DNA of 64,000 nt, taken from positions 124,001-188,000 of the forward strand of contig NZ_BAUX01000010.1 in NCBI RefSeq assembly GCF_002897035.1. The letters run 5' to 3'. The notes beneath the pieces are model-generated. The model did not search any database. It had not been told where the DNA came from and saw only the letters and a list, made by a program, of their open reading frames with translations. Both the position numbers and the translations under genes were made by a program. Of the stretch, positions 1 to 64,000 are shown piece by piece. Position 1 is the stretch's first letter, and each line of letters opens with the position of its first letter. The stretch is from Methylopila sp. Yamaguchi (GTDB lineage: Bacteria > Pseudomonadota > Alphaproteobacteria > Rhizobiales > Methylopilaceae).

Positions 1-246
1 AAACACAAGCTCGACGGTCATCAGCGTGGCCATGCTGGCGGGCGGCGACGGCAGGTCGGCCTGCTTGGCGTAGAGCACCGAGCCGGAAGTCACGTCATAG
101 AGATAGGCGATGGGCGCCGCTGTCTTGAAGTCCTTCGCGGCGGCGGACGCCGCCTCAGCCGCGCCGGCGGCGGCCACGGAGAGCGCGAGACCGGCGCAGA
201 CGCCCTTCAGCGGCGACGCAAGCCGGGCCAAGATTCGGATCAACAT
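1..246 (-). CDS. D-alanyl-D-alanine carboxypeptidase (PBP5/6 type), N-terminal part only
   Basis: This is the first 82 codons of a gene that runs off the left edge of the window. Residues 1 to about 33 form a signal peptide. They are followed by the start of a transpeptidase-fold domain resembling DacA-type carboxypeptidases, which trim the terminal D-Ala from peptidoglycan in the periplasm; the typical segment AYLYDVTSGSVLYAK is readable. The active-site region reads PPASMATLM, with Ser71 at the nucleophile position. The family motif is SxxK, but here the fourth position is Thr74 (codon ACG) instead of Lys. The family call is firm; activity is doubtful because of that substitution. The SxN and KTG motifs lie outside the window. 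Confidence 0.82.
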   Translation of the reverse strand, partial: MLIRILARLASPLKGVCAGLALSVAAAGAAEAASAAAKDFKTAAPIAYLYDVTSGSVLYAKQADLPSPPASMATLMTVELVF

Positions 247-349
247 CGTCACGCCCGTCGTTCGCGCTCGTCGAGCCTCACGATACGCCGGAGGCACAGG
301 GGGCACAATCGACCGATCCCCCGCGCGACGTTCACGTCACGCGACAGGG

Positions 350-1657
350 TTAGCGGAGATTGGAGTACGCGCTGGCGGCGCCGAGGCTCGGCTCCTGGCT
401 GCGGACGAAAGCCGGCGTGTCGCCAAAACCTTCGAAGCTCGCGGCGATCCGCGCGGCGACGGCCGGATTCTGCGCCGGCCGAAGCGTCGGAGCGGGTTCG
501 TCAGGCGTCTCGGTCCCGGGGAGCTGCGGGGCGACGGCGGCAAGCACCGGCTCCTCCGTCGGCTTCACCACACGCTTGGCCGTCGTCTTCGGCGCCGACG
601 CGTGCGCGGCAGGAGCCGGCGCCGCCGCGGTCGCCGCCAGCCGGGCCTCCGCCGTGCTCGCGGGCGCCTTGGCGTCGAGCGGCTTCACCTCCGCCAGCTT
701 GGCCTTCGGCTCCGCCGCGACGCGCGGCGCGGCCGCGATCCGCGGTTCGGTGTTCGGCGTTCCGGCCAAGCCCTCAGGCGCCGCCTGCCGGGCGACGACG
801 GTCGGCTTCGCCGCCGGGATCGGAACCAGGGCGGCCGCCTGCGCCGGCGCGTAGGCCGTCGTCAGATTGGTCTCGACCTTCGAAGCGGGAGCCTCGGCGC
901 TCGCCACAACCGTCAGATCGGCGGAAGGCGCGGCGCGGCCCAGTAGCTCGGCGTCGGACACCGGCTTCAGGCTCGCAAGCTGCACGCCCTCGGGCGCGGC
1001 GGGGCGGCCGAATTCCTTGTAGGTCGCGAGCAACTGCCGATCGTCGGTGCCCGCCAGAGGGGCGAGCCCGACATAGTCGATCTTGACCGCCCCCACGCCC
1101 GCGCGGCGGAAGCCGAGCACGTCGGCTGTCCGCTGCGAGACGTCGATCAGTCGCCCTTTGTGGAACGGTCCGCGGTCGTTGACGCGCACGACGACCGATC
1201 GCCCGTTGGTGACGTTCGTCACGCGGACGTAGGAGGGCAGCGGCAGCGACGGATGCGCGGCGCTGAGCGAGGCCGAATCGAAGACCTCGCCGTTGGCCGT
1301 GCGGCGGCCATGGAACCGGGCGCCATAGAAGGACGCCAAGCCGACGCCGACCGGACCGGGCTTGCGCGCCGCCGGCGAGTAAACCTTCCCGGCGACCTGG
1401 TACGTCTTGCCGACGCTGTAGACCCCGCCGCCTTTCGGCACGGGCTTGCCGGCGGCGACGACCTGCGGGCTGACCGCGACGCCAAGCGCCGGGTCGACCG
1501 TCGGCGCCACGGCTGCGGTCTTGGTCGGCTGGGTCTGCGCCGAACAGGCGGCGAGCGCGGCGCAGGCGGCGATAACGGCGACCTGGGGAATGCGGAAGGC
1601 GAATGGAACGACCGATCGACGGTTCTGCGCTCGGGTGACCGTCGCTGCGTCGTTCAT
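350..1657 (-). CDS. rlpA: RlpA-family septal ring lytic transglycosylase lipoprotein
   Basis: The product has 435 residues. Its N-terminus has a hydrophobic stretch ending in a lipobox (LAAC, Cys38), so it is probably lipidated. A double-psi beta-barrel domain spans roughly residues 110-200, with the family signatures GLASFYGARFHGRRTANGE and VRVNDRGPF. RlpA proteins cleave denuded glycan strands at the septum or bind there. The C-terminal half is long, rich in Ala and Pro and of low complexity; I could not recognise a SPOR domain in it. The start chosen is the ATG just ahead of the lipoprotein signal; a reading frame upstream continues but has no lipoprotein-like context. It lies upstream of and codirectional with the carboxypeptidase, fitting a cell-wall neighbourhood. 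Confidence 0.85.
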   Translation of the reverse strand: MNDAATVTRAQNRRSVVPFAFRIPQVAVIAACAALAACSAQTQPTKTAAVAPTVDPALGVAVSPQVVAAGKPVPKGGGVYSVGKTYQVAGKVYSPAARKPGPVGVGLASFYGARFHGRRTANGEVFDSASLSAAHPSLPLPSYVRVTNVTNGRSVVVRVNDRGPFHKGRLIDVSQRTADVLGFRRAGVGAVKIDYVGLAPLAGTDDRQLLATYKEFGRPAAPEGVQLASLKPVSDAELLGRAAPSADLTVVASAEAPASKVETNLTTAYAPAQAAALVPIPAAKPTVVARQAAPEGLAGTPNTEPRIAAAPRVAAEPKAKLAEVKPLDAKAPASTAEARLAATAAAPAPAAHASAPKTTAKRVVKPTEEPVLAAVAPQLPGTETPDEPAPTLRPAQNPAVAARIAASFEGFGDTPAFVRSQEPSLGAASAYSNLR

Positions 1658-1844
1658 GCCGTCCGTCCTCGCATGCGCCGGGGACGCAGACACGAAGGCG
1701 CATGAAGCGCTTCCCCATCCGTCAGCGCTGTCGCGCCGCCCGCCCCCGTTCGATGGCGCGCCAGAAGCGCGCCGGGATCACAGTTATGAACGAAGCTTCG
1801 TAAAAAAGGCAAGAGTGGGGCGTTTGCGCCACATTTCCTACCGA

Positions 1845-2228
1845 TCACTTCGCGATGCGGGCTGTTCCCTTCAGCCCGTCATCGCGCACCCAGGCGATCT
1901 TGTCGCCGCCCAAGCTCGCGACCGTGAAGCAAAACGCTTTGCCGTCGTACCAGGTGCGCCACTTCTGGCAGAGTTTCGCGCCGTCCACCCACCAGCGCCC
2001 GCTGTCTTTCGGCTGCATGAAGCGCCCGAGCCCGACGGCGTCGCCGGACCCGTCGACGACCCCATCCTTCCGGTAGTTCAAGGGAAACTCGCCGCCGAGC
2101 GGCGTCGCGAGATAGACCGTGCGTCCGGCGATGGCTTCGGACAGCGCGTCGCCGGCGAGGCTTTGCGCGAGAGAGCTGGAGCCGGCCAGAACAACGAAGA
2201 TACCAGAGACAATGGACGTGACGCGCAT
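1845..2228 (-). CDS. small secreted hypothetical protein
   Basis: The product has 127 residues with a clear signal peptide (about residues 1-21, ending ...SSLAQS). The mature part carries several Trp and two Cys (WWVDGAKLCQKW and KAFCFTV), which could form a disulfide in the periplasm. The pattern of a short beta-rich exported domain ending in an ARI motif resembles small alphaproteobacterial DUF proteins, but I do not recognise a named family with confidence. It stands alone between rlpA, on the same strand, and the tRNA-Ser gene on the other strand. Confidence 0.7.
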   Translation of the reverse strand: MRVTSIVSGIFVVLAGSSSLAQSLAGDALSEAIAGRTVYLATPLGGEFPLNYRKDGVVDGSGDAVGLGRFMQPKDSGRWWVDGAKLCQKWRTWYDGKAFCFTVASLGGDKIAWVRDDGLKGTARIAK

Positions 2229-2387
2229 CTCGAACTCCCGCGACGTGGCGCGTTAAGGCTTGTGACGGCGAGATACGCGGAGGGAGGGGTTTCGGTTGTC
2301 GCGGCGTTCGCCGCTGTTGCGACGCAGCGCGCTCTCCGCCATCATCGCGCCGCTTCGGCGCCCCGATCGGCGGCGTCTGGCGTCCGC

Positions 2388-2477
2388 GGAAGGGTGGCCG
2401 AGCGGTTTAAGGCAGCGGTCTTGAAAACCGCCGTGGGGGCGACTCCACCGTGGGTTCGAATCCCACCCCTTCCGCCA
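2388..2477 (+). tRNA. tRNA-Ser (anticodon UGA)
   Basis: The acceptor arm GGAAGGG pairs with CCCTTCC at 2467-2473, followed by G and an encoded CCA (2475-2477). The anticodon stem GCGGT/ACCGC encloses the loop CTTGAAA, giving anticodon TGA at 2422-2424. The long variable arm (GTGGGGGCGACTCCAC) is the class II arm expected for serine. The T loop GGTTCGAATCC is canonical. This tRNA reads UCA and related serine codons. Confidence 0.97.
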
Positions 2478-2589
2478 CTTGGTTCGCGGACGGCGCCCTG
2501 CGCTCCGACACGCTCGGCCTGCGCGCGTTGCCAGGTCCAGGCGCACGTGAGAAGAGACCGGGCGAACGTCTAACCGCCGATTGGTCTCC

Positions 2590-3420
2590 ATGCGCCCTCC
2601 CCGCCCGCCCCGCGACGCCGCCTCCACGCCGTGGGAGAAACGCGGTCCGCGGCCAGGCCCGCAGAAGTATGGCCCGCGGGATTTCCCCCGCGACCATGAC
2701 GGCCCCGTCACCCTCTACGGCTTCCATTCCGTGGTCGAGGCGCTGTCGAACCCGAAGCGCAAGATCATCAGGCTGATGGCGACGGAGAACGCCCTCGCCC
2801 GGCTGGCGGAGGCGAACGTGCCGACGCGGGTGGAGCCGGAAATCGTACGGCCCGGCGCCATAGACCGGCTGCTGACTCCGGATTCGGTGCATCAGGGGCT
2901 CTACCTCGAAGCCGAAGCGCTGCGCATTCCGACGCTCAAGACGATCCCGGCCGACGGCCTCGTGCTGGTGCTCGACCAGATCACCGACCCGCACAACGTC
3001 GGCGCGATCGTACGCACCGCCGCCGCCTTCGCTGTGGACGCGATCGTCACCACCGCACGCCACAGTCCGGAGGCGACCGGCGTGTTGGCGAAGAGCGCGA
3101 GCGGCGGACTGGAGCATGTGCCGCTGATCCTGATCCAGAACCTCGCCCGCGGCTTGGAGGACCTGGAAGCCCGCGGCTACCTCAGGATCGGCCTCGACTC
3201 GGAGGGTCCCGCGACCCTGGACGACACGCCGCTCGGCTCAGGCGGCGTGGCTCTGGTTCTTGGCGCGGAAGGCAAAGGGCTGCGGCAGCTGACCCGTCAG
3301 ACCTGCGACGTGCTCGCCCGGCTCGACATGCCGGGCGCCATCAAGAGCCTGAACGTGTCGAACGCGGCGGCGATTTCGCTGCATTGCGTGAGGCGGAGCA
3401 AACCCGCGCGGTCCGGCTGA
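2590..3420 (+). CDS. rlmB: 23S rRNA (guanosine-2'-O-)-methyltransferase RlmB (SpoU family)
   Basis: The product has 276 residues. A basic N-terminal extension precedes the substrate-binding domain (LYGFHSVVEAL, about residues 40-50), then a SPOUT knot domain. All three SpoU motifs are visible: ITDPHNVGAIVRTA, LVLGAEGKGL and IKSLNVSNAAAISL. The enzyme 2'-O-methylates a guanosine in the 23S rRNA peptidyl-transferase region (G2251 in E. coli). An upstream TTG at 2581 is in frame, but the ATG at 2590 is preferred. It lies 110 bases after the tRNA-Ser gene and may share its transcription. The extreme C-terminus is a few residues of basic tail. Confidence 0.93.
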   Translation: MRPPRPPRDAASTPWEKRGPRPGPQKYGPRDFPRDHDGPVTLYGFHSVVEALSNPKRKIIRLMATENALARLAEANVPTRVEPEIVRPGAIDRLLTPDSVHQGLYLEAEALRIPTLKTIPADGLVLVLDQITDPHNVGAIVRTAAAFAVDAIVTTARHSPEATGVLAKSASGGLEHVPLILIQNLARGLEDLEARGYLRIGLDSEGPATLDDTPLGSGGVALVLGAEGKGLRQLTRQTCDVLARLDMPGAIKSLNVSNAAAISLHCVRRSKPARSG

Positions 3421-3422
3421 AG

Positions 3423-3447
3423 GTCGGGACGTATCGTCCGACTCTCT
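3423..3447. terminator. Convergent hairpin terminator between rlmB and the next gene
   Basis: An inverted repeat, GTCGGGACG-TAT-CGTCCGAC with one bulged G, is followed by the pyrimidine tract TCTCTTCC. It sits in the 33-base gap between two genes that converge, so it may serve both strands. Seen directly; its function is inferred. Confidence 0.5.
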
Positions 3448-3453
3448 TCCGCC

Positions 3454-3861
3454 TCAGCGTGGCGGAAACTGGTTGATCCGCGTGCCGATGTCGCTCTGCA
3501 CGCGCGGCGTCGAGACGCTCGGCGCCGGTTGCGAACGATAACGGCGGGCGCGGCCAATCGCGTCGTAGGTCTCGGGACGCCCCGGCACGTTCAGGCGGCG
3601 TCCGTAGCCGTCGTAGCGCGGAGGCTCGTAGCGGGGCCGCCGAGCGGGCTGCGCCTGCATCTCGACGCGGGGCGCGGCCCTGCCGCGCCGCCACTCCCGA
3701 TCCGCCTTCGTCGCCGGCCGCGTGATAGTCCGCGGGTTCTGATCGTAAGGCTCGCCGATGATCGACTTGGGCCGCTCGACCGCGTCAACCGGCACGGCGC
3801 CCATCAGCGCGCCCGTCGATAACAAAAGCGTGCACAAAGCTTTTCTGAACGCGGCATTCAT
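3454..3861 (-). CDS. secreted basic hypothetical protein
   Basis: The product has 135 residues with a signal peptide covering about residues 1-27 (hydrophobic core LLLSTGALMGAV). The mature part is strongly basic and rich in Arg, Pro and Tyr (for example RRPRYEPPRYDGYGRRLNV), suggesting a disordered periplasmic protein that may bind acidic polymers. No catalytic motif is visible and I do not recognise the family. It converges on rlmB. Codon use is typical of the window. Confidence 0.65.
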   Translation of the reverse strand: MNAAFRKALCTLLLSTGALMGAVPVDAVERPKSIIGEPYDQNPRTITRPATKADREWRRGRAAPRVEMQAQPARRPRYEPPRYDGYGRRLNVPGRPETYDAIGRARRYRSQPAPSVSTPRVQSDIGTRINQFPPR

Positions 3862-4137
3862 CTTTTAGCCAATCGACGGGGGGTTTCGACGACTTGTACG
3901 TATGGCGTGGGCTTTTGTGCGCCACCCTGACAACGATTCCGTCCGGCGCACGGATCCCGATCCAATTGACGACGTCTGCGGAGGTCCCGGCGGCTTAGCT
4001 GGGCGAAACGGGGCGAAAGCAAAAAGAGCGCGAAGGCCGCAAGGGATCGAGCGGCCGGCAAAACACGTCAACGCAACGCCGTCCGCGGGCGGCGATCGCC
4101 TGCGCGCCGCGCGAGGCGGTGAACGAGGGGAACGCTC

Positions 4138-5847
4138 ATGTCCGTCGCAAGTGCGACCACCGCAATCGACGCCAAACGGCCGATGTCCAGGGAGGAGAAG
4201 AAGGTCATTCTGGCCTTCTCGCTTGGCACCATTTTCGAGTGGTACGATTTCTATCTCTACGGCACGCTCGCCGTGATCATCGGCAAGCAGTTCTTCTCAT
4301 CCTTTCCGCCTGCGACGCAGGCGATCTTCGCGCTCCTGGCGTTTGCGGCGGGCTTCCTCGTGCGTCCTTTCGGCGCCCTGGTGTTCGGACGGCTGGGCGA
4401 TCTCGTGGGGCGGAAGCACACGTTCCTCATCACGATCGTGATCATGGGCGCCTCGACGTTCCTCGTCGGCCTGCTCCCCGGCTATGACGCGATCGGCTGG
4501 GCCGCGCCGGTCATCCTCATCGCGCTCCGCATGCTCCAGGGCCTCGCCCTGGGCGGCGAGTACGGCGGCGCGGCGGTCTATGTCGCCGAGCACGCCCCGG
4601 TGGGGCGCCGCGGCTTTTACACTGCGTGGATCCAGACGACCGCCACTCTCGGCCTGCTGCTCTCGCTCGGGGTGATCGTCTCGCTGCGCCTCTGGATGGG
4701 CGAAGAGGCGTTCCAGACCAACTTCCCGCTGTTCTTCGGCCTCCAGGGCGGCTGGCGTCTGCCGTTCCTGGGCTCGATCTTCCTGCTCGCGATTTCGATC
4801 TACATCCGTCTGCAGATGAACGAATCCCCGGCCTTCCTGAAGATGAAGGAAGAGGGCACCCGCTCAAAGGCGCCGCTTTCGGAAGCGTTCGGCCAGTGGA
4901 AGAACGGAAAGATCGTCCTGATCGCGCTGTTCGGCCTTGTGGTCGGACAGGCCGTCGTCTGGTACACGGGCCAGTTCTACGCCCTGTTCTTCCTGCAGAA
5001 CATTCTGAAGATCGACCTCCTGACGGCGAACGTGCTGATCGCGTGGTCGCTCATCATCGGAACCGGCGGCTTCCTGTTCTTCGGCGCGCTGTCTGACAAG
5101 ATCGGCCGCAAGCCGATCATCCTGGGCGGCTGCCTGGTCGCGGCCATCACCTACTTCCCTCTGTTCGGCGCGCTCACCTCGATCGCCAACCCGAAGTACG
5201 AGCGGGCGCTTGAAAGCGTGAAGATAGAGGTCGTCGCCGATCCGGCGTCCTGCGGGAACCTGTTCGACCCGGTGGGCATCCGGAAGTTCACGGCGCCCTG
5301 CGACGTCGCCCGCCGCACGCTCTCGCAGCAGGCGCTGCGCTACACCAAGGTGGACGCCCCCGCCGGCTCGCCGCTGCGGGTGACGGTGAACGGGACCGAG
5401 GTTCCCTTCACCGACGCCGCGGCCTTCCCGAAGGCGGTCGGCGATGCGGCGGTCGCCGCCGGCTATCCGGCTGCGGCGGACCCGGAGAAGGTCAAGATCA
5501 CCGGCTTCTTCGCCGCGCTCGGCAACCTCCAGGCTCTCAAGATCATCGCGATCCTGACCGTGATGGTGCTTTACGTCACCGCGGTGTACGGGCCGATTGC
5601 GGCGGCGCTGGTCGAGTTCTTCCCGACTCGTATCCGCTACACGGCCATGTCGCTGCCCTACCACATCGGCAACGGCTGGTTCGGCGGTCTGCTTCCCGCG
5701 ACCTCGTTCGCGATCGTCGCGTCGACGGGCGACATCTACTCGGGCCTCTGGTACCCGATCGGCTTCGCGCTGCTCACGGTGGTGATCGGACTGATCTTCG
5801 TCCGCGAAACCAAGGACCGTGACCTCAACACCTACGAGCACGCCTGA
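4138..5847 (+). CDS. MFS transporter, metabolite:H+ symporter (ProP/KgtP-like) type
   Basis: The product has 569 residues with about twelve membrane segments. The first loop has the MFS signature FGRLGDLVGRKHTF, and the second half repeats it as LSDKIGRKPII. The N-terminus LGTIFEWYDFYLYGTLA is diagnostic of the metabolite:H+ symporter group, which takes up betaine, proline, dicarboxylates and similar solutes. The substrate cannot be told from sequence. Unusually, about 105 soluble residues (about 350-458) sit between membrane segments of the C-terminal half, with two Cys and a beta-rich look. A GAGGGG Shine-Dalgarno precedes the ATG. It is a single-gene unit closed by the terminator at 5877. 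Confidence 0.88.
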   Translation: MSVASATTAIDAKRPMSREEKKVILAFSLGTIFEWYDFYLYGTLAVIIGKQFFSSFPPATQAIFALLAFAAGFLVRPFGALVFGRLGDLVGRKHTFLITIVIMGASTFLVGLLPGYDAIGWAAPVILIALRMLQGLALGGEYGGAAVYVAEHAPVGRRGFYTAWIQTTATLGLLLSLGVIVSLRLWMGEEAFQTNFPLFFGLQGGWRLPFLGSIFLLAISIYIRLQMNESPAFLKMKEEGTRSKAPLSEAFGQWKNGKIVLIALFGLVVGQAVVWYTGQFYALFFLQNILKIDLLTANVLIAWSLIIGTGGFLFFGALSDKIGRKPIILGGCLVAAITYFPLFGALTSIANPKYERALESVKIEVVADPASCGNLFDPVGIRKFTAPCDVARRTLSQQALRYTKVDAPAGSPLRVTVNGTEVPFTDAAAFPKAVGDAAVAAGYPAAADPEKVKITGFFAALGNLQALKIIAILTVMVLYVTAVYGPIAAALVEFFPTRIRYTAMSLPYHIGNGWFGGLLPATSFAIVASTGDIYSGLWYPIGFALLTVVIGLIFVRETKDRDLNTYEHA

Positions 5848-5876
5848 TCGCTTCAGGCTGAGCGCCGCGACGATCG

Positions 5877-5906
5877 CCCCCGCGTCCGCAAGGATGCGGG
5901 GGTTTC
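5877..5906 (+). terminator. Rho-independent terminator of the MFS gene
   Basis: The stem CCCCCGCGTCC pairs with GGATGCGGGGG around a GCAA tetraloop, followed by TTT. It lies 29 bases after the MFS stop codon. The inner stem and loop closely resemble the hairpin at 45561-45592. Confidence 0.8.
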
Positions 5907-6013
5907 GCGTTCGGGGGGCGGCCGCGTCGCGGAGTCGCGACGGCAGGCGGTCGTGCTAAGACGGCGCGGTCGCTATGGTCCGCCCGCCCGTGTCCCTTGT
6001 TCGCCGAGCCTGC

Positions 6014-6925
6014 ATGATCGCCGAGAACGCCGTCGTCATCTTCACCGAGAAAGCCGACTGGCACAGCCACGGGCTCGCCGGCGCGATCGAGCGCGAAGGA
6101 TTGCGGCCGCTGATCCGGTCCATGACGGAGTGCGGCTTCGATCTCGTGACCGGACGGCCCGGCCTGATCATCCCGGGCCTCGAGGGGCGGCTGCCGGCCG
6201 CGATCTTCGTGCGGCTGATACCTGCGGGCACGACCGAGCAGATCACGGCGCGGCTGGGCTTTCTCCATGCCGCACGCGCCATGGGGGTCGCGGTCGTCAA
6301 CGACGCCCGCGCGATCGAGGTTTGCGTCGACAAGAGCATGACCACCGCCATGCTCGCGATGACTGGCCTGCCCACGCCGCGCACCATGACCGCTGAGCGC
6401 GCGGCCGACGCCGAACGCGCGCGAGCCGCGATCGGGGGCGACGTGGTGCTGAAGCCGCTGTTCGGCGCTCAGGGCAAGGGACTCATGCGCCTCAAGCCCG
6501 AGGAAAAGCTTCCCGCCCCCGAAGAGGTCGGCGGCCTCTACTACCTTCAGGAGTTCGTGCCGAGCCGCGGCTCGGCCGCAGCCGGCGGCGCGCACGACTG
6601 GCGGGTGTTCGTGCTTGGGGGTCGGGCGATCGGCGCCATGATTCGACGCTCGGACGGGTGGGTGACGAACATCTTCCAAGGCGCCCAGGGCGAGGCCGCG
6701 CCGATCGACGGCGAGGCGGCCGCGCTCGCCGTCCGCGCCGCGGCGGCGGTCGGCGCGGATTACGCCGGCGTCGACCTGATCGAGGCCGAGGACGGACGAT
6801 TCCTCATCCTTGAGGTGAACTCCATGCCCGCTTGGAAGGGACTGACGACCGCGACGGGGATCGACGTGGCGGCGGCGCTCGCGCGCGATCTCGCCAGCCG
6901 GCTGGCGCGCGCCGATGCCGCCTGA
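6014..6925 (+). CDS. RimK-family ATP-grasp ligase of the C1-cofactor cluster
   Basis: The product has 303 residues with the ATP-grasp fold: an N-terminal preATP-grasp part (VVIFTEKADWHSHGLAGAI), the nucleotide loop LKPLFGAQGKGLM, and the metal-binding end LILEVNSMPAWKG. RimK-type enzymes add glutamate or similar amino acids to a carboxylate using ATP. The following genes belong to tetrahydromethanopterin/methylofuran synthesis, so glutamylation of one of these cofactors is the likely job (inference). The ATG at 6014 opens directly on the fold; an upstream ATG at 5975 and a GTG at 5990 are possible starts. The stop overlaps the next gene by 11 bases, implying coupled translation. Confidence 0.8.
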   Translation: MIAENAVVIFTEKADWHSHGLAGAIEREGLRPLIRSMTECGFDLVTGRPGLIIPGLEGRLPAAIFVRLIPAGTTEQITARLGFLHAARAMGVAVVNDARAIEVCVDKSMTTAMLAMTGLPTPRTMTAERAADAERARAAIGGDVVLKPLFGAQGKGLMRLKPEEKLPAPEEVGGLYYLQEFVPSRGSAAAGGAHDWRVFVLGGRAIGAMIRRSDGWVTNIFQGAQGEAAPIDGEAAALAVRAAAAVGADYAGVDLIEAEDGRFLILEVNSMPAWKGLTTATGIDVAAALARDLASRLARADAA

Positions 6926-7748
6926 GGGCGGCCTGACGCTCTCGGAGGTCGCGGAGGAATTCCGGGCGGCGTGCCAGGCGGAGCTGAACGCCTTCAAGCC
7001 GGGCAACGTCCACGTCTTCCGGGCCGGCCACGGCATGACGGTCGCGACCTTCGAGCGCGCGGCCGAGGTCGCCGCGGTGCGCCTCGTCGCCGGCCGGACC
7101 GTCGGCGAACGAATCGAAAGCGCGGTCAAGGCGTCGCTCGGCGCCGTGGGCTGCAACGCGAACCTCGGCATTCTGCTGCTGGCGGCGCCGCTGGTCGAGG
7201 CCGCTTTCACGTCCGGCCCCGACGAGCCTCTACGAAGCGCTCTCGCCCGCGTGCTCGGCCGCCTGACCGTGGACGACGCAGCCGCCGCCTACCGCGCCAT
7301 CGCCGCCGCGAACCCCGGCGGCCTCGGCCGTGCGGACGAGCACGACGTGGCGGCCGCGCCGACGATCACGCTCCGCGAAGCCATGGCGGCGGCCGCCGAC
7401 CGCGACCGGATAGCCCTGCAGTACGTCACGGACTTCGAAGACGTTTTCGCCGCGGCGGCGGCCTACGACAGCCACAGCGAAACGCGCGAGACGGTGGAGG
7501 ATGTCTATCTCGGACTGCTCGGCTTGTTCCCTGACAGCCATGTCGCGCGCAAGTTCGGACCCGAGGTCGCCGAGCGCGTCCGCAAGGAGGCGTCCGCGTT
7601 CGCAACGCGCCTCGACGTGGAACTCGACCGCGACCGAGCGCTCGACGCCTTCGATCTGCACCTCAAGGCCCAGGGGATCAATCCCGGTACGACCGCAGAC
7701 CTTACGGTTGCGGCCGTATTCGCCGCGAAGCTGCAAGCCCGCGGATGA
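6915..7748 (+). CDS. CitG/MdcB-like (triphosphoribosyl-dephospho-CoA synthase family) protein of the C1-cofactor cluster
   Basis: The product has 277 residues, all-helical, with the family signatures NAFKPGNVHVFRAGHGM near residue 25 and GCNANLGILLLAAPL near residue 80. Family members such as CitG and MdcB make 2'-(5''-triphosphoribosyl)-3'-dephospho-CoA. No citrate or malonate lyase genes are nearby, and homologues of this type occur in the methylotroph H4MPT gene clusters, so it probably acts in C1-cofactor synthesis; its exact reaction is unassigned. The start overlaps the preceding ligase gene. The 3' end overlaps the tail of the opposing HisA-like gene by 47 bases. Confidence 0.78.
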   Translation: MPPEGGLTLSEVAEEFRAACQAELNAFKPGNVHVFRAGHGMTVATFERAAEVAAVRLVAGRTVGERIESAVKASLGAVGCNANLGILLLAAPLVEAAFTSGPDEPLRSALARVLGRLTVDDAAAAYRAIAAANPGGLGRADEHDVAAAPTITLREAMAAAADRDRIALQYVTDFEDVFAAAAAYDSHSETRETVEDVYLGLLGLFPDSHVARKFGPEVAERVRKEASAFATRLDVELDRDRALDAFDLHLKAQGINPGTTADLTVAAVFAAKLQARG

Positions 7749-8427
7749 GCGTCGCGCCGTCGAGCCGCCCGTCGTGCAGCGCGCTCGCGACCAGTACGCC
7801 CGCGACGCCGAGGCCGGTCAATGCGTCGAGGTCGCTCGGGTCGCGCACGCCGCCCGCCGCATAGACCCTCCGACCCTCGGCCCGCTCTAGCACGTCGGTC
7901 AGTCGCTCGATGTCCGGTCCTGCGCCGGCGCCGACACGCGCCAAGGTCATGACGATCACCCGATCGGGCCAGAGCTTGGGGCTCTCATGGATCTCGATCG
8001 GCCCCATGCGCCCGGACGCGTCGTGATCGAGCGAGAGCACGGATGGACCCGCGGCGAGAGCCCGCTTCAGAGCGAAGATGTCGGAGAAGGACTCGGAACC
8101 GATGACGCTGACGCCCGCCGCGCGCTCGCCCCGCCGCCGCAACGCCAGGACGTCGGTTTCGCCGCGGTCGACCCAGATCTCAAGATCCCGGAAGGCCGCG
8201 CGCAGGCCGTCGATGACGGCGTCGTGCGACCCGCGCCGCCGAATGGCGTCGAGGTCGGCGATGTAGAGGGTCCGAAACGGCGCGAGCCCTAAAAGCGCGG
8301 CGACGATCGCCAAGGGATCCGAGCCCGCGACCAGGCTCGACTGGATCGGACGGTAGGCGTCGCGCTCGCCGCGCCGGGCGTGCACCACCTGCCCGCCCAT
8401 CAGGTCCAGCACCGGGATGACCTCCAA
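7702..8427 (-). CDS. HisA-like TIM-barrel protein of the C1-cofactor cluster
   Basis: The product has 241 residues related to HisA, the phosphoribosyl-formimino isomerase of histidine synthesis. The N-terminal strand IPVLDLMGGQVVHA carries the Asp corresponding to the first catalytic Asp of HisA, and LSLDHD near the middle carries the second. The C-terminal phosphate loops (YAAGGVRD and GVAGVLVASAL) are recognisable. Its place among methanopterin/methylofuran genes, away from any his gene, argues for a cofactor role rather than histidine synthesis. No ATG fits: a TTG at 8427 preceded by GGAGG at good spacing is the best start; a GTG about 36 bases upstream is the alternative. It is transcribed divergently from the next ligase gene. 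Confidence 0.75.
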   Translation of the reverse strand: MEVIPVLDLMGGQVVHARRGERDAYRPIQSSLVAGSDPLAIVAALLGLAPFRTLYIADLDAIRRRGSHDAVIDGLRAAFRDLEIWVDRGETDVLALRRRGERAAGVSVIGSESFSDIFALKRALAAGPSVLSLDHDASGRMGPIEIHESPKLWPDRVIVMTLARVGAGAGPDIERLTDVLERAEGRRVYAAGGVRDPSDLDALTGLGVAGVLVASALHDGRLDGATLIRGLAASRRIRPQP

Positions 8428-8513
8428 TGTCGCAGCGCCTCCGAGCCGCTCATGGTTCCACACGCGCGCCGCCGCCTCTATGGTCCGGCCGACTCGGACC
8501 GAGGACCAAGGAC

Positions 8514-9464
8514 GTGCGCGTCTTCCTGTGCGAATTCGTAACGGCCGGCGGCCTTCGGGGCGAGCCCCTACCCGCGTCGCTTGCGCGGGAGGGCCGGATG
8601 ATGCGCGACGCGATGCTTGTCGACCTTCGCGACATCCCAAGCGTATCGGTCGCAATGACGGTGGACGACCGCCTGCCCGCGCCTGACGGGGTCGACGCTC
8701 GCCTGATCGCCGCCGGCGACGATCCCTGGACGCAATGGCGCGCCATGGCCGCGGCGGCTGACGTCGCGTGGATCGTGGCGCCTGAAACCGACGGCGCGCT
8801 GTTCAGCCTCGCGACGCTTTGCGCGGACGCAGGGGCGCGCGTGCTGGGGCCGACGCCCTCGGCGATCGCCCTGACCACATCCAAGCGCGAGACTGCGCGA
8901 AGGCTCGCCGAAGCGCGCATAGCGACGCCCGAGACCTATCCGCTCGGCGCGCTGCCAAAGGGTCTGGTCGGCCCCTTCGTCAGCAAACCGGACGACGGCG
9001 CCGGCTGCGACGACACCCGGCTCTGGGAGGAGCGACCGTTCGCGCTTCCCGGCGACCATGTGGTTCAGCCCTATGTCCATGGGGTCGCCGCCAGCCTTAC
9101 GGTCCTCGGCGTCGGCGGCGGCGCCCGGCTTCTGGCGGCCAACCGCCAGCATGTGACGCTGGACGAGGGAGCCTTCGCTTTCGAGGGCTTGGCGGTCGGC
9201 GCCCTCACCGACGAAGACGGCGCGCTCGCCGAGCTCGCGGACGCCGTGGCGGCGGCGATACCGGGCCTCGACGGCCTATTCGGCATCGACGTGGTGCTGA
9301 CCGGGGACGGCCCTGTGGTCATCGAGGTAAATCCACGCGTGACCACCGCCTACGTCGGCCTGCGGCGCTCGCTCGGCGTCAATCCCCTGCGCCTGCTGCC
9401 GCCCTTCGCGGACGGCTCGGTGGCGCCGCCCGCGAGCACACAGACGGTCGAGGTGCGACCGTGA
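8514..9464 (+). CDS. ATP-grasp ligase resembling tyramine-L-glutamate ligase MfnD
   Basis: The product has 316 residues. The N-terminus FLCEFVTAGGL...EGRMM matches the pattern of archaeal MfnD, which joins glutamate to tyramine in methanofuran synthesis. The C-terminal metal and substrate segment IEVNPRVTTAYVGLRRSLG is the typical ATP-grasp end of that family. In methylotrophs the corresponding cofactor is methylofuran, the carrier of the formyltransferase/hydrolase complex, so the predicted reaction is ligation of glutamate to tyrosine or tyramine (inference). The start is a GTG at 8514; upstream codons in the same frame are Arg/Pro-rich and unconvincing. The stop overlaps the next gene by four bases (GTGA). 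Confidence 0.78.
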   Translation: MRVFLCEFVTAGGLRGEPLPASLAREGRMMRDAMLVDLRDIPSVSVAMTVDDRLPAPDGVDARLIAAGDDPWTQWRAMAAAADVAWIVAPETDGALFSLATLCADAGARVLGPTPSAIALTTSKRETARRLAEARIATPETYPLGALPKGLVGPFVSKPDDGAGCDDTRLWEERPFALPGDHVVQPYVHGVAASLTVLGVGGGARLLAANRQHVTLDEGAFAFEGLAVGALTDEDGALAELADAVAAAIPGLDGLFGIDVVLTGDGPVVIEVNPRVTTAYVGLRRSLGVNPLRLLPPFADGSVAPPASTQTVEVRP

Positions 9465-10495
9465 CGTCGATCGTCGGGCTCGACGTCGGCGGCGCGCATC
9501 TGAAGCTGGCCCGGCTCGGGGCCGACGGACGGCTGGAGGCCGTGCGCATCGCCGCCTGCCCGCTTTGGAGGGGTCTCGACCGGCTGGAGGCGGCCCTGGA
9601 CCAGGCGGCCGGCGACGTTCCGCCGGACGCCGCCTGCGTTGCCACCATGACCGGGGAACTGGTGGATCTCTGGGCCGACCGCGCGTCCGGCGTCGCCGCC
9701 ATCGCCGGAACGCTTGCGGCCCGGTTCGGGACGGAGCGACTCAGGATCTATGCAGGCGCCGCGGGGTTCATCGCCGCCGCCGCCGTAGGCGCGCATGTCG
9801 ATCGTGTCGCCTCCGCCAACTGGCGCGCGACGGCGGAGGCGCTGGCGCGCGACGGCGAGGCGGGCCTTCTGATCGATGTGGGATCGACCACGAGCGACCT
9901 CATCCCCTTCGCGGAAGGCGTCGTGCTGTCCCGCGGCGCGACCGACGCCGCCCGCATGGCGGCGGACGAACTCGTCTATCAAGGCGTCGCGCGCACGCCG
10001 GTCATGGCTCTGAGCTCCCGCCTGCCGTTCGCGGGGGCCTGGGTGACGCCGATGGCCGAGCATTTCGCCACCAGCGCCGACGTCCATCGCCTGACCGGAG
10101 ACCTCCCCGAGGGCGCCGACCTTCACGCCGCGGCGGACGACGGGCCGAAGACGCTGGAGGCCAGCGCCCGCCGGCTGTTGCGGATGGTCGGAGCGGACCT
10201 CGACGCCGCGACCCGACCCGCCGCCGAAACACTCGCGGGCTTTCTCGCCGAAGCGCAGTTACGACGGCTCCATGACGCCGCGCTCGGCGTGCTCACCCGT
10301 CCGGAGGCCCAGTCAATCCGCGTCATCGTCGGGGCGGGCGTCGGGCGTTTCCTTGCGAAACAGGTAGCGGAGCGGCTCGGTGTCGGCTATCGCGACCTCG
10401 GCGCGACTTTCGCGGATGCGGACGTCCTGGCGGATGCCGCCGCCGATTGCGCGCCCGCGGTCGCCGTCGCCCGCCTCTGGGCAGCCCGCGACTGA
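9461..10495 (+). CDS. hydantoinase/oxoprolinase-like, H4MPT-linked C1 transfer pathway protein (MfnF-like)
   Basis: The product has 344 residues with an actin-like ATPase (ASKHA) fold: phosphate-1 segment GLDVGGAHLKLARL at the N-terminus and phosphate-2 segment LLIDVGSTTSDLIPF near residue 140. This domain pattern defines the one-carbon-linked hydantoinase-A relatives, including archaeal MfnF, which condenses the furan and the glutamyl-tyramine moieties of methanofuran. Together with the MfnD-like neighbour it suggests methylofuran assembly. The start GTG overlaps the preceding stop, so the two are probably translated together. The stop TGA also overlaps an ATG (10495) that is in frame with folB. 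Confidence 0.82.
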   Translation: MTSIVGLDVGGAHLKLARLGADGRLEAVRIAACPLWRGLDRLEAALDQAAGDVPPDAACVATMTGELVDLWADRASGVAAIAGTLAARFGTERLRIYAGAAGFIAAAAVGAHVDRVASANWRATAEALARDGEAGLLIDVGSTTSDLIPFAEGVVLSRGATDAARMAADELVYQGVARTPVMALSSRLPFAGAWVTPMAEHFATSADVHRLTGDLPEGADLHAAADDGPKTLEASARRLLRMVGADLDAATRPAAETLAGFLAEAQLRRLHDAALGVLTRPEAQSIRVIVGAGVGRFLAKQVAERLGVGYRDLGATFADADVLADAAADCAPAVAVARLWAARD

Positions 10496-10530
10496 TGAAA
10501 CCGGACGCCGCTCCTACGAGTTCGAGACAT

Positions 10531-10902
10531 ATGAGCGATCGCATCTTCCTCCGCGGCGTCCAGCTGCACGCCCGCCACGGCGTGTTCGAGGAGGAACGGC
10601 GCCTCGGTCAGCGTTTCATCGTCGACGTCGATTATTGGGTCGACACGGCCGGCTACGCGCAGACCGACGATTTTCGCAGCGCCGTGTCCTACAACGACGT
10701 CTATCTGACCCTGATGGAGATCGCGGCGGGCGAGCCGGTCAACCTGATCGAGACGCTGGCGGACAGGATCGCCGCAGCCCTGCTCGCGCGCTTCGCTCCG
10801 ATCGAGGTGGTCCGCGTGCAGGTCCACAAGCCCTCCGCGCCGATCGCGGGCGTGTTCGGCGACGTTGGCGTCGACATCACGCGTCGTCGCGGCGAGGCTT
10901 GA
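10531..10902 (+). CDS. folB: dihydroneopterin aldolase
   Basis: The product has 123 residues, the normal FolB length. The signature GVQLHARHGVFEEERRLGQR near the N-terminus and the C-terminal VRVQVHKPSAPI are typical. The enzyme converts dihydroneopterin to 6-hydroxymethyl-dihydropterin, a precursor of folate and, in methylotrophs, of tetrahydromethanopterin, which explains its place after the C1-cofactor genes. The ATG at 10531 matches the family N-terminus; an in-frame ATG at 10495 overlapping the previous stop would add 12 residues and could give translational coupling. Confidence 0.92.
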   Translation: MSDRIFLRGVQLHARHGVFEEERRLGQRFIVDVDYWVDTAGYAQTDDFRSAVSYNDVYLTLMEIAAGEPVNLIETLADRIAAALLARFAPIEVVRVQVHKPSAPIAGVFGDVGVDITRRRGEA

Positions 10903-10910
10903 GGGCCGCC

Positions 10911-11408
10911 GTGGTTGAGATCGGACTCGGGTTCGGCAGCAACGTGGGCGACAAGGTCGACAACCTGCGCGCCGCCATGGCCCAGGCCTTCGACGGGTCA
11001 AAGATCCGCTTCGTCGCCGCGTCTTCGATCTGGCGCACCGCGCCCTGGGGCTATGTCGACCAGGACTGGTTCGCGAATGCCTGCGCCGTGGGCCAGACGG
11101 AGATGAGCCCCGAAGAGGCCCTGGCCTGGACACAGAGCGTCGAGCAGGACCTTGGCCGCGCCAAGACCTTTCGCTGGGGCCCACGAACGATCGACGTGGA
11201 CATCCTGTACCTGGGCGACGCTAAGATCGCCTCGGAGCGGCTGATCGTGCCGCACAAGGAGATGTTCAACCGGGCCTTCGTGCTGGCGCCCCTAGCGGAG
11301 ATACGGCCCGAACTGGTGCTGGACGGCGTCTCGATCGCAACCGCCACCAGCGCGATCGACCGGCAAGACCTCGAGATCATCGCGCCGCCCTGGAGGCCCG
11401 CGGGCTGA
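10911..11408 (+). CDS. folK: 2-amino-4-hydroxy-6-hydroxymethyldihydropteridine pyrophosphokinase
   Basis: The product has 165 residues. It begins with the family strand IGLGFGSNVGDKVDNLRAA and contains the signature WGPRTIDVDILYLG that binds pterin and Mg-ATP. FolK pyrophosphorylates 6-hydroxymethyl-dihydropterin, the step after FolB, supplying folate and methanopterin synthesis. It starts at a GTG eight bases after folB; a TTG at 10899 overlapping the folB stop is the alternative. folP is not next to it, so the cluster holds only part of the folate pathway. Confidence 0.93.
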   Translation: MVEIGLGFGSNVGDKVDNLRAAMAQAFDGSKIRFVAASSIWRTAPWGYVDQDWFANACAVGQTEMSPEEALAWTQSVEQDLGRAKTFRWGPRTIDVDILYLGDAKIASERLIVPHKEMFNRAFVLAPLAEIRPELVLDGVSIATATSAIDRQDLEIIAPPWRPAG

Positions 11409-11424
11409 GGGGACAAGGGCCGCG

Positions 11425-12354
11425 CTACTCCGCGGCCTGGGGCAAGAACCTCGGACCGCGCTCGGCGAGGAAGGCGCACATGGCCTCGGCAGGCGGAGTC
11501 AGGCGCTTGCCGGTGCGGCGGACGACGTACCACTGCCGGATGATCGGCAATCCCGCCACATCCAGCCGCGCAATCCGCCCGTCCGCGAGCTCCGCCGCGA
11601 CCGTGTGCGCGGAGATGAAGGCCAGACCCAGCCCCGCGATCACCGCCTGCTTTATGGTCTCGTTCGAGCCGATCTCCATTCCGATCTTCGGCTTCACCCC
11701 TTCGGCCTCAAACAGGCGCTCCATTAGCCCCCGCGTACCAGAACCCGGCTCCCGCATCAGGAAGGTCTGACCGGTCAATGCCGTTGGCTGCAGCCCGGCC
11801 CGGCCGACGAGAGGATGGTCCGGCGGCGCGATCACGATGTGGGGGTGATCGCCGATCACCGTGCGAACGACGTCGAGATCCTCTGGCGGACGCCCCATGA
11901 TCGCGACGTCGACGGCGTCGGCTCGCAGGAGATCGAGCACGTCAGCGCGGTTGCCGACGGAGAGCGTTACGTCCACGCCGGGATGGGCGCGGCCGAAGGC
12001 CCCGAGCGCCATCGGCGCGAAGTACTTTGCGGTCGACACGATCGCCACCGACACGCGGCCGCCCGCCAGCCCCTTCATCGATTCGATCGCGGCCATGCAG
12101 TCGTTGATCGCGCCTTCGATCCGCGAAACGGCGGCGACAACCTCGCGGCCGGCGTCCGTCGGGCGGAACCGGTCGCCGCTGCGGTCCAGCAGCGGCACGT
12201 CGAGCGACGCTTCAAGAAGTTGCACCTGCATGGTGACGGCCGGCGGGGTGACGTTCAGCTTCCGCGCCGCCGCGCTCACGGATCCGCTCTCCGCGACCGC
12301 GGCGAGGGCCCGAAGCTGCTTCAAGGTCAGAGCGCGGATCAGGTTTTCAGACAT
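11425..12354 (-). CDS. cbbR: LysR-type transcriptional regulator, CbbR-like
   Basis: The product has 309 residues with an N-terminal winged helix-turn-helix (SGSVSAAARKLNVTPPAVTM, about residues 23-42) and a periplasmic-binding-like effector domain. It is transcribed divergently from cbbF-cbbP across a 136-base gap, the standard placement of CbbR, which activates Calvin-cycle operons in response to metabolites such as RuBP, ATP or NADPH. The segment GGRVSVAIVSTAKYFAP matches CbbR proteins. Function is assigned from family and position. It converges on folK across 16 bases. Confidence 0.88.
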   Translation of the reverse strand: MSENLIRALTLKQLRALAAVAESGSVSAAARKLNVTPPAVTMQVQLLEASLDVPLLDRSGDRFRPTDAGREVVAAVSRIEGAINDCMAAIESMKGLAGGRVSVAIVSTAKYFAPMALGAFGRAHPGVDVTLSVGNRADVLDLLRADAVDVAIMGRPPEDLDVVRTVIGDHPHIVIAPPDHPLVGRAGLQPTALTGQTFLMREPGSGTRGLMERLFEAEGVKPKIGMEIGSNETIKQAVIAGLGLAFISAHTVAAELADGRIARLDVAGLPIIRQWYVVRRTGKRLTPPAEAMCAFLAERGPRFLPQAAE

Positions 12355-12490
12355 GCTGAAGGCGACATTTAGTTTGTTCGCCTTTTCTGAGCAATGCGCT
12401 AGACGATCTGCTGCCGCACGACGCCTGTCTCATGGACGTGGGAACGGGCATCATGCGAGAAAGACGCATCAGCCGGAGCGGAAGACGCCT
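12355..12490. promoter_or_regulatory. cbbR-cbbF divergent control region
   Basis: This 136-base gap separates the divergent starts of cbbR and cbbF. The part next to cbbR is notably AT-rich for this genome (ATTTAGTTTGTTCGCCTTTT) and is the likely promoter and CbbR-binding zone. I could not find a clean TNA-N7-TNA pair, so the binding site is inferred from position. A purine-rich GGAGCGGAAG lies upstream of the cbbF GTG. Confidence 0.5.
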
Positions 12491-13513
12491 GTGACCGAAC
12501 GCACGACCCTCGACGCCTATCTCAACGCCTGGGCCGGCGCGGACGCCACGCGTGCGGCGGTGTCTGAAACGATTCGCGCCCTGATGGGCGCCTGCACGAC
12601 GATTGCGGACATCGTCGGTCGCGGCGCGCTCGAAGGCGCAATGGGGGCCGCTACCGAAGCGACGAACGCCGGCGGCGATTCGCAGAAAGCTCTCGATCTT
12701 CGCACCCATGACATCGTCGTCGAGGCGCTCAAGGACGCCCCGGTGGCCCGCATCGGCTCCGAAGAAGCGGACGACGAGGTCGTGTTCGACGACGCGCGCC
12801 CGCTTGTGGTCGCGACCGATCCGCTCGACGGCTCGTCCAACATCGAGACCAACGTGTCGATCGGCACGCTGTTCGGAATTCTGCCCAACGCGGGCGAGGC
12901 GTCCTTCCTGCAGCCCGGCTCTAAGCAGCTGGCGGCGGGCTTCGTGGTCTACGGCCCGGCCACGGTGCTGGTGCTGACGGTCGGCGCCGGTACGCAGGTC
13001 TTTACGCTGGAAAGGGAGAGCGGCGACTACGTTCTCACGGGCGCCGACGTCGCTATCCCGCGGGAGACTAAGGAGTACGCCATCAACGCCTCGAACCAGC
13101 GGCACTGGGACGCGGCGATGCAGGGCTACGTCATGGACTGCCTCGCCGGCGCCGAGGGGCCGCGTGAGAAGAACTTCAACATGCGCTGGGTTGGCTCGCT
13201 GGTCGCGGACGTGTTCCGCATCCTGGTGCGCGGCGGCGTCTACCTCTACCCGGGCGACGAGCGCAGCGGCTACGGCCAGGGTCGGCTTCGGCTGGTCTAC
13301 GAGTGCAACCCGATCGCCTTCGTCTGCGAACAGGCTGGCGGCGCGGCGACCACGGGCACCGAGCGCGTACTCGACGTGATCCCCGCATCGCTCCACGTTC
13401 GCTCGCCGCTGGTGGTCGGCTCGGCCGAAGAGGTCGAGCGCGTCACGCAGTACTACGCGGAGCCGCCGCGCCGCTCGCCGCTGTTCGCGAAGCGCGGTCT
13501 GTTCCTGGCCTGA
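12491..13513 (+). CDS. cbbF: class I fructose-1,6-bisphosphatase (Calvin cycle)
   Basis: The product has 340 residues. Class I FBPase motifs are clear: the acidic metal site GSEEADDEVVF, DPLDGSSNIETNVSIG, and the phosphate and active-site segment YPGDERSGYGQGRLRLVYECNP. It hydrolyses fructose-1,6-bisphosphate to fructose-6-phosphate during RuBP regeneration and gluconeogenesis. The start is a GTG at 12491 chosen by homology (TERTTLDAYL) and the purine-rich sequence before it. It is first in the operon, 23 bases ahead of cbbP and divergent from cbbR. Confidence 0.94.
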   Translation: MTERTTLDAYLNAWAGADATRAAVSETIRALMGACTTIADIVGRGALEGAMGAATEATNAGGDSQKALDLRTHDIVVEALKDAPVARIGSEEADDEVVFDDARPLVVATDPLDGSSNIETNVSIGTLFGILPNAGEASFLQPGSKQLAAGFVVYGPATVLVLTVGAGTQVFTLERESGDYVLTGADVAIPRETKEYAINASNQRHWDAAMQGYVMDCLAGAEGPREKNFNMRWVGSLVADVFRILVRGGVYLYPGDERSGYGQGRLRLVYECNPIAFVCEQAGGAATTGTERVLDVIPASLHVRSPLVVGSAEEVERVTQYYAEPPRRSPLFAKRGLFLA

Positions 13514-13536
13514 GCGGCCGATCGCCGGAACGCCCA

Positions 13537-14421
13537 ATGTCCGTCAGACATCCGATCATCTCGGTCACGGGATCGTCCGGGTCCGGCACGACCTCGGTGC
13601 GCGACACTTTCGAACAGATCTTCCGCCGCGAACACATCGAGGCGGCGTTCATCGAGGGCGACGCGTTCCATCGCTATGACCGGGTGGAGATGAAGCGCGA
13701 GGCCCGGAAGGCGGCTGCCGGCGGCGATCCGCATTTCAGCCACTTCGGACACGCCGCGAACCTGCTCGAGGAGCTCGAACAGACCTTCGCGAGCTACGCC
13801 CAGTGCGGACAAGGGCGGACTCGGTTCTATGTCCACGACGAGGCCGAGGCGCAGAAGCACAAGGCGCTGGTGGGGACCTTCACGCCCTGGGAGGACCTCC
13901 CCGCCCCCACCGACGTGCTGTTTTACGAAGGCCTGCACGGGGCGGTGGTCGCGGACGGAGTCGACATCGCGCGCCATGCGGATCTCAAGATCGGCGTCGT
14001 GCCGGTCATCAACCTCGAGTGGATCCAGAAGATCCATCGCGATAAGCGCGACCGGGGGTACTCCACGGAGGAGGTCACCAAGACCATCCTTCGCCGCATG
14101 CCGGACTACGTGAAGTACATCTGCCCGCAGTTCTCGGCCACCGACATCAACTTCCAGCGCATCCCGACGGTCGACACGTCGAACCCGTTCATCGCGCGCG
14201 CCATCCCGACCGCCGACGAATCCATGGTGGTGATCCGGTTCCGCGATCCGCGCGGCATCGATTTCCCGTACCTGCTTTCGATGGTGCACGACAGCTTCAT
14301 GTCGCGCGCCAACTCCGTCGTCATCCCGGGCAACAAGCTCGACCTCGCGATGCAGCTGATCCTCACGCCGATGATCCATCATCTGGTGGACCGGCGTCGC
14401 CGTGCGCTCTGCGGGGCCTGA
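13537..14421 (+). CDS. cbbP: phosphoribulokinase
   Basis: The product has 294 residues, the length of the bacterial octameric class. The P-loop GSSGSGTTSV lies at residues 11-20, followed by the family segment FIEGDAFHRYDRVEMKR and the catalytic region FYEGLHGAVV. The C-terminal PRGIDFPYLLSMVHDSFMSR is specific to bacterial PRK. It makes ribulose-1,5-bisphosphate from Ru5P and ATP, a reaction with no known use outside CO2 fixation, so it implies that RuBisCO is encoded elsewhere in this genome. Confidence 0.96.
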   Translation: MSVRHPIISVTGSSGSGTTSVRDTFEQIFRREHIEAAFIEGDAFHRYDRVEMKREARKAAAGGDPHFSHFGHAANLLEELEQTFASYAQCGQGRTRFYVHDEAEAQKHKALVGTFTPWEDLPAPTDVLFYEGLHGAVVADGVDIARHADLKIGVVPVINLEWIQKIHRDKRDRGYSTEEVTKTILRRMPDYVKYICPQFSATDINFQRIPTVDTSNPFIARAIPTADESMVVIRFRDPRGIDFPYLLSMVHDSFMSRANSVVIPGNKLDLAMQLILTPMIHHLVDRRRRALCGA

Positions 14422-14502
14422 CGGCCGCAACGGCCTGTACGCCGCAGGCCCGGCGGTCTAAGGGGATGCCGCATCGCAGCGAAATCTGATCCGAGACGTC
14501 CC

Positions 14503-15171
14503 ATGGCCGCCATCACCATCGCCCCCTCCATCCTCTCGTCCGACTTCTCCCGGCTCGGGGAGGAGACGAAGGCGGTGGTGGCCGCGGGAGCGGATTGGGT
14601 CCATCTCGACGTGATGGACGGGCACTTCGTGCCGAACATTACCTTCGGCCCGGAGGTGGTGAAGCGGCTCAGGCCCTGGACCGACGCGGTGTTCGACTGC
14701 CACCTGATGATCGGGCCCGCGGACCCCTACCTCGAGGCCTTCGCGAAGGCCGGCTGCGACGTCATCACCGTGCACGCGGAGGCCGGGCCGCACCTTGACC
14801 GTTCGCTGCAGGTGATCCGTGGTCTTGGCAAGAAGGCCGGCGTGGCGATCAACCCGGCGACGCCGGAAAGCGCGGTCGCCTATGTCCTCGACAAGGTCGA
14901 CCTGATCCTGGCCATGACCGTGAACCCCGGGTTCGGCGGCCAGGCGTTCATCCCCGAGGTTCTCGAGAAGATCAAGCGGATCAAGGCGATGATCGGCGAT
15001 CGTGACATCCGGCTTGAAGTCGATGGCGGCGTGACGCCCGAGACCGCGGCGCTCTGCGCAGCTGCAGGCGCGGACGTCCTGGTCGCGGGCTCCGCGGTGT
15101 TCAAGGACGGCCCGGAGGCCTACGCCGGCAACATCGCCGCGATCCGCGCCTCGGCGGACGCCGCCGCCTGA
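14503..15171 (+). CDS. rpe: ribulose-phosphate 3-epimerase
   Basis: The product has 222 residues forming a TIM barrel. The family motifs [32 protein letters not shown] and LEVDGGV are intact. The enzyme interconverts ribulose-5-phosphate and xylulose-5-phosphate, feeding PRK in the Calvin cycle and linking to the pentose phosphate pathway; in cbb operons it is called CbbE. It lies 81 bases after cbbP, and its stop TGA overlaps the ATG of cbbY, which indicates coupled translation. Confidence 0.96.
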
Positions 15172-15917
15172 TGCCGCTCGAGGCCCTGATCTTCGACGTC
15201 GACGGCACCCTGGCCGAAACGGAGGAGACCCACCGTCGCGCGCTCAACGACGCCTTCAGGACCTTCGACCTCCCATGGAGCTGGGATCAGCCGACCTACC
15301 GGCGTCTTCTGCGGGTCATGGGCGGAAAGGAGCGGCTCCGGCACTTCATCCAGCACGACCGCCCCGAGAAGGCGGAGGATGCGTTGGCCCGACTCGACGA
15401 CCTGCACGCCGCGAAGAACCGGAGGTACGCCGAACTCGTCCACGAAGGCGGCGTGACGCTTCGGCCGGGCGTCGCGCGGCTGATCGCCGAAGCGCGCGCG
15501 AAGGGCGTGACCCTTGCGATCGCTACGACCACCAGCCAGGCGAACGTGGAGGCGCTGCTCCGGAAGACGCTGGGCGCCGAAGCGCTCGGCTGGTTCTCGG
15601 CGATCGCAGCCGGCGATCTCGCGCCGGCGAAGAAGCCGGCGCCCGATATCTTCCTGCTCGCGCTCCGGCAGTTGCGGCTGCCCGCGTCGGCCTGCGTCGT
15701 GCTCGAGGACACGGTCTACGGGCTTCGGGCGGCGAAGGCGGCGGGTCTCGCCACGCTCGTGACCCCAAGCTTCTATACGGACGACCAAGACTTTTCGGCC
15801 GCCGACGCGGTCTTCGACACGCTCGGCGAACCTGGCGCGCCGGCCCGCCATCTCGCTGGCGCTGGCGTCGGCCAGCCGCTCGTGACGGTCGACTTTCTGC
15901 GGAGCCTCGTCGCCTAG
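15171..15917 (+). CDS. cbbY: CbbY, HAD-family xylulose-1,5-bisphosphate phosphatase
   Basis: The product has 248 residues. HAD motif I is FDVDGTLAETEETH, with the nucleophile and acid Asp pair; motif II lies in LAIATTTSQ, the motif III Lys in PAKKPAPDIF, and motif IV in VVLEDTVYGL. CbbY removes xylulose-1,5-bisphosphate, a misfire product that inhibits RuBisCO. The start overlaps the rpe stop. The stop TAG lies within CTAG, and the opposing fhuF gene takes its own stop from the other strand of the same CTAG, so the two genes overlap by four bases. Confidence 0.93.
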   Translation: MPLEALIFDVDGTLAETEETHRRALNDAFRTFDLPWSWDQPTYRRLLRVMGGKERLRHFIQHDRPEKAEDALARLDDLHAAKNRRYAELVHEGGVTLRPGVARLIAEARAKGVTLAIATTTSQANVEALLRKTLGAEALGWFSAIAAGDLAPAKKPAPDIFLLALRQLRLPASACVVLEDTVYGLRAAKAAGLATLVTPSFYTDDQDFSAADAVFDTLGEPGAPARHLAGAGVGQPLVTVDFLRSLVA

Positions 15918-16666
15918 AGCTCGACCGCCGTCGCGCAGCTTGGGCGGCCTTGCAACTGCTTCAGACGGTGCGGGCAGTTGGCGCAATAGCCCTCGAACTC
16001 CGGCAGCAGGTGCCGCAAGCAGCAGACGTTGCGCCAACGGGCGATCGGGTCGCCCACCTCGACGTAGCGGACGGGCGCGAAGAACCGGTTGCGAGTCCCG
16101 TCGGGGCGGAGCGGCTCGGCGATCAGCGGCCGTCCCCTCGCCGAGGCGGCGGGGCACAGGTCCGGCTGCTTCTCCAACTCCTGCAGCACATACTCGAACA
16201 GGTTCGCCGCGTTGTTCCAGAGCACCTTGGGCGAAATCTTCGCGTAGGCGCTCAGACCCGAGATCACCGGCGCCAACTGCCCCTCGATCAACTGCTCGAA
16301 CCGGCGGAAGGCGCAGTCGTGGGATCGGGTTTCGCCGGCGTGCGGCACGACGATAGCCGCGGGAAGACCATCCTCGAGCACCACACGTGTCTCGTCGATG
16401 CCGACGGGAAGGTCCAGGTCGAGAGCGAGGCTCGCCACCATCGCCCCGCTCATGGCGACATAGGCGTGGTGCATCGACCAGAGCGAGATCAAGGCGCGGC
16501 GTTCGTGGCCGTGGCGCTTCGCCGCGATCGCCAGCGCCGCGTCCAGATTGGCCGGCGAAACCGCTTCGCGCATCGGGATCGACGGGCGGTCGTCTGGCAA
16601 CAGGGTCAGCGCCAGGAACGGCTCCCACGGCCCCGACAGGATCGGCCTCAGAGCCTCGATCACCAC
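15914..16666 (-). CDS. fhuF: FhuF-like siderophore-iron reductase
   Basis: The product has 250 residues. The N-terminal domain shows the helical FhuF pattern (SMHHAYVAMSGAMVASLALD). The C-terminus has the four-cysteine [2Fe-2S] motif NVCCLRHLLPEFEGYCANCP, by my count CC-x11-CxxC. Such proteins reduce ferric siderophore complexes in the cytoplasm to release iron. No siderophore transporter is next to it; its neighbours are cbbY (convergent, overlapping) and the RND operon (divergent), so it appears to be a stand-alone gene. Confidence 0.85.
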   Translation of the reverse strand: MVIEALRPILSGPWEPFLALTLLPDDRPSIPMREAVSPANLDAALAIAAKRHGHERRALISLWSMHHAYVAMSGAMVASLALDLDLPVGIDETRVVLEDGLPAAIVVPHAGETRSHDCAFRRFEQLIEGQLAPVISGLSAYAKISPKVLWNNAANLFEYVLQELEKQPDLCPAASARGRPLIAEPLRPDGTRNRFFAPVRYVEVGDPIARWRNVCCLRHLLPEFEGYCANCPHRLKQLQGRPSCATAVEL

Positions 16667-16991
16667 GGCGCCTCCAGAACGTCAGGTCGTAAAGAGATCT
16701 GCCGGCGCATGTTGCTCCTCGGTATCACGAGCGCCGATAGCAACCGCGTCATGTCCTGGCAATCCACGCGGCGAACACTGTGATCGCTTCAGAAACGTTC
16801 CAGTCCTGAAACGCCATCCCTCCGCCGCGTTTGCGCCTTGATCGAGGCCGATGGCGTAGCGGCGCAGGGACGCCGCCCGCCCGACGTGAAAGGCTCGCCG
16901 ATCTGGTGAGCGTTTGTCGCGCGTAGGCGACAGCGGTCGTCGCCCGGACGTGCGAAGACTGTGGCGTGACGCGTCAGGAACGAGATCGCAT
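16667..16991. promoter_or_regulatory. intergenic control region between fhuF and the RND efflux operon
   Basis: This 325-base stretch separates two divergent units. No convincing small gene, RNA or mobile remnant was seen. A short dyad, TTCAG...CTGAA (arms near 16788 and 16806), lies about 190 bases upstream of the efflux start and could be part of an operator. Regulation of both flanking units must come from here, but no known box was recognised. Confidence 0.35.
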
Positions 16992-18434
16992 TTGCGTACC
17001 ATCACCGCTTCTGGAAAGGCCGCCGCGATCCTCGTCGGAGCGCTCGCTCTCTCGGGCTGCGCCGACAGATGGGACCGTCCCGCGCTCGGCGTCGACGCGC
17101 CCGGGCGGTGGAAGGACTCAGCGGCGAACCGGCCGGTCTGGCCGGCCGCCGATTGGTGGCGCGGCTTCGGCTCCGCCGAGCTCAGCCGCCTGATCGAGGA
17201 AGCCGAGAGGTCGAACCAGGACATCGCCCAGGCCAAGGCCCGCATCGAACAGGCGGATGCGCAGGTGCGCATCAACGGCGCCTCGCTCATTCCCCTGATC
17301 AGCGCGTCGGGGGACAGCAGCCTCCAGAGATCAGCTGGCGCGGACCGGGTCGTCGGCGGCCTCCAGGCTCAAGGATCGGCCAGCTACGAAATTGACTTCT
17401 GGGGCAAGAACCGCGCGAGCGTGATCTCCGCCAAAGCCTCCGCGCTCTCCAGCCGCTTTGCGGCCGAGGTCATCGCGCTCTCGACGGTGACGAGCGTAGC
17501 CGACACCTACTTCGCCCTCATGGGCGCGCAGGAGCGGTTGGCCATCGCGCGCGGAAACGTCAAAAGCGCGCAGACGATCTTCGACGCGATCCAGGCGCGG
17601 GTCGAGGTCGGCACCGCGAACGCGCTCGACCGCGCCCAGCAGCGGAGCGTGCTCGACCAGCAGAAGGCGACGATTCCCGCCATCGAGCAGGAAATCCGGA
17701 CCAACGAGACCGCGCTCGCCCTGCTGCTCGGGCGGCCGCCGGTCCGCGTCGACATCAAGGGCGGGCGGCTCGCCGCCCTCAAGACGCCGAAGGTCGCGCC
17801 GGGCATCCCCTCGCAGGTGCTGGCGCGCCGGCCGGACGTCCGCGAGGCGGAGGCCAATCTCGCCGCGACCGACGCCGACGTGACGGCGGCCCGCGCCGCC
17901 TTCCTGCCGTCGTTCAATTTGACGGCCCAGGGCGGCTTCGAGAGCGTCGCGCTTCGTACGCTGTTCTCCTCGCAGTCGACGTTCTACTCGCTCGGGGCCG
18001 GACTGACGCAGCCGATCCTGAACCCGCAGCTTCCCGGGAACCTGGATCTCGCAAAGGGCCAGTACCGCGAAAACCTGTTCGCCTACCGCCAGACGACGAT
18101 CCAGTCCTTCGTCGACGTGGAGAACGCGTTGATCTCGGTGCGCAAGACGACCGAGCAGGAGCGGCTGCAGCAGGCGGCGGTGAAGAGCGCCCGGGAGGCT
18201 TACGACATCGCGCAGGCTCAGCTCCGCGAGGGCGCGGTCGACATTACCACCGTGCTCGCGACCCAGCAGACGCAGTTCTCCGCGCAGGACACGCTCGTCG
18301 ACGTACGGCTCGCCCGCTTCCAAGCCATCGTCTCGATGTTCTCGGCGCTCGGCGGCGGCTGGGCCGCGTCCGGCAAACCGCCCGGCGCCGGCCCGGTGAT
18401 CGCGGCGGCGACCGCAGGAGCTTCGGCCCGATGA
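16992..18434 (+). CDS. outer-membrane efflux lipoprotein (NodT/OprM family)
   Basis: The product has 480 residues. A signal sequence ends in the lipobox ALSGC, so the protein is probably a lipid-anchored TolC-like channel. The repeated helical-barrel pattern is visible (WWRGFGSAELSRLIEEA, then a second half with RRPDVREAEANLAATDADV). It would export substrates across the outer membrane for the pump encoded next. The start is a TTG at 16992 preceded by AGGAACGAG; it is selected because it puts the signal peptide at the N-terminus. Its stop overlaps the adaptor gene start by four bases. Confidence 0.88.
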   Translation: MRTITASGKAAAILVGALALSGCADRWDRPALGVDAPGRWKDSAANRPVWPAADWWRGFGSAELSRLIEEAERSNQDIAQAKARIEQADAQVRINGASLIPLISASGDSSLQRSAGADRVVGGLQAQGSASYEIDFWGKNRASVISAKASALSSRFAAEVIALSTVTSVADTYFALMGAQERLAIARGNVKSAQTIFDAIQARVEVGTANALDRAQQRSVLDQQKATIPAIEQEIRTNETALALLLGRPPVRVDIKGGRLAALKTPKVAPGIPSQVLARRPDVREAEANLAATDADVTAARAAFLPSFNLTAQGGFESVALRTLFSSQSTFYSLGAGLTQPILNPQLPGNLDLAKGQYRENLFAYRQTTIQSFVDVENALISVRKTTEQERLQQAAVKSAREAYDIAQAQLREGAVDITTVLATQQTQFSAQDTLVDVRLARFQAIVSMFSALGGGWAASGKPPGAGPVIAAATAGASAR

Positions 18435-19639
18435 AGCGGTTTTTGACCTTCGTCCTCGTCGCCGCGCTCGGGGTCGCGGCCTGGATCTACTGGCCGAAAC
18501 TGACCGCCCTCGTCGGCGGCCAAGGCGAGCAGGAGCAGGCGGTGCGCCGCGGCGGCCGGCGCGGCGGCGACCAGCCGACGCCCGTGATCGCAGCCGTGGC
18601 CAAGCGTGAGAACGTTCCTGTGACGCTCGACGGGGTCGGGACCTTCCAGGCGCAAAACACCGCGACCGTGCGGGCCCAGGTCGACGGCATCATGATCGAG
18701 GTCGCCTTCCGCGAGGGGCAAGACGTGAAGGCGGGCGACGTGCTCGCGCGAATCGATCCCTCAACCTACCAGGCCCAATACGATCAGGCGGTCGCTCAGA
18801 AGGCGCAGTACGAAGCCCAGCTCGCCAACGCCCAGCGTGATTTCGAGCGCTACCAGCGGCTGGCGAAAAACGACTTCGGCTCGCAGCAGCAGGCGGAGAC
18901 CGCGAAGGCGAGCGTCGCCCAGCTGCAGGCGCAGGTGCGCTACTACGCGGCGACCATCGACCAGGCGAAGGCGACGCTCGACCGCACGGTGGTGCGCGCG
19001 CCGATCGACGGCCGCACCGGCGTGCGGGGCGTCGACCAGGGCAACTACGTCACGGCCGGCGACACGACGGGCATCGTCACGATCACCCAGCTGAAGCCGA
19101 TCTCCGCCGTGTTCACCATGCCGCAGCAGAACATCCCGACCGTCGTTCAGGCGATGGCGCGGGGGAAGGTGGCTGTGGAGGCGGTCGCGGGCGACGGCGC
19201 GTCGCTCGACGCCGGCACCCTCGACGTCATCGACAACCAGGTCGACCAGACGACGGGAACCGTGAAGCTGAAGGCGAGCTTTCCCAACGACAAGATGACG
19301 CTCTGGCCGGGGCAGTTCATCACGGTGCGGGTGTTCGCGGACGAGCTGAAGGACGTGGTGACGACCCCCGGCGCCGCGGTCCAGCAGGGGCCGGACGGGC
19401 CTTACGTATTCGTCGTTCAGCCGGATGCGACGGTGACGCAGCGCGAGGTGACCGTCGGCCGGCAGAGCGCCGAACTCGCCGTGATCGAAGCCGGCGTCGA
19501 GCCCGGCGACAAGGTGGTGACCACCGGTTTCACCCGCCTGCGCGACGGCTCGAAGGTGACGCTCGGGGACGGCGCGTCCGGCGCCCCGTCCGCTTCGGAC
19601 CGTAGGCCGAACCGCCGGGCGGCGGCGGGCGAGCCGTGA
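18431..19639 (+). CDS. mdtA: RND periplasmic adaptor (MdtA-like membrane fusion protein)
   Basis: The product has 402 residues: an N-terminal membrane anchor (about residues 4-25), a lipoyl half-motif (VRAQVDGIMIEVAFREGQDVKAGDVLARID), a helical hairpin rich in Gln and Ala (about 110-180), the second lipoyl half (DRTVVRAPIDGRTGVRGVD), and beta-barrel and membrane-proximal domains. It bridges the inner-membrane pumps to the outer-membrane channel. Four-base overlaps with the upstream gene and a 16-base gap to the first pump show one operon. Confidence 0.92.
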   Translation: MKRFLTFVLVAALGVAAWIYWPKLTALVGGQGEQEQAVRRGGRRGGDQPTPVIAAVAKRENVPVTLDGVGTFQAQNTATVRAQVDGIMIEVAFREGQDVKAGDVLARIDPSTYQAQYDQAVAQKAQYEAQLANAQRDFERYQRLAKNDFGSQQQAETAKASVAQLQAQVRYYAATIDQAKATLDRTVVRAPIDGRTGVRGVDQGNYVTAGDTTGIVTITQLKPISAVFTMPQQNIPTVVQAMARGKVAVEAVAGDGASLDAGTLDVIDNQVDQTTGTVKLKASFPNDKMTLWPGQFITVRVFADELKDVVTTPGAAVQQGPDGPYVFVVQPDATVTQREVTVGRQSAELAVIEAGVEPGDKVVTTGFTRLRDGSKVTLGDGASGAPSASDRRPNRRAAAGEP

Positions 19640-19655
19640 CGGCCGGCGGCGCGCG

Positions 19656-22600
19656 ATGAACATCTCCGCGCCCTTCATCTCACGGCCGGTCGCCACGACG
19701 CTGCTTGCGATCGCCGTGCTGATCGCAGGCTTGCTCGGCTATTGGAAGCTCCCGGTCTCGTCGCTTCCGCAGGTGGACTTCCCGACCATCCAGGTCTCGA
19801 CACGCCTGCCCGGCGCCAACCCGCAGACCATGGCGACGCTCGTCACCGCCCCGCTGGAGCGTCAGCTCGGACAGATCCCGGCGCTGACCGGCATGACGTC
19901 GACGAGCTCCTTCGGCCTCAGCCAGATCACACTGCGCTTCAACCTCGACCGCGACATCGACGGGGCCGCGCAGGACGTGCAGGCCGCCATCAACGCGGCC
20001 AACTCCACGCTGCCGAAGACCCTGCCCTATCCGCCGGTGTTCTCGAAGGTGAACCCGGCGAACGCCCCGGTTCTCACGATCGCGCTGACGTCCGACACGA
20101 TCCCGATCCGCGACGTCTCGGACCTCGCCGACACCCTCGTCGCGCAGCGGCTCGCGGAGGTGACGGGCGTCGGCCGGGTGACGGTCGGCGGCGGGGTGAA
20201 ACCTGCGATCCGGGTGCAGGCGGACATTCCGCGCCTCGCCTCCTACGGGCTTGGGCTCGATTCGGTGCGCACCGCGATCGTCGCCGCCAGCACCTCGGGA
20301 CCAAAGGGCTCGATCGACGGCGCCCGACAGTCCTTCACCATCTCGGCCAACGATCAGATCACGACGGCCGCCGCCTACCGCGAGATCGTCATCGCGACCA
20401 AGAACGGCGCTCCGGTGCGGCTGAAGGACGTGGCCGAGGTCGTCGACGGGCTTGAGGACAACGCGGTCGCCGCGACCTACCAGGGCAAGCCCGCGATCGT
20501 GATCGACGTCCTGCGGCAGCCCGGCGCGAACACCGTCGAAACCGTGACGGCGCTCCGCCGCGCGCTCCCGCATCTCCAGCAGGCGATGCCCGCAGGCGTC
20601 CTCGTCCATGTGGTCGACGACCGGACGGACACCATCAAAGCTTCGATCCACGAGGTGCAGCTCACGCTCGCGCTCTCGGTCGGCCTCGTGGTGCTGGTGG
20701 TGCTGCTGTTTCTCCGCACTTGGCGGGCGACGCTGATCGCCGGGGTTGCCCTGCCGCTGTCGCTGATCGCGACCTTCGCGGTGATGTGGGCCTTCGGCTT
20801 CTCGCTCGACAACCTGTCGCTGATGGCGCTCGTGATTGGCGCCGGCTTCGTCGTCGACGACGCGATCGTCATGATCGAGAACTGCGCGCGCCACATCGAG
20901 GAGGGAGCCTCGCCGCTCAAGGCGGCCTACGACGGCGCGCGCGAAATCGGCTTCACCATCGTCTCGCTCACCGCCTCGCTCATCGCGGTGTTTATCCCGC
21001 TGCTGTTCATGAGCGGACTGATCGGCCGGGTGTTCCGCGAATTCGCGGCCACGCTGTCGATCGCCGTCGTGGTGTCCATGGTCATTTCGCTGACGCTGAC
21101 GCCAATGATGTGCGCGCGGCTGCTGAAGCCGCACGTGTCGTCTAAGGTCTCGCGCATCGGCCACTGGGCGGAACGGGCTAACACGAGGTTAATCGAAGGT
21201 TACCGCCGCTCGCTTCTGGTCGTGCTCCGCCACCAGGCGCTGACGCTGCTGGTGACGCTGGGGACGCTCGCCGCGACCGCCGGCCTCTACGTCGTCGCGC
21301 CGAAGGGCTTTCTGCCGGAGCAGGACTCCGGCCTGATCACCGCCACGCTGGAGGCGGGGCAGGACGTGTCCTTCGCCGAGCTGAAGCGGCTCGACGGCGC
21401 CGCGATCGCCGCGATCGAAAGCGATCCGGACGTACGCAGCGTCGTCTCGGTGCTGGGCGTCGGCGAAAACATCCCGACCCCCAACGCCAGTCGACTGAGC
21501 ATCGTGCTGCAGCCCTTCGGCGAGAGGGACGCGCGCGCCACGGACGTGATCGCCAGGCTGCAGGAGGCGGTCGCGCCGATCGCAGGCGTCTCGGTCGTGT
21601 TCCAGCCCGTGCAGGACCTGGAGATCACGACGCGCGCCAGCCGCGCGCGCTACCAGTACACGCTGACCGACGCCGACGCGGGCGAGCTGGCGCGCTCCGC
21701 CGCGGCGCTGGTCGATCGGCTGCAGGACGAGCCGGCGCTCCGCAACGTCGGCTCCGATGCCCGCTCGGGCGGCGTGCAGGCGCGTGTCGAGATCGATCGG
21801 CTCGAGGCCGGCCGCCTCGGCGTCACCGTCCAGGCGATCGCCGACGTGCTGAACGACGCCTACGGCCAGCGCCAGATCGCGACGATCTACGGCCAGTCGA
21901 ACCAGTACCGCGTCATCCTGGAGGCCGCGCCCGGCCAGCAGAAGGACCCCGACGCGATCGGCCGGCTCTACGTCGCAGGCGCGGACTCCGTGCCGGTGCC
22001 GCTCGCGTCCGTCGCGCGGATCACGCTGGAGCCGGCGCCGCTGGTGGTTTCCAACGAAGAGCAATTTCCAGCCACCACCATCTCCTTCGATCTCGCCGAG
22101 GGCTACGCCCTGAGCGACGCGGTCGCGGCGATCGAACGCTCGGAGGCTGAGGTCGACCTTCCTCCCACCGTGGTCGGCGCCTTTTCCGGCGACGCGGCCG
22201 AGTTCTCGGAGTCGCTGGCCGGTCAGCCCTGGCTGGTGCTGGCTGCGATCGTCACGATCTACATCGTGCTCGGGGTGCTCTACGAGAGCTTCATCCACCC
22301 CTTCACGATCCTCTCCACCCTGCCCTCCGCCGGCGTCGGCGCGTTGATCGCGCTCAAGCTGTTCGGGCTCGACCTGTCGATCATCGCCTTGATCGGGATC
22401 ATCCTGCTGATGGGCATCGTGAAGAAGAACGCGATCATGATGATCGACTTCGCGCTCGACGCCGAACGCGAACGCGGGCTTTCGCCGGAAGACTCGATCG
22501 TCGAGGCGGCGGCGCTCCGCTTCCGTCCGATCATGATGACGACGCTCGCCGCCTTGCTTGGCGCGCTGCCCCTGGCGCTCGCCACGGGCCCCGGCGCGGA

Positions 22601-22754
22601 GCTGCGCATCCCGCTCGGCGTCGCGATCATCGGCGGCCTGCTCCTGAGCCAGCTGCTGACGCTCTACACGACGCCGGTGGTCTATCTCGCCATGGAGCGG
22701 CTGCGCGCGGCCCTGACGCGCCGTCCGGCGCCCGCCGCGGAGCCGGCGGAGTGA
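19656..22754 (+). CDS. mdtB: RND efflux pump, MdtB-like
   Basis: The product has 1032 residues, full length for a hydrophobe/amphiphile efflux RND pump. The N-terminal ISAPFISRPVATTLLAIAVL and the early SLPQVDFPTIQVSTRLPGA are typical of MdtB/MdtC-type pumps. The TM4 proton-relay region ALVIGAGFVVDDAIVMIEN is intact with its Asp pair, and the TM10 segment GIILLMGIVKKNAIMMIDFAL carries the conserved Lys. It works with the tandem second pump, as MdtB and MdtC form a mixed trimer in E. coli. The substrates here are unknown. Confidence 0.93.
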   Translation: MNISAPFISRPVATTLLAIAVLIAGLLGYWKLPVSSLPQVDFPTIQVSTRLPGANPQTMATLVTAPLERQLGQIPALTGMTSTSSFGLSQITLRFNLDRDIDGAAQDVQAAINAANSTLPKTLPYPPVFSKVNPANAPVLTIALTSDTIPIRDVSDLADTLVAQRLAEVTGVGRVTVGGGVKPAIRVQADIPRLASYGLGLDSVRTAIVAASTSGPKGSIDGARQSFTISANDQITTAAAYREIVIATKNGAPVRLKDVAEVVDGLEDNAVAATYQGKPAIVIDVLRQPGANTVETVTALRRALPHLQQAMPAGVLVHVVDDRTDTIKASIHEVQLTLALSVGLVVLVVLLFLRTWRATLIAGVALPLSLIATFAVMWAFGFSLDNLSLMALVIGAGFVVDDAIVMIENCARHIEEGASPLKAAYDGAREIGFTIVSLTASLIAVFIPLLFMSGLIGRVFREFAATLSIAVVVSMVISLTLTPMMCARLLKPHVSSKVSRIGHWAERANTRLIEGYRRSLLVVLRHQALTLLVTLGTLAATAGLYVVAPKGFLPEQDSGLITATLEAGQDVSFAELKRLDGAAIAAIESDPDVRSVVSVLGVGENIPTPNASRLSIVLQPFGERDARATDVIARLQEAVAPIAGVSVVFQPVQDLEITTRASRARYQYTLTDADAGELARSAAALVDRLQDEPALRNVGSDARSGGVQARVEIDRLEAGRLGVTVQAIADVLNDAYGQRQIATIYGQSNQYRVILEAAPGQQKDPDAIGRLYVAGADSVPVPLASVARITLEPAPLVVSNEEQFPATTISFDLAEGYALSDAVAAIERSEAEVDLPPTVVGAFSGDAAEFSESLAGQPWLVLAAIVTIYIVLGVLYESFIHPFTILSTLPSAGVGALIALKLFGLDLSIIALIGIILLMGIVKKNAIMMIDFALDAERERGLSPEDSIVEAAALRFRPIMMTTLAALLGALPLALATGPGAELRIPLGVAIIGGLLLSQLLTLYTTPVVYLAMERLRAALTRRPAPAAEPAE

Positions 22755-22767
22755 GGGAGGAGACGTA

Positions 22768-25700
22768 ATGTCCTTCTCCACGCCGTTCATCCTGCGGCCC
22801 GTCGGAACCACGCTGCTCGCCGTTGCGCTGCTGCTCATCGGCCTCACCGCCTATATGCGGCTTCCCGTGGCGAGCCTGCCGAACGTCGAGTTCCCCGTGA
22901 TCTTCGTCACGGCGAGCCGACCGGGCGCGGATCCGAGCACGATGGCCTCCACCGTCGCGGCCCCGCTCGAACGCTCGCTCGGCGCGATCGCCGGCGTGAC
23001 GGAGCTGACGTCGGCCTCCTCGCTCGGCTCGACGCGGATCGCAGTCCGGTTCGACATCGGCCGCAACATTGACGACGCCGCGCGGGACGTGCAGGCGGCG
23101 CTCAACGCAGCTGCCGCCGACCTTCCCTCCGACATTCCGACCCTGCCGACGTTCCGCAAGATCAATCCCGCGGCGGCGCCCGTGCTGGTGCTCGCCCTCA
23201 CCTCCGAGGCGCTGCCTGCGAGCCGCATCTACGACGCCGCCGACAGCGTGCTGGTGCAGCGCCTGTCTCAGGTGGACGGCGTCGGCGAGGTCAACGTGCA
23301 AGGCGCAGAGCAGCCGGCGGTCCGGGTCCGTCTCGACCCCGACCGCCTCGCCGCCATGGGCATGTCCCTCGACGACGTGCGGACGGCGGTCGCAAACGCC
23401 AATGTGCTGTCGCCCGTGGGCGCCATCGAGACGGACGAGCGGACGGTCGCGATCTCCCTCGACGGCGAGTTGGGCGCCTCCGCCGCGCCCTACCGCGACG
23501 TGGTGGTGCGGGTCTCGAACGGCGCCACCGTGCGGCTCGGCGACGTGGCCGAGGTCACCGAAGGCACCCGCAACGCCCGCACCGCCGGCTTCTTCAACGG
23601 CAAGCCCGCGGTGCTCGTCAGCATCACCAAGCAGCCCGACGCCAACGTCATCGAAACCGTCGACGCGGTGAAGGCCCTGCTGCCGGAGCTTTCGAACTGG
23701 GTTCCGGCGGCGATCGACGTCACGGTGCTTGCGGACAGGACCACGACGATCCGGGCGAGCGTCGCCGACATGCAGCTGACGCTCGCGCTGTCGATCGCGC
23801 TCGTGATGCTCGTGGTCTTCGTCTTCTTGAAGCGCGCCGCGCCGACCTTCGCCGCAGGCGTCACGGTGCCGCTCGCGCTCGCCGGCTCCTTCGCCGGCAT
23901 GTGGGCGTTCGATTTCTCGATCGACAATCTCTCGCTGATGGCGCTCGCCGTCGCGGTCGGCTTCGTCGTCGACGACGCCATCGTCATGATCGAGAACGCC
24001 TACCGCAACCTTGAGCTCGGCCTCAGCCCGCGCGAGGCCGCGCTGCGCGGCGCGCGCGAGATCGCCTTCACGGTCGTCGCCATCTCGGTCTCGCTGGTCG
24101 CGGCCTTCACGCCCCTGCTGTTCATGGGCGGACTCGTCGGACACCTCTTCTACGAATTCACGATGACGCTGGTGTTCGCGATCGCCGTCTCCACGGTGGT
24201 CTCGCTCAGCGTCACGCCGATGATCTGCGCGCAGCTCCTTAAGGCGGAGCCCGCGAAGGAAGGCCGGGGGCTGATCACCCGGATCGCCGACCGCTACGCC
24301 GCAAGCCTCTGGCTGTCCGTGCGCGCGCCGTGGCTGATGGCGCTGCTCGTGGTAGGCGCCATCGCGTGGTCGATCCACGCCTACATGGTGATCCCGAAGG
24401 GGTTCTTCCCGCAGGACGACACCGGGATGCTGAGCGCCTTCACGCAAGCCTCGCCCGACATCTCCTTCAGCGCCATGGTCGCGCTCCAGCAGAAGGCCGC
24501 CGACGTCATCGCGGCCGATCCAGCGGTCGAGTCGGTCGCGCCCTCGGTCGGCGGCGGCCGCGGCTCGGTCAACGAAGGCCGCATCCAGATCGCGCTGAAG
24601 CCGCTCGGCGATCGCCCGGCGGCCCAGGCGGTGATCGAGCGGCTTCGACGGCCGCTGTCGCAGATCCCGGGCCTGCGCGTGTTCGTCTCCGCCCAGCAGG
24701 AGATTCGCGCCGGCTCGCGGGAGGGGCGCTCGCCCTACCAGTTCACGCTGTGGTCGTCGGATCTCAATTTGCTGCAGGAGACGGCGCCCAAGGTGGTGGC
24801 GCGGTTGTCCTCCATCCGCGCGTTGCGCGACGTGGCGACCGATCGCGAGGCGAACGGCGTCGAACTGCTGGTGGACATCGACCGCGAACTCGCCTCCCGG
24901 CTGGGCGTTTCGATGTCGGCGGTCGACGCCGCGTTGAACAACGCGTTCTCCCAGCGGCAGATCTCCGTCATCTACGGCCGGCGCAACCAGTACCGCGTGG
25001 TGATCGAGGTCGATCCGCGCGCCGCGAGCGACCCCGGCGACGTGCTGAAGGTGCACGTTCCGACCAGCTCAGGCTCGGAAATTCCGCTCTCGACGATCGC
25101 GACCATGCGGCGTCAGACCGCGCCGCTCGTCGTCAACCATCAGGGCCAGTATCCCTCCATCACGGTCACCTACGACATCGCGGACAAGGCCTCGGCGGGG
25201 GAGGCCATGGCGGAGGTCGAACGCGCGGTCGCCGACATGCGTCTGCCGGACGCGGTGAACGCCGCCTTCGCCGGCGACGCCGCGGAGTTCGCCTCCTCGG
25301 CGGGCAGTCAGCAGATCACGATCCTTGCGGCTCTCGTCGCGATCTACATCGTGCTGGGCGTGCTATACGAGAGCTACGTCCACCCTCTCACCATCCTGTC
25401 GACGCTGCCCCCCGCCGGCCTCGGCGCCTTGCTGGCGCTCCAGATCACCGGGACCGACCTTAGCGTTACGGCGCTGATCGGGATCATCCTGCTGATCGGC
25501 CTGGTCAAGAAGAACGGCATCATGCTGGTCGACTTCGCGCTGGAGGCGGAGCGCCATCGCGGCCTGGCGCCGCGGGAGGCCATCGTCGAAGCGGCGCGCG
25601 TGCGTTTCCGCCCGATCCTCATGACGACCTTCGCCGCTCTGCTGGGAGCGCTGCCTTTGGCCTTCGGCGAAGGTCCGGGCTCGGAGCTGCGCCGTCCGCT

Positions 25701-25839
25701 CGGGATTACCATCGTCGGCGGGCTGATCGTCAGCCAGGCTCTGACGCTCTACACGACCCCGGCGATCTACCTGCTGCTCGACAAGCTTCGGCGGCGACGG
25801 AAAACGGCATCGGAACCCGCCGCCCAGCCTGCCGAATGA
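22768..25839 (+). CDS. mdtC: RND efflux pump, MdtC-like
   Basis: The product has 1023 residues, paralogous to the preceding pump but clearly diverged (N-terminus FSTPFILRPVGTTLLAVALL; VASLPNVEFPVIFVTASRPGA). The proton-relay segment AVAVGFVVDDAIVMIENAYR and the TM10 segment GIILLIGLVKKNGIMLVDFAL are intact, so both pumps look catalytically competent. A GGAGGAG Shine-Dalgarno lies just upstream and only 13 bases separate it from mdtB. The tandem pair after one adaptor is the mdtABC arrangement. No two-component regulator of the BaeSR type is adjacent. Confidence 0.93.
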   Translation: MSFSTPFILRPVGTTLLAVALLLIGLTAYMRLPVASLPNVEFPVIFVTASRPGADPSTMASTVAAPLERSLGAIAGVTELTSASSLGSTRIAVRFDIGRNIDDAARDVQAALNAAAADLPSDIPTLPTFRKINPAAAPVLVLALTSEALPASRIYDAADSVLVQRLSQVDGVGEVNVQGAEQPAVRVRLDPDRLAAMGMSLDDVRTAVANANVLSPVGAIETDERTVAISLDGELGASAAPYRDVVVRVSNGATVRLGDVAEVTEGTRNARTAGFFNGKPAVLVSITKQPDANVIETVDAVKALLPELSNWVPAAIDVTVLADRTTTIRASVADMQLTLALSIALVMLVVFVFLKRAAPTFAAGVTVPLALAGSFAGMWAFDFSIDNLSLMALAVAVGFVVDDAIVMIENAYRNLELGLSPREAALRGAREIAFTVVAISVSLVAAFTPLLFMGGLVGHLFYEFTMTLVFAIAVSTVVSLSVTPMICAQLLKAEPAKEGRGLITRIADRYAASLWLSVRAPWLMALLVVGAIAWSIHAYMVIPKGFFPQDDTGMLSAFTQASPDISFSAMVALQQKAADVIAADPAVESVAPSVGGGRGSVNEGRIQIALKPLGDRPAAQAVIERLRRPLSQIPGLRVFVSAQQEIRAGSREGRSPYQFTLWSSDLNLLQETAPKVVARLSSIRALRDVATDREANGVELLVDIDRELASRLGVSMSAVDAALNNAFSQRQISVIYGRRNQYRVVIEVDPRAASDPGDVLKVHVPTSSGSEIPLSTIATMRRQTAPLVVNHQGQYPSITVTYDIADKASAGEAMAEVERAVADMRLPDAVNAAFAGDAAEFASSAGSQQITILAALVAIYIVLGVLYESYVHPLTILSTLPPAGLGALLALQITGTDLSVTALIGIILLIGLVKKNGIMLVDFALEAERHRGLAPREAIVEAARVRFRPILMTTFAALLGALPLAFGEGPGSELRRPLGITIVGGLIVSQALTLYTTPAIYLLLDKLRRRRKTASEPAAQPAE

Positions 25840-25861
25840 GACGAAGGCCCGCGCTGCAGGC

Positions 25862-26863
25862 TCAGGTTTTCGTCTTCTTCGCCTCCGGACCCGGCGCCTC
25901 CTTGTGGCCGCCGAACTGGAAGCGCATCGCGGAGAGCAGGCGGTCGGAGAAGGGATGATCGGTGCGCGAGCGGAACCGCGCGAACAGCGCCGCAGCGAGC
26001 ACGTCCGCCGGCACCGCCTCCTCGATCGCGGCCTCGATCGTCCAGCGGCCCTCGCCCGAGTCCGCGACGCGGCCCTCGAAACCGTCGAGGTCGGGGTCGC
26101 CGGCGAGCGCAGCCGCCGTCAGATCGAGCAGCCAGGACGACACGACGCTGCCGCGCCGCCAGACCTCGGCGACGTCGGCGACGTCGATGTCGAACCGCCT
26201 GTCTTCCGGCAGCTCCTTTGATCCCCGATTCTTGATGATGTCGAAGCCCTCGGCGTAGGCCTGCATCAGGCCGTACTCGATGCCGTTGTGGACCATCTTG
26301 ACGAAGTGGCCCGAGCCGACGGGTCCGCAGTGCATGTAGCCTTCGGCGACGCGGGGATCGCGGCCGTCGCGCTTCGGCGTGACCGGGATGTCGCCGGCGC
26401 CGGGCGCGAGCGTCTTGAAGATCGGGTCGAGCCGCTCGACGACCGCGGTCTCGCCGCCGATCATCAGGCAGTAGCCGCGCTCGCGGCCCCAGACGCCGCC
26501 CGAGGTGCCGACGTCGACATAGTGCAGGCCCTTGGGGCGCAGATCCTCGCCGCGGCGGATGTCGTCCTTGTAGAAGGTGTTGCCGCCGTCGATGATCACG
26601 TCATCCGCCGCGAGCTTGCCCGCCAGGGCCGCGATGGCGTCCTCGGTGATCTTGCCTTCGGGCAGCATCACCCAGACCGCCCGAGGCGCGGACAGCGCGG
26701 CGATCAGGTCGTCGAGCGAATGAGCCGGGGTCGCGCCCTCGCCCGCCAGCGCGTCGACCGCCTTCGGGTCGACGTCATGCACGACGCACGTGTGTCCGGC
26801 GTCCATCAGCCGCCGCGCAATGTTTCCGCCCATGCGGCCGAGGCCGATCACTCCGATGTTCAT
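25862..26863 (-). CDS. gnd: 6-phosphogluconate dehydrogenase, decarboxylating (GndA/YqeC type)
   Basis: The product has 333 residues, the short form of the family. The Rossmann motif [18 protein letters not shown] lies at the N-terminus, followed by the substrate region [16 protein letters not shown] and the catalytic segment [20 protein letters not shown] with Lys and Asn. It converts 6-phosphogluconate to ribulose-5-phosphate and CO2, giving NAD(P)H. The start at 26863 places the Rossmann fold at residue 1; upstream sequence in frame is Arg-rich and non-homologous. It converges on the efflux operon and is divergent from the MoxR operon. Confidence 0.93.
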
Positions 26864-27085
26864 AATGCGATCCTGCGTCCGTCCGAAGGAGGCCCGCGGA
26901 CGGGCCCGGCGACGAGTGGCGACATAATCCCTCCGGCGCGGACGCCAAGAGGCGAGCGGCATGGCCGCCATGCGACGCCGAGGCTCGGACTAAGACGGAG
27001 GTCCGGGATTGACGGCGGCGCGTAGACGGGGCGAGATCACGTCGAGCAATAAGTAATCAAAATAATAAGCGACATCGGAGGATTC

Positions 27086-27145
27086 ATGCCGTCGGCTCAT
27101 TTGACGTGCGAGCGCTTTCGCGCGCGGCAGGCCCGCTCCTCATGA
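27086..27145 (+). CDS. putative 19-residue leader peptide overlapping the moxR start
   Basis: An ATG preceded by a strong GGAGGA (27077-27082, three bases away) opens a frame of 19 codons (MPSAHLTCERFRARQARSS). It ends in a TGA at 27143 that overlaps the moxR ATG at 27142 (ATGA). The ATG has a better ribosome site than moxR itself, so the frame could be translated to set moxR translation by coupling. The Shine-Dalgarno spacing is short, and a GTG at 27106 in the moxR frame could instead be the real moxR start. No family is recognised. Confidence 0.35.
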   Translation: MPSAHLTCERFRARQARSS

Positions 27146-28146
27146 ACGTGCAGGACACGGCGATCCGCGCGCAGCAGCCTGCGACCGACGCCGCGCTCCA
27201 GGCGCGCGTCGGAGAACTGCGGGCTGGCCTCGAACACGGGCTCATCGGTGCGGGCGTTCTGATCGAGCGGCTGCTGATCGGCCTTCTCACCGGCGGCCAT
27301 GTGCTCGTCGAAGGCGCGCCGGGCCTTGCGAAGACGCGGGCCGTGAAGCGGCTCTCGGCAGGCCTCGACGCCACCTTTGCGCGCATCCAGTGCACCCCTG
27401 ACCTGATGCCCGCCGACCTCACCGGCACCACCGTGTGGCGTCCGGACGAGGGCAAGTTCGAGTTCCTCGCCGGCCCGCTGTTCCACTCGCTGGTGCTGGT
27501 GGACGAGATCAACCGCGCTCCTCCGAAGGTGCAGTCCGCGCTGCTCGAGGCCATGGCGGAGCGGCAGGTGACTGCGGGCGCGAACACCCATGCGCTGCCC
27601 GATCCCTTCATGGTGGTCGCGACCCAGAACCCGATCGAGCACGAGGGCACTTTTCCCCTGCCCGAGGCGCAGCTCGACCGCTTTCTGCTGCACGTGGTGG
27701 TCGGCCTGCCGGACGCGGCGTCCGAGCGGCGCATCCTGGACCTGGTCGAGCGCGAGCAGGTGTCGGGCGAAGACGCCATGCCGCTGCGGCTCTCGGCGGA
27801 CGAGGTCCGGCGCGCGCGACGCGACGTGGCCAACGTCCACCTCGCGCCCGCGCTCAAGGACTACATCGTCCGGATCGTCACCGCGACCCGCGACGCGGAC
27901 GCCGCGCCCGACGTGCGGCGCGCCATCGAGTACCCCGTCTCGCCGCGCGGCACGCTCTCCCTCGCCGCGGCCGCCAAGGCGCGCGCCTATCTCCACGGCC
28001 GTGATTACGCGACGCCGGACGACGTCGCGGAGCTGGCCGCCGACACCCTCGCGCATCGGCTCGTCCTGACCTGGCGCGCCGCAGCGGACGGGCGCACGGC
28101 GCGCGACCTCGTCGCGCCGCTGCTCGACGCGGTGCGGCCGCTCTAA
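27142..28146 (+). CDS. moxR: MoxR-family AAA+ ATPase
   Basis: The product has 334 residues. The Walker A motif GAPGLAKT lies at about residues 58-65, Walker B LVLVDEINR at 117-125 and sensor 1 VATQNPIE further on, followed by the MoxR lid domain. MoxR ATPases act as chaperones that mature or regulate enzyme complexes together with von Willebrand factor A (VWA) proteins. It is the first gene of a seven-gene operon with DUF58, VWA and BatD-like partners. The ATG at 27142 overlaps the stop of a short upstream frame; a GTG at 27106 would add 12 residues. Confidence 0.9.
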   Translation: MNVQDTAIRAQQPATDAALQARVGELRAGLEHGLIGAGVLIERLLIGLLTGGHVLVEGAPGLAKTRAVKRLSAGLDATFARIQCTPDLMPADLTGTTVWRPDEGKFEFLAGPLFHSLVLVDEINRAPPKVQSALLEAMAERQVTAGANTHALPDPFMVVATQNPIEHEGTFPLPEAQLDRFLLHVVVGLPDAASERRILDLVEREQVSGEDAMPLRLSADEVRRARRDVANVHLAPALKDYIVRIVTATRDADAAPDVRRAIEYPVSPRGTLSLAAAAKARAYLHGRDYATPDDVAELAADTLAHRLVLTWRAAADGRTARDLVAPLLDAVRPL

Positions 28147-28162
28147 CGGGGCGAGACCGGCC

Positions 28163-29065
28163 ATGGACGCGCTTCCCGTTCCCGGCGTCGACCTCGACGC
28201 CGCGGCTTTGCTCGGCCTGCGCCATCTGACGCGCCGGGCAGCGCCGTCGCGCGCGACGAGGCTCGCTGCGCGCCCCGGCGGAATCGTCACCCGCCGCCGC
28301 GGCCGCGGCAGCGAGATCGACGATGTCCGTCTTTGGGCCGACGGCGACGACATCCGGCACATCGACCGCAACTCGACCGCCCGCACCGGCGTGCCGCACG
28401 TCCGGACGTTCCGCGACGAGCGCGAGCGGGCCGTGCTCCTGGTCGCGGATTTCCGGCCGTCGATGCTGTTCGGCACCAAGCGCGCCTTTCGCTCGGTCGC
28501 GGCCGCGGAGGCCCTGACGCTGGTCGGCTGGCGCGCCTCCGGCGAGGGCGGCCGCATCGGGCTGCTCGCCGCGACCGCCGACGGCGAGCCCGATTTCGTG
28601 CGGCCGAAAGGCGGCGAGCGCGCGATGACCGGCATGGTCGGCGTGATGGCGCGCGCCCACGCCCGCGCCCTCACCCAGTCCGACCGGGCCGACCCGCCGC
28701 TCGACGCGCTGATCGAGACCGCCGTCGGCGCGCTGCCGCGCGGCGGCCATCTCGTGCTCGCGAGCGGTCTCGATGGTCCCGGCGCGAGGTTCGACGAGGT
28801 GGTGAAGGCGGCCATGTCGCGGGTCTCCGTCAGCGTGCTGCTGATCGCCGACGCGTTCGAAACCCGCGCGCCGAAGGGGGTCTACGCCTTTCTCACCCGC
28901 GAGGGGCGCAGCGGCTGGCTCTCGGGCCGCGACGAGCGCCCGGCCGGCCCGGACCCTCGGGTGGAGCGCCTGAACGCGCTCGGCGTCCCCGTCTTCCCGA
29001 TCGACTCGGACCTCGGCGCCGAACGCGTCGCCCCGCTGCTGGAGCGCCTCGATGCCGCCCGCTGA
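28163..29065 (+). CDS. DUF58 domain protein of the MoxR/Bat operon
   Basis: The product has 300 residues. The DUF58 core is marked by IDDVRLWADGDDIRHIDRNS followed by ARTGVPHVRTFRDERERAVL (about residues 52-90), and a VWA-like half follows (LLVADFRPSMLFG). DUF58 proteins accompany MoxR ATPases across bacteria; MxaS in methanol-dehydrogenase operons is a relative. No membrane segments are obvious, so it is probably cytoplasmic. Its 3' end overlaps the next gene by 14 bases. Confidence 0.85.
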   Translation: MDALPVPGVDLDAAALLGLRHLTRRAAPSRATRLAARPGGIVTRRRGRGSEIDDVRLWADGDDIRHIDRNSTARTGVPHVRTFRDERERAVLLVADFRPSMLFGTKRAFRSVAAAEALTLVGWRASGEGGRIGLLAATADGEPDFVRPKGGERAMTGMVGVMARAHARALTQSDRADPPLDALIETAVGALPRGGHLVLASGLDGPGARFDEVVKAAMSRVSVSVLLIADAFETRAPKGVYAFLTREGRSGWLSGRDERPAGPDPRVERLNALGVPVFPIDSDLGAERVAPLLERLDAAR

Positions 29066-29507
29066 CGAGCTCGCGAACCTGCGCGGCATTCGCCTCCCTC
29101 CGATGGAGACCTGGTTCTGGGCGGACATCGGCTTCGCGGTCGCGCTCGGGCTAGCGGCGGCGTTGCTGGTCGCGCTGCTCCTCCGGCTCGTCCGGCGCCC
29201 GAGGAAGCCCTCGTTGCAGGCCGAAGCCCTGGCCGAGCTCGCCGCTGCGAAGGCGCTCCCCGTGCCGGAGCGACGCGCCGCCCAGGCGGCCTTGCTCCGA
29301 CGGATCGTCCGCACCGTCGAAGGCGACGACGCCGCGCGGGCGACGGGTCCCGCCTGGGCGGCGACGCTGGACCGCACGCTCGGCGTCGACCTGTTCGAGC
29401 GGCGGTCCGGCCGCGTGCTGGTGGACGGCCTCTACGCCCGCGAGCTGTCCGACGATCCGACGCTCGACCATGAATTGGAAGCGGCCGTCGCCAAGGTGGG
29501 CCGCTGA
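29052..29507 (+). CDS. DUF4381 membrane protein of the MoxR/Bat operon
   Basis: The product has 151 residues. The proline motif LRGIRLPPMETWFW at the N-terminus followed by one membrane helix (about residues 26-46: IGFAVALGLAAALLVALLL) and a cytoplasmic helical tail is the DUF4381 pattern. These proteins lie between the DUF58 and VWA genes in Bat-like operons; the role is unknown but a membrane tether for the complex is plausible. The start overlaps the DUF58 gene. Confidence 0.8.
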   Translation: MPPADELANLRGIRLPPMETWFWADIGFAVALGLAAALLVALLLRLVRRPRKPSLQAEALAELAAAKALPVPERRAAQAALLRRIVRTVEGDDAARATGPAWAATLDRTLGVDLFERRSGRVLVDGLYARELSDDPTLDHELEAAVAKVGR

Positions 29508-29511
29508 CGCC

Positions 29512-30471
29512 ATGTGGACCTTCGCGACGCCCCTCGCCTTCCTATTTCTGCCGCTGCCTTTCGTGGTCCTGCGTTTCGCGCGCGCGGACCGGCGTTCGGG
29601 TGGCGCGATCAGGGTGCCCGGCACGATCGTCGGCTCCGGCGGAGAGGCGCCCGCCACGGCCTCCGCGACCGGCGGCCGCAAGATCTTCGCCTGGGTCGCC
29701 TGGGTCGCGCTCGTCGCGGCGCTCGCCGGCCCCCAAATCGTGCTGCCGGTGCAGGCGCTGCCGACCACCGGACGCGACCTGTTCCTGGCGCTCGACCTCT
29801 CCGGCAGCATGGAGCGCACCGACTTCTCAATGGACGGCGCCACGCGCCGCCGGCTCGACGTGGTCCGCAAGATCGGCTCCGACTTCGTACGCCGCCGGGC
29901 CGGCGACCGCGTGGGCCTCGCGGCCTTCGCCGATCGGGCCTATGTGGCGGCGGAGCCGAGCTACGACGTGGAGGCGGTGGCGGAGGCGCTCGACGCGCTC
30001 GCGATCGGCCTCGTGGGCCGCTCCACCGCCATCGGCGAAGGCTTGGGCCTCGCGCTGCGCCGCCTCGCCGACGCGCCGGGCAAGAGCCGCGTCGTCGTGT
30101 TGCTTTCCGACGGAGCGAACAACGCCGGCGCCGCCACGCCGAAGGACGTGGCGCGTCTGGCGAAGGAACTCGGGGTGCGGGTTCACACCATCGCCATGGG
30201 TCCCCGCGACACCACCGAGATTACCGGCTACGATCCCGATGTGGTCGACGCCGAGACGCTGAAGGCGATCGCCGACGCCAGCGGCGGCCAGTTCTTCCGG
30301 GTGCGGACCACGGAAGACCTTCAGGCTGCGATCGCTTCGATCGATGAGATCGAGCCGACGCGGACGCTGGCGCCGCCCGCCAACGCCTGGCGCGAACTCT
30401 GGCCCTGGCCCGCGGGGCTCGCCCTCCTCGCCGCAGCCGCCACCGCGATCGGCGGGAGGCGCTTCTCATGA
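29512..30471 (+). CDS. BatA-like VWA-domain membrane protein
   Basis: The product has 319 residues: an N-terminal membrane segment (LAFLFLPLPFVVL), a second around residues 60-80, a VWA domain with the metal-ion-dependent adhesion motif LDLSGSMER at about residue 100, and a C-terminal membrane helix (WPAGLALLAAAATAIG). VWA domains bind partner proteins through a metal ion and in these operons are thought to work with MoxR. The start ATG at 29512 puts the first helix at the N-terminus. It overlaps the next gene by four bases. Confidence 0.87.
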   Translation: MWTFATPLAFLFLPLPFVVLRFARADRRSGGAIRVPGTIVGSGGEAPATASATGGRKIFAWVAWVALVAALAGPQIVLPVQALPTTGRDLFLALDLSGSMERTDFSMDGATRRRLDVVRKIGSDFVRRRAGDRVGLAAFADRAYVAAEPSYDVEAVAEALDALAIGLVGRSTAIGEGLGLALRRLADAPGKSRVVVLLSDGANNAGAATPKDVARLAKELGVRVHTIAMGPRDTTEITGYDPDVVDAETLKAIADASGGQFFRVRTTEDLQAAIASIDEIEPTRTLAPPANAWRELWPWPAGLALLAAAATAIGGRRFS

Positions 30472-31397
30472 TCGAGCTGGATGGGTTCGGCCTGCTGCGC
30501 CCGCTTTGGCTGCTGGCGATCCCCGCCGCGCTCGCCCTCGGCTTCGTCGCCGTGCGCCGCGCCGGCGGGGTCGGCGACTGGCGCCGCGCGATCGACCCCC
30601 ACCTGTTCGACGCCCTCGCCCGGCGCGGGGTCGTCGTCGCCGGCCGTGGCCGGAGCGGGCTTCTGGCCGCGCTCGCGGCGGCCCTCATCGCGCTCGCCCT
30701 CGTCGGGCCGGCGATCGAGCGGCCCGGCGTCCAGAACTTTCGCAATCTCGACGCCGCCATCGTCGCGATCGACGTCTCGCGCTCGGTCGCAGACAGCGGC
30801 GAGTTCCAGGACGCAAAGATCGCGGCGCTCGGGGCCGCGCAGGCGGCAGGCTCGCGCCAGATCTCGGTGCTGGTCTTCGCCGGGGACGCCTATCTGGCGA
30901 ATCCGCCCACGACCGACCGCCGCACCATCGAGACGACGCTCGCCGCGCTGGACGCCCAGACCGTTCCGGACGTGGGCAGCGCGCCGTCGCGAGCGCTCGC
31001 TTTCGCCCACCGCACGCTGCGGGACTCGGGCGTCGTCGGCGGCGACGTCGTGCTGATCAGCGACGGAGGCGGGCTCGACGAAGGCGCGCAGAACGAGACG
31101 CGCTCCCTGGCCGCCGACGGGCACCGGGTAAGCGCGATTTACGTCACGCCGGCGCCCGCTACCCCGAAGCGCGCGATGGAGACGGGACGGCCAGAGCTGG
31201 AGGCCCTCGCCGCGCTCGGCGGCGGCGCCTTCGCGACCGTCGGCGCGCCGGACGCGGTCTACGCCGAGGTGCAGCGGTCGACGGCCGGGCGGCTGGGGCC
31301 CAGCCCCTACGCCTCTCTCGCCTGGCTCGATTTGGGCCGTGCGCTGCTGCTGTTCGCGGCTGCGCCTCTCTTGCTGATGTTCCGGAGGGGCGGATGA
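30468..31397 (+). CDS. BatB-like VWA-domain membrane protein
   Basis: The product has 309 residues. It has N-terminal membrane helices (FGLLRPLWLLAIPAALALGF and LLAALAAALIALALVGPA), a VWA domain with a DxSxS motif in AIDVSRSVADSG near residue 100, and a C-terminal helix (ALLLFAAAPLLLMF). It is a paralogue of the preceding gene product; paired VWA proteins are typical of Bat operons and of the mxaC/mxaL pair in methylotrophs. Its start overlaps the upstream stop by four bases, as does its stop the next start. Confidence 0.85.
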   Translation: MIELDGFGLLRPLWLLAIPAALALGFVAVRRAGGVGDWRRAIDPHLFDALARRGVVVAGRGRSGLLAALAAALIALALVGPAIERPGVQNFRNLDAAIVAIDVSRSVADSGEFQDAKIAALGAAQAAGSRQISVLVFAGDAYLANPPTTDRRTIETTLAALDAQTVPDVGSAPSRALAFAHRTLRDSGVVGGDVVLISDGGGLDEGAQNETRSLAADGHRVSAIYVTPAPATPKRAMETGRPELEALAALGGGAFATVGAPDAVYAEVQRSTAGRLGPSPYASLAWLDLGRALLLFAAAPLLLMFRRGG

Positions 31398-32230
31398 CGC
31401 GCATCGTCGCCGTGCTCGCGCTCATCCTCGTGGCGATCGCTGCCACCGACCCTCGCGAGCGGATCGGCCGCGCGCTCTACCACGCGGGTCTCCCGACGCT
31501 GGCCGGCATGATGCTCGACGGGCCGGCCTGGCGCGCGGCGATCTACTACGCGCAGGGGCGTTACGCCGAGGCCGCCGAACTTTTCCAGGGCGAGACCTTC
31601 CGGAGCGCGCACTACGATTTCGGCACGGCGCTCGCCAAGGCCGGTCGGCTGAAGGAGGCGGAAACGGCGCTGAACGAGGCGCTGATGTTCGATCCCAACG
31701 ACGAAGACGCGCGCTATAATCTGGCGATCGTCGAAGCCCTGCGCGCGAAGCGGGAAGACCAGAAGCGCGACGCCCGCAACGCCGCCAACGCCAATGCGGC
31801 CAAGCAGAAGCGGGGCGGCGAGGCGCCGACCGACGCCGAGAACGACGTCAACTCGACCGGGGACGGCATGGCCGGCGACCGCGACTCAGGCCGCGAGGCC
31901 TCTACGCCCGGCGGCAGCCAGGTGGCGCGCGTCGGGCGCGCCGAGCAGACCCGCATCGATTCGGGCCGCGGCGCGGCGCGAGGTTCGATCGGCGCGGCGG
32001 AGGGCGGCGGTCGCACCGGAGCCGAGCAGGCGAGCGTCGCGAAGCAGATGGAGCAACCGTCGCTTCGCCTTCAAAAGAGCTACCAGCAGCAGGCCGTGAG
32101 CGCCTCGCGCCAATGGCTGGAGACCGTGCCGGACGATCCCGGCCGCTACCTCAGGCTGAGGCTTGCCGCCGAACGCGCCCGCCGGGCCGAACGCGGTCTG
32201 GCTGCGCCCAGCGGAACGGAGCAGTGGTGA
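31394..32230 (+). CDS. TPR-repeat protein, BatC-like
   Basis: The product has 278 residues. An N-terminal hydrophobic segment (VAVLALILVAIAA) is followed by two or three tetratricopeptide repeats (YYAQGRYAEAAELFQG, TALAKAGRLKEAETALNEAL, about residues 50-110), then a long polar, Ala/Gly/Arg-rich, probably disordered tail. The last 45 residues regain a helical pattern (SLRLQKSYQQQAVSASRQWL). BatC-type proteins supply a protein-interaction scaffold in the periplasm beside the VWA proteins. It overlaps both neighbours at start and stop. Confidence 0.8.
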   Translation: MTRIVAVLALILVAIAATDPRERIGRALYHAGLPTLAGMMLDGPAWRAAIYYAQGRYAEAAELFQGETFRSAHYDFGTALAKAGRLKEAETALNEALMFDPNDEDARYNLAIVEALRAKREDQKRDARNAANANAAKQKRGGEAPTDAENDVNSTGDGMAGDRDSGREASTPGGSQVARVGRAEQTRIDSGRGAARGSIGAAEGGGRTGAEQASVAKQMEQPSLRLQKSYQQQAVSASRQWLETVPDDPGRYLRLRLAAERARRAERGLAAPSGTEQW

Positions 32231-33501
32231 TGCGCTCCCTCCTCGCGGCTCTCGCGCTTGCGGTTCTGATCGCGCTCCGTCCCGGAGCGGCGGTCGCGGA
32301 CACGTCCGAGTTCGACGACGTGCGGCTGGAGGTCACGCCGCTCAACAAGGCGGCGCCCTACCCCCGCGAGCTGGTCCTGCTGCGGATCCGAGGGGTCTAC
32401 CGGCCGCTGGTGAACCGCGAGAAGCTCGTCCAGCCGCCGCTGACGAACTTCGCCTGGCAGGAGCTCGGCAAGGACACCGTCTCGGTCGTGGAGGACGACG
32501 GCTACACCAAGCGCCTGTTCGAGCGCACGATCGCGATCTACCCCGAGAAGAGCGGTCCGCTGGTCATCGAGCCGTTCGTCCACAAGCTGACCGTGGTGGA
32601 CGGCGCCCGGCAGCGCGAAATCGAGGTGAAGTCCAAGCCGATCACGCTTGACGTGGCGGAGTGGCAGGGGCCGCGTGGTCCCGATGACCCAAAATTCTGG
32701 TGGCTGCCGGCCGGCAAGGTCGAGGTGATCGACGACTGGTCGATCGACCCGGAGCGCGTGCCGCGCGGCCTGACCGCCAAGCGCACGGTGACCATCCTCG
32801 CCGAGGGCGTGCCGGCCGACGCGCTGCCGCCCACCCCGCTGATGACCTCCTCGGGCATCATCAGCTTCCGCGGGCCGGAGACGCGGGAGACCAAGATCAC
32901 CGAGAACGGCCCGGTCTCGCGCGCCAGCTACAGCTGGGAAATGCGGCCGATTACGGCTTACCCGGCGACGGTGCAGGAAATCCGCTTCCAGTGGTTCGAC
33001 ACCGGCGCCCGCACGATGCGCGAGGCGGTCATCCCCGCGCGCCGAATGGCCTGGGCCGCCGCTAATGTCACCGAGGCGGCGCCGCCGCCTCCGCCCGAAC
33101 GGCCGACCCTCGCGCTTCTCGCCGGAGCCGGCGGCGCGGCCTTTCTCGCGGGCATCGCCGTGATGCTGCTTGGCGTCGGCCGCGAGACGCTGCGTTTGCC
33201 CACGCGACCTCCGCGCGACGAACGCGCGATGAAGCGCGCTGCGCGCCGGCGGGACCCCTCCGCCTTCCGCGCCGCCGTGACGGCGCTCGCGCGGCATGAC
33301 CCGGGGTCCTGGCCAGCGGCGCCGGAGGTGCGCGAGGGACTGGCTGCGCTCGACCGGCATCTGTTCGCCGGCGCAGGCTCCGCGCCGTGCCCCGACCTCC
33401 GGGCGCTCGCACGCACGATCGTTCAGGCGCGGCGGGCCGCCGCCGTCAGGGCGCCCAGCACATCGGCGCTGGCCCCCCTCGACGGGCCGATCACGCGGTA
33501 G
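32230..33501 (+). CDS. BatD-like membrane protein
   Basis: The product has 423 residues: a signal peptide (residues 1 to about 22), a large periplasmic beta-rich region with repeated Ig-like units (for example YPRELVLLRIRGVYRPLVNR), one membrane helix near residue 305 (LLAGAGGAAFLAGIAVMLLG) and a cytoplasmic basic tail. This matches BatD-like proteins that close Bat operons. Overlap with the upstream stop shows coupling. It ends with TAG, 19 bases from the convergent aminotransferase gene. Confidence 0.78.
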   Translation: MRSLLAALALAVLIALRPGAAVADTSEFDDVRLEVTPLNKAAPYPRELVLLRIRGVYRPLVNREKLVQPPLTNFAWQELGKDTVSVVEDDGYTKRLFERTIAIYPEKSGPLVIEPFVHKLTVVDGARQREIEVKSKPITLDVAEWQGPRGPDDPKFWWLPAGKVEVIDDWSIDPERVPRGLTAKRTVTILAEGVPADALPPTPLMTSSGIISFRGPETRETKITENGPVSRASYSWEMRPITAYPATVQEIRFQWFDTGARTMREAVIPARRMAWAAANVTEAAPPPPPERPTLALLAGAGGAAFLAGIAVMLLGVGRETLRLPTRPPRDERAMKRAARRRDPSAFRAAVTALARHDPGSWPAAPEVREGLAALDRHLFAGAGSAPCPDLRALARTIVQARRAAAVRAPSTSALAPLDGPITR

Positions 33502-33520
33502 GGTCGACGTCGCTCACGCC

Positions 33521-34708
33521 TCAGCGCTTCGGCAGCCACCGCGCGACGCGGTCGAGCGCGTCGGCGATCTCCGCTTCAGCGCCCGCAAAGGACATCCGCA
33601 CATAGCCGTGGCCGCGCTCGCGGTCGAAGTCTACGCCGGGAGTGAGGGCGACGCCTGCTTCCGCCAGCAGCGCCTTCGCGAAGGCGGTGCTGTCGTTCGA
33701 GAAGCGGCCGACGCCCACATAGGCGTAGAACGCGCCGTCGACCGGCAGGATTTCGTCGAGCCCCATGCGCGGAAGGCGCTCCAGGAGCATGGCGCGGTTC
33801 ACGGCGTAGGCCTGCCGGTAAGCCTCGCAGGTTTCCCGGTCGTCGAGCGCGGCCTCCGCCGCGCCCTGGCTCAGAGTCGGCGCGGAGATGAAGAGGTTCT
33901 GGGCCAAGGGCTCCACCACGCGCACCAGCCGCTCCGGCAGCACCAGCCAGCCCACGCGCCAGCCGGTCATGGCGTAGTACTTCGAGAAGCTGTTCACGAC
34001 GATGGCGTCGTCGTCGAAGGCGAGCGCGGTGGCGGCCGGCGCCTCGTAGGTGAGGCCGTGGTAGATCTCGTCCGACACGAGCCAGATTCCGAGCCTACGG
34101 CAGGTGTCGGCGAGGTCCGCGAGATCAGGCGCTAGGGTCATCACCCCGGTCGGGTTCGCCGGGCTCATGGCGAGCACGCCGGCGAGCGGCGCCTCCGCGT
34201 GCGCCGCGGCCACCATCTCCGCCGTCAGCGCCCAGCGCGAGCCGGGGCCGGTGGCGAGCTCCACGGGCGTGAGGTCGAGCGCGGTGAGGATGGCGCGGTA
34301 GGCGGGATAGCCAGGCGACGGGATCGCGACCCGCGCTCCGGGTTCGAACGCCGCAAGGAAGGCGAGCGCGAAGCCGCCGGAGGATCCCGTCGTCACCACC
34401 ACGCGCTCCGGCGCCACCGCAACGTCGTAGGTCTCGCGGTAATGCCGCGCGACTCGCGCGCGCAGCGAGGGGCGGCCGAGCGCCTCGGTGTAGCCGACGT
34501 CGCCGGCCGCGATCATCCGCATGGCGGCCTCGCCCGCGGCCTTCGGCGCCGGCGCGCTCGGTTGGCCGACCTCGAGATGACGGATGGTCTCGCCGGCCGC
34601 GACGCGGACGCGGGCGTCGCGCATCACCTCCATCGCGAGGAACGGCGGCACGGCGAGCGCGCGGCGCGACGGCGTGGTGAGAGCCGGGCGGCGATCAGGA
34701 ATGGTCAT
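33521..34708 (-). CDS. class I/II pyridoxal-phosphate aminotransferase
   Basis: The product has 395 residues with fold-type I aminotransferase motifs: the substrate and cofactor segments SPANPTGVM and WLVSDEIYHGLTYE, and the PLP-lysine motif SFSKYYAMTGWRVGW. The best match is to the broad AspC/alanine-type group; the substrate cannot be deduced. The ATG at 34708 begins the conserved arm (TTPSRRALAVPPFLAMEVM). It is a stand-alone gene, divergent from the M48 protease gene. Confidence 0.87.
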   Translation of the reverse strand: MTIPDRRPALTTPSRRALAVPPFLAMEVMRDARVRVAAGETIRHLEVGQPSAPAPKAAGEAAMRMIAAGDVGYTEALGRPSLRARVARHYRETYDVAVAPERVVVTTGSSGGFALAFLAAFEPGARVAIPSPGYPAYRAILTALDLTPVELATGPGSRWALTAEMVAAAHAEAPLAGVLAMSPANPTGVMTLAPDLADLADTCRRLGIWLVSDEIYHGLTYEAPAATALAFDDDAIVVNSFSKYYAMTGWRVGWLVLPERLVRVVEPLAQNLFISAPTLSQGAAEAALDDRETCEAYRQAYAVNRAMLLERLPRMGLDEILPVDGAFYAYVGVGRFSNDSTAFAKALLAEAGVALTPGVDFDRERGHGYVRMSFAGAEAEIADALDRVARWLPKR

Positions 34709-34848
34709 CGGGGCGGCGTCGCTCGCAGGTGGTGGGTCATAGCTCGCGTCACGGCTCGGTGACGGCCGGCGCGTTGACCCGGCGTCGGCGCGGCCCTTAA
34801 GTGACCGGCGCAACAATCGGTCCTCCTCTTAGCGAGGCGCCTCGCCGC

Positions 34849-36267
34849 ATGGAACCCCGCCTGCAGACCCCCCGCCTCCCGCTGCTGCGCCGGCTGGCCC
34901 GCGCCGGAATGGCCGCGTTCTGCGCGCTTGCGCTTTTGGCGTCCTCCCTGCCCCAGCCCGCGCAGGCCCAGGGGCTTGGCGGCTCTATCATCCGGGACGC
35001 CGAGATCGAGGGCCTGCTGCGCGACTACATGCTGCCGATCTACCGCGCGGCCGGCGTCGACGCGGGCGCGGTCGAGATCGTGCTGATCAACTCCAAGGTG
35101 TTCAACGCCTTCGTGGCCGACGGGCGGCGGATCTTCGTTAACATCGGCGTGCTGCTGGACGCCAAGACGCCGAACGAGGTGATTGGCGTGCTGGCGCACG
35201 AGACCGGCCACATCGCCGGCGGACATCTCGCGCGGCTCAGGCAACGTCTCGACAGCATGCAGACGATGGCGATCGTCGCCATGCTGCTCGGCGCCGGAGC
35301 GATCGCGGGCGCCGCCGCCGGCGGCGGCCTCAACAACGGCTCCGGCGGCGCGGCGCTCGGCGCCGCCATGGCGCCGCAGGAAATGATGCGCCGGACCCTG
35401 CTGTCCTACCAGCGCGCGGAGGAGCAGGCGGCCGACCGCGCCGCCGTGAACTACCTCTCCAAGACCGGGCAGTCCGCCAAGGGCATGCTGGTCACCTTCA
35501 AGCGCTTCGCGGACCAGACCGCCTTCTCTCAGCGCTTCATCGATCCGTACGCCCAGAGCCATCCGATGCCGCAGGACCGCATCGCGAACCTCGAGGACCT
35601 GGCGAAGAAGAGTCCCTATTACGACAAGCTCGACCCTCCCGCCCTTCAGGCGCGCCACGACCTGATGCGGGCGAAGCTCGTCGGGTTCGTCGACGGACCG
35701 TCCGGCGTCATGAGGCGCTACCCGATGTCGGACCAGAGCCTCCCCGCGCGCTACGCACGTGCGATCTCGACCTACCGTTCCGCCGCGCTCTCCAGCGCCA
35801 TCGCGCAGATCGACGGCCTGATCGCGGCGCAGCCGCAGAACCCGTGGTTCCAGGAGCTGAAGGGGCAGGCCTATCTCGAGAACGGCCGCGCGGCGGACGC
35901 GGTCCCCCCGCTCCGCCGGGCTATCGCGCTCGCGCCCAACGCCACATTGATCCGGACCATGCTCGGCCAAGCGCTGGTCGCGAGCGGCTCGACCCGCGAC
36001 AGCGACGCCGCGATCTCGGAGCTCGTGCGCGCGACCGCGCGCGATTCGAAGAACGCCGACGGCTTCCGCCAGTTGGCCCTCGCTTACGCCCGCAAGGGCA
36101 AGATCCCGGAGGCCGACCTCGCCTCCGCCCAGGCGGCCTTCGCCGCGGGCGACTTCGGCACCGCCCGCCAGATCGCCGAGCGCGCCAAGACCGGCTTCAA
36201 GCGCGGCACGCCCGGGTGGCTGAAGGCTGACGACATCGCGAGCTACACGCCGCAGAAGATGAACTGA
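34849..36267 (+). CDS. M48 family zinc metalloprotease with TPR region (BepA-like)
   Basis: The product has 472 residues. A signal peptide ends near residue 41 (PAQAQG). The zinc motif HETGH lies at residues 117-121, and the third ligand is in RAEEQAADRAAVNYL near residue 195. A Gly/Ala-rich loop lies between them. The C-terminal half carries TPR-like repeats (AYLENGRAADAVPPLRRAIAL, LALAYARKGKIPEADLASAQ). BepA-type proteases degrade misassembled outer-membrane proteins in the periplasm. A GTG at 34801 would add 16 residues; the ATG gives a normal signal peptide. Confidence 0.88.
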   Translation: MEPRLQTPRLPLLRRLARAGMAAFCALALLASSLPQPAQAQGLGGSIIRDAEIEGLLRDYMLPIYRAAGVDAGAVEIVLINSKVFNAFVADGRRIFVNIGVLLDAKTPNEVIGVLAHETGHIAGGHLARLRQRLDSMQTMAIVAMLLGAGAIAGAAAGGGLNNGSGGAALGAAMAPQEMMRRTLLSYQRAEEQAADRAAVNYLSKTGQSAKGMLVTFKRFADQTAFSQRFIDPYAQSHPMPQDRIANLEDLAKKSPYYDKLDPPALQARHDLMRAKLVGFVDGPSGVMRRYPMSDQSLPARYARAISTYRSAALSSAIAQIDGLIAAQPQNPWFQELKGQAYLENGRAADAVPPLRRAIALAPNATLIRTMLGQALVASGSTRDSDAAISELVRATARDSKNADGFRQLALAYARKGKIPEADLASAQAAFAAGDFGTARQIAERAKTGFKRGTPGWLKADDIASYTPQKMN

Positions 36268-36290
36268 GCGCAAGTCGGCGATGGTCGAAG

Positions 36291-36581
36291 ATGGATATCC
36301 TGAGCGCGCTCTACTGGCTTCCGCGGCTGGCGCGCTTTCTGCGTGAGGCGGCCAGGGGCGAGCTGAGCTTGCGGACGACACGGCGGCGCGAGCTCGGAGA
36401 CGACCGCGTCGCGACGGCCCTTGCCGCCCGCGATGGGTACATCCCAGAAGCGACCGTCTCGCCGACCCAGATGTCGCCCGCGCCGGCCGCCTGGCCGGAA
36501 AGCGCCACATTGCCCCGCCGTCGTTCCGCCACGGATTCGACCGACAAGGGTCCGAACGGGCGCCTGACGCGTAAGCCCTGA
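36291..36581 (+). CDS. small hypothetical protein
   Basis: The frame encodes 96 residues in the gap between the protease and DsbA-like genes. The third codon positions are mostly G or C, as in real genes here, which supports coding. The N-terminus is amphipathic and basic (MDILSALYWLPRLARFLREA) and the rest is polar and low in complexity. No ribosome site stands out and no family is recognised. It could also be part of an untranslated leader. Confidence 0.4.
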   Translation: MDILSALYWLPRLARFLREAARGELSLRTTRRRELGDDRVATALAARDGYIPEATVSPTQMSPAPAAWPESATLPRRRSATDSTDKGPNGRLTRKP

Positions 36582-36601
36582 GACCACGACCGAGGACGCC
36601 C

Positions 36602-37393
36602 ATGCCCCGCTCCTTCCGCAGCATCGCCCTCGCTGGCGCAGCGCTCGCCGCTCTCGCCAGCCTGGCGCTCGTCGATCTGCCGTTCGAGACGGCGACCGCG
36701 CAAACCGCGACGACCACGCTCGACAAGCCCGCGATCGAGAAGATCGTGCGGGACTACATCGTGAATAATCCCGAGATCCTGATCGAGGCCCAGAAGGAGC
36801 TGACAAAGCGTCAGGAGGCCGCGCAGGCCGCCGCGGCGCGGCAGAAGCTCGCGGAAAAGCCGGCCACCCTTGAGAACTCCAAGCTGCAGGCGGTGCTCGG
36901 CAATCCCAACGGCGACGTCACGCTCGTCGAGTTCTTCGATTACAACTGCGGCTACTGCAAACGGGCGCTCGGCGACGTCAACGAGCTGATCGAGGCCGAC
37001 CCGAAGCTGAAGGTGGTGCTCAAGGAGTTCCCGATCCTCGGCCGCGGTTCGGCGGAGGCGGCGCAGGTGTCGGCCGCGGTAAACGTGATCGCTCCCGCGA
37101 AGTACCGCGCCTTCCACGACAAGCTGTTGGCGGCCCAGGGCCAGGTCGACGGCGCCGCCGCGATCCAGGCGGCGAAAGATGTTGGGGTCGATCAGGCCGC
37201 GTTGAAGAAGGCTTTTTCGCACCCCGACGTGAAGGCGACGATCGAGGAGAGCTACGACCTCGCGAACCAGTTCGGCGTCGAGTCGACCCCGACCTTCATC
37301 CTCGCCGACGCGATCCTGCCCGGCGCGGTGGGCGTGGACGCTCTCAAGAAGCGCATCGCCGCCGTGCGCGAATGCGGCAAGGCGACCTGCTGA
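36602..37393 (+). CDS. DsbA-family thiol:disulfide oxidoreductase
   Basis: The product has 263 residues. A signal peptide (1 to about 34, ...TATAQT) is followed by an N-terminal helical extension (about 40-90) of the DsbA/Com1-like kind, then a thioredoxin fold with the active site FDYNCGYCK (Cys116 and Cys119) and the cis-Pro loop VESTPTF. It acts in the periplasm to make or shuffle disulfides. The last residues also hold two Cys (ECGKATC). It follows the small frame at 36291 and is codirectional with the M48 protease gene, giving an envelope quality-control group. Confidence 0.9.
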   Translation: MPRSFRSIALAGAALAALASLALVDLPFETATAQTATTTLDKPAIEKIVRDYIVNNPEILIEAQKELTKRQEAAQAAAARQKLAEKPATLENSKLQAVLGNPNGDVTLVEFFDYNCGYCKRALGDVNELIEADPKLKVVLKEFPILGRGSAEAAQVSAAVNVIAPAKYRAFHDKLLAAQGQVDGAAAIQAAKDVGVDQAALKKAFSHPDVKATIEESYDLANQFGVESTPTFILADAILPGAVGVDALKKRIAAVRECGKATC

Positions 37394-37460
37394 GAGCTGG
37401 TTGGGCGCTCAGGAGCCCACTGGATCTTGCGAAGGCCTCTGCCCCGCACCACGTTTTTAC

Positions 37461-37478
37461 CGCGGCGCTGACGCCGCG
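37461..37478. other. perfect 7-bp hairpin upstream of the RDD gene
   Basis: CGCGGCG-CTGA-CGCCGCG lies 68 bases after the DsbA-like stop. There is a T-run before the stem rather than after it, so on the plus strand it is not a standard terminator; it may be an mRNA structure ahead of the RDD gene. Confidence 0.35.
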
Positions 37479-37507
37479 AAAGAGGTTCTGCGAGGCGTGC
37501 CGTCCTG

Positions 37508-38011
37508 ATGTCGACCACTCCGCTTTCTCCCGCCCGGCCGATCCAGCGGGAGGCGCTTGATCCGCTCGCCGATCCGCGGCTCTACGAAGGCGTGCTCAGC
37601 CGGCGCGTCCTGGCGTTCTGCGTGGACTTCGGCGTCGTCTTCACGCTGACGGCGATCGCGTGCGTCGTCATCTTCATCCTCGGGATCGTCACGTTCGGGC
37701 TTGCCTGGCTGCTCTACGGCGGCGTCTTTCCGGCGATGGCGATCCTCTATTCCGGCGCCACGCTAGGCGGCGACAAGGCGGCGACCTGGGGCATGCGTCT
37801 CACCGGCCTGACCGCCCGGATGACCGACGGCGCAAAGCCCGGCTTCCTGATCGCGGCCGCCCACGTCGTGTTCCTCTATGTGTCTTTCACGTTGCTGACG
37901 CCGTTCGTCCTGCTGGTGGGGCTGTTCACGCGCCGCAAGCAGCTTCTGCACGATCTCGTGCTGAGCACGGTGCTGCTGGACCGCGGCCGGCTGGAAGGTC
38001 GCAGCTACTGA
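37508..38011 (+). CDS. RDD-domain membrane protein
   Basis: The product has 167 residues. The RDD signature lies in GVLSRRVLAFCVDFGVVFTL at the start of the first helix, followed by membrane segments near residues 37-60, 66-80 and 115-140, and a final cytoplasmic stretch (FTRRKQLLHDLVL) typical of the family. RDD proteins are poorly understood; some act as Na+(Li+,K+)/H+ antiporters. It lies between the DsbA-like gene and bpt; in alphaproteobacteria an RDD gene often precedes bpt. Confidence 0.85.
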   Translation: MSTTPLSPARPIQREALDPLADPRLYEGVLSRRVLAFCVDFGVVFTLTAIACVVIFILGIVTFGLAWLLYGGVFPAMAILYSGATLGGDKAATWGMRLTGLTARMTDGAKPGFLIAAAHVVFLYVSFTLLTPFVLLVGLFTRRKQLLHDLVLSTVLLDRGRLEGRSY

Positions 38012-38085
38012 CCGACTTGCCGCGCGTCGCGCCGCTGCTATCCTGATCCGGAAAGCGGCGGCCGGCCGCTTCGCAGGGGCCTCCC

Positions 38086-38835
38086 GTGACCGCCCATTCG
38101 CGCGACACGCCGCAGTTCTACCTCACCGCCCCGTCGCCCTGCCCCTATCTCAAGGGGCAGTTTGAGCGGAAGGTCTTCACCCACCTTGTCGGCGAGAACG
38201 CGGCGCACCTGAACGACCTGCTGACCCACGGCGGCTTTCGCCGGAGCCAGACCATCGCGTACCGCCCGGCCTGCGAAAGCTGCCGCGCCTGCGTGTCCGT
38301 GCGGGTGCGTGTCGACGACTTCGTGTGGACCAAAGCCTTCCGCCGAAACCGCGCGCTCAACGCCGACCTCGTCGGCGCGGACGTCGGCGCCAATCCGACC
38401 TCCGAGCAGTACTCGCTGTTCCGCGCCTACCTCGACCACAGGCACTCGGACGGCGGCATGGCCGACATGACGGTGCTCGACTACGCCAGCATGGTCGAGG
38501 ACAGCCACGTCCGCACGCGGCTGACGGAGTACCGCCGCCGTGGGCCCGACACCGCCATCAACGGCCGCGGCGCCGGTCCGCTGCACGCCGTGGCGCTTGT
38601 GGACCGGCTCTCCGACGGCCTCTCCCTGGTCTACTCGTTCTACGATCCCGAGCAGCGCGACCGCGGCCTCGGCACCCACGTGATCCTCGACCACGTCCGC
38701 CGCGCCAAGGCGCTCGGCCTGCCGTACCTCTACCTCGGCTACTGGGTCTCGGGCTCCAACAAAATGGACTACAAGCGCCGCTTCCGCCCGCAGGAGCATC
38801 TGAGTCCCATCGGCTGGACCCTGATGAACGACTGA
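38086..38835 (+). CDS. bpt: aspartate/glutamate leucyltransferase (arginyltransferase family)
   Basis: The product has 249 residues. The N-terminal motif [20 protein letters not shown] and the Cys cluster [16 protein letters not shown] mark the ATE_N domain. The C-terminal GNAT-like domain has [20 protein letters not shown] and [18 protein letters not shown]. The enzyme transfers Leu from Leu-tRNA to N-terminal Asp or Glu, marking proteins for ClpS/ClpAP degradation (N-degron pathway). It lies 74 bases after the RDD gene, a common pairing. Confidence 0.94.
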
Positions 38836-39058
38836 GCGCCGGCGAACGCCCGCTCGTCATGCCCTGGCGTGTTCAGGGTCACGTTGATCCCGCCCGCTCC
38901 GCTCGACGCCTAGCCTGTATTTCCCGGATAAACTGGGGAATCACGACCCGCTGATGAACCGCCGCGACGTGTCCAAAGAGCTCTGGGCGGATTCGCATTC
39001 CTCGCTGGCTTGACGCCGCGCCTGCGCTTCAGTTCAGTGCGCCGCGCTGGAGGCCCCG

Positions 39059-39679
39059 ATGACCGCCGTCACCCTGATCGACAATTACGACAGCTTCACC
39101 TGGAACGTGGTGCACGCGATCGGATCGCTCGGCGCCGAGGTCTCCGTGCGCCGCAACGACAAGACGACCGTCGACGAGGTGATGGCGACGCGGCCCGACG
39201 CCATCGTCATCTCGCCCGGTCCATGCACGCCGCATGAGGCCGGGGTCTCCTGCGCGCTGATCGAGCGCGCGGCGGCGGAAAACGTTCCGGTGTTTGGCGT
39301 CTGCCTTGGCCATCAGGCCATCGGCGAGGTGTTCGGCGGCACGGTGGTGCGCGCGCCGGCGCCGGTGCACGGGAAGCTCGCCCGCGTCAATCACGCGAAC
39401 CGCGGCGTCTTCCGTGGCATCAACGGTCCGCTGCGCGCCACCCGCTACCACTCGCTGGTGGTCCGGCGCGAGGACCTTCCGGAGGCTCTCGAGGTGACCG
39501 CCGAGACCGACGACGGCCTGATCATGGGCCTGTCCCATCGCACCCTTCCGATCCACGGCGTGCAGTTCCACCCCGAGTCGATCGCTTCCGAGCACGGCGC
39601 GACGATCTTCGCGAACTTTCTCGAGGACGCGCGCCGCTGGAACGCCGAGCGCCATCCTCCGACCCGTCTCGCCGGCTGA
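39059..39679 (+). CDS. trpG: anthranilate synthase component II (glutamine amidotransferase)
   Basis: The product has 206 residues. The class I amidotransferase motif [15 protein letters not shown] places the nucleophile at Cys82; the His-Glu pair is in [14 protein letters not shown] near residue 172. It supplies ammonia to TrpE (not in this window) for anthranilate synthesis. GGAGG precedes the ATG. A 223-base region upstream contains no convincing Trp-rich leader. trpD follows after 13 bases. Confidence 0.95.
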
Positions 39680-39692
39680 CGGGCGCTCGCCG

Positions 39693-40709
39693 ATGGACAA
39701 CTTCAAGGCGGTCATCGCCCACGTCGCCGATGGCCGCGCGCTGGATCGGGCCGGAGCCGAGGCCGCCTTCGACCACATCATGTCCGGCGAGGCGACGCCG
39801 GCGCAGATCGGCGCCTTCCTGATGGCGCTGCGCCTGCGTGGCGAGACGGTGGACGAGATCGCCGGCGCCGTCGCGACCATGCGGGCCAAGATGACGACGG
39901 TCGACGCGCCCGCCGACGCGGTCGACGTGGTGGGGACCGGCGGGGACGGCGCGGGCTCCGTCAACGTCTCCACCTGCGCCGCCTTCGTTGTCGCGGGCTG
40001 CGGGGTCACGGTCGCCAAGCACGGCAACCGCGCCCTATCCTCGAAGTCCGGCTCGGCCGACGTGCTGAAGGCGCTCGGCGTGAACGTCGACGCCTCACCG
40101 GAGCTCATTGGCCGCTGCATCGCGGAGGCGGGCGTCGGCTTCATGTTCGCGCCGAACCACCACGCCGCAATGCGCCACGTCGGCCCGGCCCGCACCGAAC
40201 TCGGCGTGCGCACGATCTTCAACCTGCTGGGCCCTCTGTCGAACCCCGCGGGCGTAAGGCGCCAGATGGTCGGCGTGTTCGCGGCGAAATGGGTCGAGCC
40301 TATCGCTGAGGCCCTCGCAAGGCTTGGGTCGGAGCGCGCCTGGGTCGTGCACGGCTCGGATGGGCTCGACGAGATCACGACCTCGGGCGCGACGAAGGTC
40401 GCCGAGCTGCGCGACGGCGCCGTCCGCACCTTCGACGTCTCGCCCGAGGACGCCGGCCTGCCACGGCATTCGCCCGAAGCGCTCAAGGGCGGCGACGCCG
40501 AGGCCAATGCGGTCGCGCTGCGCGCGGTGCTGGACGGCGACAAGGGCGCCTATCGCGACGTGTCCATCCTCAACGCGGCGGCGACGCTCATCGTCGCCGG
40601 CCGCGTGAACACCCTCGAGGAAGGAGCGGCGCTCGCGGCGGACGCCATCGACAGCGGCGGCGCCTACTCCCGCCTCGACGCCTTGGTCCGGGTGTCGAAC
40701 GAGGGCTGA
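39693..40709 (+). CDS. trpD: anthranilate phosphoribosyltransferase
   Basis: The product has 338 residues. The PRPP-binding motif [15 protein letters not shown] and the anthranilate-site segment [20 protein letters not shown] are intact, with the metal motif GSDGLDEIT further on. It catalyses the second step of the tryptophan branch. It is followed on the other strand by a LysE-type gene, so trpC is not directly downstream as it usually is in Rhizobiales relatives. Confidence 0.96.
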
Positions 40710-40776
40710 ACGCTCCGTTCTGTCTCGGCCTTGCGCCGGGACCGGGGCAGTGTTCGATCGCCAGACGGCCCTGCTC

Positions 40777-41409
40777 TCAGCGCCGGCTTTCGAGCGCGAG
40801 CCGCACGGCGAGCCCGCCGAGCACCAGCCCCATCAGCCAGCGCTGCGCCGTGACCCAAAGCGGATGCCGCGCGAGGAACGCCGCTATGCCGCCGGCGGTG
40901 AGCGCGAACATCGCGTTGCCGGCCATGCTGATCGTGATCTGGATCGTTCCCAGCGCCAGCGTCTGGGCCAGAACGGAGCCCGCCGCGGGGTCGATGAACT
41001 GGGGAAAGAGCGCGAGATAGAACATCGCGACCTTCGGGTTCAGAAGGTTCGTCACGAGGCCCATCATGAACAGCCTGCGCGGGCTGTCCGGCGCAAGCGC
41101 CCGCACCTCGAACGGCGAGGCGCCGCCGGGCTTCACCGCGTTCCAGGCGAGCCACGCGAGATAGGCCGCGCCTGCGAGCCGCAGCGCGTCGTAGGCGAAA
41201 GGCACCGCGAACAGCAAGGCGGTGATGCCGAAGGCGGCGCAGAGCATGTAGCACAGGAAGCCGAGCGCGACGCCGCCGAGCGAGATTAGACCCGCCTTCG
41301 GCCCCTGGCAGAGCGAGCGCGAGATCAGGTAGAGCATGTTCGGCCCCGGCGTCAGCACCATGCCAAGCGCGACGGCTGCGAAGGCAAGAAGCGTCGCGGT
41401 GGAGGGCAT
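40777..41409 (-). CDS. LysE/RhtB-family amino-acid exporter
   Basis: The product has 210 residues with about six membrane helices. The family signature GMVLTPGPNMLYLISRSLCQ lies at residues 16-35, followed by GPKAGLISLGGVALGF. LysE-type proteins export amino acids such as lysine, homoserine or threonine, or related compounds. It is inverted between trpD and trpC, with a 131-base divergent gap to trpC. Composition is like its neighbours, so there is no sign of recent foreign origin. An export role for Trp-pathway compounds is possible but unproved. Confidence 0.9.
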   Translation of the reverse strand: MPSTATLLAFAAVALGMVLTPGPNMLYLISRSLCQGPKAGLISLGGVALGFLCYMLCAAFGITALLFAVPFAYDALRLAGAAYLAWLAWNAVKPGGASPFEVRALAPDSPRRLFMMGLVTNLLNPKVAMFYLALFPQFIDPAAGSVLAQTLALGTIQITISMAGNAMFALTAGGIAAFLARHPLWVTAQRWLMGLVLGGLAVRLALESRR

Positions 41410-41540
41410 GGGCGACCTCTCGGGCAGGGCGGTTGCAGGTGCGTTCGGATCGGCTCATAGAAAGTCGCCGATCCTGCCGCCTACGCCTAGACGCCGCCGC
41501 GGGGGTTCAGGAAAAATCATGAGGCATCAAGGGCCTTGAT

Positions 41541-42347
41541 ATGACCGACATCCTCGCCCGGATCGAAGCCTACAAGCGCCGCGAGATCGCGGAGGCCAAA
41601 GCCGCGCGGCCGTACGACGTGGTCGCCAAGGCCGCCGAAGACGCCTCCCCGCCCCGTGGGTTCGAGGCCGCCATCCGTCGACGCATCGACGCCGGCGGGG
41701 TGGCGCTGATCGCCGAGATCAAGAAGGCGAGCCCGTCCAAAGGCCTGATCCGCGCGGACTTCGATCCGCCGGCGCTCGCTCGCGCCTACGCCGACGGCGG
41801 CGCGACCTGCCTCTCCGTGCTGACCGACGGGCCGTCGTTCCAAGGCGCGCCAGAGTACCTCGTCGCGGCCCGCGCGGCGGTCGATCTGCCGGTCATCCGG
41901 AAGGACTTCCTCTACGAACCCTATCAGGTGGCGGAGGCGCGCGCGCTGGGCGCCGACTGCATCCTCGTCATCATGGCGGCGGTCACCGACGGCGAAGCCC
42001 GCGATCTCGTCGCCGCCGCCGGCGATTTCGGCATGGACGCGCTGATCGAGGTGCACGACGCCGAGGAGCTCGACCGCGCGCTCCCGCTCGGCAGCGCGCT
42101 GATCGGCGTGAACAACCGCAACCTGCGCACCTTTGAAGTGACGCTGGAGATGACGGAACGGCTGAGCGAGCGGGTGCCGGACGATCGCATCCTGGTCGGC
42201 GAGAGCGGCATCTTCACGCCTGACGACGTGGCGCGGCTCGGCGCGGTCGGCTGCCGGGCGCTGCTCGTCGGCGAAAGCCTGATGCGGCAGGCCGACGTCG
42301 CCGCGGCGACGCGGGCGTTGCTCGCGCCCGCCCACGCCGCAGCCTGA
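41541..42347 (+). CDS. trpC: indole-3-glycerol phosphate synthase
   Basis: The product has 268 residues forming a TIM barrel. The motifs [53 protein letters not shown] and [12 protein letters not shown] are all present, with catalytic Lys and Glu residues. It closes the indole ring in tryptophan synthesis. It is cut off from trpGD by the inverted LysE gene and so must have its own promoter in 41410-41540 or rely on readthrough. DUF1003, membrane-protein, moaC and moeA genes follow closely. Confidence 0.96.
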
Positions 42348-42374
42348 CCCGTCCAGACGCAAGGCTTCGCGCCC

Positions 42375-42938
42375 ATGACCGACCACGCCTCCGAGGTGCA
42401 GGCCGCCGCCCGGCGCTGGTTCGGCAAGGCGACGGAGGCGCTCGAGGAGAGCGAGGCGCGGGCGTTGCGTCACGCCAAGGCGCGCACGATCCTCTCGCGC
42501 GATCCGAACGAGGTGTTCGACGACAGCATGTCGTTCGGCGATCGCCTCGCCGACCGGGTCGCGACCTTCGGCGGTTCGTGGACCTTCATCATCCTGTTCT
42601 GCGTTTTCCTCGCGCTGTGGGCCGGGTTGAACGTCTGGCTTCTCACCCTGCCCTTCGATCCCTATCCCTTCATTTTTCTCAATCTTTTGCTGTCGATGAT
42701 CGCCGCGCTGCAGGCGCCGGTGATCATGATGAGCCAGAACCGGCAGTCGGCGAAGGACCGGCACAACGCGCAGCTCGATTACGAGGTGAACCTCAAGGCC
42801 GAGATCGAGATCATGGCGCTGCACGACAAGCTCGACCGGCTGCGCGACGAGCACATCGTCTCGCTGCTTGCGAAGCAGCAGGAGCAGATCGATCTTCTCA
42901 CCCGTCTGGTGAGCGACGATCGGGGCCGGCGGGGATAG
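42375..42938 (+). CDS. DUF1003 membrane protein
   Basis: The product has 187 residues. The DUF1003 core is visible: FGDRLADRVATFGGSWTFI, then two membrane helices (about 70-90 and 96-116, separated by LPFDPYPF) and the segment LQAPVIMMSQNRQSAKDR. A helical tail ends in KQQEQIDLLTRLV. The role of the family is unknown. It lies 27 bases after trpC and four bases before the next gene, apparently in the same transcript. Confidence 0.88.
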   Translation: MTDHASEVQAAARRWFGKATEALEESEARALRHAKARTILSRDPNEVFDDSMSFGDRLADRVATFGGSWTFIILFCVFLALWAGLNVWLLTLPFDPYPFIFLNLLLSMIAALQAPVIMMSQNRQSAKDRHNAQLDYEVNLKAEIEIMALHDKLDRLRDEHIVSLLAKQQEQIDLLTRLVSDDRGRRG

Positions 42939-42942
42939 CGCA

Positions 42943-43320
42943 ATGGACGTTGACGGCGACGCGCAGGCGGCCCCGGCCGGGAGCCGCGGCGAGCACCTGA
43001 TCGAGGCCGTCTTCCGGAACGGCACGATCACCGCTTTCGGCATCACGGTGTCGTTCTCGCTCGGGTTCCTGTCCCAGTGGGCGTCGAGCCCTGGGGCCTG
43101 GCGTCTCTACGACTTGCCCCCGGTCATCGCGATCTTCGGCGGCGCCCTCCTCCAGATCCGCGCTCTGGCCCTCCTGCTTCCTCTCGAAGGACTGAGGAAA
43201 CGCGTCTACGACCGGGCGACCCGGCTCTACCTCATCGGCTTCGGGCTGACGGGCTGCGGCGTCTTCGCCGCCGTCGCGCTCGACATCGGCCACGCCCTAT
43301 GGATTGGAACCCCGCAGTGA
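42943..43320 (+). CDS. small membrane protein of unknown function
   Basis: The product has 125 residues with about three predicted membrane segments ([40 protein letters not shown] and [20 protein letters not shown]). I do not recognise a family. It lies four bases after the DUF1003 gene and its stop overlaps the moaC start (GTGA), so it is translationally linked to molybdopterin genes; no functional link is evident. Confidence 0.72.
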
Positions 43321-43811
43321 CCTCAGACGCCTCGCTCACCCATCTGTCGTCCACCGGAGAAGCCCACATGGTCGACGTCGCGGACAAGGCCGCGACGTCG
43401 CGCGAGGCGACGGCCGAGGGTCGCGTCGTGATGGCGCTCGAGACGTTCAAGCTGGTGGAGGCCGGCGACGCCAAGAAGGGCGACGTGCTGGGGACCGCGC
43501 GGCTCGCCGGCATCATGGCCGCCAAGCGGACCCACGAACTGATCCCGCTGTGCCATCAGTTGCTGCTGTCGAAGGTCTCGGTGGAGTTGACGCCGGACTC
43601 TTCGCTCCCGGGCGTCGTCGTGACCGCCACTGCGCGGACCACCGGCCCCACGGGCGTCGAAATGGAGGCGCTGACCGCCGTCGCCGTGGCCTGCCTCACG
43701 ATCTACGACATGACCAAGGCGGTCGACCGCGGCATGCGGATCGAAGGCGTACGGCTGGTCGCGAAATCCGGCGGCCGCTCCGGCGACTTCCGCGTCGAGG
43801 AGTTCTCGTGA
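43317..43811 (+). CDS. moaC: cyclic pyranopterin monophosphate synthase MoaC
   Basis: The product has 164 residues. Conserved segments are [25 protein letters not shown] (read as one stretch from residue 7), [20 protein letters not shown] and [20 protein letters not shown]. The enzyme forms cyclic pyranopterin monophosphate for the molybdenum cofactor. It starts at a GTG overlapping the upstream stop and ends overlapping the moeA GTG, giving a tight chain. In a C1-oxidising bacterium molybdoenzymes such as formate dehydrogenase depend on it. Confidence 0.94.
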
Positions 43812-45025
43812 GCGATCTGCTGCCGGTGGCGGAGGCGCGGTCGCGGATCCTCGCCGCAGTCGCGCCGAAGCCGGCGGAGACCGTCCTCCTTGGCGACGCT
43901 CTTGGCCGCACCCTGGCGGCGCCGGTCGCCGCCCTGCGCACCCAGCCGCCCTGGGACTGCTCGGCGATGGACGGCTACGCGGTGCGCGCGGACGACGCGA
44001 CGCTCGGCGCGCGCCTCGCCGTCGTGGGCGAATCGGCGGCGGGCCGGAGCTTCGGCGGGACGCTAACGCCGGGGCAGGCTGTGCGCATCTTCACCGGCGC
44101 GCCCGTCCCCGCCGGCGCGGACGGCGTGTTGCTGCAGGAGGATGCGAGCCGCGAGGGCGACGCGATCGTCGTCGGAGAGACCGTCCAGCGCGGGCGGCAC
44201 ATCCGCAAGGCCGGCATCGACTTCACCCTTGGAGAGGCGCTCCTGCCTCCCGGCCGCAGGCTTGGCGCGCGAGATCTGGCGCTCGTCGCGGCGCTCGGGC
44301 ATCCGACGGTTGAGGCCGCGGCGAGACCGCGCGTCGCCATTCTCGCCACCGGCGACGAACTGGTGCTGCCCGGCGAGCCGGTCGGACCCGACCAGATCGT
44401 TGCGTCGAACGCCTTCGCGATCGCTGCGGTCGTGGCGGGGGAAGGCGGGATCGCGCTCGATCTCGGCGTCGCGCCCGACGACCGCGCGGCGATCGGGGCC
44501 GCCGTCGGCCGCGCGTTCGCCGACGAGGTCGACATCCTGGTGACGCTCGGCGGGGCCTCCGTCGGCGACCACGATCTCGTCCGCCCAGTACTGGAGGAAG
44601 CGGGCGTCGCGCTGGACTTCTGGAAAATTGCGATGCGGCCGGGAAAGCCGATGATGGCGGGCCGCCGTGGCGGAACACTGGTGCTCGGTCTCCCCGGCAA
44701 TCCGGTGTCGGCGATCGTCTGCTCGCTGTTGTTCCTGACGCCAGCGCTGCGACGGCTGTCCGGCCGGAGGGACCTCGAGCCGCCGTTGATCGTCGGCCGG
44801 CTTGGGCGTGACATGCCGGCGAACGACCGCCGCGAGGACTATCTGCGCGCCGCGATCGACACCGGCCTGGGCGGCGTCGCCGTCGTCAGCGCCTTTCCGC
44901 GTCAGGACTCCTCGATGCTGCGGCCGCTGGCGGAGGCCGAAGGGCTGCTGATGCGTCCGCCTCATGCGCCCGCAGCTAAGGCCGGCGATCCCTGCCTGTT
45001 CCTGCCTTTGCCGCATCCCTACTGA
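43808..45025 (+). CDS. moeA: molybdopterin molybdenumtransferase MoeA
   Basis: The product has 405 residues. Domain signatures are [18 protein letters not shown] near residue 45, [17 protein letters not shown], the MoCF_BD region [16 protein letters not shown] with [12 protein letters not shown], and [19 protein letters not shown]. MoeA inserts molybdate into adenylylated molybdopterin. The start is a GTG overlapping moaC. In many relatives lexA follows; here the next gene is a convergent cupin gene instead. Confidence 0.95.
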
Positions 45026-45049
45026 CGCGGTTCGCGCGGAGCGCCCGCG

Positions 45050-45538
45050 CTAGTTATCCGGGCCCTTGTGGATCGGATCTACCCAGTACACCGCCTCGGG
45101 CGCTTCGACCGGCTCGACGTCTGGGATGTTCACCACCACCGCCTCGTTGTCGGAGCGCACGAGAACGCACTGGAGCGGGTGATCGGGATCGGCGTTGATC
45201 TCTTGGTGCGGGACATAGGGCGGGACGAAGATGAAGTCGCCGGGCCCGGCCTCCGCCACGTACTCCAAGCGCTCACCCCAGCGCATCCGCGCCCGGCCGC
45301 TCACCACGTAGATCACGCTCTCGAGCGCCCCGTGGTGATGCACGCCCGTCTTGGCGTTCGGCTCTATCGCGACCGTGCCGGCCCAAATCTTCTGCGCGCC
45401 GACGCGGGCCTGGTTGATGGCGGCCTGGCGAAACATGCCTGGCGTCTGAGCGGTGTTGGGATCGAGTTGATCGCCCTTGATGACTCGGACGCCATCGTGC
45501 TTCCAGCGCTCGGGATGCGAATGGATTTCACCGCTCAT
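45050..45538 (-). CDS. cupin-domain protein
   Basis: The product has 162 residues forming a single cupin barrel. Cupin motif 1 is GVHHHGALESVIYVVSGRAR with three consecutive His near residue 70, and motif 2 is PGDFIFVPPYVPHQEIN. Metal binding is therefore likely, but the reaction is unknown. The ATG at 45538 is preceded by AGGGAG at good spacing; a TTG at 45553 is less likely. The stop is TAG. It is convergent with moeA. Confidence 0.83.
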   Translation of the reverse strand: MSGEIHSHPERWKHDGVRVIKGDQLDPNTAQTPGMFRQAAINQARVGAQKIWAGTVAIEPNAKTGVHHHGALESVIYVVSGRARMRWGERLEYVAEAGPGDFIFVPPYVPHQEINADPDHPLQCVLVRSDNEAVVVNIPDVEPVEAPEAVYWVDPIHKGPDN

Positions 45539-45560
45539 CTCTAGCTCCCTCAAACGCCGA

Positions 45561-45592
45561 AGGCCCCTGCGTCCCGAAGGATGCAGGGGCCT
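45561..45592. terminator. strong hairpin terminator between the DUF1236 and cupin genes
   Basis: AGGCCCCTGCGTCC pairs with GGATGCAGGGGCCT around CGAA, with one G-U pair. It lies just downstream of the DUF1236 gene on the minus strand. The T-run is weak, but the stem is long. The inner stem is identical to that of the terminator at 5877. Confidence 0.65.
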
Positions 45593-45614
45593 CGTTAAAC
45601 GTCAAGACGGCGGC

Positions 45615-45998
45615 TTACTGGACGACTTCCACCACCGTGCGGTCATTGTCGACAATATAGCGTCGGTTGTTGACCACGGTGTAGCTGTAGTCGCTGTCCG
45701 GGACCCGATAGACCTCGACGGTTTTCGGGAGGGGCTTGCCGACAACGACCTCACCCTCGTAGGCGATCGACGGGCGCTCGTCGCGCACCACGTATTCCTT
45801 CACCTGCTTGGGGGGCGCCATCAGCGTGCCCGCAACGCCGCCGGCGACCGCGCCAGCCGCGGCGCCGACCGGTCCGCCGAGAACGGCGCCCGTTGCCGCG
45901 CCGCCCGCGACGCCCGCGGCGGTGCCTTCCTGAGCCATCGACGCGGTCGGCAGTGCGACGCCGAGCGCCAGAACGAAAGCGGTGATGCCCTTGCGCAT
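45615..45998 (-). CDS. DUF1236-type secreted protein
   Basis: The product has 127 residues. A signal peptide (1 to about 22) is followed by a Gly/Ala-rich glycine-zipper-like stretch (about 27-60: GGAATGAVLGGPVGAAAGAV) and a small domain with VGKPLPKTVEVYRVP and YSYTVVNNRRYIVDNDRTV, the DUF1236 pattern. Such proteins are periplasmic or envelope-associated and of unknown role. It is a single-gene unit with the hairpin at 45561 as its terminator. Confidence 0.82.
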   Translation of the reverse strand: MRKGITAFVLALGVALPTASMAQEGTAAGVAGGAATGAVLGGPVGAAAGAVAGGVAGTLMAPPKQVKEYVVRDERPSIAYEGEVVVGKPLPKTVEVYRVPDSDYSYTVVNNRRYIVDNDRTVVEVVQ

Positions 45999-46091
45999 CT
46001 GAAACCCTCCATCATTCCCCTCTGTGCTTTAAACGGCTGTACGTCAAAAAACGTTCCCGCAATCTTCGCGCCGAGCGGCGGTAGCTTGGCT

Positions 46092-47897
46092 TTAGGGCCT
46101 CCAAGTCGAGCGGCGCCCGCTAAGCTCCCGATCAAGGAAGTGCGCGGCGCTGATCAGCGCGAGATGCGTCAATGCTTGGGGAAAATTGCCCAAAGCGCAG
46201 CCGTCGAGACCGATCTCCTCGGCATAGAGGCCGACATGATTGCGATAGGCGAGCAGCTTCGAGAAGCAAAGCTGAGCCTCGTCAAGACGGCCTGCGCGAG
46301 CGAGGCACTCGACGTACCAGAACGAGCACGCCGAAAACGCGCCCTCGTCTCCCTCCAGCCCGTCATCGCAGCGGTAGCGGAAGATCATGGAGTCGTCGCC
46401 GAGGTCCCGCTTGATGGCGTCGAGCGTCGCCAGCCACTTGGGGTCCGTCGCGCTGCAGAACCGGACGAGCGGCATCAGCAGCAGCGCTCCGTCCAGCGCG
46501 TCGCCCTCGGCGCTGGCGACGAAGTGGCCGCGTTCGGCGTCGTAGTAGGTGTTCCAGATGTCGTCGTGGATCGCGTCGCGCGCGGCCATCCACTCCGCGA
46601 CGGGCGCGGGCAGCGATCGCTTGAGCGCGAGACGCAACGCGCGGTCTACGGCGACCCAGCACATCAGGCGGGAGTGCAGAAAGGCGCGGGGCTCGCCCCG
46701 CATCTCCCAGATGCCGGCATCCTTGCGCCGCCAGACGGCGCAGGCGTGATCGACGATCCGGCGCGTGCGCGCCCAGCCGTCGGCGGACATCGCCTGGCCG
46801 TACTTGTCGTTGAGGTACACCGCGTCGAGAAGCTCGCCGTAAATGTCGAGCTGGCTCTGGCTGGCCGCGGCGTTGCCGATCCGAACCGGCTGCGAGCCGC
46901 GGTACCCGGCGAGATGCGGCAGCTCCTCCTCCGCTGGAGCGGGGCCGCCGTCGAGCGCGTACATCAGACGGATCACGCCGTCCTTCTCGCCCTGCACCCG
47001 CTCGGCGATCCACCGCACGAAGGAAAGCGCCTCCTCCCGGAAGCCGAGACGCATGAAGGCGTAGACCGTGAACGAGGCGTCCCGCACCCAGGTGGCGCGA
47101 TAGTCCCAGTTGCGGCCGAAGCCGATCGCCTCCGGCAGGCCGAAGGTCGGCGCCGCCACGATCGAGCCGAAGTCGCGCGACGTCATGAGCTTGAGGGCGA
47201 GCGCCGAGCGCGTCACGGTCTCGCGCCAGCGCCCGTGGTAGGTCGACTGCGCGACCCAGCGCCGCCACCAGGCCACCGCCTCGTCGAGCGAAAGCTGGGC
47301 CTGTTCGGCGGACAGCGGCTCATGCTCGCCGCCGTCCAGCACGAACCATGCGACCTCGCCATTCTTGAGCGTGAACTCCGCGACGGCGTCGCCTCCCCGC
47401 ACGCGCAGGGGAATGTCGGAGGCGAGGCGCAAGGTCAGTTCGCCGAAGCGAAAGGTGACGCCCCGAGCCCCGCGGCGCGTCTCGCCTCGGGCCCGTGCGT
47501 AGTCGAAGCGCGGGCGGCAGGCGATGGAGAACGTGACCTCGCCACGGGTCGCCTCGACCCTTCGCAGGATCTGTGGGCCGCCGCCGTCTTCGCCGCAGAC
47601 TGGCCGCATGCCGTCCGTGACCTCGGCGCTGCCCTCGGGGCTCAGCCAGCGGGTGAGGACGACGTTCGTGTCCGGCAGGTAGAGCTGACGGGTGGTCGCG
47701 CCTGCGAGCTTCGGCCGAATGGTGAAGTGGCCGCCTTTGGCGGCGTCCAGCAGACCGGCGAACACGCTGGGACTGTCGAACCGGGGCCAGCAGAGGAAGT
47801 CGATGGAGCCTTCGCGCGACACGAGGGCGGCCGTCGCCATATCGCCGATGAGCGCGTGGTCCTCGATGGCGCAGGCCGGCGCATCGGTCTCAGCCAT
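46092..47897 (-). CDS. glycoside hydrolase family 15 protein (glucoamylase/trehalase-like)
   Basis: The product has 601 residues. The N-terminal beta domain begins IEDHALIGDMATAALVSREG. The (alpha/alpha)6 catalytic domain has FGRNWDYRATWVRDASFTV near residue 260, and EEIGLDGCALGNFPQALTHL near the C-terminus, which should contain the catalytic Glu residues. Relatives act on trehalose or alpha-glucans. There is no signal peptide, so it works in the cytoplasm, probably on a storage or compatible sugar. The start overlaps the end of the sugar dehydrogenase gene by eight bases, so the two form an operon. Confidence 0.9.
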   Translation of the reverse strand: MAETDAPACAIEDHALIGDMATAALVSREGSIDFLCWPRFDSPSVFAGLLDAAKGGHFTIRPKLAGATTRQLYLPDTNVVLTRWLSPEGSAEVTDGMRPVCGEDGGGPQILRRVEATRGEVTFSIACRPRFDYARARGETRRGARGVTFRFGELTLRLASDIPLRVRGGDAVAEFTLKNGEVAWFVLDGGEHEPLSAEQAQLSLDEAVAWWRRWVAQSTYHGRWRETVTRSALALKLMTSRDFGSIVAAPTFGLPEAIGFGRNWDYRATWVRDASFTVYAFMRLGFREEALSFVRWIAERVQGEKDGVIRLMYALDGGPAPAEEELPHLAGYRGSQPVRIGNAAASQSQLDIYGELLDAVYLNDKYGQAMSADGWARTRRIVDHACAVWRRKDAGIWEMRGEPRAFLHSRLMCWVAVDRALRLALKRSLPAPVAEWMAARDAIHDDIWNTYYDAERGHFVASAEGDALDGALLLMPLVRFCSATDPKWLATLDAIKRDLGDDSMIFRYRCDDGLEGDEGAFSACSFWYVECLARAGRLDEAQLCFSKLLAYRNHVGLYAEEIGLDGCALGNFPQALTHLALISAAHFLDRELSGRRSTWRP

Positions 47898-48687
47898 TGT
47901 TGCGGAAGGCCGGATACAGCGTCATGCCGCCGTCGACGAAGATCGTCGCGCCCACCACATAGTCGGCCTTGTCGGACACGAGCCAAGTCGCGACGTCGGC
48001 GATGTCCTCCGCGTCCCCGATCCGGCCGTAGGGAATGAGCTTAAGGACCTGCTCGCCGCCCTCGCCCTCCAGTTCTTCCGCGTTGATGGCGGTGCGGATC
48101 GCGCCGGGCGCGATGGCGTTCACCCGGACGCCAAGTTCCGCGACCTCCTGCGCCAGCGTCTTCATCATCAGCGCGATCCCGCCCTTGGAGGCGGCGTAGT
48201 TGACGTGGCCCGCCCAAGGGATGACCTCGTGAACCGAGCTCATGCACACGAGCTTGCCGCGGGAGCGCGAGACGCCGCGATCGCCCTGCTCCCGAAACCG
48301 CCGGATCGCGGCCTGCGCGCAGAGGAACTGGCCTGTCAGGTTGACGTCGATCACCTGCCGCCAGTCGTCCAGCGTCATCTCGAAGCTGTCGGCGTCCTTC
48401 TGCATGCCGGCGTTCGCCACCACGATGTCGACCCCGCCCCAGCGCTCCACGGTTCTGGCGAACATCGCGTCGACCTGGTCCTTGTCCGAGACGTCGGCGT
48501 AAACGGCGAAAGCCTTGCCGCCGGCGTCCTCGATCTCGCGCGCCAGCGCCTCGGCCTCGTCCTTGCCGGACCGGTAGTTCACCGCGACCTTGGCGCCGGA
48601 CAGGGCCAGTCCGCGGGCGACGGCGAGGCCGATGCCGCTCGATGCGCCGGTGACGATGGCGACTTGACCGTCGAGCCGGATGTCCAT
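47890..48687 (-). CDS. short-chain dehydrogenase, glucose 1-dehydrogenase-like
   Basis: The product has 265 residues. The SDR cofactor motif TGASSGIG lies near residue 14, the NAG segment in VVANAGMQ, and the catalytic Tyr-Lys in NYAASKGG near residue 170. The closest recognised group is bacterial glucose 1-dehydrogenases, which oxidise glucose to gluconolactone with NAD(P)+. Being first in an operon with a GH15 enzyme, it could oxidise the glucose that enzyme releases (inference). The ATG at 48687 is the natural family start. Confidence 0.88.
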   Translation of the reverse strand: MDIRLDGQVAIVTGASSGIGLAVARGLALSGAKVAVNYRSGKDEAEALAREIEDAGGKAFAVYADVSDKDQVDAMFARTVERWGGVDIVVANAGMQKDADSFEMTLDDWRQVIDVNLTGQFLCAQAAIRRFREQGDRGVSRSRGKLVCMSSVHEVIPWAGHVNYAASKGGIALMMKTLAQEVAELGVRVNAIAPGAIRTAINAEELEGEGGEQVLKLIPYGRIGDAEDIADVATWLVSDKADYVVGATIFVDGGMTLYPAFRNNG

Positions 48688-48765
48688 GCCTGTGAGCCCT
48701 CGCTGTCGCGCCAGCGGCGCCGGGATGCGACAGCGAACTAGGGCGCGGGGCCGCGGCCGGAAGGG

Positions 48766-51700
48766 TCAGGCATGGCCGCGCAGCGCAAAGGTCGCTCCTG
48801 CCGACGCAACGGCGCCGATCCGCGCGAGCGCGGCGAGCGTCGCCTCGATCCGCGGCGTCGCGCGCCGCCCCTCCCGGAAGGCGTCGGCCAGCGAGCCCAC
48901 GTCGATCGGCTCCCTCGCCTCGAGCAGCGCGAAGATGACGGCCGCCGTCTGGGCCATGTCCTCCTTCGGGAACGAGGGCTTGCGCGCGGCGAGCGCGGCT
49001 AGCGGAGCCTCGGTCTGACCGGCGCGGTCGTCCGCCGCGGCCCGGCCCCGGGCGAAGCGCTGCGCCTGATAGGCGGGCCTCAGCCAGCGCACCGCGCCCG
49101 TCGCTTCCTCCGCGCGACGTTCGAGGTTCAGCGCCGCAAGCCGCGCCACGACCTCCTACGCCGGGAGATCCGCCGGCCAGCCGTACGCGCCGGCGACCTC
49201 AAGGTCGAGGCGGTCGTGCAGCTCTTTCAGGATCAAGACGAGGCCCTCGTCGAAGACGCGACGCTCCGCGGGCGTCAGATCGGACGGGGTCGCGCCGCCG
49301 CGCAGGCGCTCCAGCACGTTGTAGAGCCCGGTGAGGGTGAGCTTCGGCCGCTCGTCGAGGACGCGCTTGCGGTGCGCGTCGAGCTCTTCCGCGATCGCCG
49401 CGATCCGCGCGGCCTGGACCGGCGTGGGATGAGGGAACGGGAACGGGTCGAAGCAGCGGGATTTGGAATAACGGGGGCGATCCTCCAGAGTCGCGCCGGC
49501 GACGGAAGCCCAAGCCGCGTGAATCCGAGACGACAGCACACCGAGGTGGACGGCGCTGTCGGTTGCGACGGCAACGAGCATGTTGTCCGGCAAGACGCTT
49601 CCGTCGAGAAACTGGAAGACCCGATGCTTGGATGTCTCCACGGTGACCACATAGCGGGACAGTCCGACAAGCGCGTCCCGTAGATCGGGGCGAGGCTTTC
49701 CGAAGATCCACCACCGCGCGAGGTAGTCCGCCGCGTCCTTCGTCGGCGACATGGCGTGCTGCTTCGCCCGATCCACCTTCACGGTCGCGGCGAGATGCTG
49801 ATAGGCCTCCGGAAAGTCGCGACGCACGCGCTCCTCGCTGAACCCGTAGAGATCGAGCGCTCTCGCATCGCGAGGCCGCGCGGTCAGATCGCGTCCATTG
49901 CGGTAAGGCGCGATCCGCTCGGCGAGACCTGGTCTCCGGTCCACGCCGAGCGCCCTGACGTCCTGAGTCGATACGACGAAGCCCTGTCCGTGCAGCTTGA
50001 CGCCCGGGGACGAGAGCCCGCCGTTCGCCAGCAGCGCCTTCGCTGCCCCCACGTCCGCGCCGATCGTCAGGTCCGCGTTGATCCGGCCACGCCTCTCGGA
50101 CAGCTCGATCAGGGGCGCGTCGGTGGCGAGGCCCTCCTCCCGCACGACCTCCCGCAGGGCGCCCTCCTTCAAGCCGGCCTCGGCCACCGTCATGGCGATG
50201 CGCACCGCGGCGCTGTCCCTCGCCGCCTTGGTCCAGGGATGGTCCGGTATCGCCATCACGATCGAGATTGGCGCCCGGCCGGCCATCCGGCGTTCGAGCG
50301 TGCGGCGCTGGAGCACCTGGCTGATCGAGTTCGTGGTGACGAAGCCGAAGCGCCGCAGTGGCGAGTCCTTGGCGGCGAGGATCCCAGCCGCTCTGTCCCA
50401 CCAATGCATTACGAGATCGGCGCTCTCGTTGATCCCCGTGTTTGCGGCCCACAGCGCCTCGGCGTAGTCCGCCCCCAGCCGCGCGCGCAGGTCCTTGCCG
50501 CCGATGAAAGGCGGGTTGCCGACGATGAATTCGGCGTCCGGCCAAGCCGGGAGGCGCGGATTGAGGTAGCGGGTGCGCTCCCTGCCTCGATCGCCGACGG
50601 GCCGGCCCGCGGCGTCGCGCAGCAATTCCTCCTCCGCCTCCAGCACGGCGTCCATCACCCGGATGTTGCGGAAGGCCTTCAGGATCGGCTCGTTCGGCGC
50701 GCCGCCTCGCGTCCGAGCGTGCCACTGCAAATAGCCGATCCAGAGCGCAAGTTCGGCGATCGCCGCGGCGCGGGGATTCTTCTCAAGTCCTAGCAATTGG
50801 TGCGGGTCGACCGTGTGACCTTCCAGGCCGGAGAGGGCCTCCTGCCCGCCGAGGTCGGCCAGCGCCTCCAGCACCTAGCCCTCGAGCCGCTTCATCAGCT
50901 CGAGGGTCACGTAGAGGAAGTTGCCGGTGCCGCAGGCCGGGTCGAGCACGCGCGTGGCGCAGAGGCGCGCATGGAAGCCCCGTACCGTCTTCAGCGCCTG
51001 CGCTCCGCGTCCCTCTTCTCGCTGGCGTTCGGCGGTGGCGAGAGCTGTCGCCCAGTCTGCGCGTAGCGGCTCCATCACAGTCGCGACCACAAGCCGCTCG
51101 ACATAAGCGCGCGGAGTGTAATGCGCGCCAAGCGCGCTCCGCTCGTCCGGGTCAAGCGCCTTCTCCAGCAGCGCGCCGAAGATCGCGGGCTCGACCTCGC
51201 GCCAGTCGTAGGAGGCAGCCGCCCGGAGCTCCGCGATCTCGGTCTTGTCGAGCGGCAGCGCCGAGCAGTCCCGGAAGAAAGCTCCGTTGAAGCGCGGCAC
51301 CTGCGCTTTTAGGCCGAAGGCGTAGCCGCCCTTGTCCATGGCCTCCCAAAGCTGGCCGACCACAGGCTGGAATCGCGCCGGCGCCGCCTCGCATTCAGCG
51401 AGCAGCGCGCTGAAGCCGCCGCGCTCGATCAACCCCACGTCCTGCGCGAACATCGTGAACAGCATGCGCATCAGGAACCGCGCGACCTCCTCGGTCGCAT
51501 GGCCTTTCGCCTCCAGACGACGCGACACCTCGGCGAGCCGAATCGCGATCTCGCGGGTGACCCGAGAGGCGTGCAGCGCGGGATCGAGCGCGAGCGGGTC
51601 GTTCCACACCTTGACCAGCCGCTCGCGAACCTCGGAACGGCGCAGGTCCTCGAGATAGATCCGGTAGCCCTGGCGGTCTGGAAACTGGTCGTACGCTTTG

Positions 51701-52197
51701 CCGTCCTTGCGGAAGTTCGCGTAAAGCTCAAGGCAGTGGCCGACGTCGCAGACGACGACGAACGGCGGCGGCTCATGGCCTTCCGGCAGCAGGCGCACGT
51801 AATGCTCGGCCTGGTTGCGGGCGTTCATCATCAGCACGTCCCAGGCCTTGTCGGCGCCGCGCCGTCCGCGCGTTACGGGCTCAGGGCCGGCCGTGGCGCC
51901 GAGCGGAGCCTTCGCCGCTCCGGGAAGACGCGACTGCTTCGCCTCCAGCACGAACCTTGATCGCCGATAGAGGTCGATCCGGCGCCGGGAGACGGCGCCG
52001 TCCCGCCCGATCTCCTTCACCACGCGCTCCAGGACGTAATCGTTCTCTTCCGTCGCCGCCGACGCCGGGTCGGGCCGGGCGACGCCCAGCGCGTCCGTCA
52101 ACTCGCTCAGAAACAACGCGTAGTTCGCCCGCTCCTGTCCGCCCACCCTTCCCTGCCAGCGCGCGATGAAACGCTCGACCGCCTGTTCCACCGCCAT
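48766..52197 (-). pseudogene. MmeI-like single-chain restriction-modification enzyme, interrupted by two in-frame amber codons
   Basis: Read through, this is one 1143-codon frame. Residues about 75-87 hold a PD-(D/E)XK nuclease motif, Asp75-x9-Glu85-x-Lys87, spaced as in MmeI. Adenine-methyltransferase motif I DPACGTGNF lies at about 419-427 and motif IV NPPF at 561-564, followed by a target-recognition region. Codon 441 (50875-50877) and codon 1014 (49156-49158) are TAG; everything else is in frame and ends in TGA. The first stop falls between motifs I and IV, so no single fragment has the whole catalytic core. A GTG follows each stop within one to three codons, so reinitiation to separate chains cannot be excluded. 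There is no partner specificity or nuclease gene nearby. Confidence 0.85.
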
Positions 52198-52371
52198 TCC
52201 CGCCCGCCGTGCGCCGCTCCAGTGACACACGCGAAGGTACACTTTTAAATGAGATGCACAATCTGAAGATGTATCCGACCCGCCGGGTCCTTCGGCGATC
52301 GCCTTGAACCACCGGCGTGGAGCGTGCGACGTTCCCGTTTGGCCGTCCCCGGCTGCGAGTGGGTAACTATT

Positions 52372-53889
52372 ATGGCCGCGACCGCGCCCCATCCGACTGT
52401 CTGGATCGCCGAGGACGACTTCATCGCGTCGATCTCCGCCGCGCTGCAGTTCGTCAGCCACGTCCATCCCGCCGATTACGTCCGTCATCTCGCTCAGGCT
52501 TATGAGCGCGAGGAGAGCCCGGCGGCGAAGGACGCCATCGCGCAGATTCTGGTGAACTCGCGCATGGCGCTCATCGGTCGGCGGCCGATGTGTCAGGACA
52601 CCGGCGTCGCCGCGGTGTTCCTCAAGGTCGGCATGAACGTGCGCTTCGCCACGCGCCGCGCGCTCGACGACCTCGTCAACGAGGGCGTTCGCCGCGCCTA
52701 TCTCGACGAGGGCAATCCGCTCCGCGCCACCATGATCGCCGACCCGCTGTTCGAACGCCGCAACACCGGAGACAACGCGCCGGCCATGGTTCACGTCGAC
52801 CTCGTGCCGGGCGACGCGGTCGAGGTCATCGTCGCGGCGAAGGGCGGGGGCTCGGAGAACAAGGCGCGCTTCGTCCAGCTCAATCCGAGCGCCTCTGTCG
52901 AGGACTGGGTGGTCGAGACCATGGCGACGCTCGGGGCGGGCTGGTGCCCTCCGGGTCTCATCGGGATCGGCGTCGGCGGCAGCGCCGACAAGGCCATGCT
53001 GCTTGCGAAGGAGTCGCTGTTCGAGCCGATCGACATGCTCGACTTGCTGCGCCGCGGACCCGCTTCGAAGCTGGAGGACATGCGGATCTCGCTTTACCAG
53101 CGCATCAATGCGCTGGGGCTCGGCGCGCAGGGGCTCGGCGGCCTCACCACCGTGCTCGACGTGAAGATCCGGACCTTCCCCACCCACGCCGCTTCGAAGC
53201 CCGTCGCGCTCATGCCGCAGTGCGCTGCGAACCGGCACGTCAGCTTCACCCTCGACGGCTCGGGCCCCGCGACCTTCGAAGCCCCCGAGGCCGCCGATTG
53301 GCCGGAGATCGTGCTTGCGCGCACGGCCGACGCAGCGCGGAGGGTCAACCTCGATCGGCTGACCCGCGACGAGGTACGGTCCTGGACCGTGGGCGAGCGG
53401 CTGCTGCTGTCAGGCAAGCTGCTTACCGGCCGGGACGCGGCGCACAAGCGCATGGCCGATCTCCTCGCCCGCGGAGAGCCTCTGCCCGTGCCGCTCGACG
53501 GACGGGTGATCTACTATGTCGGGCCGGTGAAAGCGGTCGGCGGCGAGGCGGTGGGTCCCGCAGGACCAACCACGGCCACGCGGATGGACGGCTTCGTTGA
53601 TGCGCTTCTGGCGAACACCGGGCTGCTCGCCATGATCGGCAAGGCGGAGCGCGGGCCGGAGGCGATCGAGGCCATCGCGCGGCATGGCTCGGCCTCGCTC
53701 ATCGCCGTGGGCGGCGCCGCCATCCTGGTCGCGCAGGCGATCCGCGCGTCGCGGGTGCTGGCGTTCGAGGACCTCGGGATGGAGGCCATCCACGAGTTCG
53801 AGGTCGTGGATATGCCCGTCACGGTGGCCGTGGACTCCGCGGGCGCGTCGATCCATTTGATCGGCCCGGATCTCTGGCGGCGCGCCTAA
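52372..53889 (+). CDS. class I (iron-sulfur) fumarate hydratase
   Basis: The product has 505 residues. It fuses the TtdA-like N-terminal domain and the TtdB-like C-terminal domain. Likely [4Fe-4S] ligands are in RRPMCQDTGVAAVF, GWCPPGLIGIGVGGSADKAM and MPQCAANRHVSF. The C-terminal half has YVGPVKAVGGEAVGPAGPTT, typical of the swivelling domain. It hydrates fumarate to malate in the TCA cycle. The ATG at 52372 begins the conserved N-terminus; an earlier frame start is less convincing. AT-rich sequence (52235-52270) upstream is the probable divergent promoter shared with the broken restriction gene. Confidence 0.93.
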   Translation: MAATAPHPTVWIAEDDFIASISAALQFVSHVHPADYVRHLAQAYEREESPAAKDAIAQILVNSRMALIGRRPMCQDTGVAAVFLKVGMNVRFATRRALDDLVNEGVRRAYLDEGNPLRATMIADPLFERRNTGDNAPAMVHVDLVPGDAVEVIVAAKGGGSENKARFVQLNPSASVEDWVVETMATLGAGWCPPGLIGIGVGGSADKAMLLAKESLFEPIDMLDLLRRGPASKLEDMRISLYQRINALGLGAQGLGGLTTVLDVKIRTFPTHAASKPVALMPQCAANRHVSFTLDGSGPATFEAPEAADWPEIVLARTADAARRVNLDRLTRDEVRSWTVGERLLLSGKLLTGRDAAHKRMADLLARGEPLPVPLDGRVIYYVGPVKAVGGEAVGPAGPTTATRMDGFVDALLANTGLLAMIGKAERGPEAIEAIARHGSASLIAVGGAAILVAQAIRASRVLAFEDLGMEAIHEFEVVDMPVTVAVDSAGASIHLIGPDLWRRA

Positions 53890-53927
53890 GGCCTCTTCCC
53901 TCCCTGCAAGACAGGACGCTCTCGCTC

Positions 53928-54365
53928 GTGAACGCTGTTCCTTCGCCACCCTACGATCCCCTCGCCCATGGCTGGGAAAGGTTCCAGGACGCCGGCTTCA
54001 TCGACCTTGTAGGCCCCATCGTCACGCGGCGCGGCGAAGGCGGCCTGCGCGCCTTCGGCGTCACGGCCGAGACGAAGCATGCGAACCTGATCGGCGTTGT
54101 CCATGGCGGCATGCTCATGACGCTCGCAGACCGCGCGCTCGGCGTCGCGGCCTGGGACGCGGCGGGCGGGCGGGCCTCCGTCACCGTCCAGTTCGACATG
54201 CAGTTCGTCTCGACCGCCAAGATGGGAGACTTCGTCGCGGTGGAGCCTGAGCTCGTCCGGCTGACCTCCTCCTTGGTCTTCATGCGGGGGACGCTGAAGG
54301 TCGGCGACCGCGCTGTGGCGGCGGCGAACGGGCTCTGGAAGATTCTTTCTACTCAGGCGGCGTAA
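53928..54365 (+). CDS. PaaI-family hotdog thioesterase
   Basis: The product has 145 residues. The hotdog-fold motif HANLIGVVHGGMLMTLADRA near residue 50 is the PaaI-type active-site helix, followed by SVTVQFDMQFVS. Such enzymes hydrolyse acyl-CoA thioesters; the substrate is unknown. It begins at a GTG 38 bases after the fumarase gene and is probably cotranscribed with it. Confidence 0.88.
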   Translation: MNAVPSPPYDPLAHGWERFQDAGFIDLVGPIVTRRGEGGLRAFGVTAETKHANLIGVVHGGMLMTLADRALGVAAWDAAGGRASVTVQFDMQFVSTAKMGDFVAVEPELVRLTSSLVFMRGTLKVGDRAVAAANGLWKILSTQAA

Positions 54366-54495
54366 CGGCCGATGCGCCGTACGCGCGCCGAGGGCCTAGC
54401 ATCGGCCGCCCCCAGCCACGCCGCTGCTTTGATCGCCAACCGATGGCGCGCAGAAGCCGCCTGACTACGCTCGCATTCCAGTAAGCGACTCAACA

Positions 54496-54537
54496 TATAT
54501 TGCTGCGGCGCGAGAGATCTCGTATCTCGTGGCGCAG
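54496..54537 (+). promoter_or_regulatory. putative promoter and operator of the Rrf2 regulator gene
   Basis: A -10-like TATATT (54496-54501) is followed by an imperfect 13-base dyad, CTGCGGCGCGAGA (54503-54515) and TCTCGTGGCGCAG (54525-54537), with two mismatches and an inner GAGATCTC palindrome. Its place just after the -10 and 14 bases before the start codon suits autorepression by the Rrf2 protein (inference). Confidence 0.45.
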
Positions 54538-54551
54538 CGAGGGTTGAGACG

Positions 54552-55001
54552 ATGCTGACGAAGAAGGCGAAATACGGCCTGAAGGCCATGGTTGATCTGG
54601 CGCGCCTTCAGCCGGGAAAGTCGACCTTCGTGGCGGAAGTCGCCGAGCGCAACGCGATCCCGAAGAAGTTCCTCGACGCGATCCTGGGCGAGCTTCGGAA
54701 CGCCGGCATGCTCTCCAGCAAGAAGGGCAAGGCCGGCGGCTATATGCTCTCCAAGTCGCCGGACGACATCACGGTCGGCGCGATCGTCCGGGCGTTGGAC
54801 GGCCCGCTCGCCCCGATCGCCTGCGCCAGCCGGTCGGCCTACGTGCCCTGTGACGATTGCGAGGATGTGCGGTCGTGTCAGGTGCGCCTAATGATGCTCG
54901 AGGTGCGCAACGCGATCTCGACCGTGCTCGATCATCGGACGCTGGCCGAAATGCGGGATCTCGGCGGTCTCGCCCTTCTTGAAGCCGACTACCAAATCTG
55001 A
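54552..55001 (+). CDS. Rrf2-family transcriptional regulator
   Basis: The product has 149 residues. The winged helix-turn-helix opens with LTKKAKYGLKAMVDLARL and includes VAEVAERNAIPKKFLDAIL; the wing is GKAGGYML. Four Cys in the C-terminal part (CASRSAYVPCDDCEDVRSC, about residues 95-113) could ligate an Fe-S cluster as in IscR, NsrR or RirA; the spacing differs from IscR. It therefore probably senses iron, redox or NO state. It is followed after 53 bases by a Crp/Fnr-type regulator gene. Confidence 0.9.
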   Translation: MLTKKAKYGLKAMVDLARLQPGKSTFVAEVAERNAIPKKFLDAILGELRNAGMLSSKKGKAGGYMLSKSPDDITVGAIVRALDGPLAPIACASRSAYVPCDDCEDVRSCQVRLMMLEVRNAISTVLDHRTLAEMRDLGGLALLEADYQI

Positions 55002-55054
55002 GCTTTCGCGACGGGCGGTTTGCGTTTGCGACCCGGCGAGTTCAGGCTGTCGCG

Positions 55055-55813
55055 GTGCTGCGCCCCGCCCGACCAAAAGCCGATCGCGCCGCTCACCCGT
55101 TGATTGCGGGCCTGGAGCCTGAAGCCGCGGCTCTGCTCAAACGTCATCTTCGGCGTGGGGAGAAGCGCCGGGGCGATCTGCTGGCGTCCGCGGGTCATTC
55201 AATTCAAACGGTGTTCTTCGTAAGCGACGGCCTCGTCGCCTTGTTCGGCCGAGCTCCGGACGGAGGCACGGCGGCTACCGGACTTGTGGGGCCCGGCGGC
55301 TTCGTCGGCGTGTCCGCGGCGCTGAGCGCGCACCATCCGGCGGTCCGAGACGCGGTTGCGCTCACAAGCGTTCAGGCCCAGGCGATCGACGCCGAAGCGC
55401 TCGACCGCATCGCCACGCTCCACCCCGACCTGCGGCGGCGGCTGATGCTCTACGCCAACGACCGGATCATCCAAGCGACGCAATTGTGCGTCTGCACGGC
55501 TCTGCACACGGTGGAGCAACGGTTGGCGCGCTGGCTGTTGGAGGCTTACGCCCTGCGCCGTGATCGTCCGATCGAGCTCACCCACCAACAGCTGAGCGAT
55601 CTCCTCGGCGTCCGCCGCGCGAGCGTCACGCTCGGGCTGCACATGCTCGAGGGAGAGCAGGCGGTCCGCTGCCAGCGGGGGCGGATTGAGATCCGAGACC
55701 TCGACGCCTTGGGGCGTCGGTCATGCGGATGCCATCTCGCCGCGGCGGGCGAAAGCCAGCGGGCCTACCCGGCCTTGTCCAGCGCTTCGTCTACGGACAA
55801 TCCGCGCGACTGA
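55055..55813 (+). CDS. Crp/Fnr-family transcriptional regulator
   Basis: The product has 252 residues. An N-terminal cyclic-nucleotide-binding-like barrel (about 30-140: FFVSDGLVALFGRAPDGG) is followed by a Crp-type helix-turn-helix (LTHQQLSDLLGVRRASVTLG, about 178-197). The N-terminal Cys residues of Fnr are lacking, so an oxygen-sensing cluster is unlikely. The start is a GTG at 55055. Its last 49 bases overlap the tail of the convergent ABC transporter gene; codons there are less conserved in type and form a loose extension. Confidence 0.87.
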   Translation: MLRPARPKADRAAHPLIAGLEPEAAALLKRHLRRGEKRRGDLLASAGHSIQTVFFVSDGLVALFGRAPDGGTAATGLVGPGGFVGVSAALSAHHPAVRDAVALTSVQAQAIDAEALDRIATLHPDLRRRLMLYANDRIIQATQLCVCTALHTVEQRLARWLLEAYALRRDRPIELTHQQLSDLLGVRRASVTLGLHMLEGEQAVRCQRGRIEIRDLDALGRRSCGCHLAAAGESQRAYPALSSASSTDNPRD

Positions 55814-57588
55814 AGCCGCCACATCCGCGCGAAGACGCCGTTCGCCGCGAGAAGGTGGGGAACGGACCCCTCCTCGACCACTTTGCCCTCGACCAGCACG
55901 ACGATCCGATCGAAGTCCGCCAGCGTCGACAGCCGATGCGCCACGGCCAGCACGGTGCGATCGCGCGTAAGCCGCGTGAGCGCATTCTGCACCTCGATTT
56001 CGGACTCGGTGTCGAGCGCGGAGGTCGCTTCGTCCAGCACTACGATCGGCGCGTTCTTCAGGATCGCGCGTGCGATGCCGATGCGCTGACGCTGGCCGCC
56101 AGACAACTTGGCGCCGCGTTCGCCAACGAGCGTATCGAAGCCGTCGTCCAGGTCGTCGATGAAGCCGCAGTGCGCGGCGGCCGCCGCCTCGCGGACCTCG
56201 TCGTCCGTCGCCTCCGGCCGCGCGAACCGGATGTTCTCCATCACCGAGCGGTGGAACAGCGAGATCTCCTGCGGCACGACCGCGATGGCGTAACGCAGCG
56301 ACTCCTGCGTGATCTCGGCGGCCGACTGCCCATCGATCAGCACCCGTCCGGAATCCACGTCGTGGAGACGCTGGACGAGGTGGATCAGGGTCGACTTGCC
56401 GGCGCCGGAGGGGCCGACGATGCCGACCTTTTGGCCGGCGGGAACGGCGAAGTCGAAGTCACGCAGCACGGCGTGCGATCCGCCGTAGCCGAACGACACC
56501 TTCTCGAAAACGATCGACCCGCCGCGCTTCTGGAAAGGACGGGCGTCTTCGAGGTCGACAACCTCGTGCGGCGTCCCGATGACCTTCAGCGTTTCGGCGA
56601 TGTAGCTGACGTGGCGCTCCATATCGACGAGCGCCATCGCGAGATCGCGAGATCCGTGGAGGATGCGGAACACAAGCGTCGAGACGACGACCACGTCGCC
56701 CGTGGTCACCGATCCGCGGGACCATAGCGAGACCGCCCAGAGCATCATGGAGCCGGCCATGGCCCAAAGGAGCACGTCATGCAGGACGCGCGCCTTCTCC
56801 GTAAACATCCAGCTCTTGCGCTGAGCCGTCGCCTCGCCGTCGAAGATGTGCCGGAGCCGCCGGCGCTCACGCGCGCTGGCGGCGAAGGCTTTCACCGACC
56901 AGATGTTGGTGAGGACGTCGATCAGTTCGCCGCCGACGAGACCCGCCTGCTCTGCGTAATGCCGGTGCAGCGGGCGGCCGCGCCGGCCGAACAGCACCAG
57001 TCCGATCGTGACGATCACCGCGAAGGCGGAGAGAGCGACGGCCATCCCAAGGTCGATCGTGAAAAAAATGACCACCGCGCCGAGAAAGCTCACGATCGGC
57101 GGCATGACGTTCCACGTCATGCTGTTGGTCAGCACGCCGAAATCACCGGCGGTCGAGGTGATGCGGTGCCCCAGGGCGCCGGCGCGTTGGTCCTGGAAGT
57201 ACCGCATGGGATGGCCAGCGACGTAGTCGAGCAGGTCGAGCCGGATGTCGACGCCGACGCCGACCGTGGTGCGGCAGCCGAGCCAACCTGAGACCCGCCA
57301 CAAGGCGCCTTCGAGGGCCGTCGTGGCGACGAAGAAGCCGAGCGCCCACCACACCGCCGACGACGCCGGAGGCGGAGCCGCCATGGCGTCGACGAGAAGC
57401 TTCATGCCGTATTGCGTGGCGACCATCATGCAGGCGCCGGCCGTGACCACTAACCCGAGCGCGATGAAATGGCCGGGCCAGCGCTTGGCGTACCGCCAGA
57501 AAAACGCCGACGGGCTTTGGAGCGCCGCCGCGATGGCGCTTCGCTCCTCCTGCGTGTCGGGCCGAAACGCCATCGACGTCGCGCTCAC
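55765..57588 (-). CDS. ABC transporter, fused membrane and ATPase domains (exporter type)
   Basis: The product has 607 residues: a six-helix membrane domain (about 30-320) and an ATP-binding domain with Walker A GPSGAGKST, signature LSGGQRQR and Walker B IVVLDEATSALD. It is a half-transporter, expected to dimerise and export a lipid, glycan or other hydrophobic substrate. The GTG start at 57588 overlaps the stop of the upstream glycosidase gene (GTGA), implying coupling; an ATG at 57573 is the alternative. A role in exporting the product of the neighbouring glycan genes is inferred. Confidence 0.9.
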   Translation of the reverse strand: MSATSMAFRPDTQEERSAIAAALQSPSAFFWRYAKRWPGHFIALGLVVTAGACMMVATQYGMKLLVDAMAAPPPASSAVWWALGFFVATTALEGALWRVSGWLGCRTTVGVGVDIRLDLLDYVAGHPMRYFQDQRAGALGHRITSTAGDFGVLTNSMTWNVMPPIVSFLGAVVIFFTIDLGMAVALSAFAVIVTIGLVLFGRRGRPLHRHYAEQAGLVGGELIDVLTNIWSVKAFAASARERRRLRHIFDGEATAQRKSWMFTEKARVLHDVLLWAMAGSMMLWAVSLWSRGSVTTGDVVVVSTLVFRILHGSRDLAMALVDMERHVSYIAETLKVIGTPHEVVDLEDARPFQKRGGSIVFEKVSFGYGGSHAVLRDFDFAVPAGQKVGIVGPSGAGKSTLIHLVQRLHDVDSGRVLIDGQSAAEITQESLRYAIAVVPQEISLFHRSVMENIRFARPEATDDEVREAAAAAHCGFIDDLDDGFDTLVGERGAKLSGGQRQRIGIARAILKNAPIVVLDEATSALDTESEIEVQNALTRLTRDRTVLAVAHRLSTLADFDRIVVLVEGKVVEEGSVPHLLAANGVFARMWRLQSRGLSVDEALDKAG

Positions 57589-58796
57589 GAGGCCGCCCCC
57601 CGACGGATCGGAACGACCCGGTCTGGAAGAGCCCAACGAACGCCCGGCTCGAACTGAGCCAGCCGACGGGCGAGCTCTTCCGCCAGAGGCTTGAACACCG
57701 CGCGTTCTCCGTCCGAATTGGGCGTGGTGAAGAGCCCGACTTCACAAACCCGTCCGTTGTCCCAGCCGGGGTAGTCGAGGATCGGGTACAGGGTGATGCC
57801 TTCCACTTGAACGCCGGCCTCGCGAGCCGCGGCGACCTCGTCGCAGACATAATGCAACCAGGCCGCACGGCCCGTGCCTTCGGCGCCCGTCTCCGAGATC
57901 AGCACCGGCCTGCCGTAGCGGGCGGCCGTCTCGGCGAGCATCTCGCGAAACGGCCGATAGTCGTGATGTCCCATCGGGATCGTTCCGCCGTCCAGAACCC
58001 ACTGGTTCTGCGGATAGAAGTTCACTCCGACGATGTCGAGCTTGTCGGGCGAGCCGCCCAGCTCCGGATGCAACCGGCCGGCGACCATGTCGGTCGCCTC
58101 GAACTGCGCCAGTCGGTAGCCCTCGGCGGCGGCCTTCGCAGAGGCGGACGCCTTCGCCGGTGCGACATGAATGGTCGGCTCGGCCGTCAGAAACCGGGCG
58201 CGCGGGTCCACCGAGCGCACGGCCTCGATCGCCGCGATCGCGGCGCGGGCCAGCTGGCGCTTAAGCTCCGGTCCCCGGCCCTTGGTCATGGGATTGAACT
58301 GACGCATGTCGCCGCCGGCCCAGGCCCAATACGACATCTCGTTGATCGGGCAATAATAGGGGACGTCGTCACTCTCCGAGCGGACGAACCGCGCCGCCTC
58401 ACGCGCAAAGCGCGCAAAACGCTCGACGAAGGCCGGCGACCAGATGTCCAGCTTGTCGGGATACCCGTAATGGCAGAGGTCCCAAATGACCTGGACGCGC
58501 GCCTCCTTTGCCGCGCGCAGCATCGGCCGGACGCTCGACCAGTCGTAAAACCCTGGCCCCTTCTCGATCAGATGCCACCGCATGCCGTCGCGCACCGTCG
58601 TCACACCGAGGGCGGCGAGGCGCTCGAAGTCACGGGCGGCGAGTTCGTCGTGGCCGGTCGCGGCGATCAGATCGAGCCGAACCCCGTCGGCGCGCCGGTG
58701 GGATGAGCATTCGAAGCCCGCGACGAAGAAGCTCTGAAGGCCGGCGGAGGCCGGCGGCGCGTCGATGATCACGCAGCGCATCTCCTCTCGGTTCAT
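57585..58796 (-). CDS. GH1-like beta-glucosidase-type glycoside hydrolase
   Basis: The product has about 403 residues with a TIM barrel. The likely acid/base Glu is in PYYCPINEMSYWAW and the nucleophile Glu in PVLISETGAEGTG, the clan GH-A arrangement. The N-terminal segment FFVAGFECSSHRRADG resembles the GH1-like entries found beside UDP-galactopyranose mutase genes. No signal peptide is seen, so it should act in the cytoplasm. The start is uncertain: ATG 58796 or 58781, or GTG 58772, which has GAGGAG nine bases upstream. It is cotranscribed with the ABC exporter gene. Confidence 0.83.
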   Translation of the reverse strand: MNREEMRCVIIDAPPASAGLQSFFVAGFECSSHRRADGVRLDLIAATGHDELAARDFERLAALGVTTVRDGMRWHLIEKGPGFYDWSSVRPMLRAAKEARVQVIWDLCHYGYPDKLDIWSPAFVERFARFAREAARFVRSESDDVPYYCPINEMSYWAWAGGDMRQFNPMTKGRGPELKRQLARAAIAAIEAVRSVDPRARFLTAEPTIHVAPAKASASAKAAAEGYRLAQFEATDMVAGRLHPELGGSPDKLDIVGVNFYPQNQWVLDGGTIPMGHHDYRPFREMLAETAARYGRPVLISETGAEGTGRAAWLHYVCDEVAAAREAGVQVEGITLYPILDYPGWDNGRVCEVGLFTTPNSDGERAVFKPLAEELARRLAQFEPGVRWALPDRVVPIRRGAAS

Positions 58797-59018
58797 GGGG
58801 CGGATTGGGCTCCCGTGCCGGTTTGGCTCGGCGGCGCGGTACGTCGACCTTTTGGTACGGTAACGCACAGAGTCACTTCTCTGGGAACGTCCGAACCTAC
58901 GTACATGTTCGAACACCAAGGCGCGGCAACGGCAGCCGGCGAGACCGGCGTCCCCGCTTCGACCCGGCCGACGCCGCGTTCCCGCGTCGCGGTTCGTTCA
59001 TCCGAGACGGGAGAGATC
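58797..59018. promoter_or_regulatory. divergent control region of the glycan locus
   Basis: This 222-base gap separates the glycosidase-ABC unit from the glycosyltransferase-mutase unit. It holds a repeat GGTACG (near 58841 and 58855) and a TACGTA palindrome, but no box I can name. Promoters for both directions must lie here. Codon-like frames across it are not convincing. Confidence 0.4.
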
Positions 59019-60239
59019 ATGCGACCCACCAGCAGTTGCGCGCCAGAACTCGACGCCGCAGGGACCTCGCGAATTGAAGACGCCCCGGTGATTTGCTTCT
59101 CGCACCTCCGCTGGGATTTCGTCTATCAACGGCCTCAACACCTCCTAAGCCGTATCGGCAAGCGGCAACCCGTTTACGTCATCGAAGAGCCTGTCTTCGA
59201 AGAGGTCGCCGAGCCCCTGTTGCGCTCGTCGGCGCGCTCCGAAGGCGTGACGGTCGCCGTTCCCGTGCTGCCGCATGGTCTCAGCGAGAGCGGCAAAATC
59301 CTCGCTCAGCGTCAACTGGTCGACGAACTGCTTGAAAGCCTCGGCGCGGAGCGCCGCGTCTTCTGGTACTATACGCCGATGGCGCTCCTCTTCAGCCGCC
59401 ATCTCGAAGCCGATCTCACCGTCTTCGACAACATGGATCAGCTCTCCGCGTTCAAGGGCGCGCCGCCTGAGCTGATCGCGCTCGAGGATGAGATGCTGGC
59501 GCGCGCCGACGTCGTGTTCACCGGCGGACGCAGCCTCTACGAGGCGAAGAAGCACCGGCACGGCAACATCCACGCGTTTCCCAGCAGCATTGACGTCGAG
59601 CATTTCAGCAGGGGGCGCGCCGAGGACCGTCGGGACCCCGAGGACCAAGCGGCCATCCCGCATCCGCGCGTCGGCTTTTTCGGCGTGATCGACGAACGTA
59701 TGGACATCGGACTTGTGGCCGAAATCGCCGCCAAGCGCCCGCAATGGCAGCTTGTGATGGTCGGTCCGGTGGTGAAGATCGATCCGGCGGACCTTCCGAG
59801 AGCGGAGAACGTGCACTGGCTCGGCGGCCGCGACTACAAGGACCTGCCGTCCTATGTCGGGGGGTGGGACGCCGCGTTCATGCCCTTCGCGCTGAACGAG
59901 TCCACGCGCTTCATCAGCCCGACCAAAACGCCGGAGTTCCTGGCCGCCGGCGCGACTGTGACCTCGACGCCGATCACCGACGTGATCGCGGACTATGGGG
60001 AAGCGGGCCTCGTCAAGATCGCCTCCACCGCCGACGAGATGATCGCGGCAATCGAGGAGCAGATGGCGATGGACCGCGGCCCATGGCTCGCGCGCGTCGA
60101 CGCCAAGCTCGCCGACAACTCCTGGGATCAGACCTTCGAGCGGATCTATGCGCTCGCGACCTCCGCCGCGCACGCGCGTCGCCGCAGCCGCGCAACGGCG
60201 CTCGGCGTGGAAGCCGTCAAGGAAGCCGCCAATGTATGA
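59019..60239 (+). CDS. GT-B glycosyltransferase
   Basis: The product has 406 residues. The N-terminal part has ICFSHLRWDFVYQRPQHLLS, typical of a group of family-4-like glycosyltransferases that sit beside UDP-galactopyranose mutase genes. The C-terminal domain has GFFGVIDERMDIGLV and the donor-binding segment FISPTKTPEFLAAGATVTST with its conserved Glu. It would move a sugar, possibly galactofuranose, onto a lipid or glycan at the inner face of the membrane. GGAGAG precedes the ATG. Its stop overlaps the mutase start by eight bases. Confidence 0.86.
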   Translation: MRPTSSCAPELDAAGTSRIEDAPVICFSHLRWDFVYQRPQHLLSRIGKRQPVYVIEEPVFEEVAEPLLRSSARSEGVTVAVPVLPHGLSESGKILAQRQLVDELLESLGAERRVFWYYTPMALLFSRHLEADLTVFDNMDQLSAFKGAPPELIALEDEMLARADVVFTGGRSLYEAKKHRHGNIHAFPSSIDVEHFSRGRAEDRRDPEDQAAIPHPRVGFFGVIDERMDIGLVAEIAAKRPQWQLVMVGPVVKIDPADLPRAENVHWLGGRDYKDLPSYVGGWDAAFMPFALNESTRFISPTKTPEFLAAGATVTSTPITDVIADYGEAGLVKIASTADEMIAAIEEQMAMDRGPWLARVDAKLADNSWDQTFERIYALATSAAHARRRSRATALGVEAVKEAANV

Positions 60240-61416
60240 TTGGCTGATCGTCGGCGCCGGCTTTGCTGGATCGGTGCTCGCCGAGCGTATCGCGACAGAG
60301 CGTGATCAGACGGTGCTCATCATCGACCGTCGGCCGCACATCGGCGGAAACGCTTACGACAAGTACGACGACGCCGGCGTGCTCATGCATCAGTACGGAC
60401 CGCACATCTTCCACACGAACTCCGACGCTATTGTCGAGTACCTGTCGAAGTTCACGGAGTGGCGCCCCTACGAGCATCGCGTGCTCGGGCGCGTCGACGA
60501 CAAGCTGGTGCCGATCCCGATCAACCGCACGACGCTTAACGAGCTCTACGGCCTCGACCTCGCGACCGAGGAGCAAGCCGCGGCCTTTCTCGAATCGCGG
60601 GCGGAGCCTGTCGAGGAAATCCGGACGTCCGAGGACGTCGTCGTCAGCAAGGTCGGACGAGAGCTCTACGAGAAGTTCTTCCGCGGCTACACCCGGAAGC
60701 AGTGGGGCCTCGACCCGTCGGAGCTCGACAAGTCGGTCACGGCGCGGGTTCCGACGCGCACCAACACCGACGACCGCTACTTCACTGACACCCATCAGAT
60801 CATGCCGAAGCATGGTTACACGCGCATGTTCGAGCGGATGCTGGATCACCCCAACATCCAGATCATGCTCAACGCGGATTTCCGCGAAGTCCGCGAGACG
60901 GGGCAGTTCAAACGGCTGATCTTCACCGGTCCAATCGACGAATTCTTCGACTTCCGCTTCGGCCGCTTGCCGTACCGCTCGCTGCGGTTCGAGCACCGGT
61001 CGCTCGAGCAGGAGCAGTTCCAGCCCGTCGCTACGGTGAACTATCCGCAGACCGAGGACTACACTCGGATCACCGAGTACAAGCACCTCACCGGGCAAAC
61101 GCACCCGAAGACAACGATCACCTACGAGTACCCCGCCGCCACCGGCGATCCGTACTATCCCGTGCCGCGGCCCGAGAACCAGGAGCTGTACCGGCGATAT
61201 CAGGCGCTGGCGAACGAAACGGCCGACGTGCACTTCGTGGGCCGGCTCGCGACCTATCGCTATTACAACATGGATCAGGTCGTCGGACAGGCGCTGGCGG
61301 AGTTCCGCCGGATTCAGGAGAGCGTCCCGCTGTATGACGCGCCGCCGAACGGCAAAGCCGAAGCGCGTCCGACAGCGGCTGTTTCCGCCGAGACAGGAAC
61401 CCGCGCATTGAACTGA
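60232..61416 (+). CDS. glf: UDP-galactopyranose mutase
   Basis: The product has 394 residues. The FAD Rossmann motif GAGFAGSVLAERIA lies at residues 8-21, followed by RRPHIGGNAYDKYD and the family segment YGPHIFHTNSDAIVEYLSKF. The C-terminal region has FVGRLATYRYYNMDQVVGQA, matching the flavin-binding end of Glf. It converts UDP-Galp to UDP-Galf, the donor of galactofuranose, so the locus makes a Galf-containing glycoconjugate. It is cotranscribed with the glycosyltransferase gene and closed by the terminator at 61440. Confidence 0.95.
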   Translation: MYDWLIVGAGFAGSVLAERIATERDQTVLIIDRRPHIGGNAYDKYDDAGVLMHQYGPHIFHTNSDAIVEYLSKFTEWRPYEHRVLGRVDDKLVPIPINRTTLNELYGLDLATEEQAAAFLESRAEPVEEIRTSEDVVVSKVGRELYEKFFRGYTRKQWGLDPSELDKSVTARVPTRTNTDDRYFTDTHQIMPKHGYTRMFERMLDHPNIQIMLNADFREVRETGQFKRLIFTGPIDEFFDFRFGRLPYRSLRFEHRSLEQEQFQPVATVNYPQTEDYTRITEYKHLTGQTHPKTTITYEYPAATGDPYYPVPRPENQELYRRYQALANETADVHFVGRLATYRYYNMDQVVGQALAEFRRIQESVPLYDAPPNGKAEARPTAAVSAETGTRALN

Positions 61417-61439
61417 GCGGTTTACCGACGACCTTTCGC

Positions 61440-61472
61440 AAGCCCGGGCCTTCCAATGGTCCGGGCTTTGGC
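61440..61472. terminator. bidirectional terminator after glf
   Basis: AAGCCCGGGCC and GGTCCGGGCTT form an 11-base stem with one G-U pair around TTCCAAT. It lies in the gap between glf and the convergent antiporter gene. Confidence 0.75.
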
Positions 61473-61542
61473 ATGTCAGGCCGCCGCCCGCTCGGTGTCC
61501 GCTGTCGAAGCGGGCCGTCCGCCTCTTAGCTTATCCCAAGCC

Positions 61543-63546
61543 TTACGCCGTTCTGGCTGAAACCGCGTCGGACCCCGCCGAGAGCGCGTCGTCCGAAGGT
61601 TCCGCCGAGGAGGGGGTCGGCTCGGACGCTTCGGCAGCTGTAGGCGGAGACGCCTCGTCCGCAGATCCGGGCGCTGCGGGCGCCGCGCCCGCCACATGCT
61701 CTTGCGGACCGGGCGCGTCGCCGCGCGCTTTCGTCATGGGCTCTCCGATGCGCTCCAGCATGCCGCGAGCGATCTCGCGCTCCCCCATGATCACCACGTC
61801 CGCGCCGAGCTTCGCGAGATGGTCGACCTCGGCGTCCGAATGCGCGCGGCCAATGATCAGCAGGCCCGGGTTCTGGACGCGCGCCTGCTCGGTCACCTGT
61901 CCGCCCTCGAAGGCGTCGGGGATCGCGATCGCAAGACGCGTCGCGCCTTTCAGGTTCGCCAAGGCGAGCACGGCTGGATTCGCGGCGTTGCCGACGATGA
62001 CCTCAACGCCCTTCTCGCGCAGTTCTGCGATCCGCTTCTCGCTGTCCTCGATCACGAGGAACGGCGTGTTGGCGGCCTTGAGCTGGTCCACGACGATGGC
62101 GCCGACGCGGCCGTAGCCGACCACGACAGCGTGCCCGCTAAGGGTTGTGGGCTGGGTTTCACCCTCCGTTTCGATATCGGGAAGCGTGGGCTCCTCCTCC
62201 GAAACCGGCCGGACGCCCGCCGGCGCGGCCGCGGAGGGTTCCGAAGCCGCCGTCTCGGCGGCCGGCGTCTCGACGAACGGCGGCGTTTGCGTCGGACGCA
62301 GGATGCGGGCCTCAAGCCGCGGACGGATGCGATCGGCGGCGAAGAACACGATCGGGTTGAGAATGATCGACAGGATGGCGCCTGCGAGGATCAGGTCGCG
62401 CCCCTCCTCCGGGATCAGATTCAGACCGACGCCGAGCTCAGCCAGGATGAATGAGAACTCGCCGATCTGCGCGAGACTGGCGGAGATCGTGAGCGCCGTG
62501 CCGACCGATCGTCGGAACGCCAGCACGATCAGGAACGCCGCCACCGACTTCCCGATCACGATGATGAACAGCGTGCCGACGACGGGCCAGGGGTCCCGCA
62601 CGATGATCGTCGGGTCGAACAGCATGCCGACGGACACGAAGAACAGCACGGCGAAGGCGTCGCGCAGCGGCAGGCTCTCCTGCGCCGCGCGGTGCGAAAG
62701 CTCGCTCTCGGAGAGGATCATGCCGGCGAAGAACGCGCCCAGCGCGAGCGATACGCCGAAGAGCTTGGCCGCGCCGAAGGCGACGCCGAGCGCGATCGCC
62801 AACACGCCGAGCCGGAACAGCTCGCGCGAGCCGGTGTGGGCGATACGGTGAAGCAGCGCCGGGATCAGCCGCCGGCCGACGACGAGCATCAGCGCGACGA
62901 ACAGCGCCACCTTCAGCAGGGTGACGCCGATGACGCCGGTGATGCCGAGGTCCACGTTCAGCGCGCGGCTGATCAGCAACGCGACCGGATCCCCGTGCAT
63001 GGCGTCCCCGCCCTGCCCGCTCGCGATCCCTGCAGCCGCCGGAATCAGCACGAGCGCCAGGACCATCGCGAGGTCTTCGACGATCAGCCATCCGACGGCT
63101 ATCTTGCCGCGCTCGCTTTCGACGAGGCGCCGCTCCTGCAGCGCCTTCAGCAGCACGACGGTCGACGCCACCGAAAGCGCGAGGCCGAACACGAGGCCCC
63201 CGCCGTGCGACCAGCCCATCAGCCAGGCGAGGGCCCAGCCAAGCGCGGTCGCGACCGCCATCTGCGCGATCGCCCCCGGCAACGCGACGCCGCGCACCGA
63301 CAGCAGATCCTTCAGCGAGAAGTGCAAACCCACGCCGAACATCAGCAGGATCACGCCGATCTCGGCGAGCTCGGGCGCAAGCTGCTGGTCGGCGACGTAG
63401 CCGGGCGTGTGCGGACCAACCAGAACGCCTGCGACGAGGTAGCCGACGAGGGGCGGCAGGCGGAAACGGTTCGCAATCGCCCCGAGAATGAAAGCCAGCA
63501 CGAAACCCGCGACGATCGTCGAGATCAGCGGCGTTTCATGCGGCAT
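61543..63546 (-). CDS. CPA2-family monovalent cation:proton antiporter with RCK domain (YbaL/KefB-like)
   Basis: The product has 667 residues: about twelve membrane helices (1-390; NRFRLPPLVGYLVAGVLVGP near the start), a low-complexity acidic linker, and a TrkA-N (RCK) nucleotide-binding domain with VVVGYGRVGAIVVDQL near residue 480. YbaL-type proteins exchange K+ or Na+ for H+. The last 70 residues are Ala/Pro/Glu-rich and appear disordered. It is a stand-alone gene. Confidence 0.92.
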   Translation of the reverse strand: MPHETPLISTIVAGFVLAFILGAIANRFRLPPLVGYLVAGVLVGPHTPGYVADQQLAPELAEIGVILLMFGVGLHFSLKDLLSVRGVALPGAIAQMAVATALGWALAWLMGWSHGGGLVFGLALSVASTVVLLKALQERRLVESERGKIAVGWLIVEDLAMVLALVLIPAAAGIASGQGGDAMHGDPVALLISRALNVDLGITGVIGVTLLKVALFVALMLVVGRRLIPALLHRIAHTGSRELFRLGVLAIALGVAFGAAKLFGVSLALGAFFAGMILSESELSHRAAQESLPLRDAFAVLFFVSVGMLFDPTIIVRDPWPVVGTLFIIVIGKSVAAFLIVLAFRRSVGTALTISASLAQIGEFSFILAELGVGLNLIPEEGRDLILAGAILSIILNPIVFFAADRIRPRLEARILRPTQTPPFVETPAAETAASEPSAAAPAGVRPVSEEEPTLPDIETEGETQPTTLSGHAVVVGYGRVGAIVVDQLKAANTPFLVIEDSEKRIAELREKGVEVIVGNAANPAVLALANLKGATRLAIAIPDAFEGGQVTEQARVQNPGLLIIGRAHSDAEVDHLAKLGADVVIMGEREIARGMLERIGEPMTKARGDAPGPQEHVAGAAPAAPGSADEASPPTAAEASEPTPSSAEPSDDALSAGSDAVSARTA

Positions 63547-63701
63547 CGGCCACGTCTCCTGAGGCGCTATGTTTTGGGGCGGCCGTAATATGCAGGCACA
63601 CGCGCGCCGACGCTATGCCGGGCCGGGCGCAACGGGCCGTTTTCGGTTCCATTGACCGATAAGCCGCGCTCACGAGAGCGCGAGCAGCGCAGGCCAGCGC
63701 G

Positions 63702-63917
63702 TCAGCGGCTCGCGCGGGCCGGCTGAACCGCTTCGGCCTCGTCGCCGTCCGCCGTCATGGCGGCCTCCAGACGGCGCAACGCCGCATGTTTGGCGTCAGC
63801 GTCCGCGCCGAATCGCACGAGATAGCGGTCCAGAATCCGGTCGGCCAGATCGCCGTCGGCGTCGCCCATCATCTTGAGAACCGCGACGATCGCGCGCTCC
63901 AAATCGGGCATGGTCAT
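63702..63917 (-). CDS. small hypothetical protein
   Basis: The product has 71 residues, mostly helical and acidic at its start (MPDLERAIVAVLKMMGDADG). It begins at ATG 63917 or 63911. Codon use has the strong G/C third position of its neighbours. I do not recognise a family. It lies 155 bases upstream of the antiporter gene on the same strand. Confidence 0.55.
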   Translation of the reverse strand: MTMPDLERAIVAVLKMMGDADGDLADRILDRYLVRFGADADAKHAALRRLEAAMTADGDEAEAVQPARASR

Positions 63918-64000
63918 CGGACTTCCTCGTCGCGCGGCGTTTCGATCGTCGGCATTAGACGACGACAGGCTTAACGTCGCCGTAAGCACCCCGTCACCGC

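What the first reader, a model, noticed from the sequence alone, without database searches (positions are those of the whole stretch)
48766..52197. One restriction-modification gene carries two in-frame amber codons and is otherwise intact
A single frame of 1143 codons matches a full-length MmeI-like enzyme, yet codons 441 (50875-50877) and 1014 (49156-49158) are TAG. No frameshift is needed to join the three parts. From memory of the family, Glu is usual at or next to both positions, so each could be a GAG-to-TAG change. TAG is the normal stop of several other genes here (cbbY, fhuF, the cupin, ABC and BatD-like genes), so a reassigned codon is unlikely. Remarkably, both stops are followed within three codons by GTG, and purine-rich sequences (GAGGG before the first, AGGAGG spanning the second) sit just upstream of those GTGs. 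The gene may be freshly inactivated, or split into chains that reassemble.
Basis: partly seen in the sequence, partly recalled or inferred. Interest (0 to 1): 0.7.

Follow-up and report, generated by a model that had tools for sequence, protein, structure and literature searches.

The report
Recently broken MmeI-like restriction gene
A methylotrophic bacterium related to Methylopila carries a DNA restriction-modification gene that two early stop codons appear to have switched off fairly recently, an ordinary kind of defence-gene loss.

Summary
One minus-strand frame at 48766-52197 reads as a full-length MmeI-like (Type IIL) enzyme of 1143 codons, interrupted only by TAG at codons 441 and 1014. 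The best explanation is recent inactivation, not recoding or a split enzyme. Sister genomes carry the gene intact, two of them at the same locus. TAG works as a normal stop here: RF1 is present, TAG ends 18 of 120 coding-like frames on the contig, and no CUA-reading tRNA appears in an incomplete tRNA list. The GTG after each stop already exists in the intact sister gene. Substitutions on this lineage still look constrained; at most about 3-12% of the branch was unconstrained. TAG is 70-76% of the nonsense changes expected in this GC-rich gene, so two TAGs are no anomaly. Loss recurs: another genome of the genus has one TAG (codon 230) and a third has a frame change. DNA alone cannot exclude readthrough, reinitiation or a sequence error; I give each a few percent.

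The parts
48766..52197 (-). MmeI-like Type IIG/IIL restriction-modification gene, 1143 codons plus TGA, interrupted by two in-frame TAG codons
   Evidence: PADLOC REase_MTase_IIG model over residues 5-1137, TAG read as Glu
50878..52197 (-). Piece 1, codons 1-440: MmeI_N (residues 6-230), helical spacer (236-308) and methyltransferase start including motif I (DPACGTGNF, residues 419-427)
50875..50877 (-). First in-frame TAG, codon 441; Glu in 9 of 10 other aligned homologues
49159..50874 (-). Piece 2, codons 442-1013: rest of the methyltransferase with NPPF (residues 561-564), target recognition domain and start of the C-terminal part; begins with GTG but lacks motif I
49156..49158 (-). Second in-frame TAG, codon 1014, in the C-terminal part; Glu in 6 of 10 other aligned homologues, Ala in the two nearest sisters
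48766..49155 (-). Piece 3, codons 1015-1143 plus terminal TGA; the listed open frame starts at a GTG at 49149

Best explanation
This is an MmeI-like single-chain restriction-modification gene that was recently inactivated by two nonsense substitutions to TAG. Translation ends at codon 441 and leaves an N-terminal fragment with the nuclease and spacer. It lacks the methyltransferase catalytic motif and the target recognition domain, so neither cutting nor methylation should occur. Cutting and methylation reside in one chain and share one recognition domain, so a truncation removes both at once and does not leave an unprotected host; that would make loss easy to tolerate. Shown: the stops, the intact relatives, RF1 and the use of TAG at gene ends, and a constrained substitution pattern on the lineage. 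Inferred: absence of activity, the ancestral codons, and the harmlessness of the loss. Unknown: which stop came first.
For: TAG codons confirmed in an otherwise uninterrupted frame. Of the 13 genomes of the genus, 8 have an intact full-length copy; G010 and G007 carry it between the same neighbours. TAG is a working stop: 18 of 120 coding-like frames on the contig end in TAG (one of them piece 2 of this gene), and in 4 of the 120 pairs a G000 TAG stands within three codons of where G010 has TGA or TAA. RF1 is present. No CTA anticodon among the 46 tRNA matches (the list is incomplete, see full report). Among 113 coding-like frames of G010 compared with G000 DNA, this gene is the only one with a G000 stop that has third-position-biased change on both sides. 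On the G000 branch, codons 716-904 left out, there are 19 nonsynonymous and 88 synonymous changes, against 39 and 108 on the two intact sister branches (Fisher p 0.13). TAG is 70-76% of expected nonsense in this gene. Independent breakages occur in relatives.
Against: Two stops with no indel and no rise in nonsynonymous change is slightly tidy for decay; with the sisters' own ratio as background the bound on unconstrained time is zero. A gene still translated by readthrough would leave the same pattern. The branch counts rest on G010 and G007 being sisters, while a whole-gene FastTree groups G000 with G010. No second strain of this species, no reads, no RNA and no methylation data were available.
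Confidence: 0.9

Rival explanations
1. The protein is still made, by readthrough of TAG or by reinitiation at the GTG codons after each stop, giving full-length protein or chains that reassemble.
For: GTG lies 1 and 3 codons after the stops, with 4-of-6 Shine-Dalgarno matches at 3-10 bases; the substitution pattern shows no relaxation.
Against: No CUA-reading tRNA among the tRNAs found here or in G012, both lists incomplete; RF1 is present. GAGGG and GTG at stop 1, and the GTG at stop 2, are already there in the intact sister, so they are not adaptations to the stops. The AGGAGG at stop 2, which the two nearest sisters lack, ends only two bases before the GTG, too close for good initiation (recalled rule). 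Piece 2 lacks motif I.
Confidence: 0.04
2. One or both TAG codons are sequencing or assembly errors and the gene is intact.
For: Only one assembly of 39 contigs was available and no reads could be examined; the substitution pattern looks like that of an intact gene.
Against: Both errors would have to be substitutions producing TAG in one gene, while no other of the 113 compared frames shows a convincing internal stop in G000. Relatives show that such breakage occurs, unless those are errors too.
Confidence: 0.05
3. TAG is recoded or suppressed as Glu in this genus, because another genome of the genus (G012) also has TAG at a position of the same gene where relatives have Glu.
For: All three stops in two genomes are TAG where Glu is common in relatives.
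Against: TAG is 70-76% of expected nonsense changes in this gene, so three of three has a chance of about 0.35-0.43. GAG-to-TAG is the first or second commonest route in the three models tried. No CUA-reading tRNA was found in either genome, in incomplete lists. TAG stands in for TGA or TAA at gene ends.
Confidence: 0.01

Closest known systems
MmeI family (Type IIL restriction-modification enzymes); solved structure 5HR4
   Same: Same domain order: N-terminal nuclease, helical spacer, gamma-class N6-adenine methyltransferase, target recognition domain, C-terminal part. D75...E85-x-K87 here has the spacing of the catalytic D70...E80-x-K82 of MmeI (passages of PMC4833311).
   Different: 1143 codons against 919 residues; here interrupted by two TAG codons. 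The PDB profile match covers residues 164-845 of MmeI, not its nuclease domain.
PADLOC REase_MTase_IIG model PDLC03627
   Same: Matches residues 5-1137 of 1143 with 1443.5 bits.
   Different: The window copy is interrupted; 102 of 112 loci tested gave one uninterrupted match.
Helicobacter pylori Type IIG genes JHP1272 / HP1353-HP1354
   Same: Single-chain enzymes with similarity to MmeI, in which premature stops affect activity or specificity (passages of PMC3936762).
   Different: There homopolymer repeats lead to the premature stops (that such repeats switch reversibly is recalled). Here the breaks are nonsense substitutions in one frame, and no single-base run longer than three lies within ten bases of either stop.

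Membership tests
MmeI family (Type IIL) | MmeI-type N-terminal, helical spacer, methyltransferase and recognition domains in one reading frame | tested here: met
   All four Pfam MmeI domains above their curated cut-offs, with TAG read as Glu
MmeI family (Type IIL) | Gamma-class methyltransferase motifs I (DPACG.G.F) and IV (NPPF) | tested here: met
   Residues 419-427 and 561-564, invariant or nearly so among 10 aligned copies including this one
MmeI family (Type IIL) | Uninterrupted coding frame giving one chain | tested here: not met
   TAG at codons 441 and 1014; a member by descent, interrupted as a gene
MmeI family (Type IIL) | Cuts DNA and methylates one strand of its site | not testable with these tools
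   No biochemical or methylome data
Amber-recoded gene | A tRNA that reads UAG | tested here: inconclusive
   No CTA anticodon among 46 tRNA matches, but the list also lacks tRNA-Ile(GAT), so it is incomplete
Amber-recoded gene | TAG no longer used as a stop, RF1 lost | tested here: not met
   RF1 found; TAG ends 18 of 120 coding-like frames, one of them piece 2 of this gene
Split, reinitiated enzyme | New start sites beside the stops, absent from intact relatives | tested here: not met
   GAG GGC and GTG at stop 1 and the GTG at stop 2 are present in intact G010. The AGGAGG at stop 2 is absent from G010 and G007 but present in intact G005 (GAG GAG GTC)

The most novel reading that the evidence does not exclude
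The pieces are all translated, by coupled reinitiation or leaky readthrough, and a low dose of active enzyme is kept. The stops would then act as a dimmer that tunes restriction, and the single TAG at the nuclease-spacer border in G012 would be a parallel case.
Probability: 0.03. Interest if true: 0.6.

Novelty: new member of a known kind. Interest (0 to 1): 0.12.

Why it matters
It shows a defence gene caught soon after loss, with intact copies in sister genomes at the same locus as a clean comparison. Single-chain Type IIL systems should be easy to lose without self-damage, and three of the thirteen genomes of the genus examined carry a broken copy. Beyond that it is ordinary genome decay.

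Tried and rejected
Recoding of TAG was tested with RF1, terminal-stop, codon-expectation and tRNA checks and judged very unlikely. The tRNA check is the weakest: neither list holds tRNA-Ile(GAT) or tRNA-Ala(TGC), though G012 is a single contig, and a search with a recalled tRNA-Ile pattern found only CAT-anticodon tRNAs. The lists are therefore incomplete for a reason I do not know. A shared genus-wide amber mechanism was considered because G012 also has a TAG, and set aside on the same grounds.

My first branch count used G007 as outgroup. One search showed that in 14 of 16 60-codon windows outside codons 721-900, and in both flanks, G010 and G007 are the closest pair. The whole-gene FastTree groups G000 with G010 (support 0.955), which I put down to a divergent recognition domain in G007. 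I redid the count with G004, G005 and G006 as outgroups and codons 716-904 and the two TAG codons left out. That count sets aside 44 changes on the stem of G010 and G007 (33 synonymous, 11 nonsynonymous) and 31 unresolved ones (20 and 11). The spectrum labelled 'observed 4-fold' was polarised under the earlier tree; the flat and ts:tv 3 spectra do not depend on it and agree on the share of TAG.

In the reverse comparison (120 coding-like frames of G000 against G010 DNA), 10 frames meet a stop in G010; in 4 of them the change is third-position-biased on both sides of the stop. One is the frame at window 11861-13513, where the stop lies upstream of the FBPase domain in a part that runs antisense to the minus-strand frame 11425-12354. 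The other three are short frames of 100-131 codons with TGG-to-TGA, which I did not check by homology. So broken genes other than this one may exist in the sister.

The first translation script read minus-strand loci on the wrong strand and was discarded; one search replaces it. An earlier census had a looser gene filter and was replaced. One search used 112 of the 129 loci fetched; the 17 weak or partial matches L013-L024 and L026-L030 were left out. Literature, search listings only: MmeI with type IIL and stop codon (9 papers), MmeI family with pseudogene or premature stop (15 of 752 listed), MmeI family with NmeAIII, inactivated Type IIG (10 of 13 listed), Methylopila with restriction-modification (none). 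I saw no report of this gene in those listings. Passages only were seen of PMC3936762 and PMC4833311. The founding MmeI-family paper is not held.

Full report
Observation. The minus-strand frame 52197-48766 translates into 1143 residues followed by TGA, with TAG at codons 441 and 1014 and no frameshift. A whole-genome search with the frame read through finds it as one full-length match with '2 TAG'. Pfam recognises MmeI N-terminal, helical spacer, methyltransferase and target recognition domains, each above its curated cut-off, and PADLOC gives a Type IIG restriction-methyltransferase match over residues 5-1137. The only solved relative found at E up to 1e-5 is MmeI itself, 5HR4.

Where it lies. 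The window is part of a 4.42 Mb genome in 39 contigs. The blocks around the gene are collinear with G010 at about 88-92% DNA identity. G010 and G007 keep the same neighbours on both sides, so the gene looks vertically inherited in this group. G012 has its copy in other surroundings: across 19 kb the segments that match this contig outside the 172-177 kb stretch with the gene are at most 83 residues long, the longest ones at about 25-34% identity.

Relatives. In the 13 genomes of the genus returned, counting this one, there are 8 intact full-length copies, this one with two TAG, G012 with one TAG, G008 in pieces with a frame change, G002 with only weak or fragmentary matches and G003 with none. 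Across 397 genomes of the order, 45 have a match at E up to 1e-100; in-frame stops are reported only for this genome and G012. Of 112 loci tested together, which include some duplicates of the same genome, 102 gave one uninterrupted match, some of them partial. The other ten: L001 and L010 with TAG; L119 and L158 with TAA (L158 also with a frame change); L176, L183 and the two loci L012 and L025 of G008 with a frame change; L156 in two same-frame pieces without a stop; and L190 with only a stop at position 1140, which I take as its normal end.

Ancestral residues. Position 441 is Glu in 9 of 10 other aligned copies, Asp in one; both nearest sisters have GAG. Position 1014 is Glu in 6 of 10. 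The two nearest sisters have GCG GAC GCG where G000 has TAG GAG GTC and G005 has GAG GAG GTC. In 14 of 16 60-codon windows outside codons 721-900, and in both flanks, G010 and G007 are closer to each other than either is to G000, so the sisters' version is probably derived and the ancestral codon in this lineage was probably GAG. This second inference is less secure than the first.

TAG is a stop here. Of 120 coding-like frames on the contig, 88 end in TGA, 18 in TAG and 14 in TAA; one of the 18 is piece 2 of this gene. In 4 of the 120 pairs a G000 TAG matches TGA or TAA within three codons of the same place in G010, and in 12 both have TAG. The frames were chosen by their substitution pattern, and a few may not be genes. 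A class I release factor with the RF1 signature RVPATE is present (signature recalled). The 46 tRNA matches gave 49 ARAGORN calls, some of them probably repeats from overlapping stretches, none with anticodon CTA; one weak match (L112) gave no call. The 44 matches in G012 gave 50 ARAGORN calls, also none with CTA. Neither list holds tRNA-Ile(GAT) or tRNA-Ala(TGC), and a recalled tRNA-Ile pattern did not find the former, so the lists are incomplete and this part of the test is not conclusive.

Neighbouring genes as a control. Of 113 coding-like frames of G010 compared with G000 DNA, 9 meet a stop in G000; only in this gene is the change third-position-biased on both sides of the stop, as in real coding sequence. 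In the reverse direction 4 of 120 frames show that pattern with a stop in G010: one is explained by an antisense overlap, three short ones were not resolved (see tried and rejected).

Age. With codons 716-904 left out, the G000 branch has 88 synonymous and 19 nonsynonymous changes; the intact sisters together have 108 and 39. The ratio is not raised after the stops: 36 and 10 before stop 1, 43 and 7 between, 9 and 2 after stop 2. For assumed background ratios of 0.05-0.25 the unconstrained share of the branch is at most about 3-12%; with the sisters' ratio of 0.36 the bound is zero. A wholly neutral branch would have brought about 7-11 nonsense changes, so a share of some percent gives about one or fewer expected extra stops after the first. 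Two is not remarkable, and neither is their both being TAG, since TAG is 70-76% of expected nonsense in three mutation models.

Start signals. At stop 1 the intact sister has GAG GGC GAG GTG, and at stop 2 it also has the GTG. The AGGAGG at stop 2 is absent from the two nearest sisters but present in the intact G005 sequence; it ends two bases before the GTG. Of 65 GAG codons examined, 9 have a comparable start and Shine-Dalgarno match within three codons.

Mechanism. In MmeI the nuclease is residues 1-155, spacer 156-300, methyltransferase 301-620, recognition domain 621-825 and C-terminal bundle 826-919 (passages of PMC4833311). Stop 1 falls after motif I and before NPPF in the methyltransferase; stop 2 lies beyond the region that aligns with MmeI, in the C-terminal part. 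Termination at stop 1 removes methylation and recognition together. Type IIL systems share one C-terminal recognition domain for both activities (passages of PMC3936762), so loss should not expose the host to its own nuclease (inference). The genome has no match to the N6_Mtase family, which 13 of 14 control genomes have; I did not survey other defence systems.

Verdict. A recently inactivated member of a known family, one of several breakages among its relatives. Interest is low.

Noticed in passing
window 49486-50052 (codons 716-904) against G007 (L003): The target recognition domain of the G007 copy is only 53-63% identical in DNA to this one over codons 721-900, while the full 60-codon windows outside are 82-96% identical: it looks as if a recognition domain was swapped, which would change specificity.
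   Followed up: partly
window about 2388-2496 (tRNA gene at contig 126388-126474): Collinearity with G010 breaks right at this tRNA: about 11.5 kb extra lies in G010 there, so the tRNA may be an integration site.
   Followed up: no
contig G000:C10 about 59-61 kb (outside the window): G010 has about 37 kb between blocks that are about 2 kb apart in this genome.
   Followed up: no
window 11861-13513, + strand: One open frame of 550 codons joins a stretch that runs antisense to the minus-strand frame 11425-12354 to the FBPase gene; in G010 a TAG ends the antisense part, so a gene caller could overextend FBPase here.
   Followed up: partly
L010 (G012), codon 230 of the MmeI-like gene: A single TAG lies at the border between the nuclease and the helical spacer; relatives L008 and L009 have GAG there. 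The next start codon is nine codons on.
   Followed up: partly
genomes G000 and G012: Both carry a tRNA-SeC gene (anticodon TCA), which suggests selenocysteine use.
   Followed up: no
tRNA matches of G000 and G012: tRNA-Ile(GAT) and tRNA-Ala(TGC) are missing from both lists, although G012 is one contig; perhaps the ribosomal operons are not searchable in these copies.
   Followed up: partly
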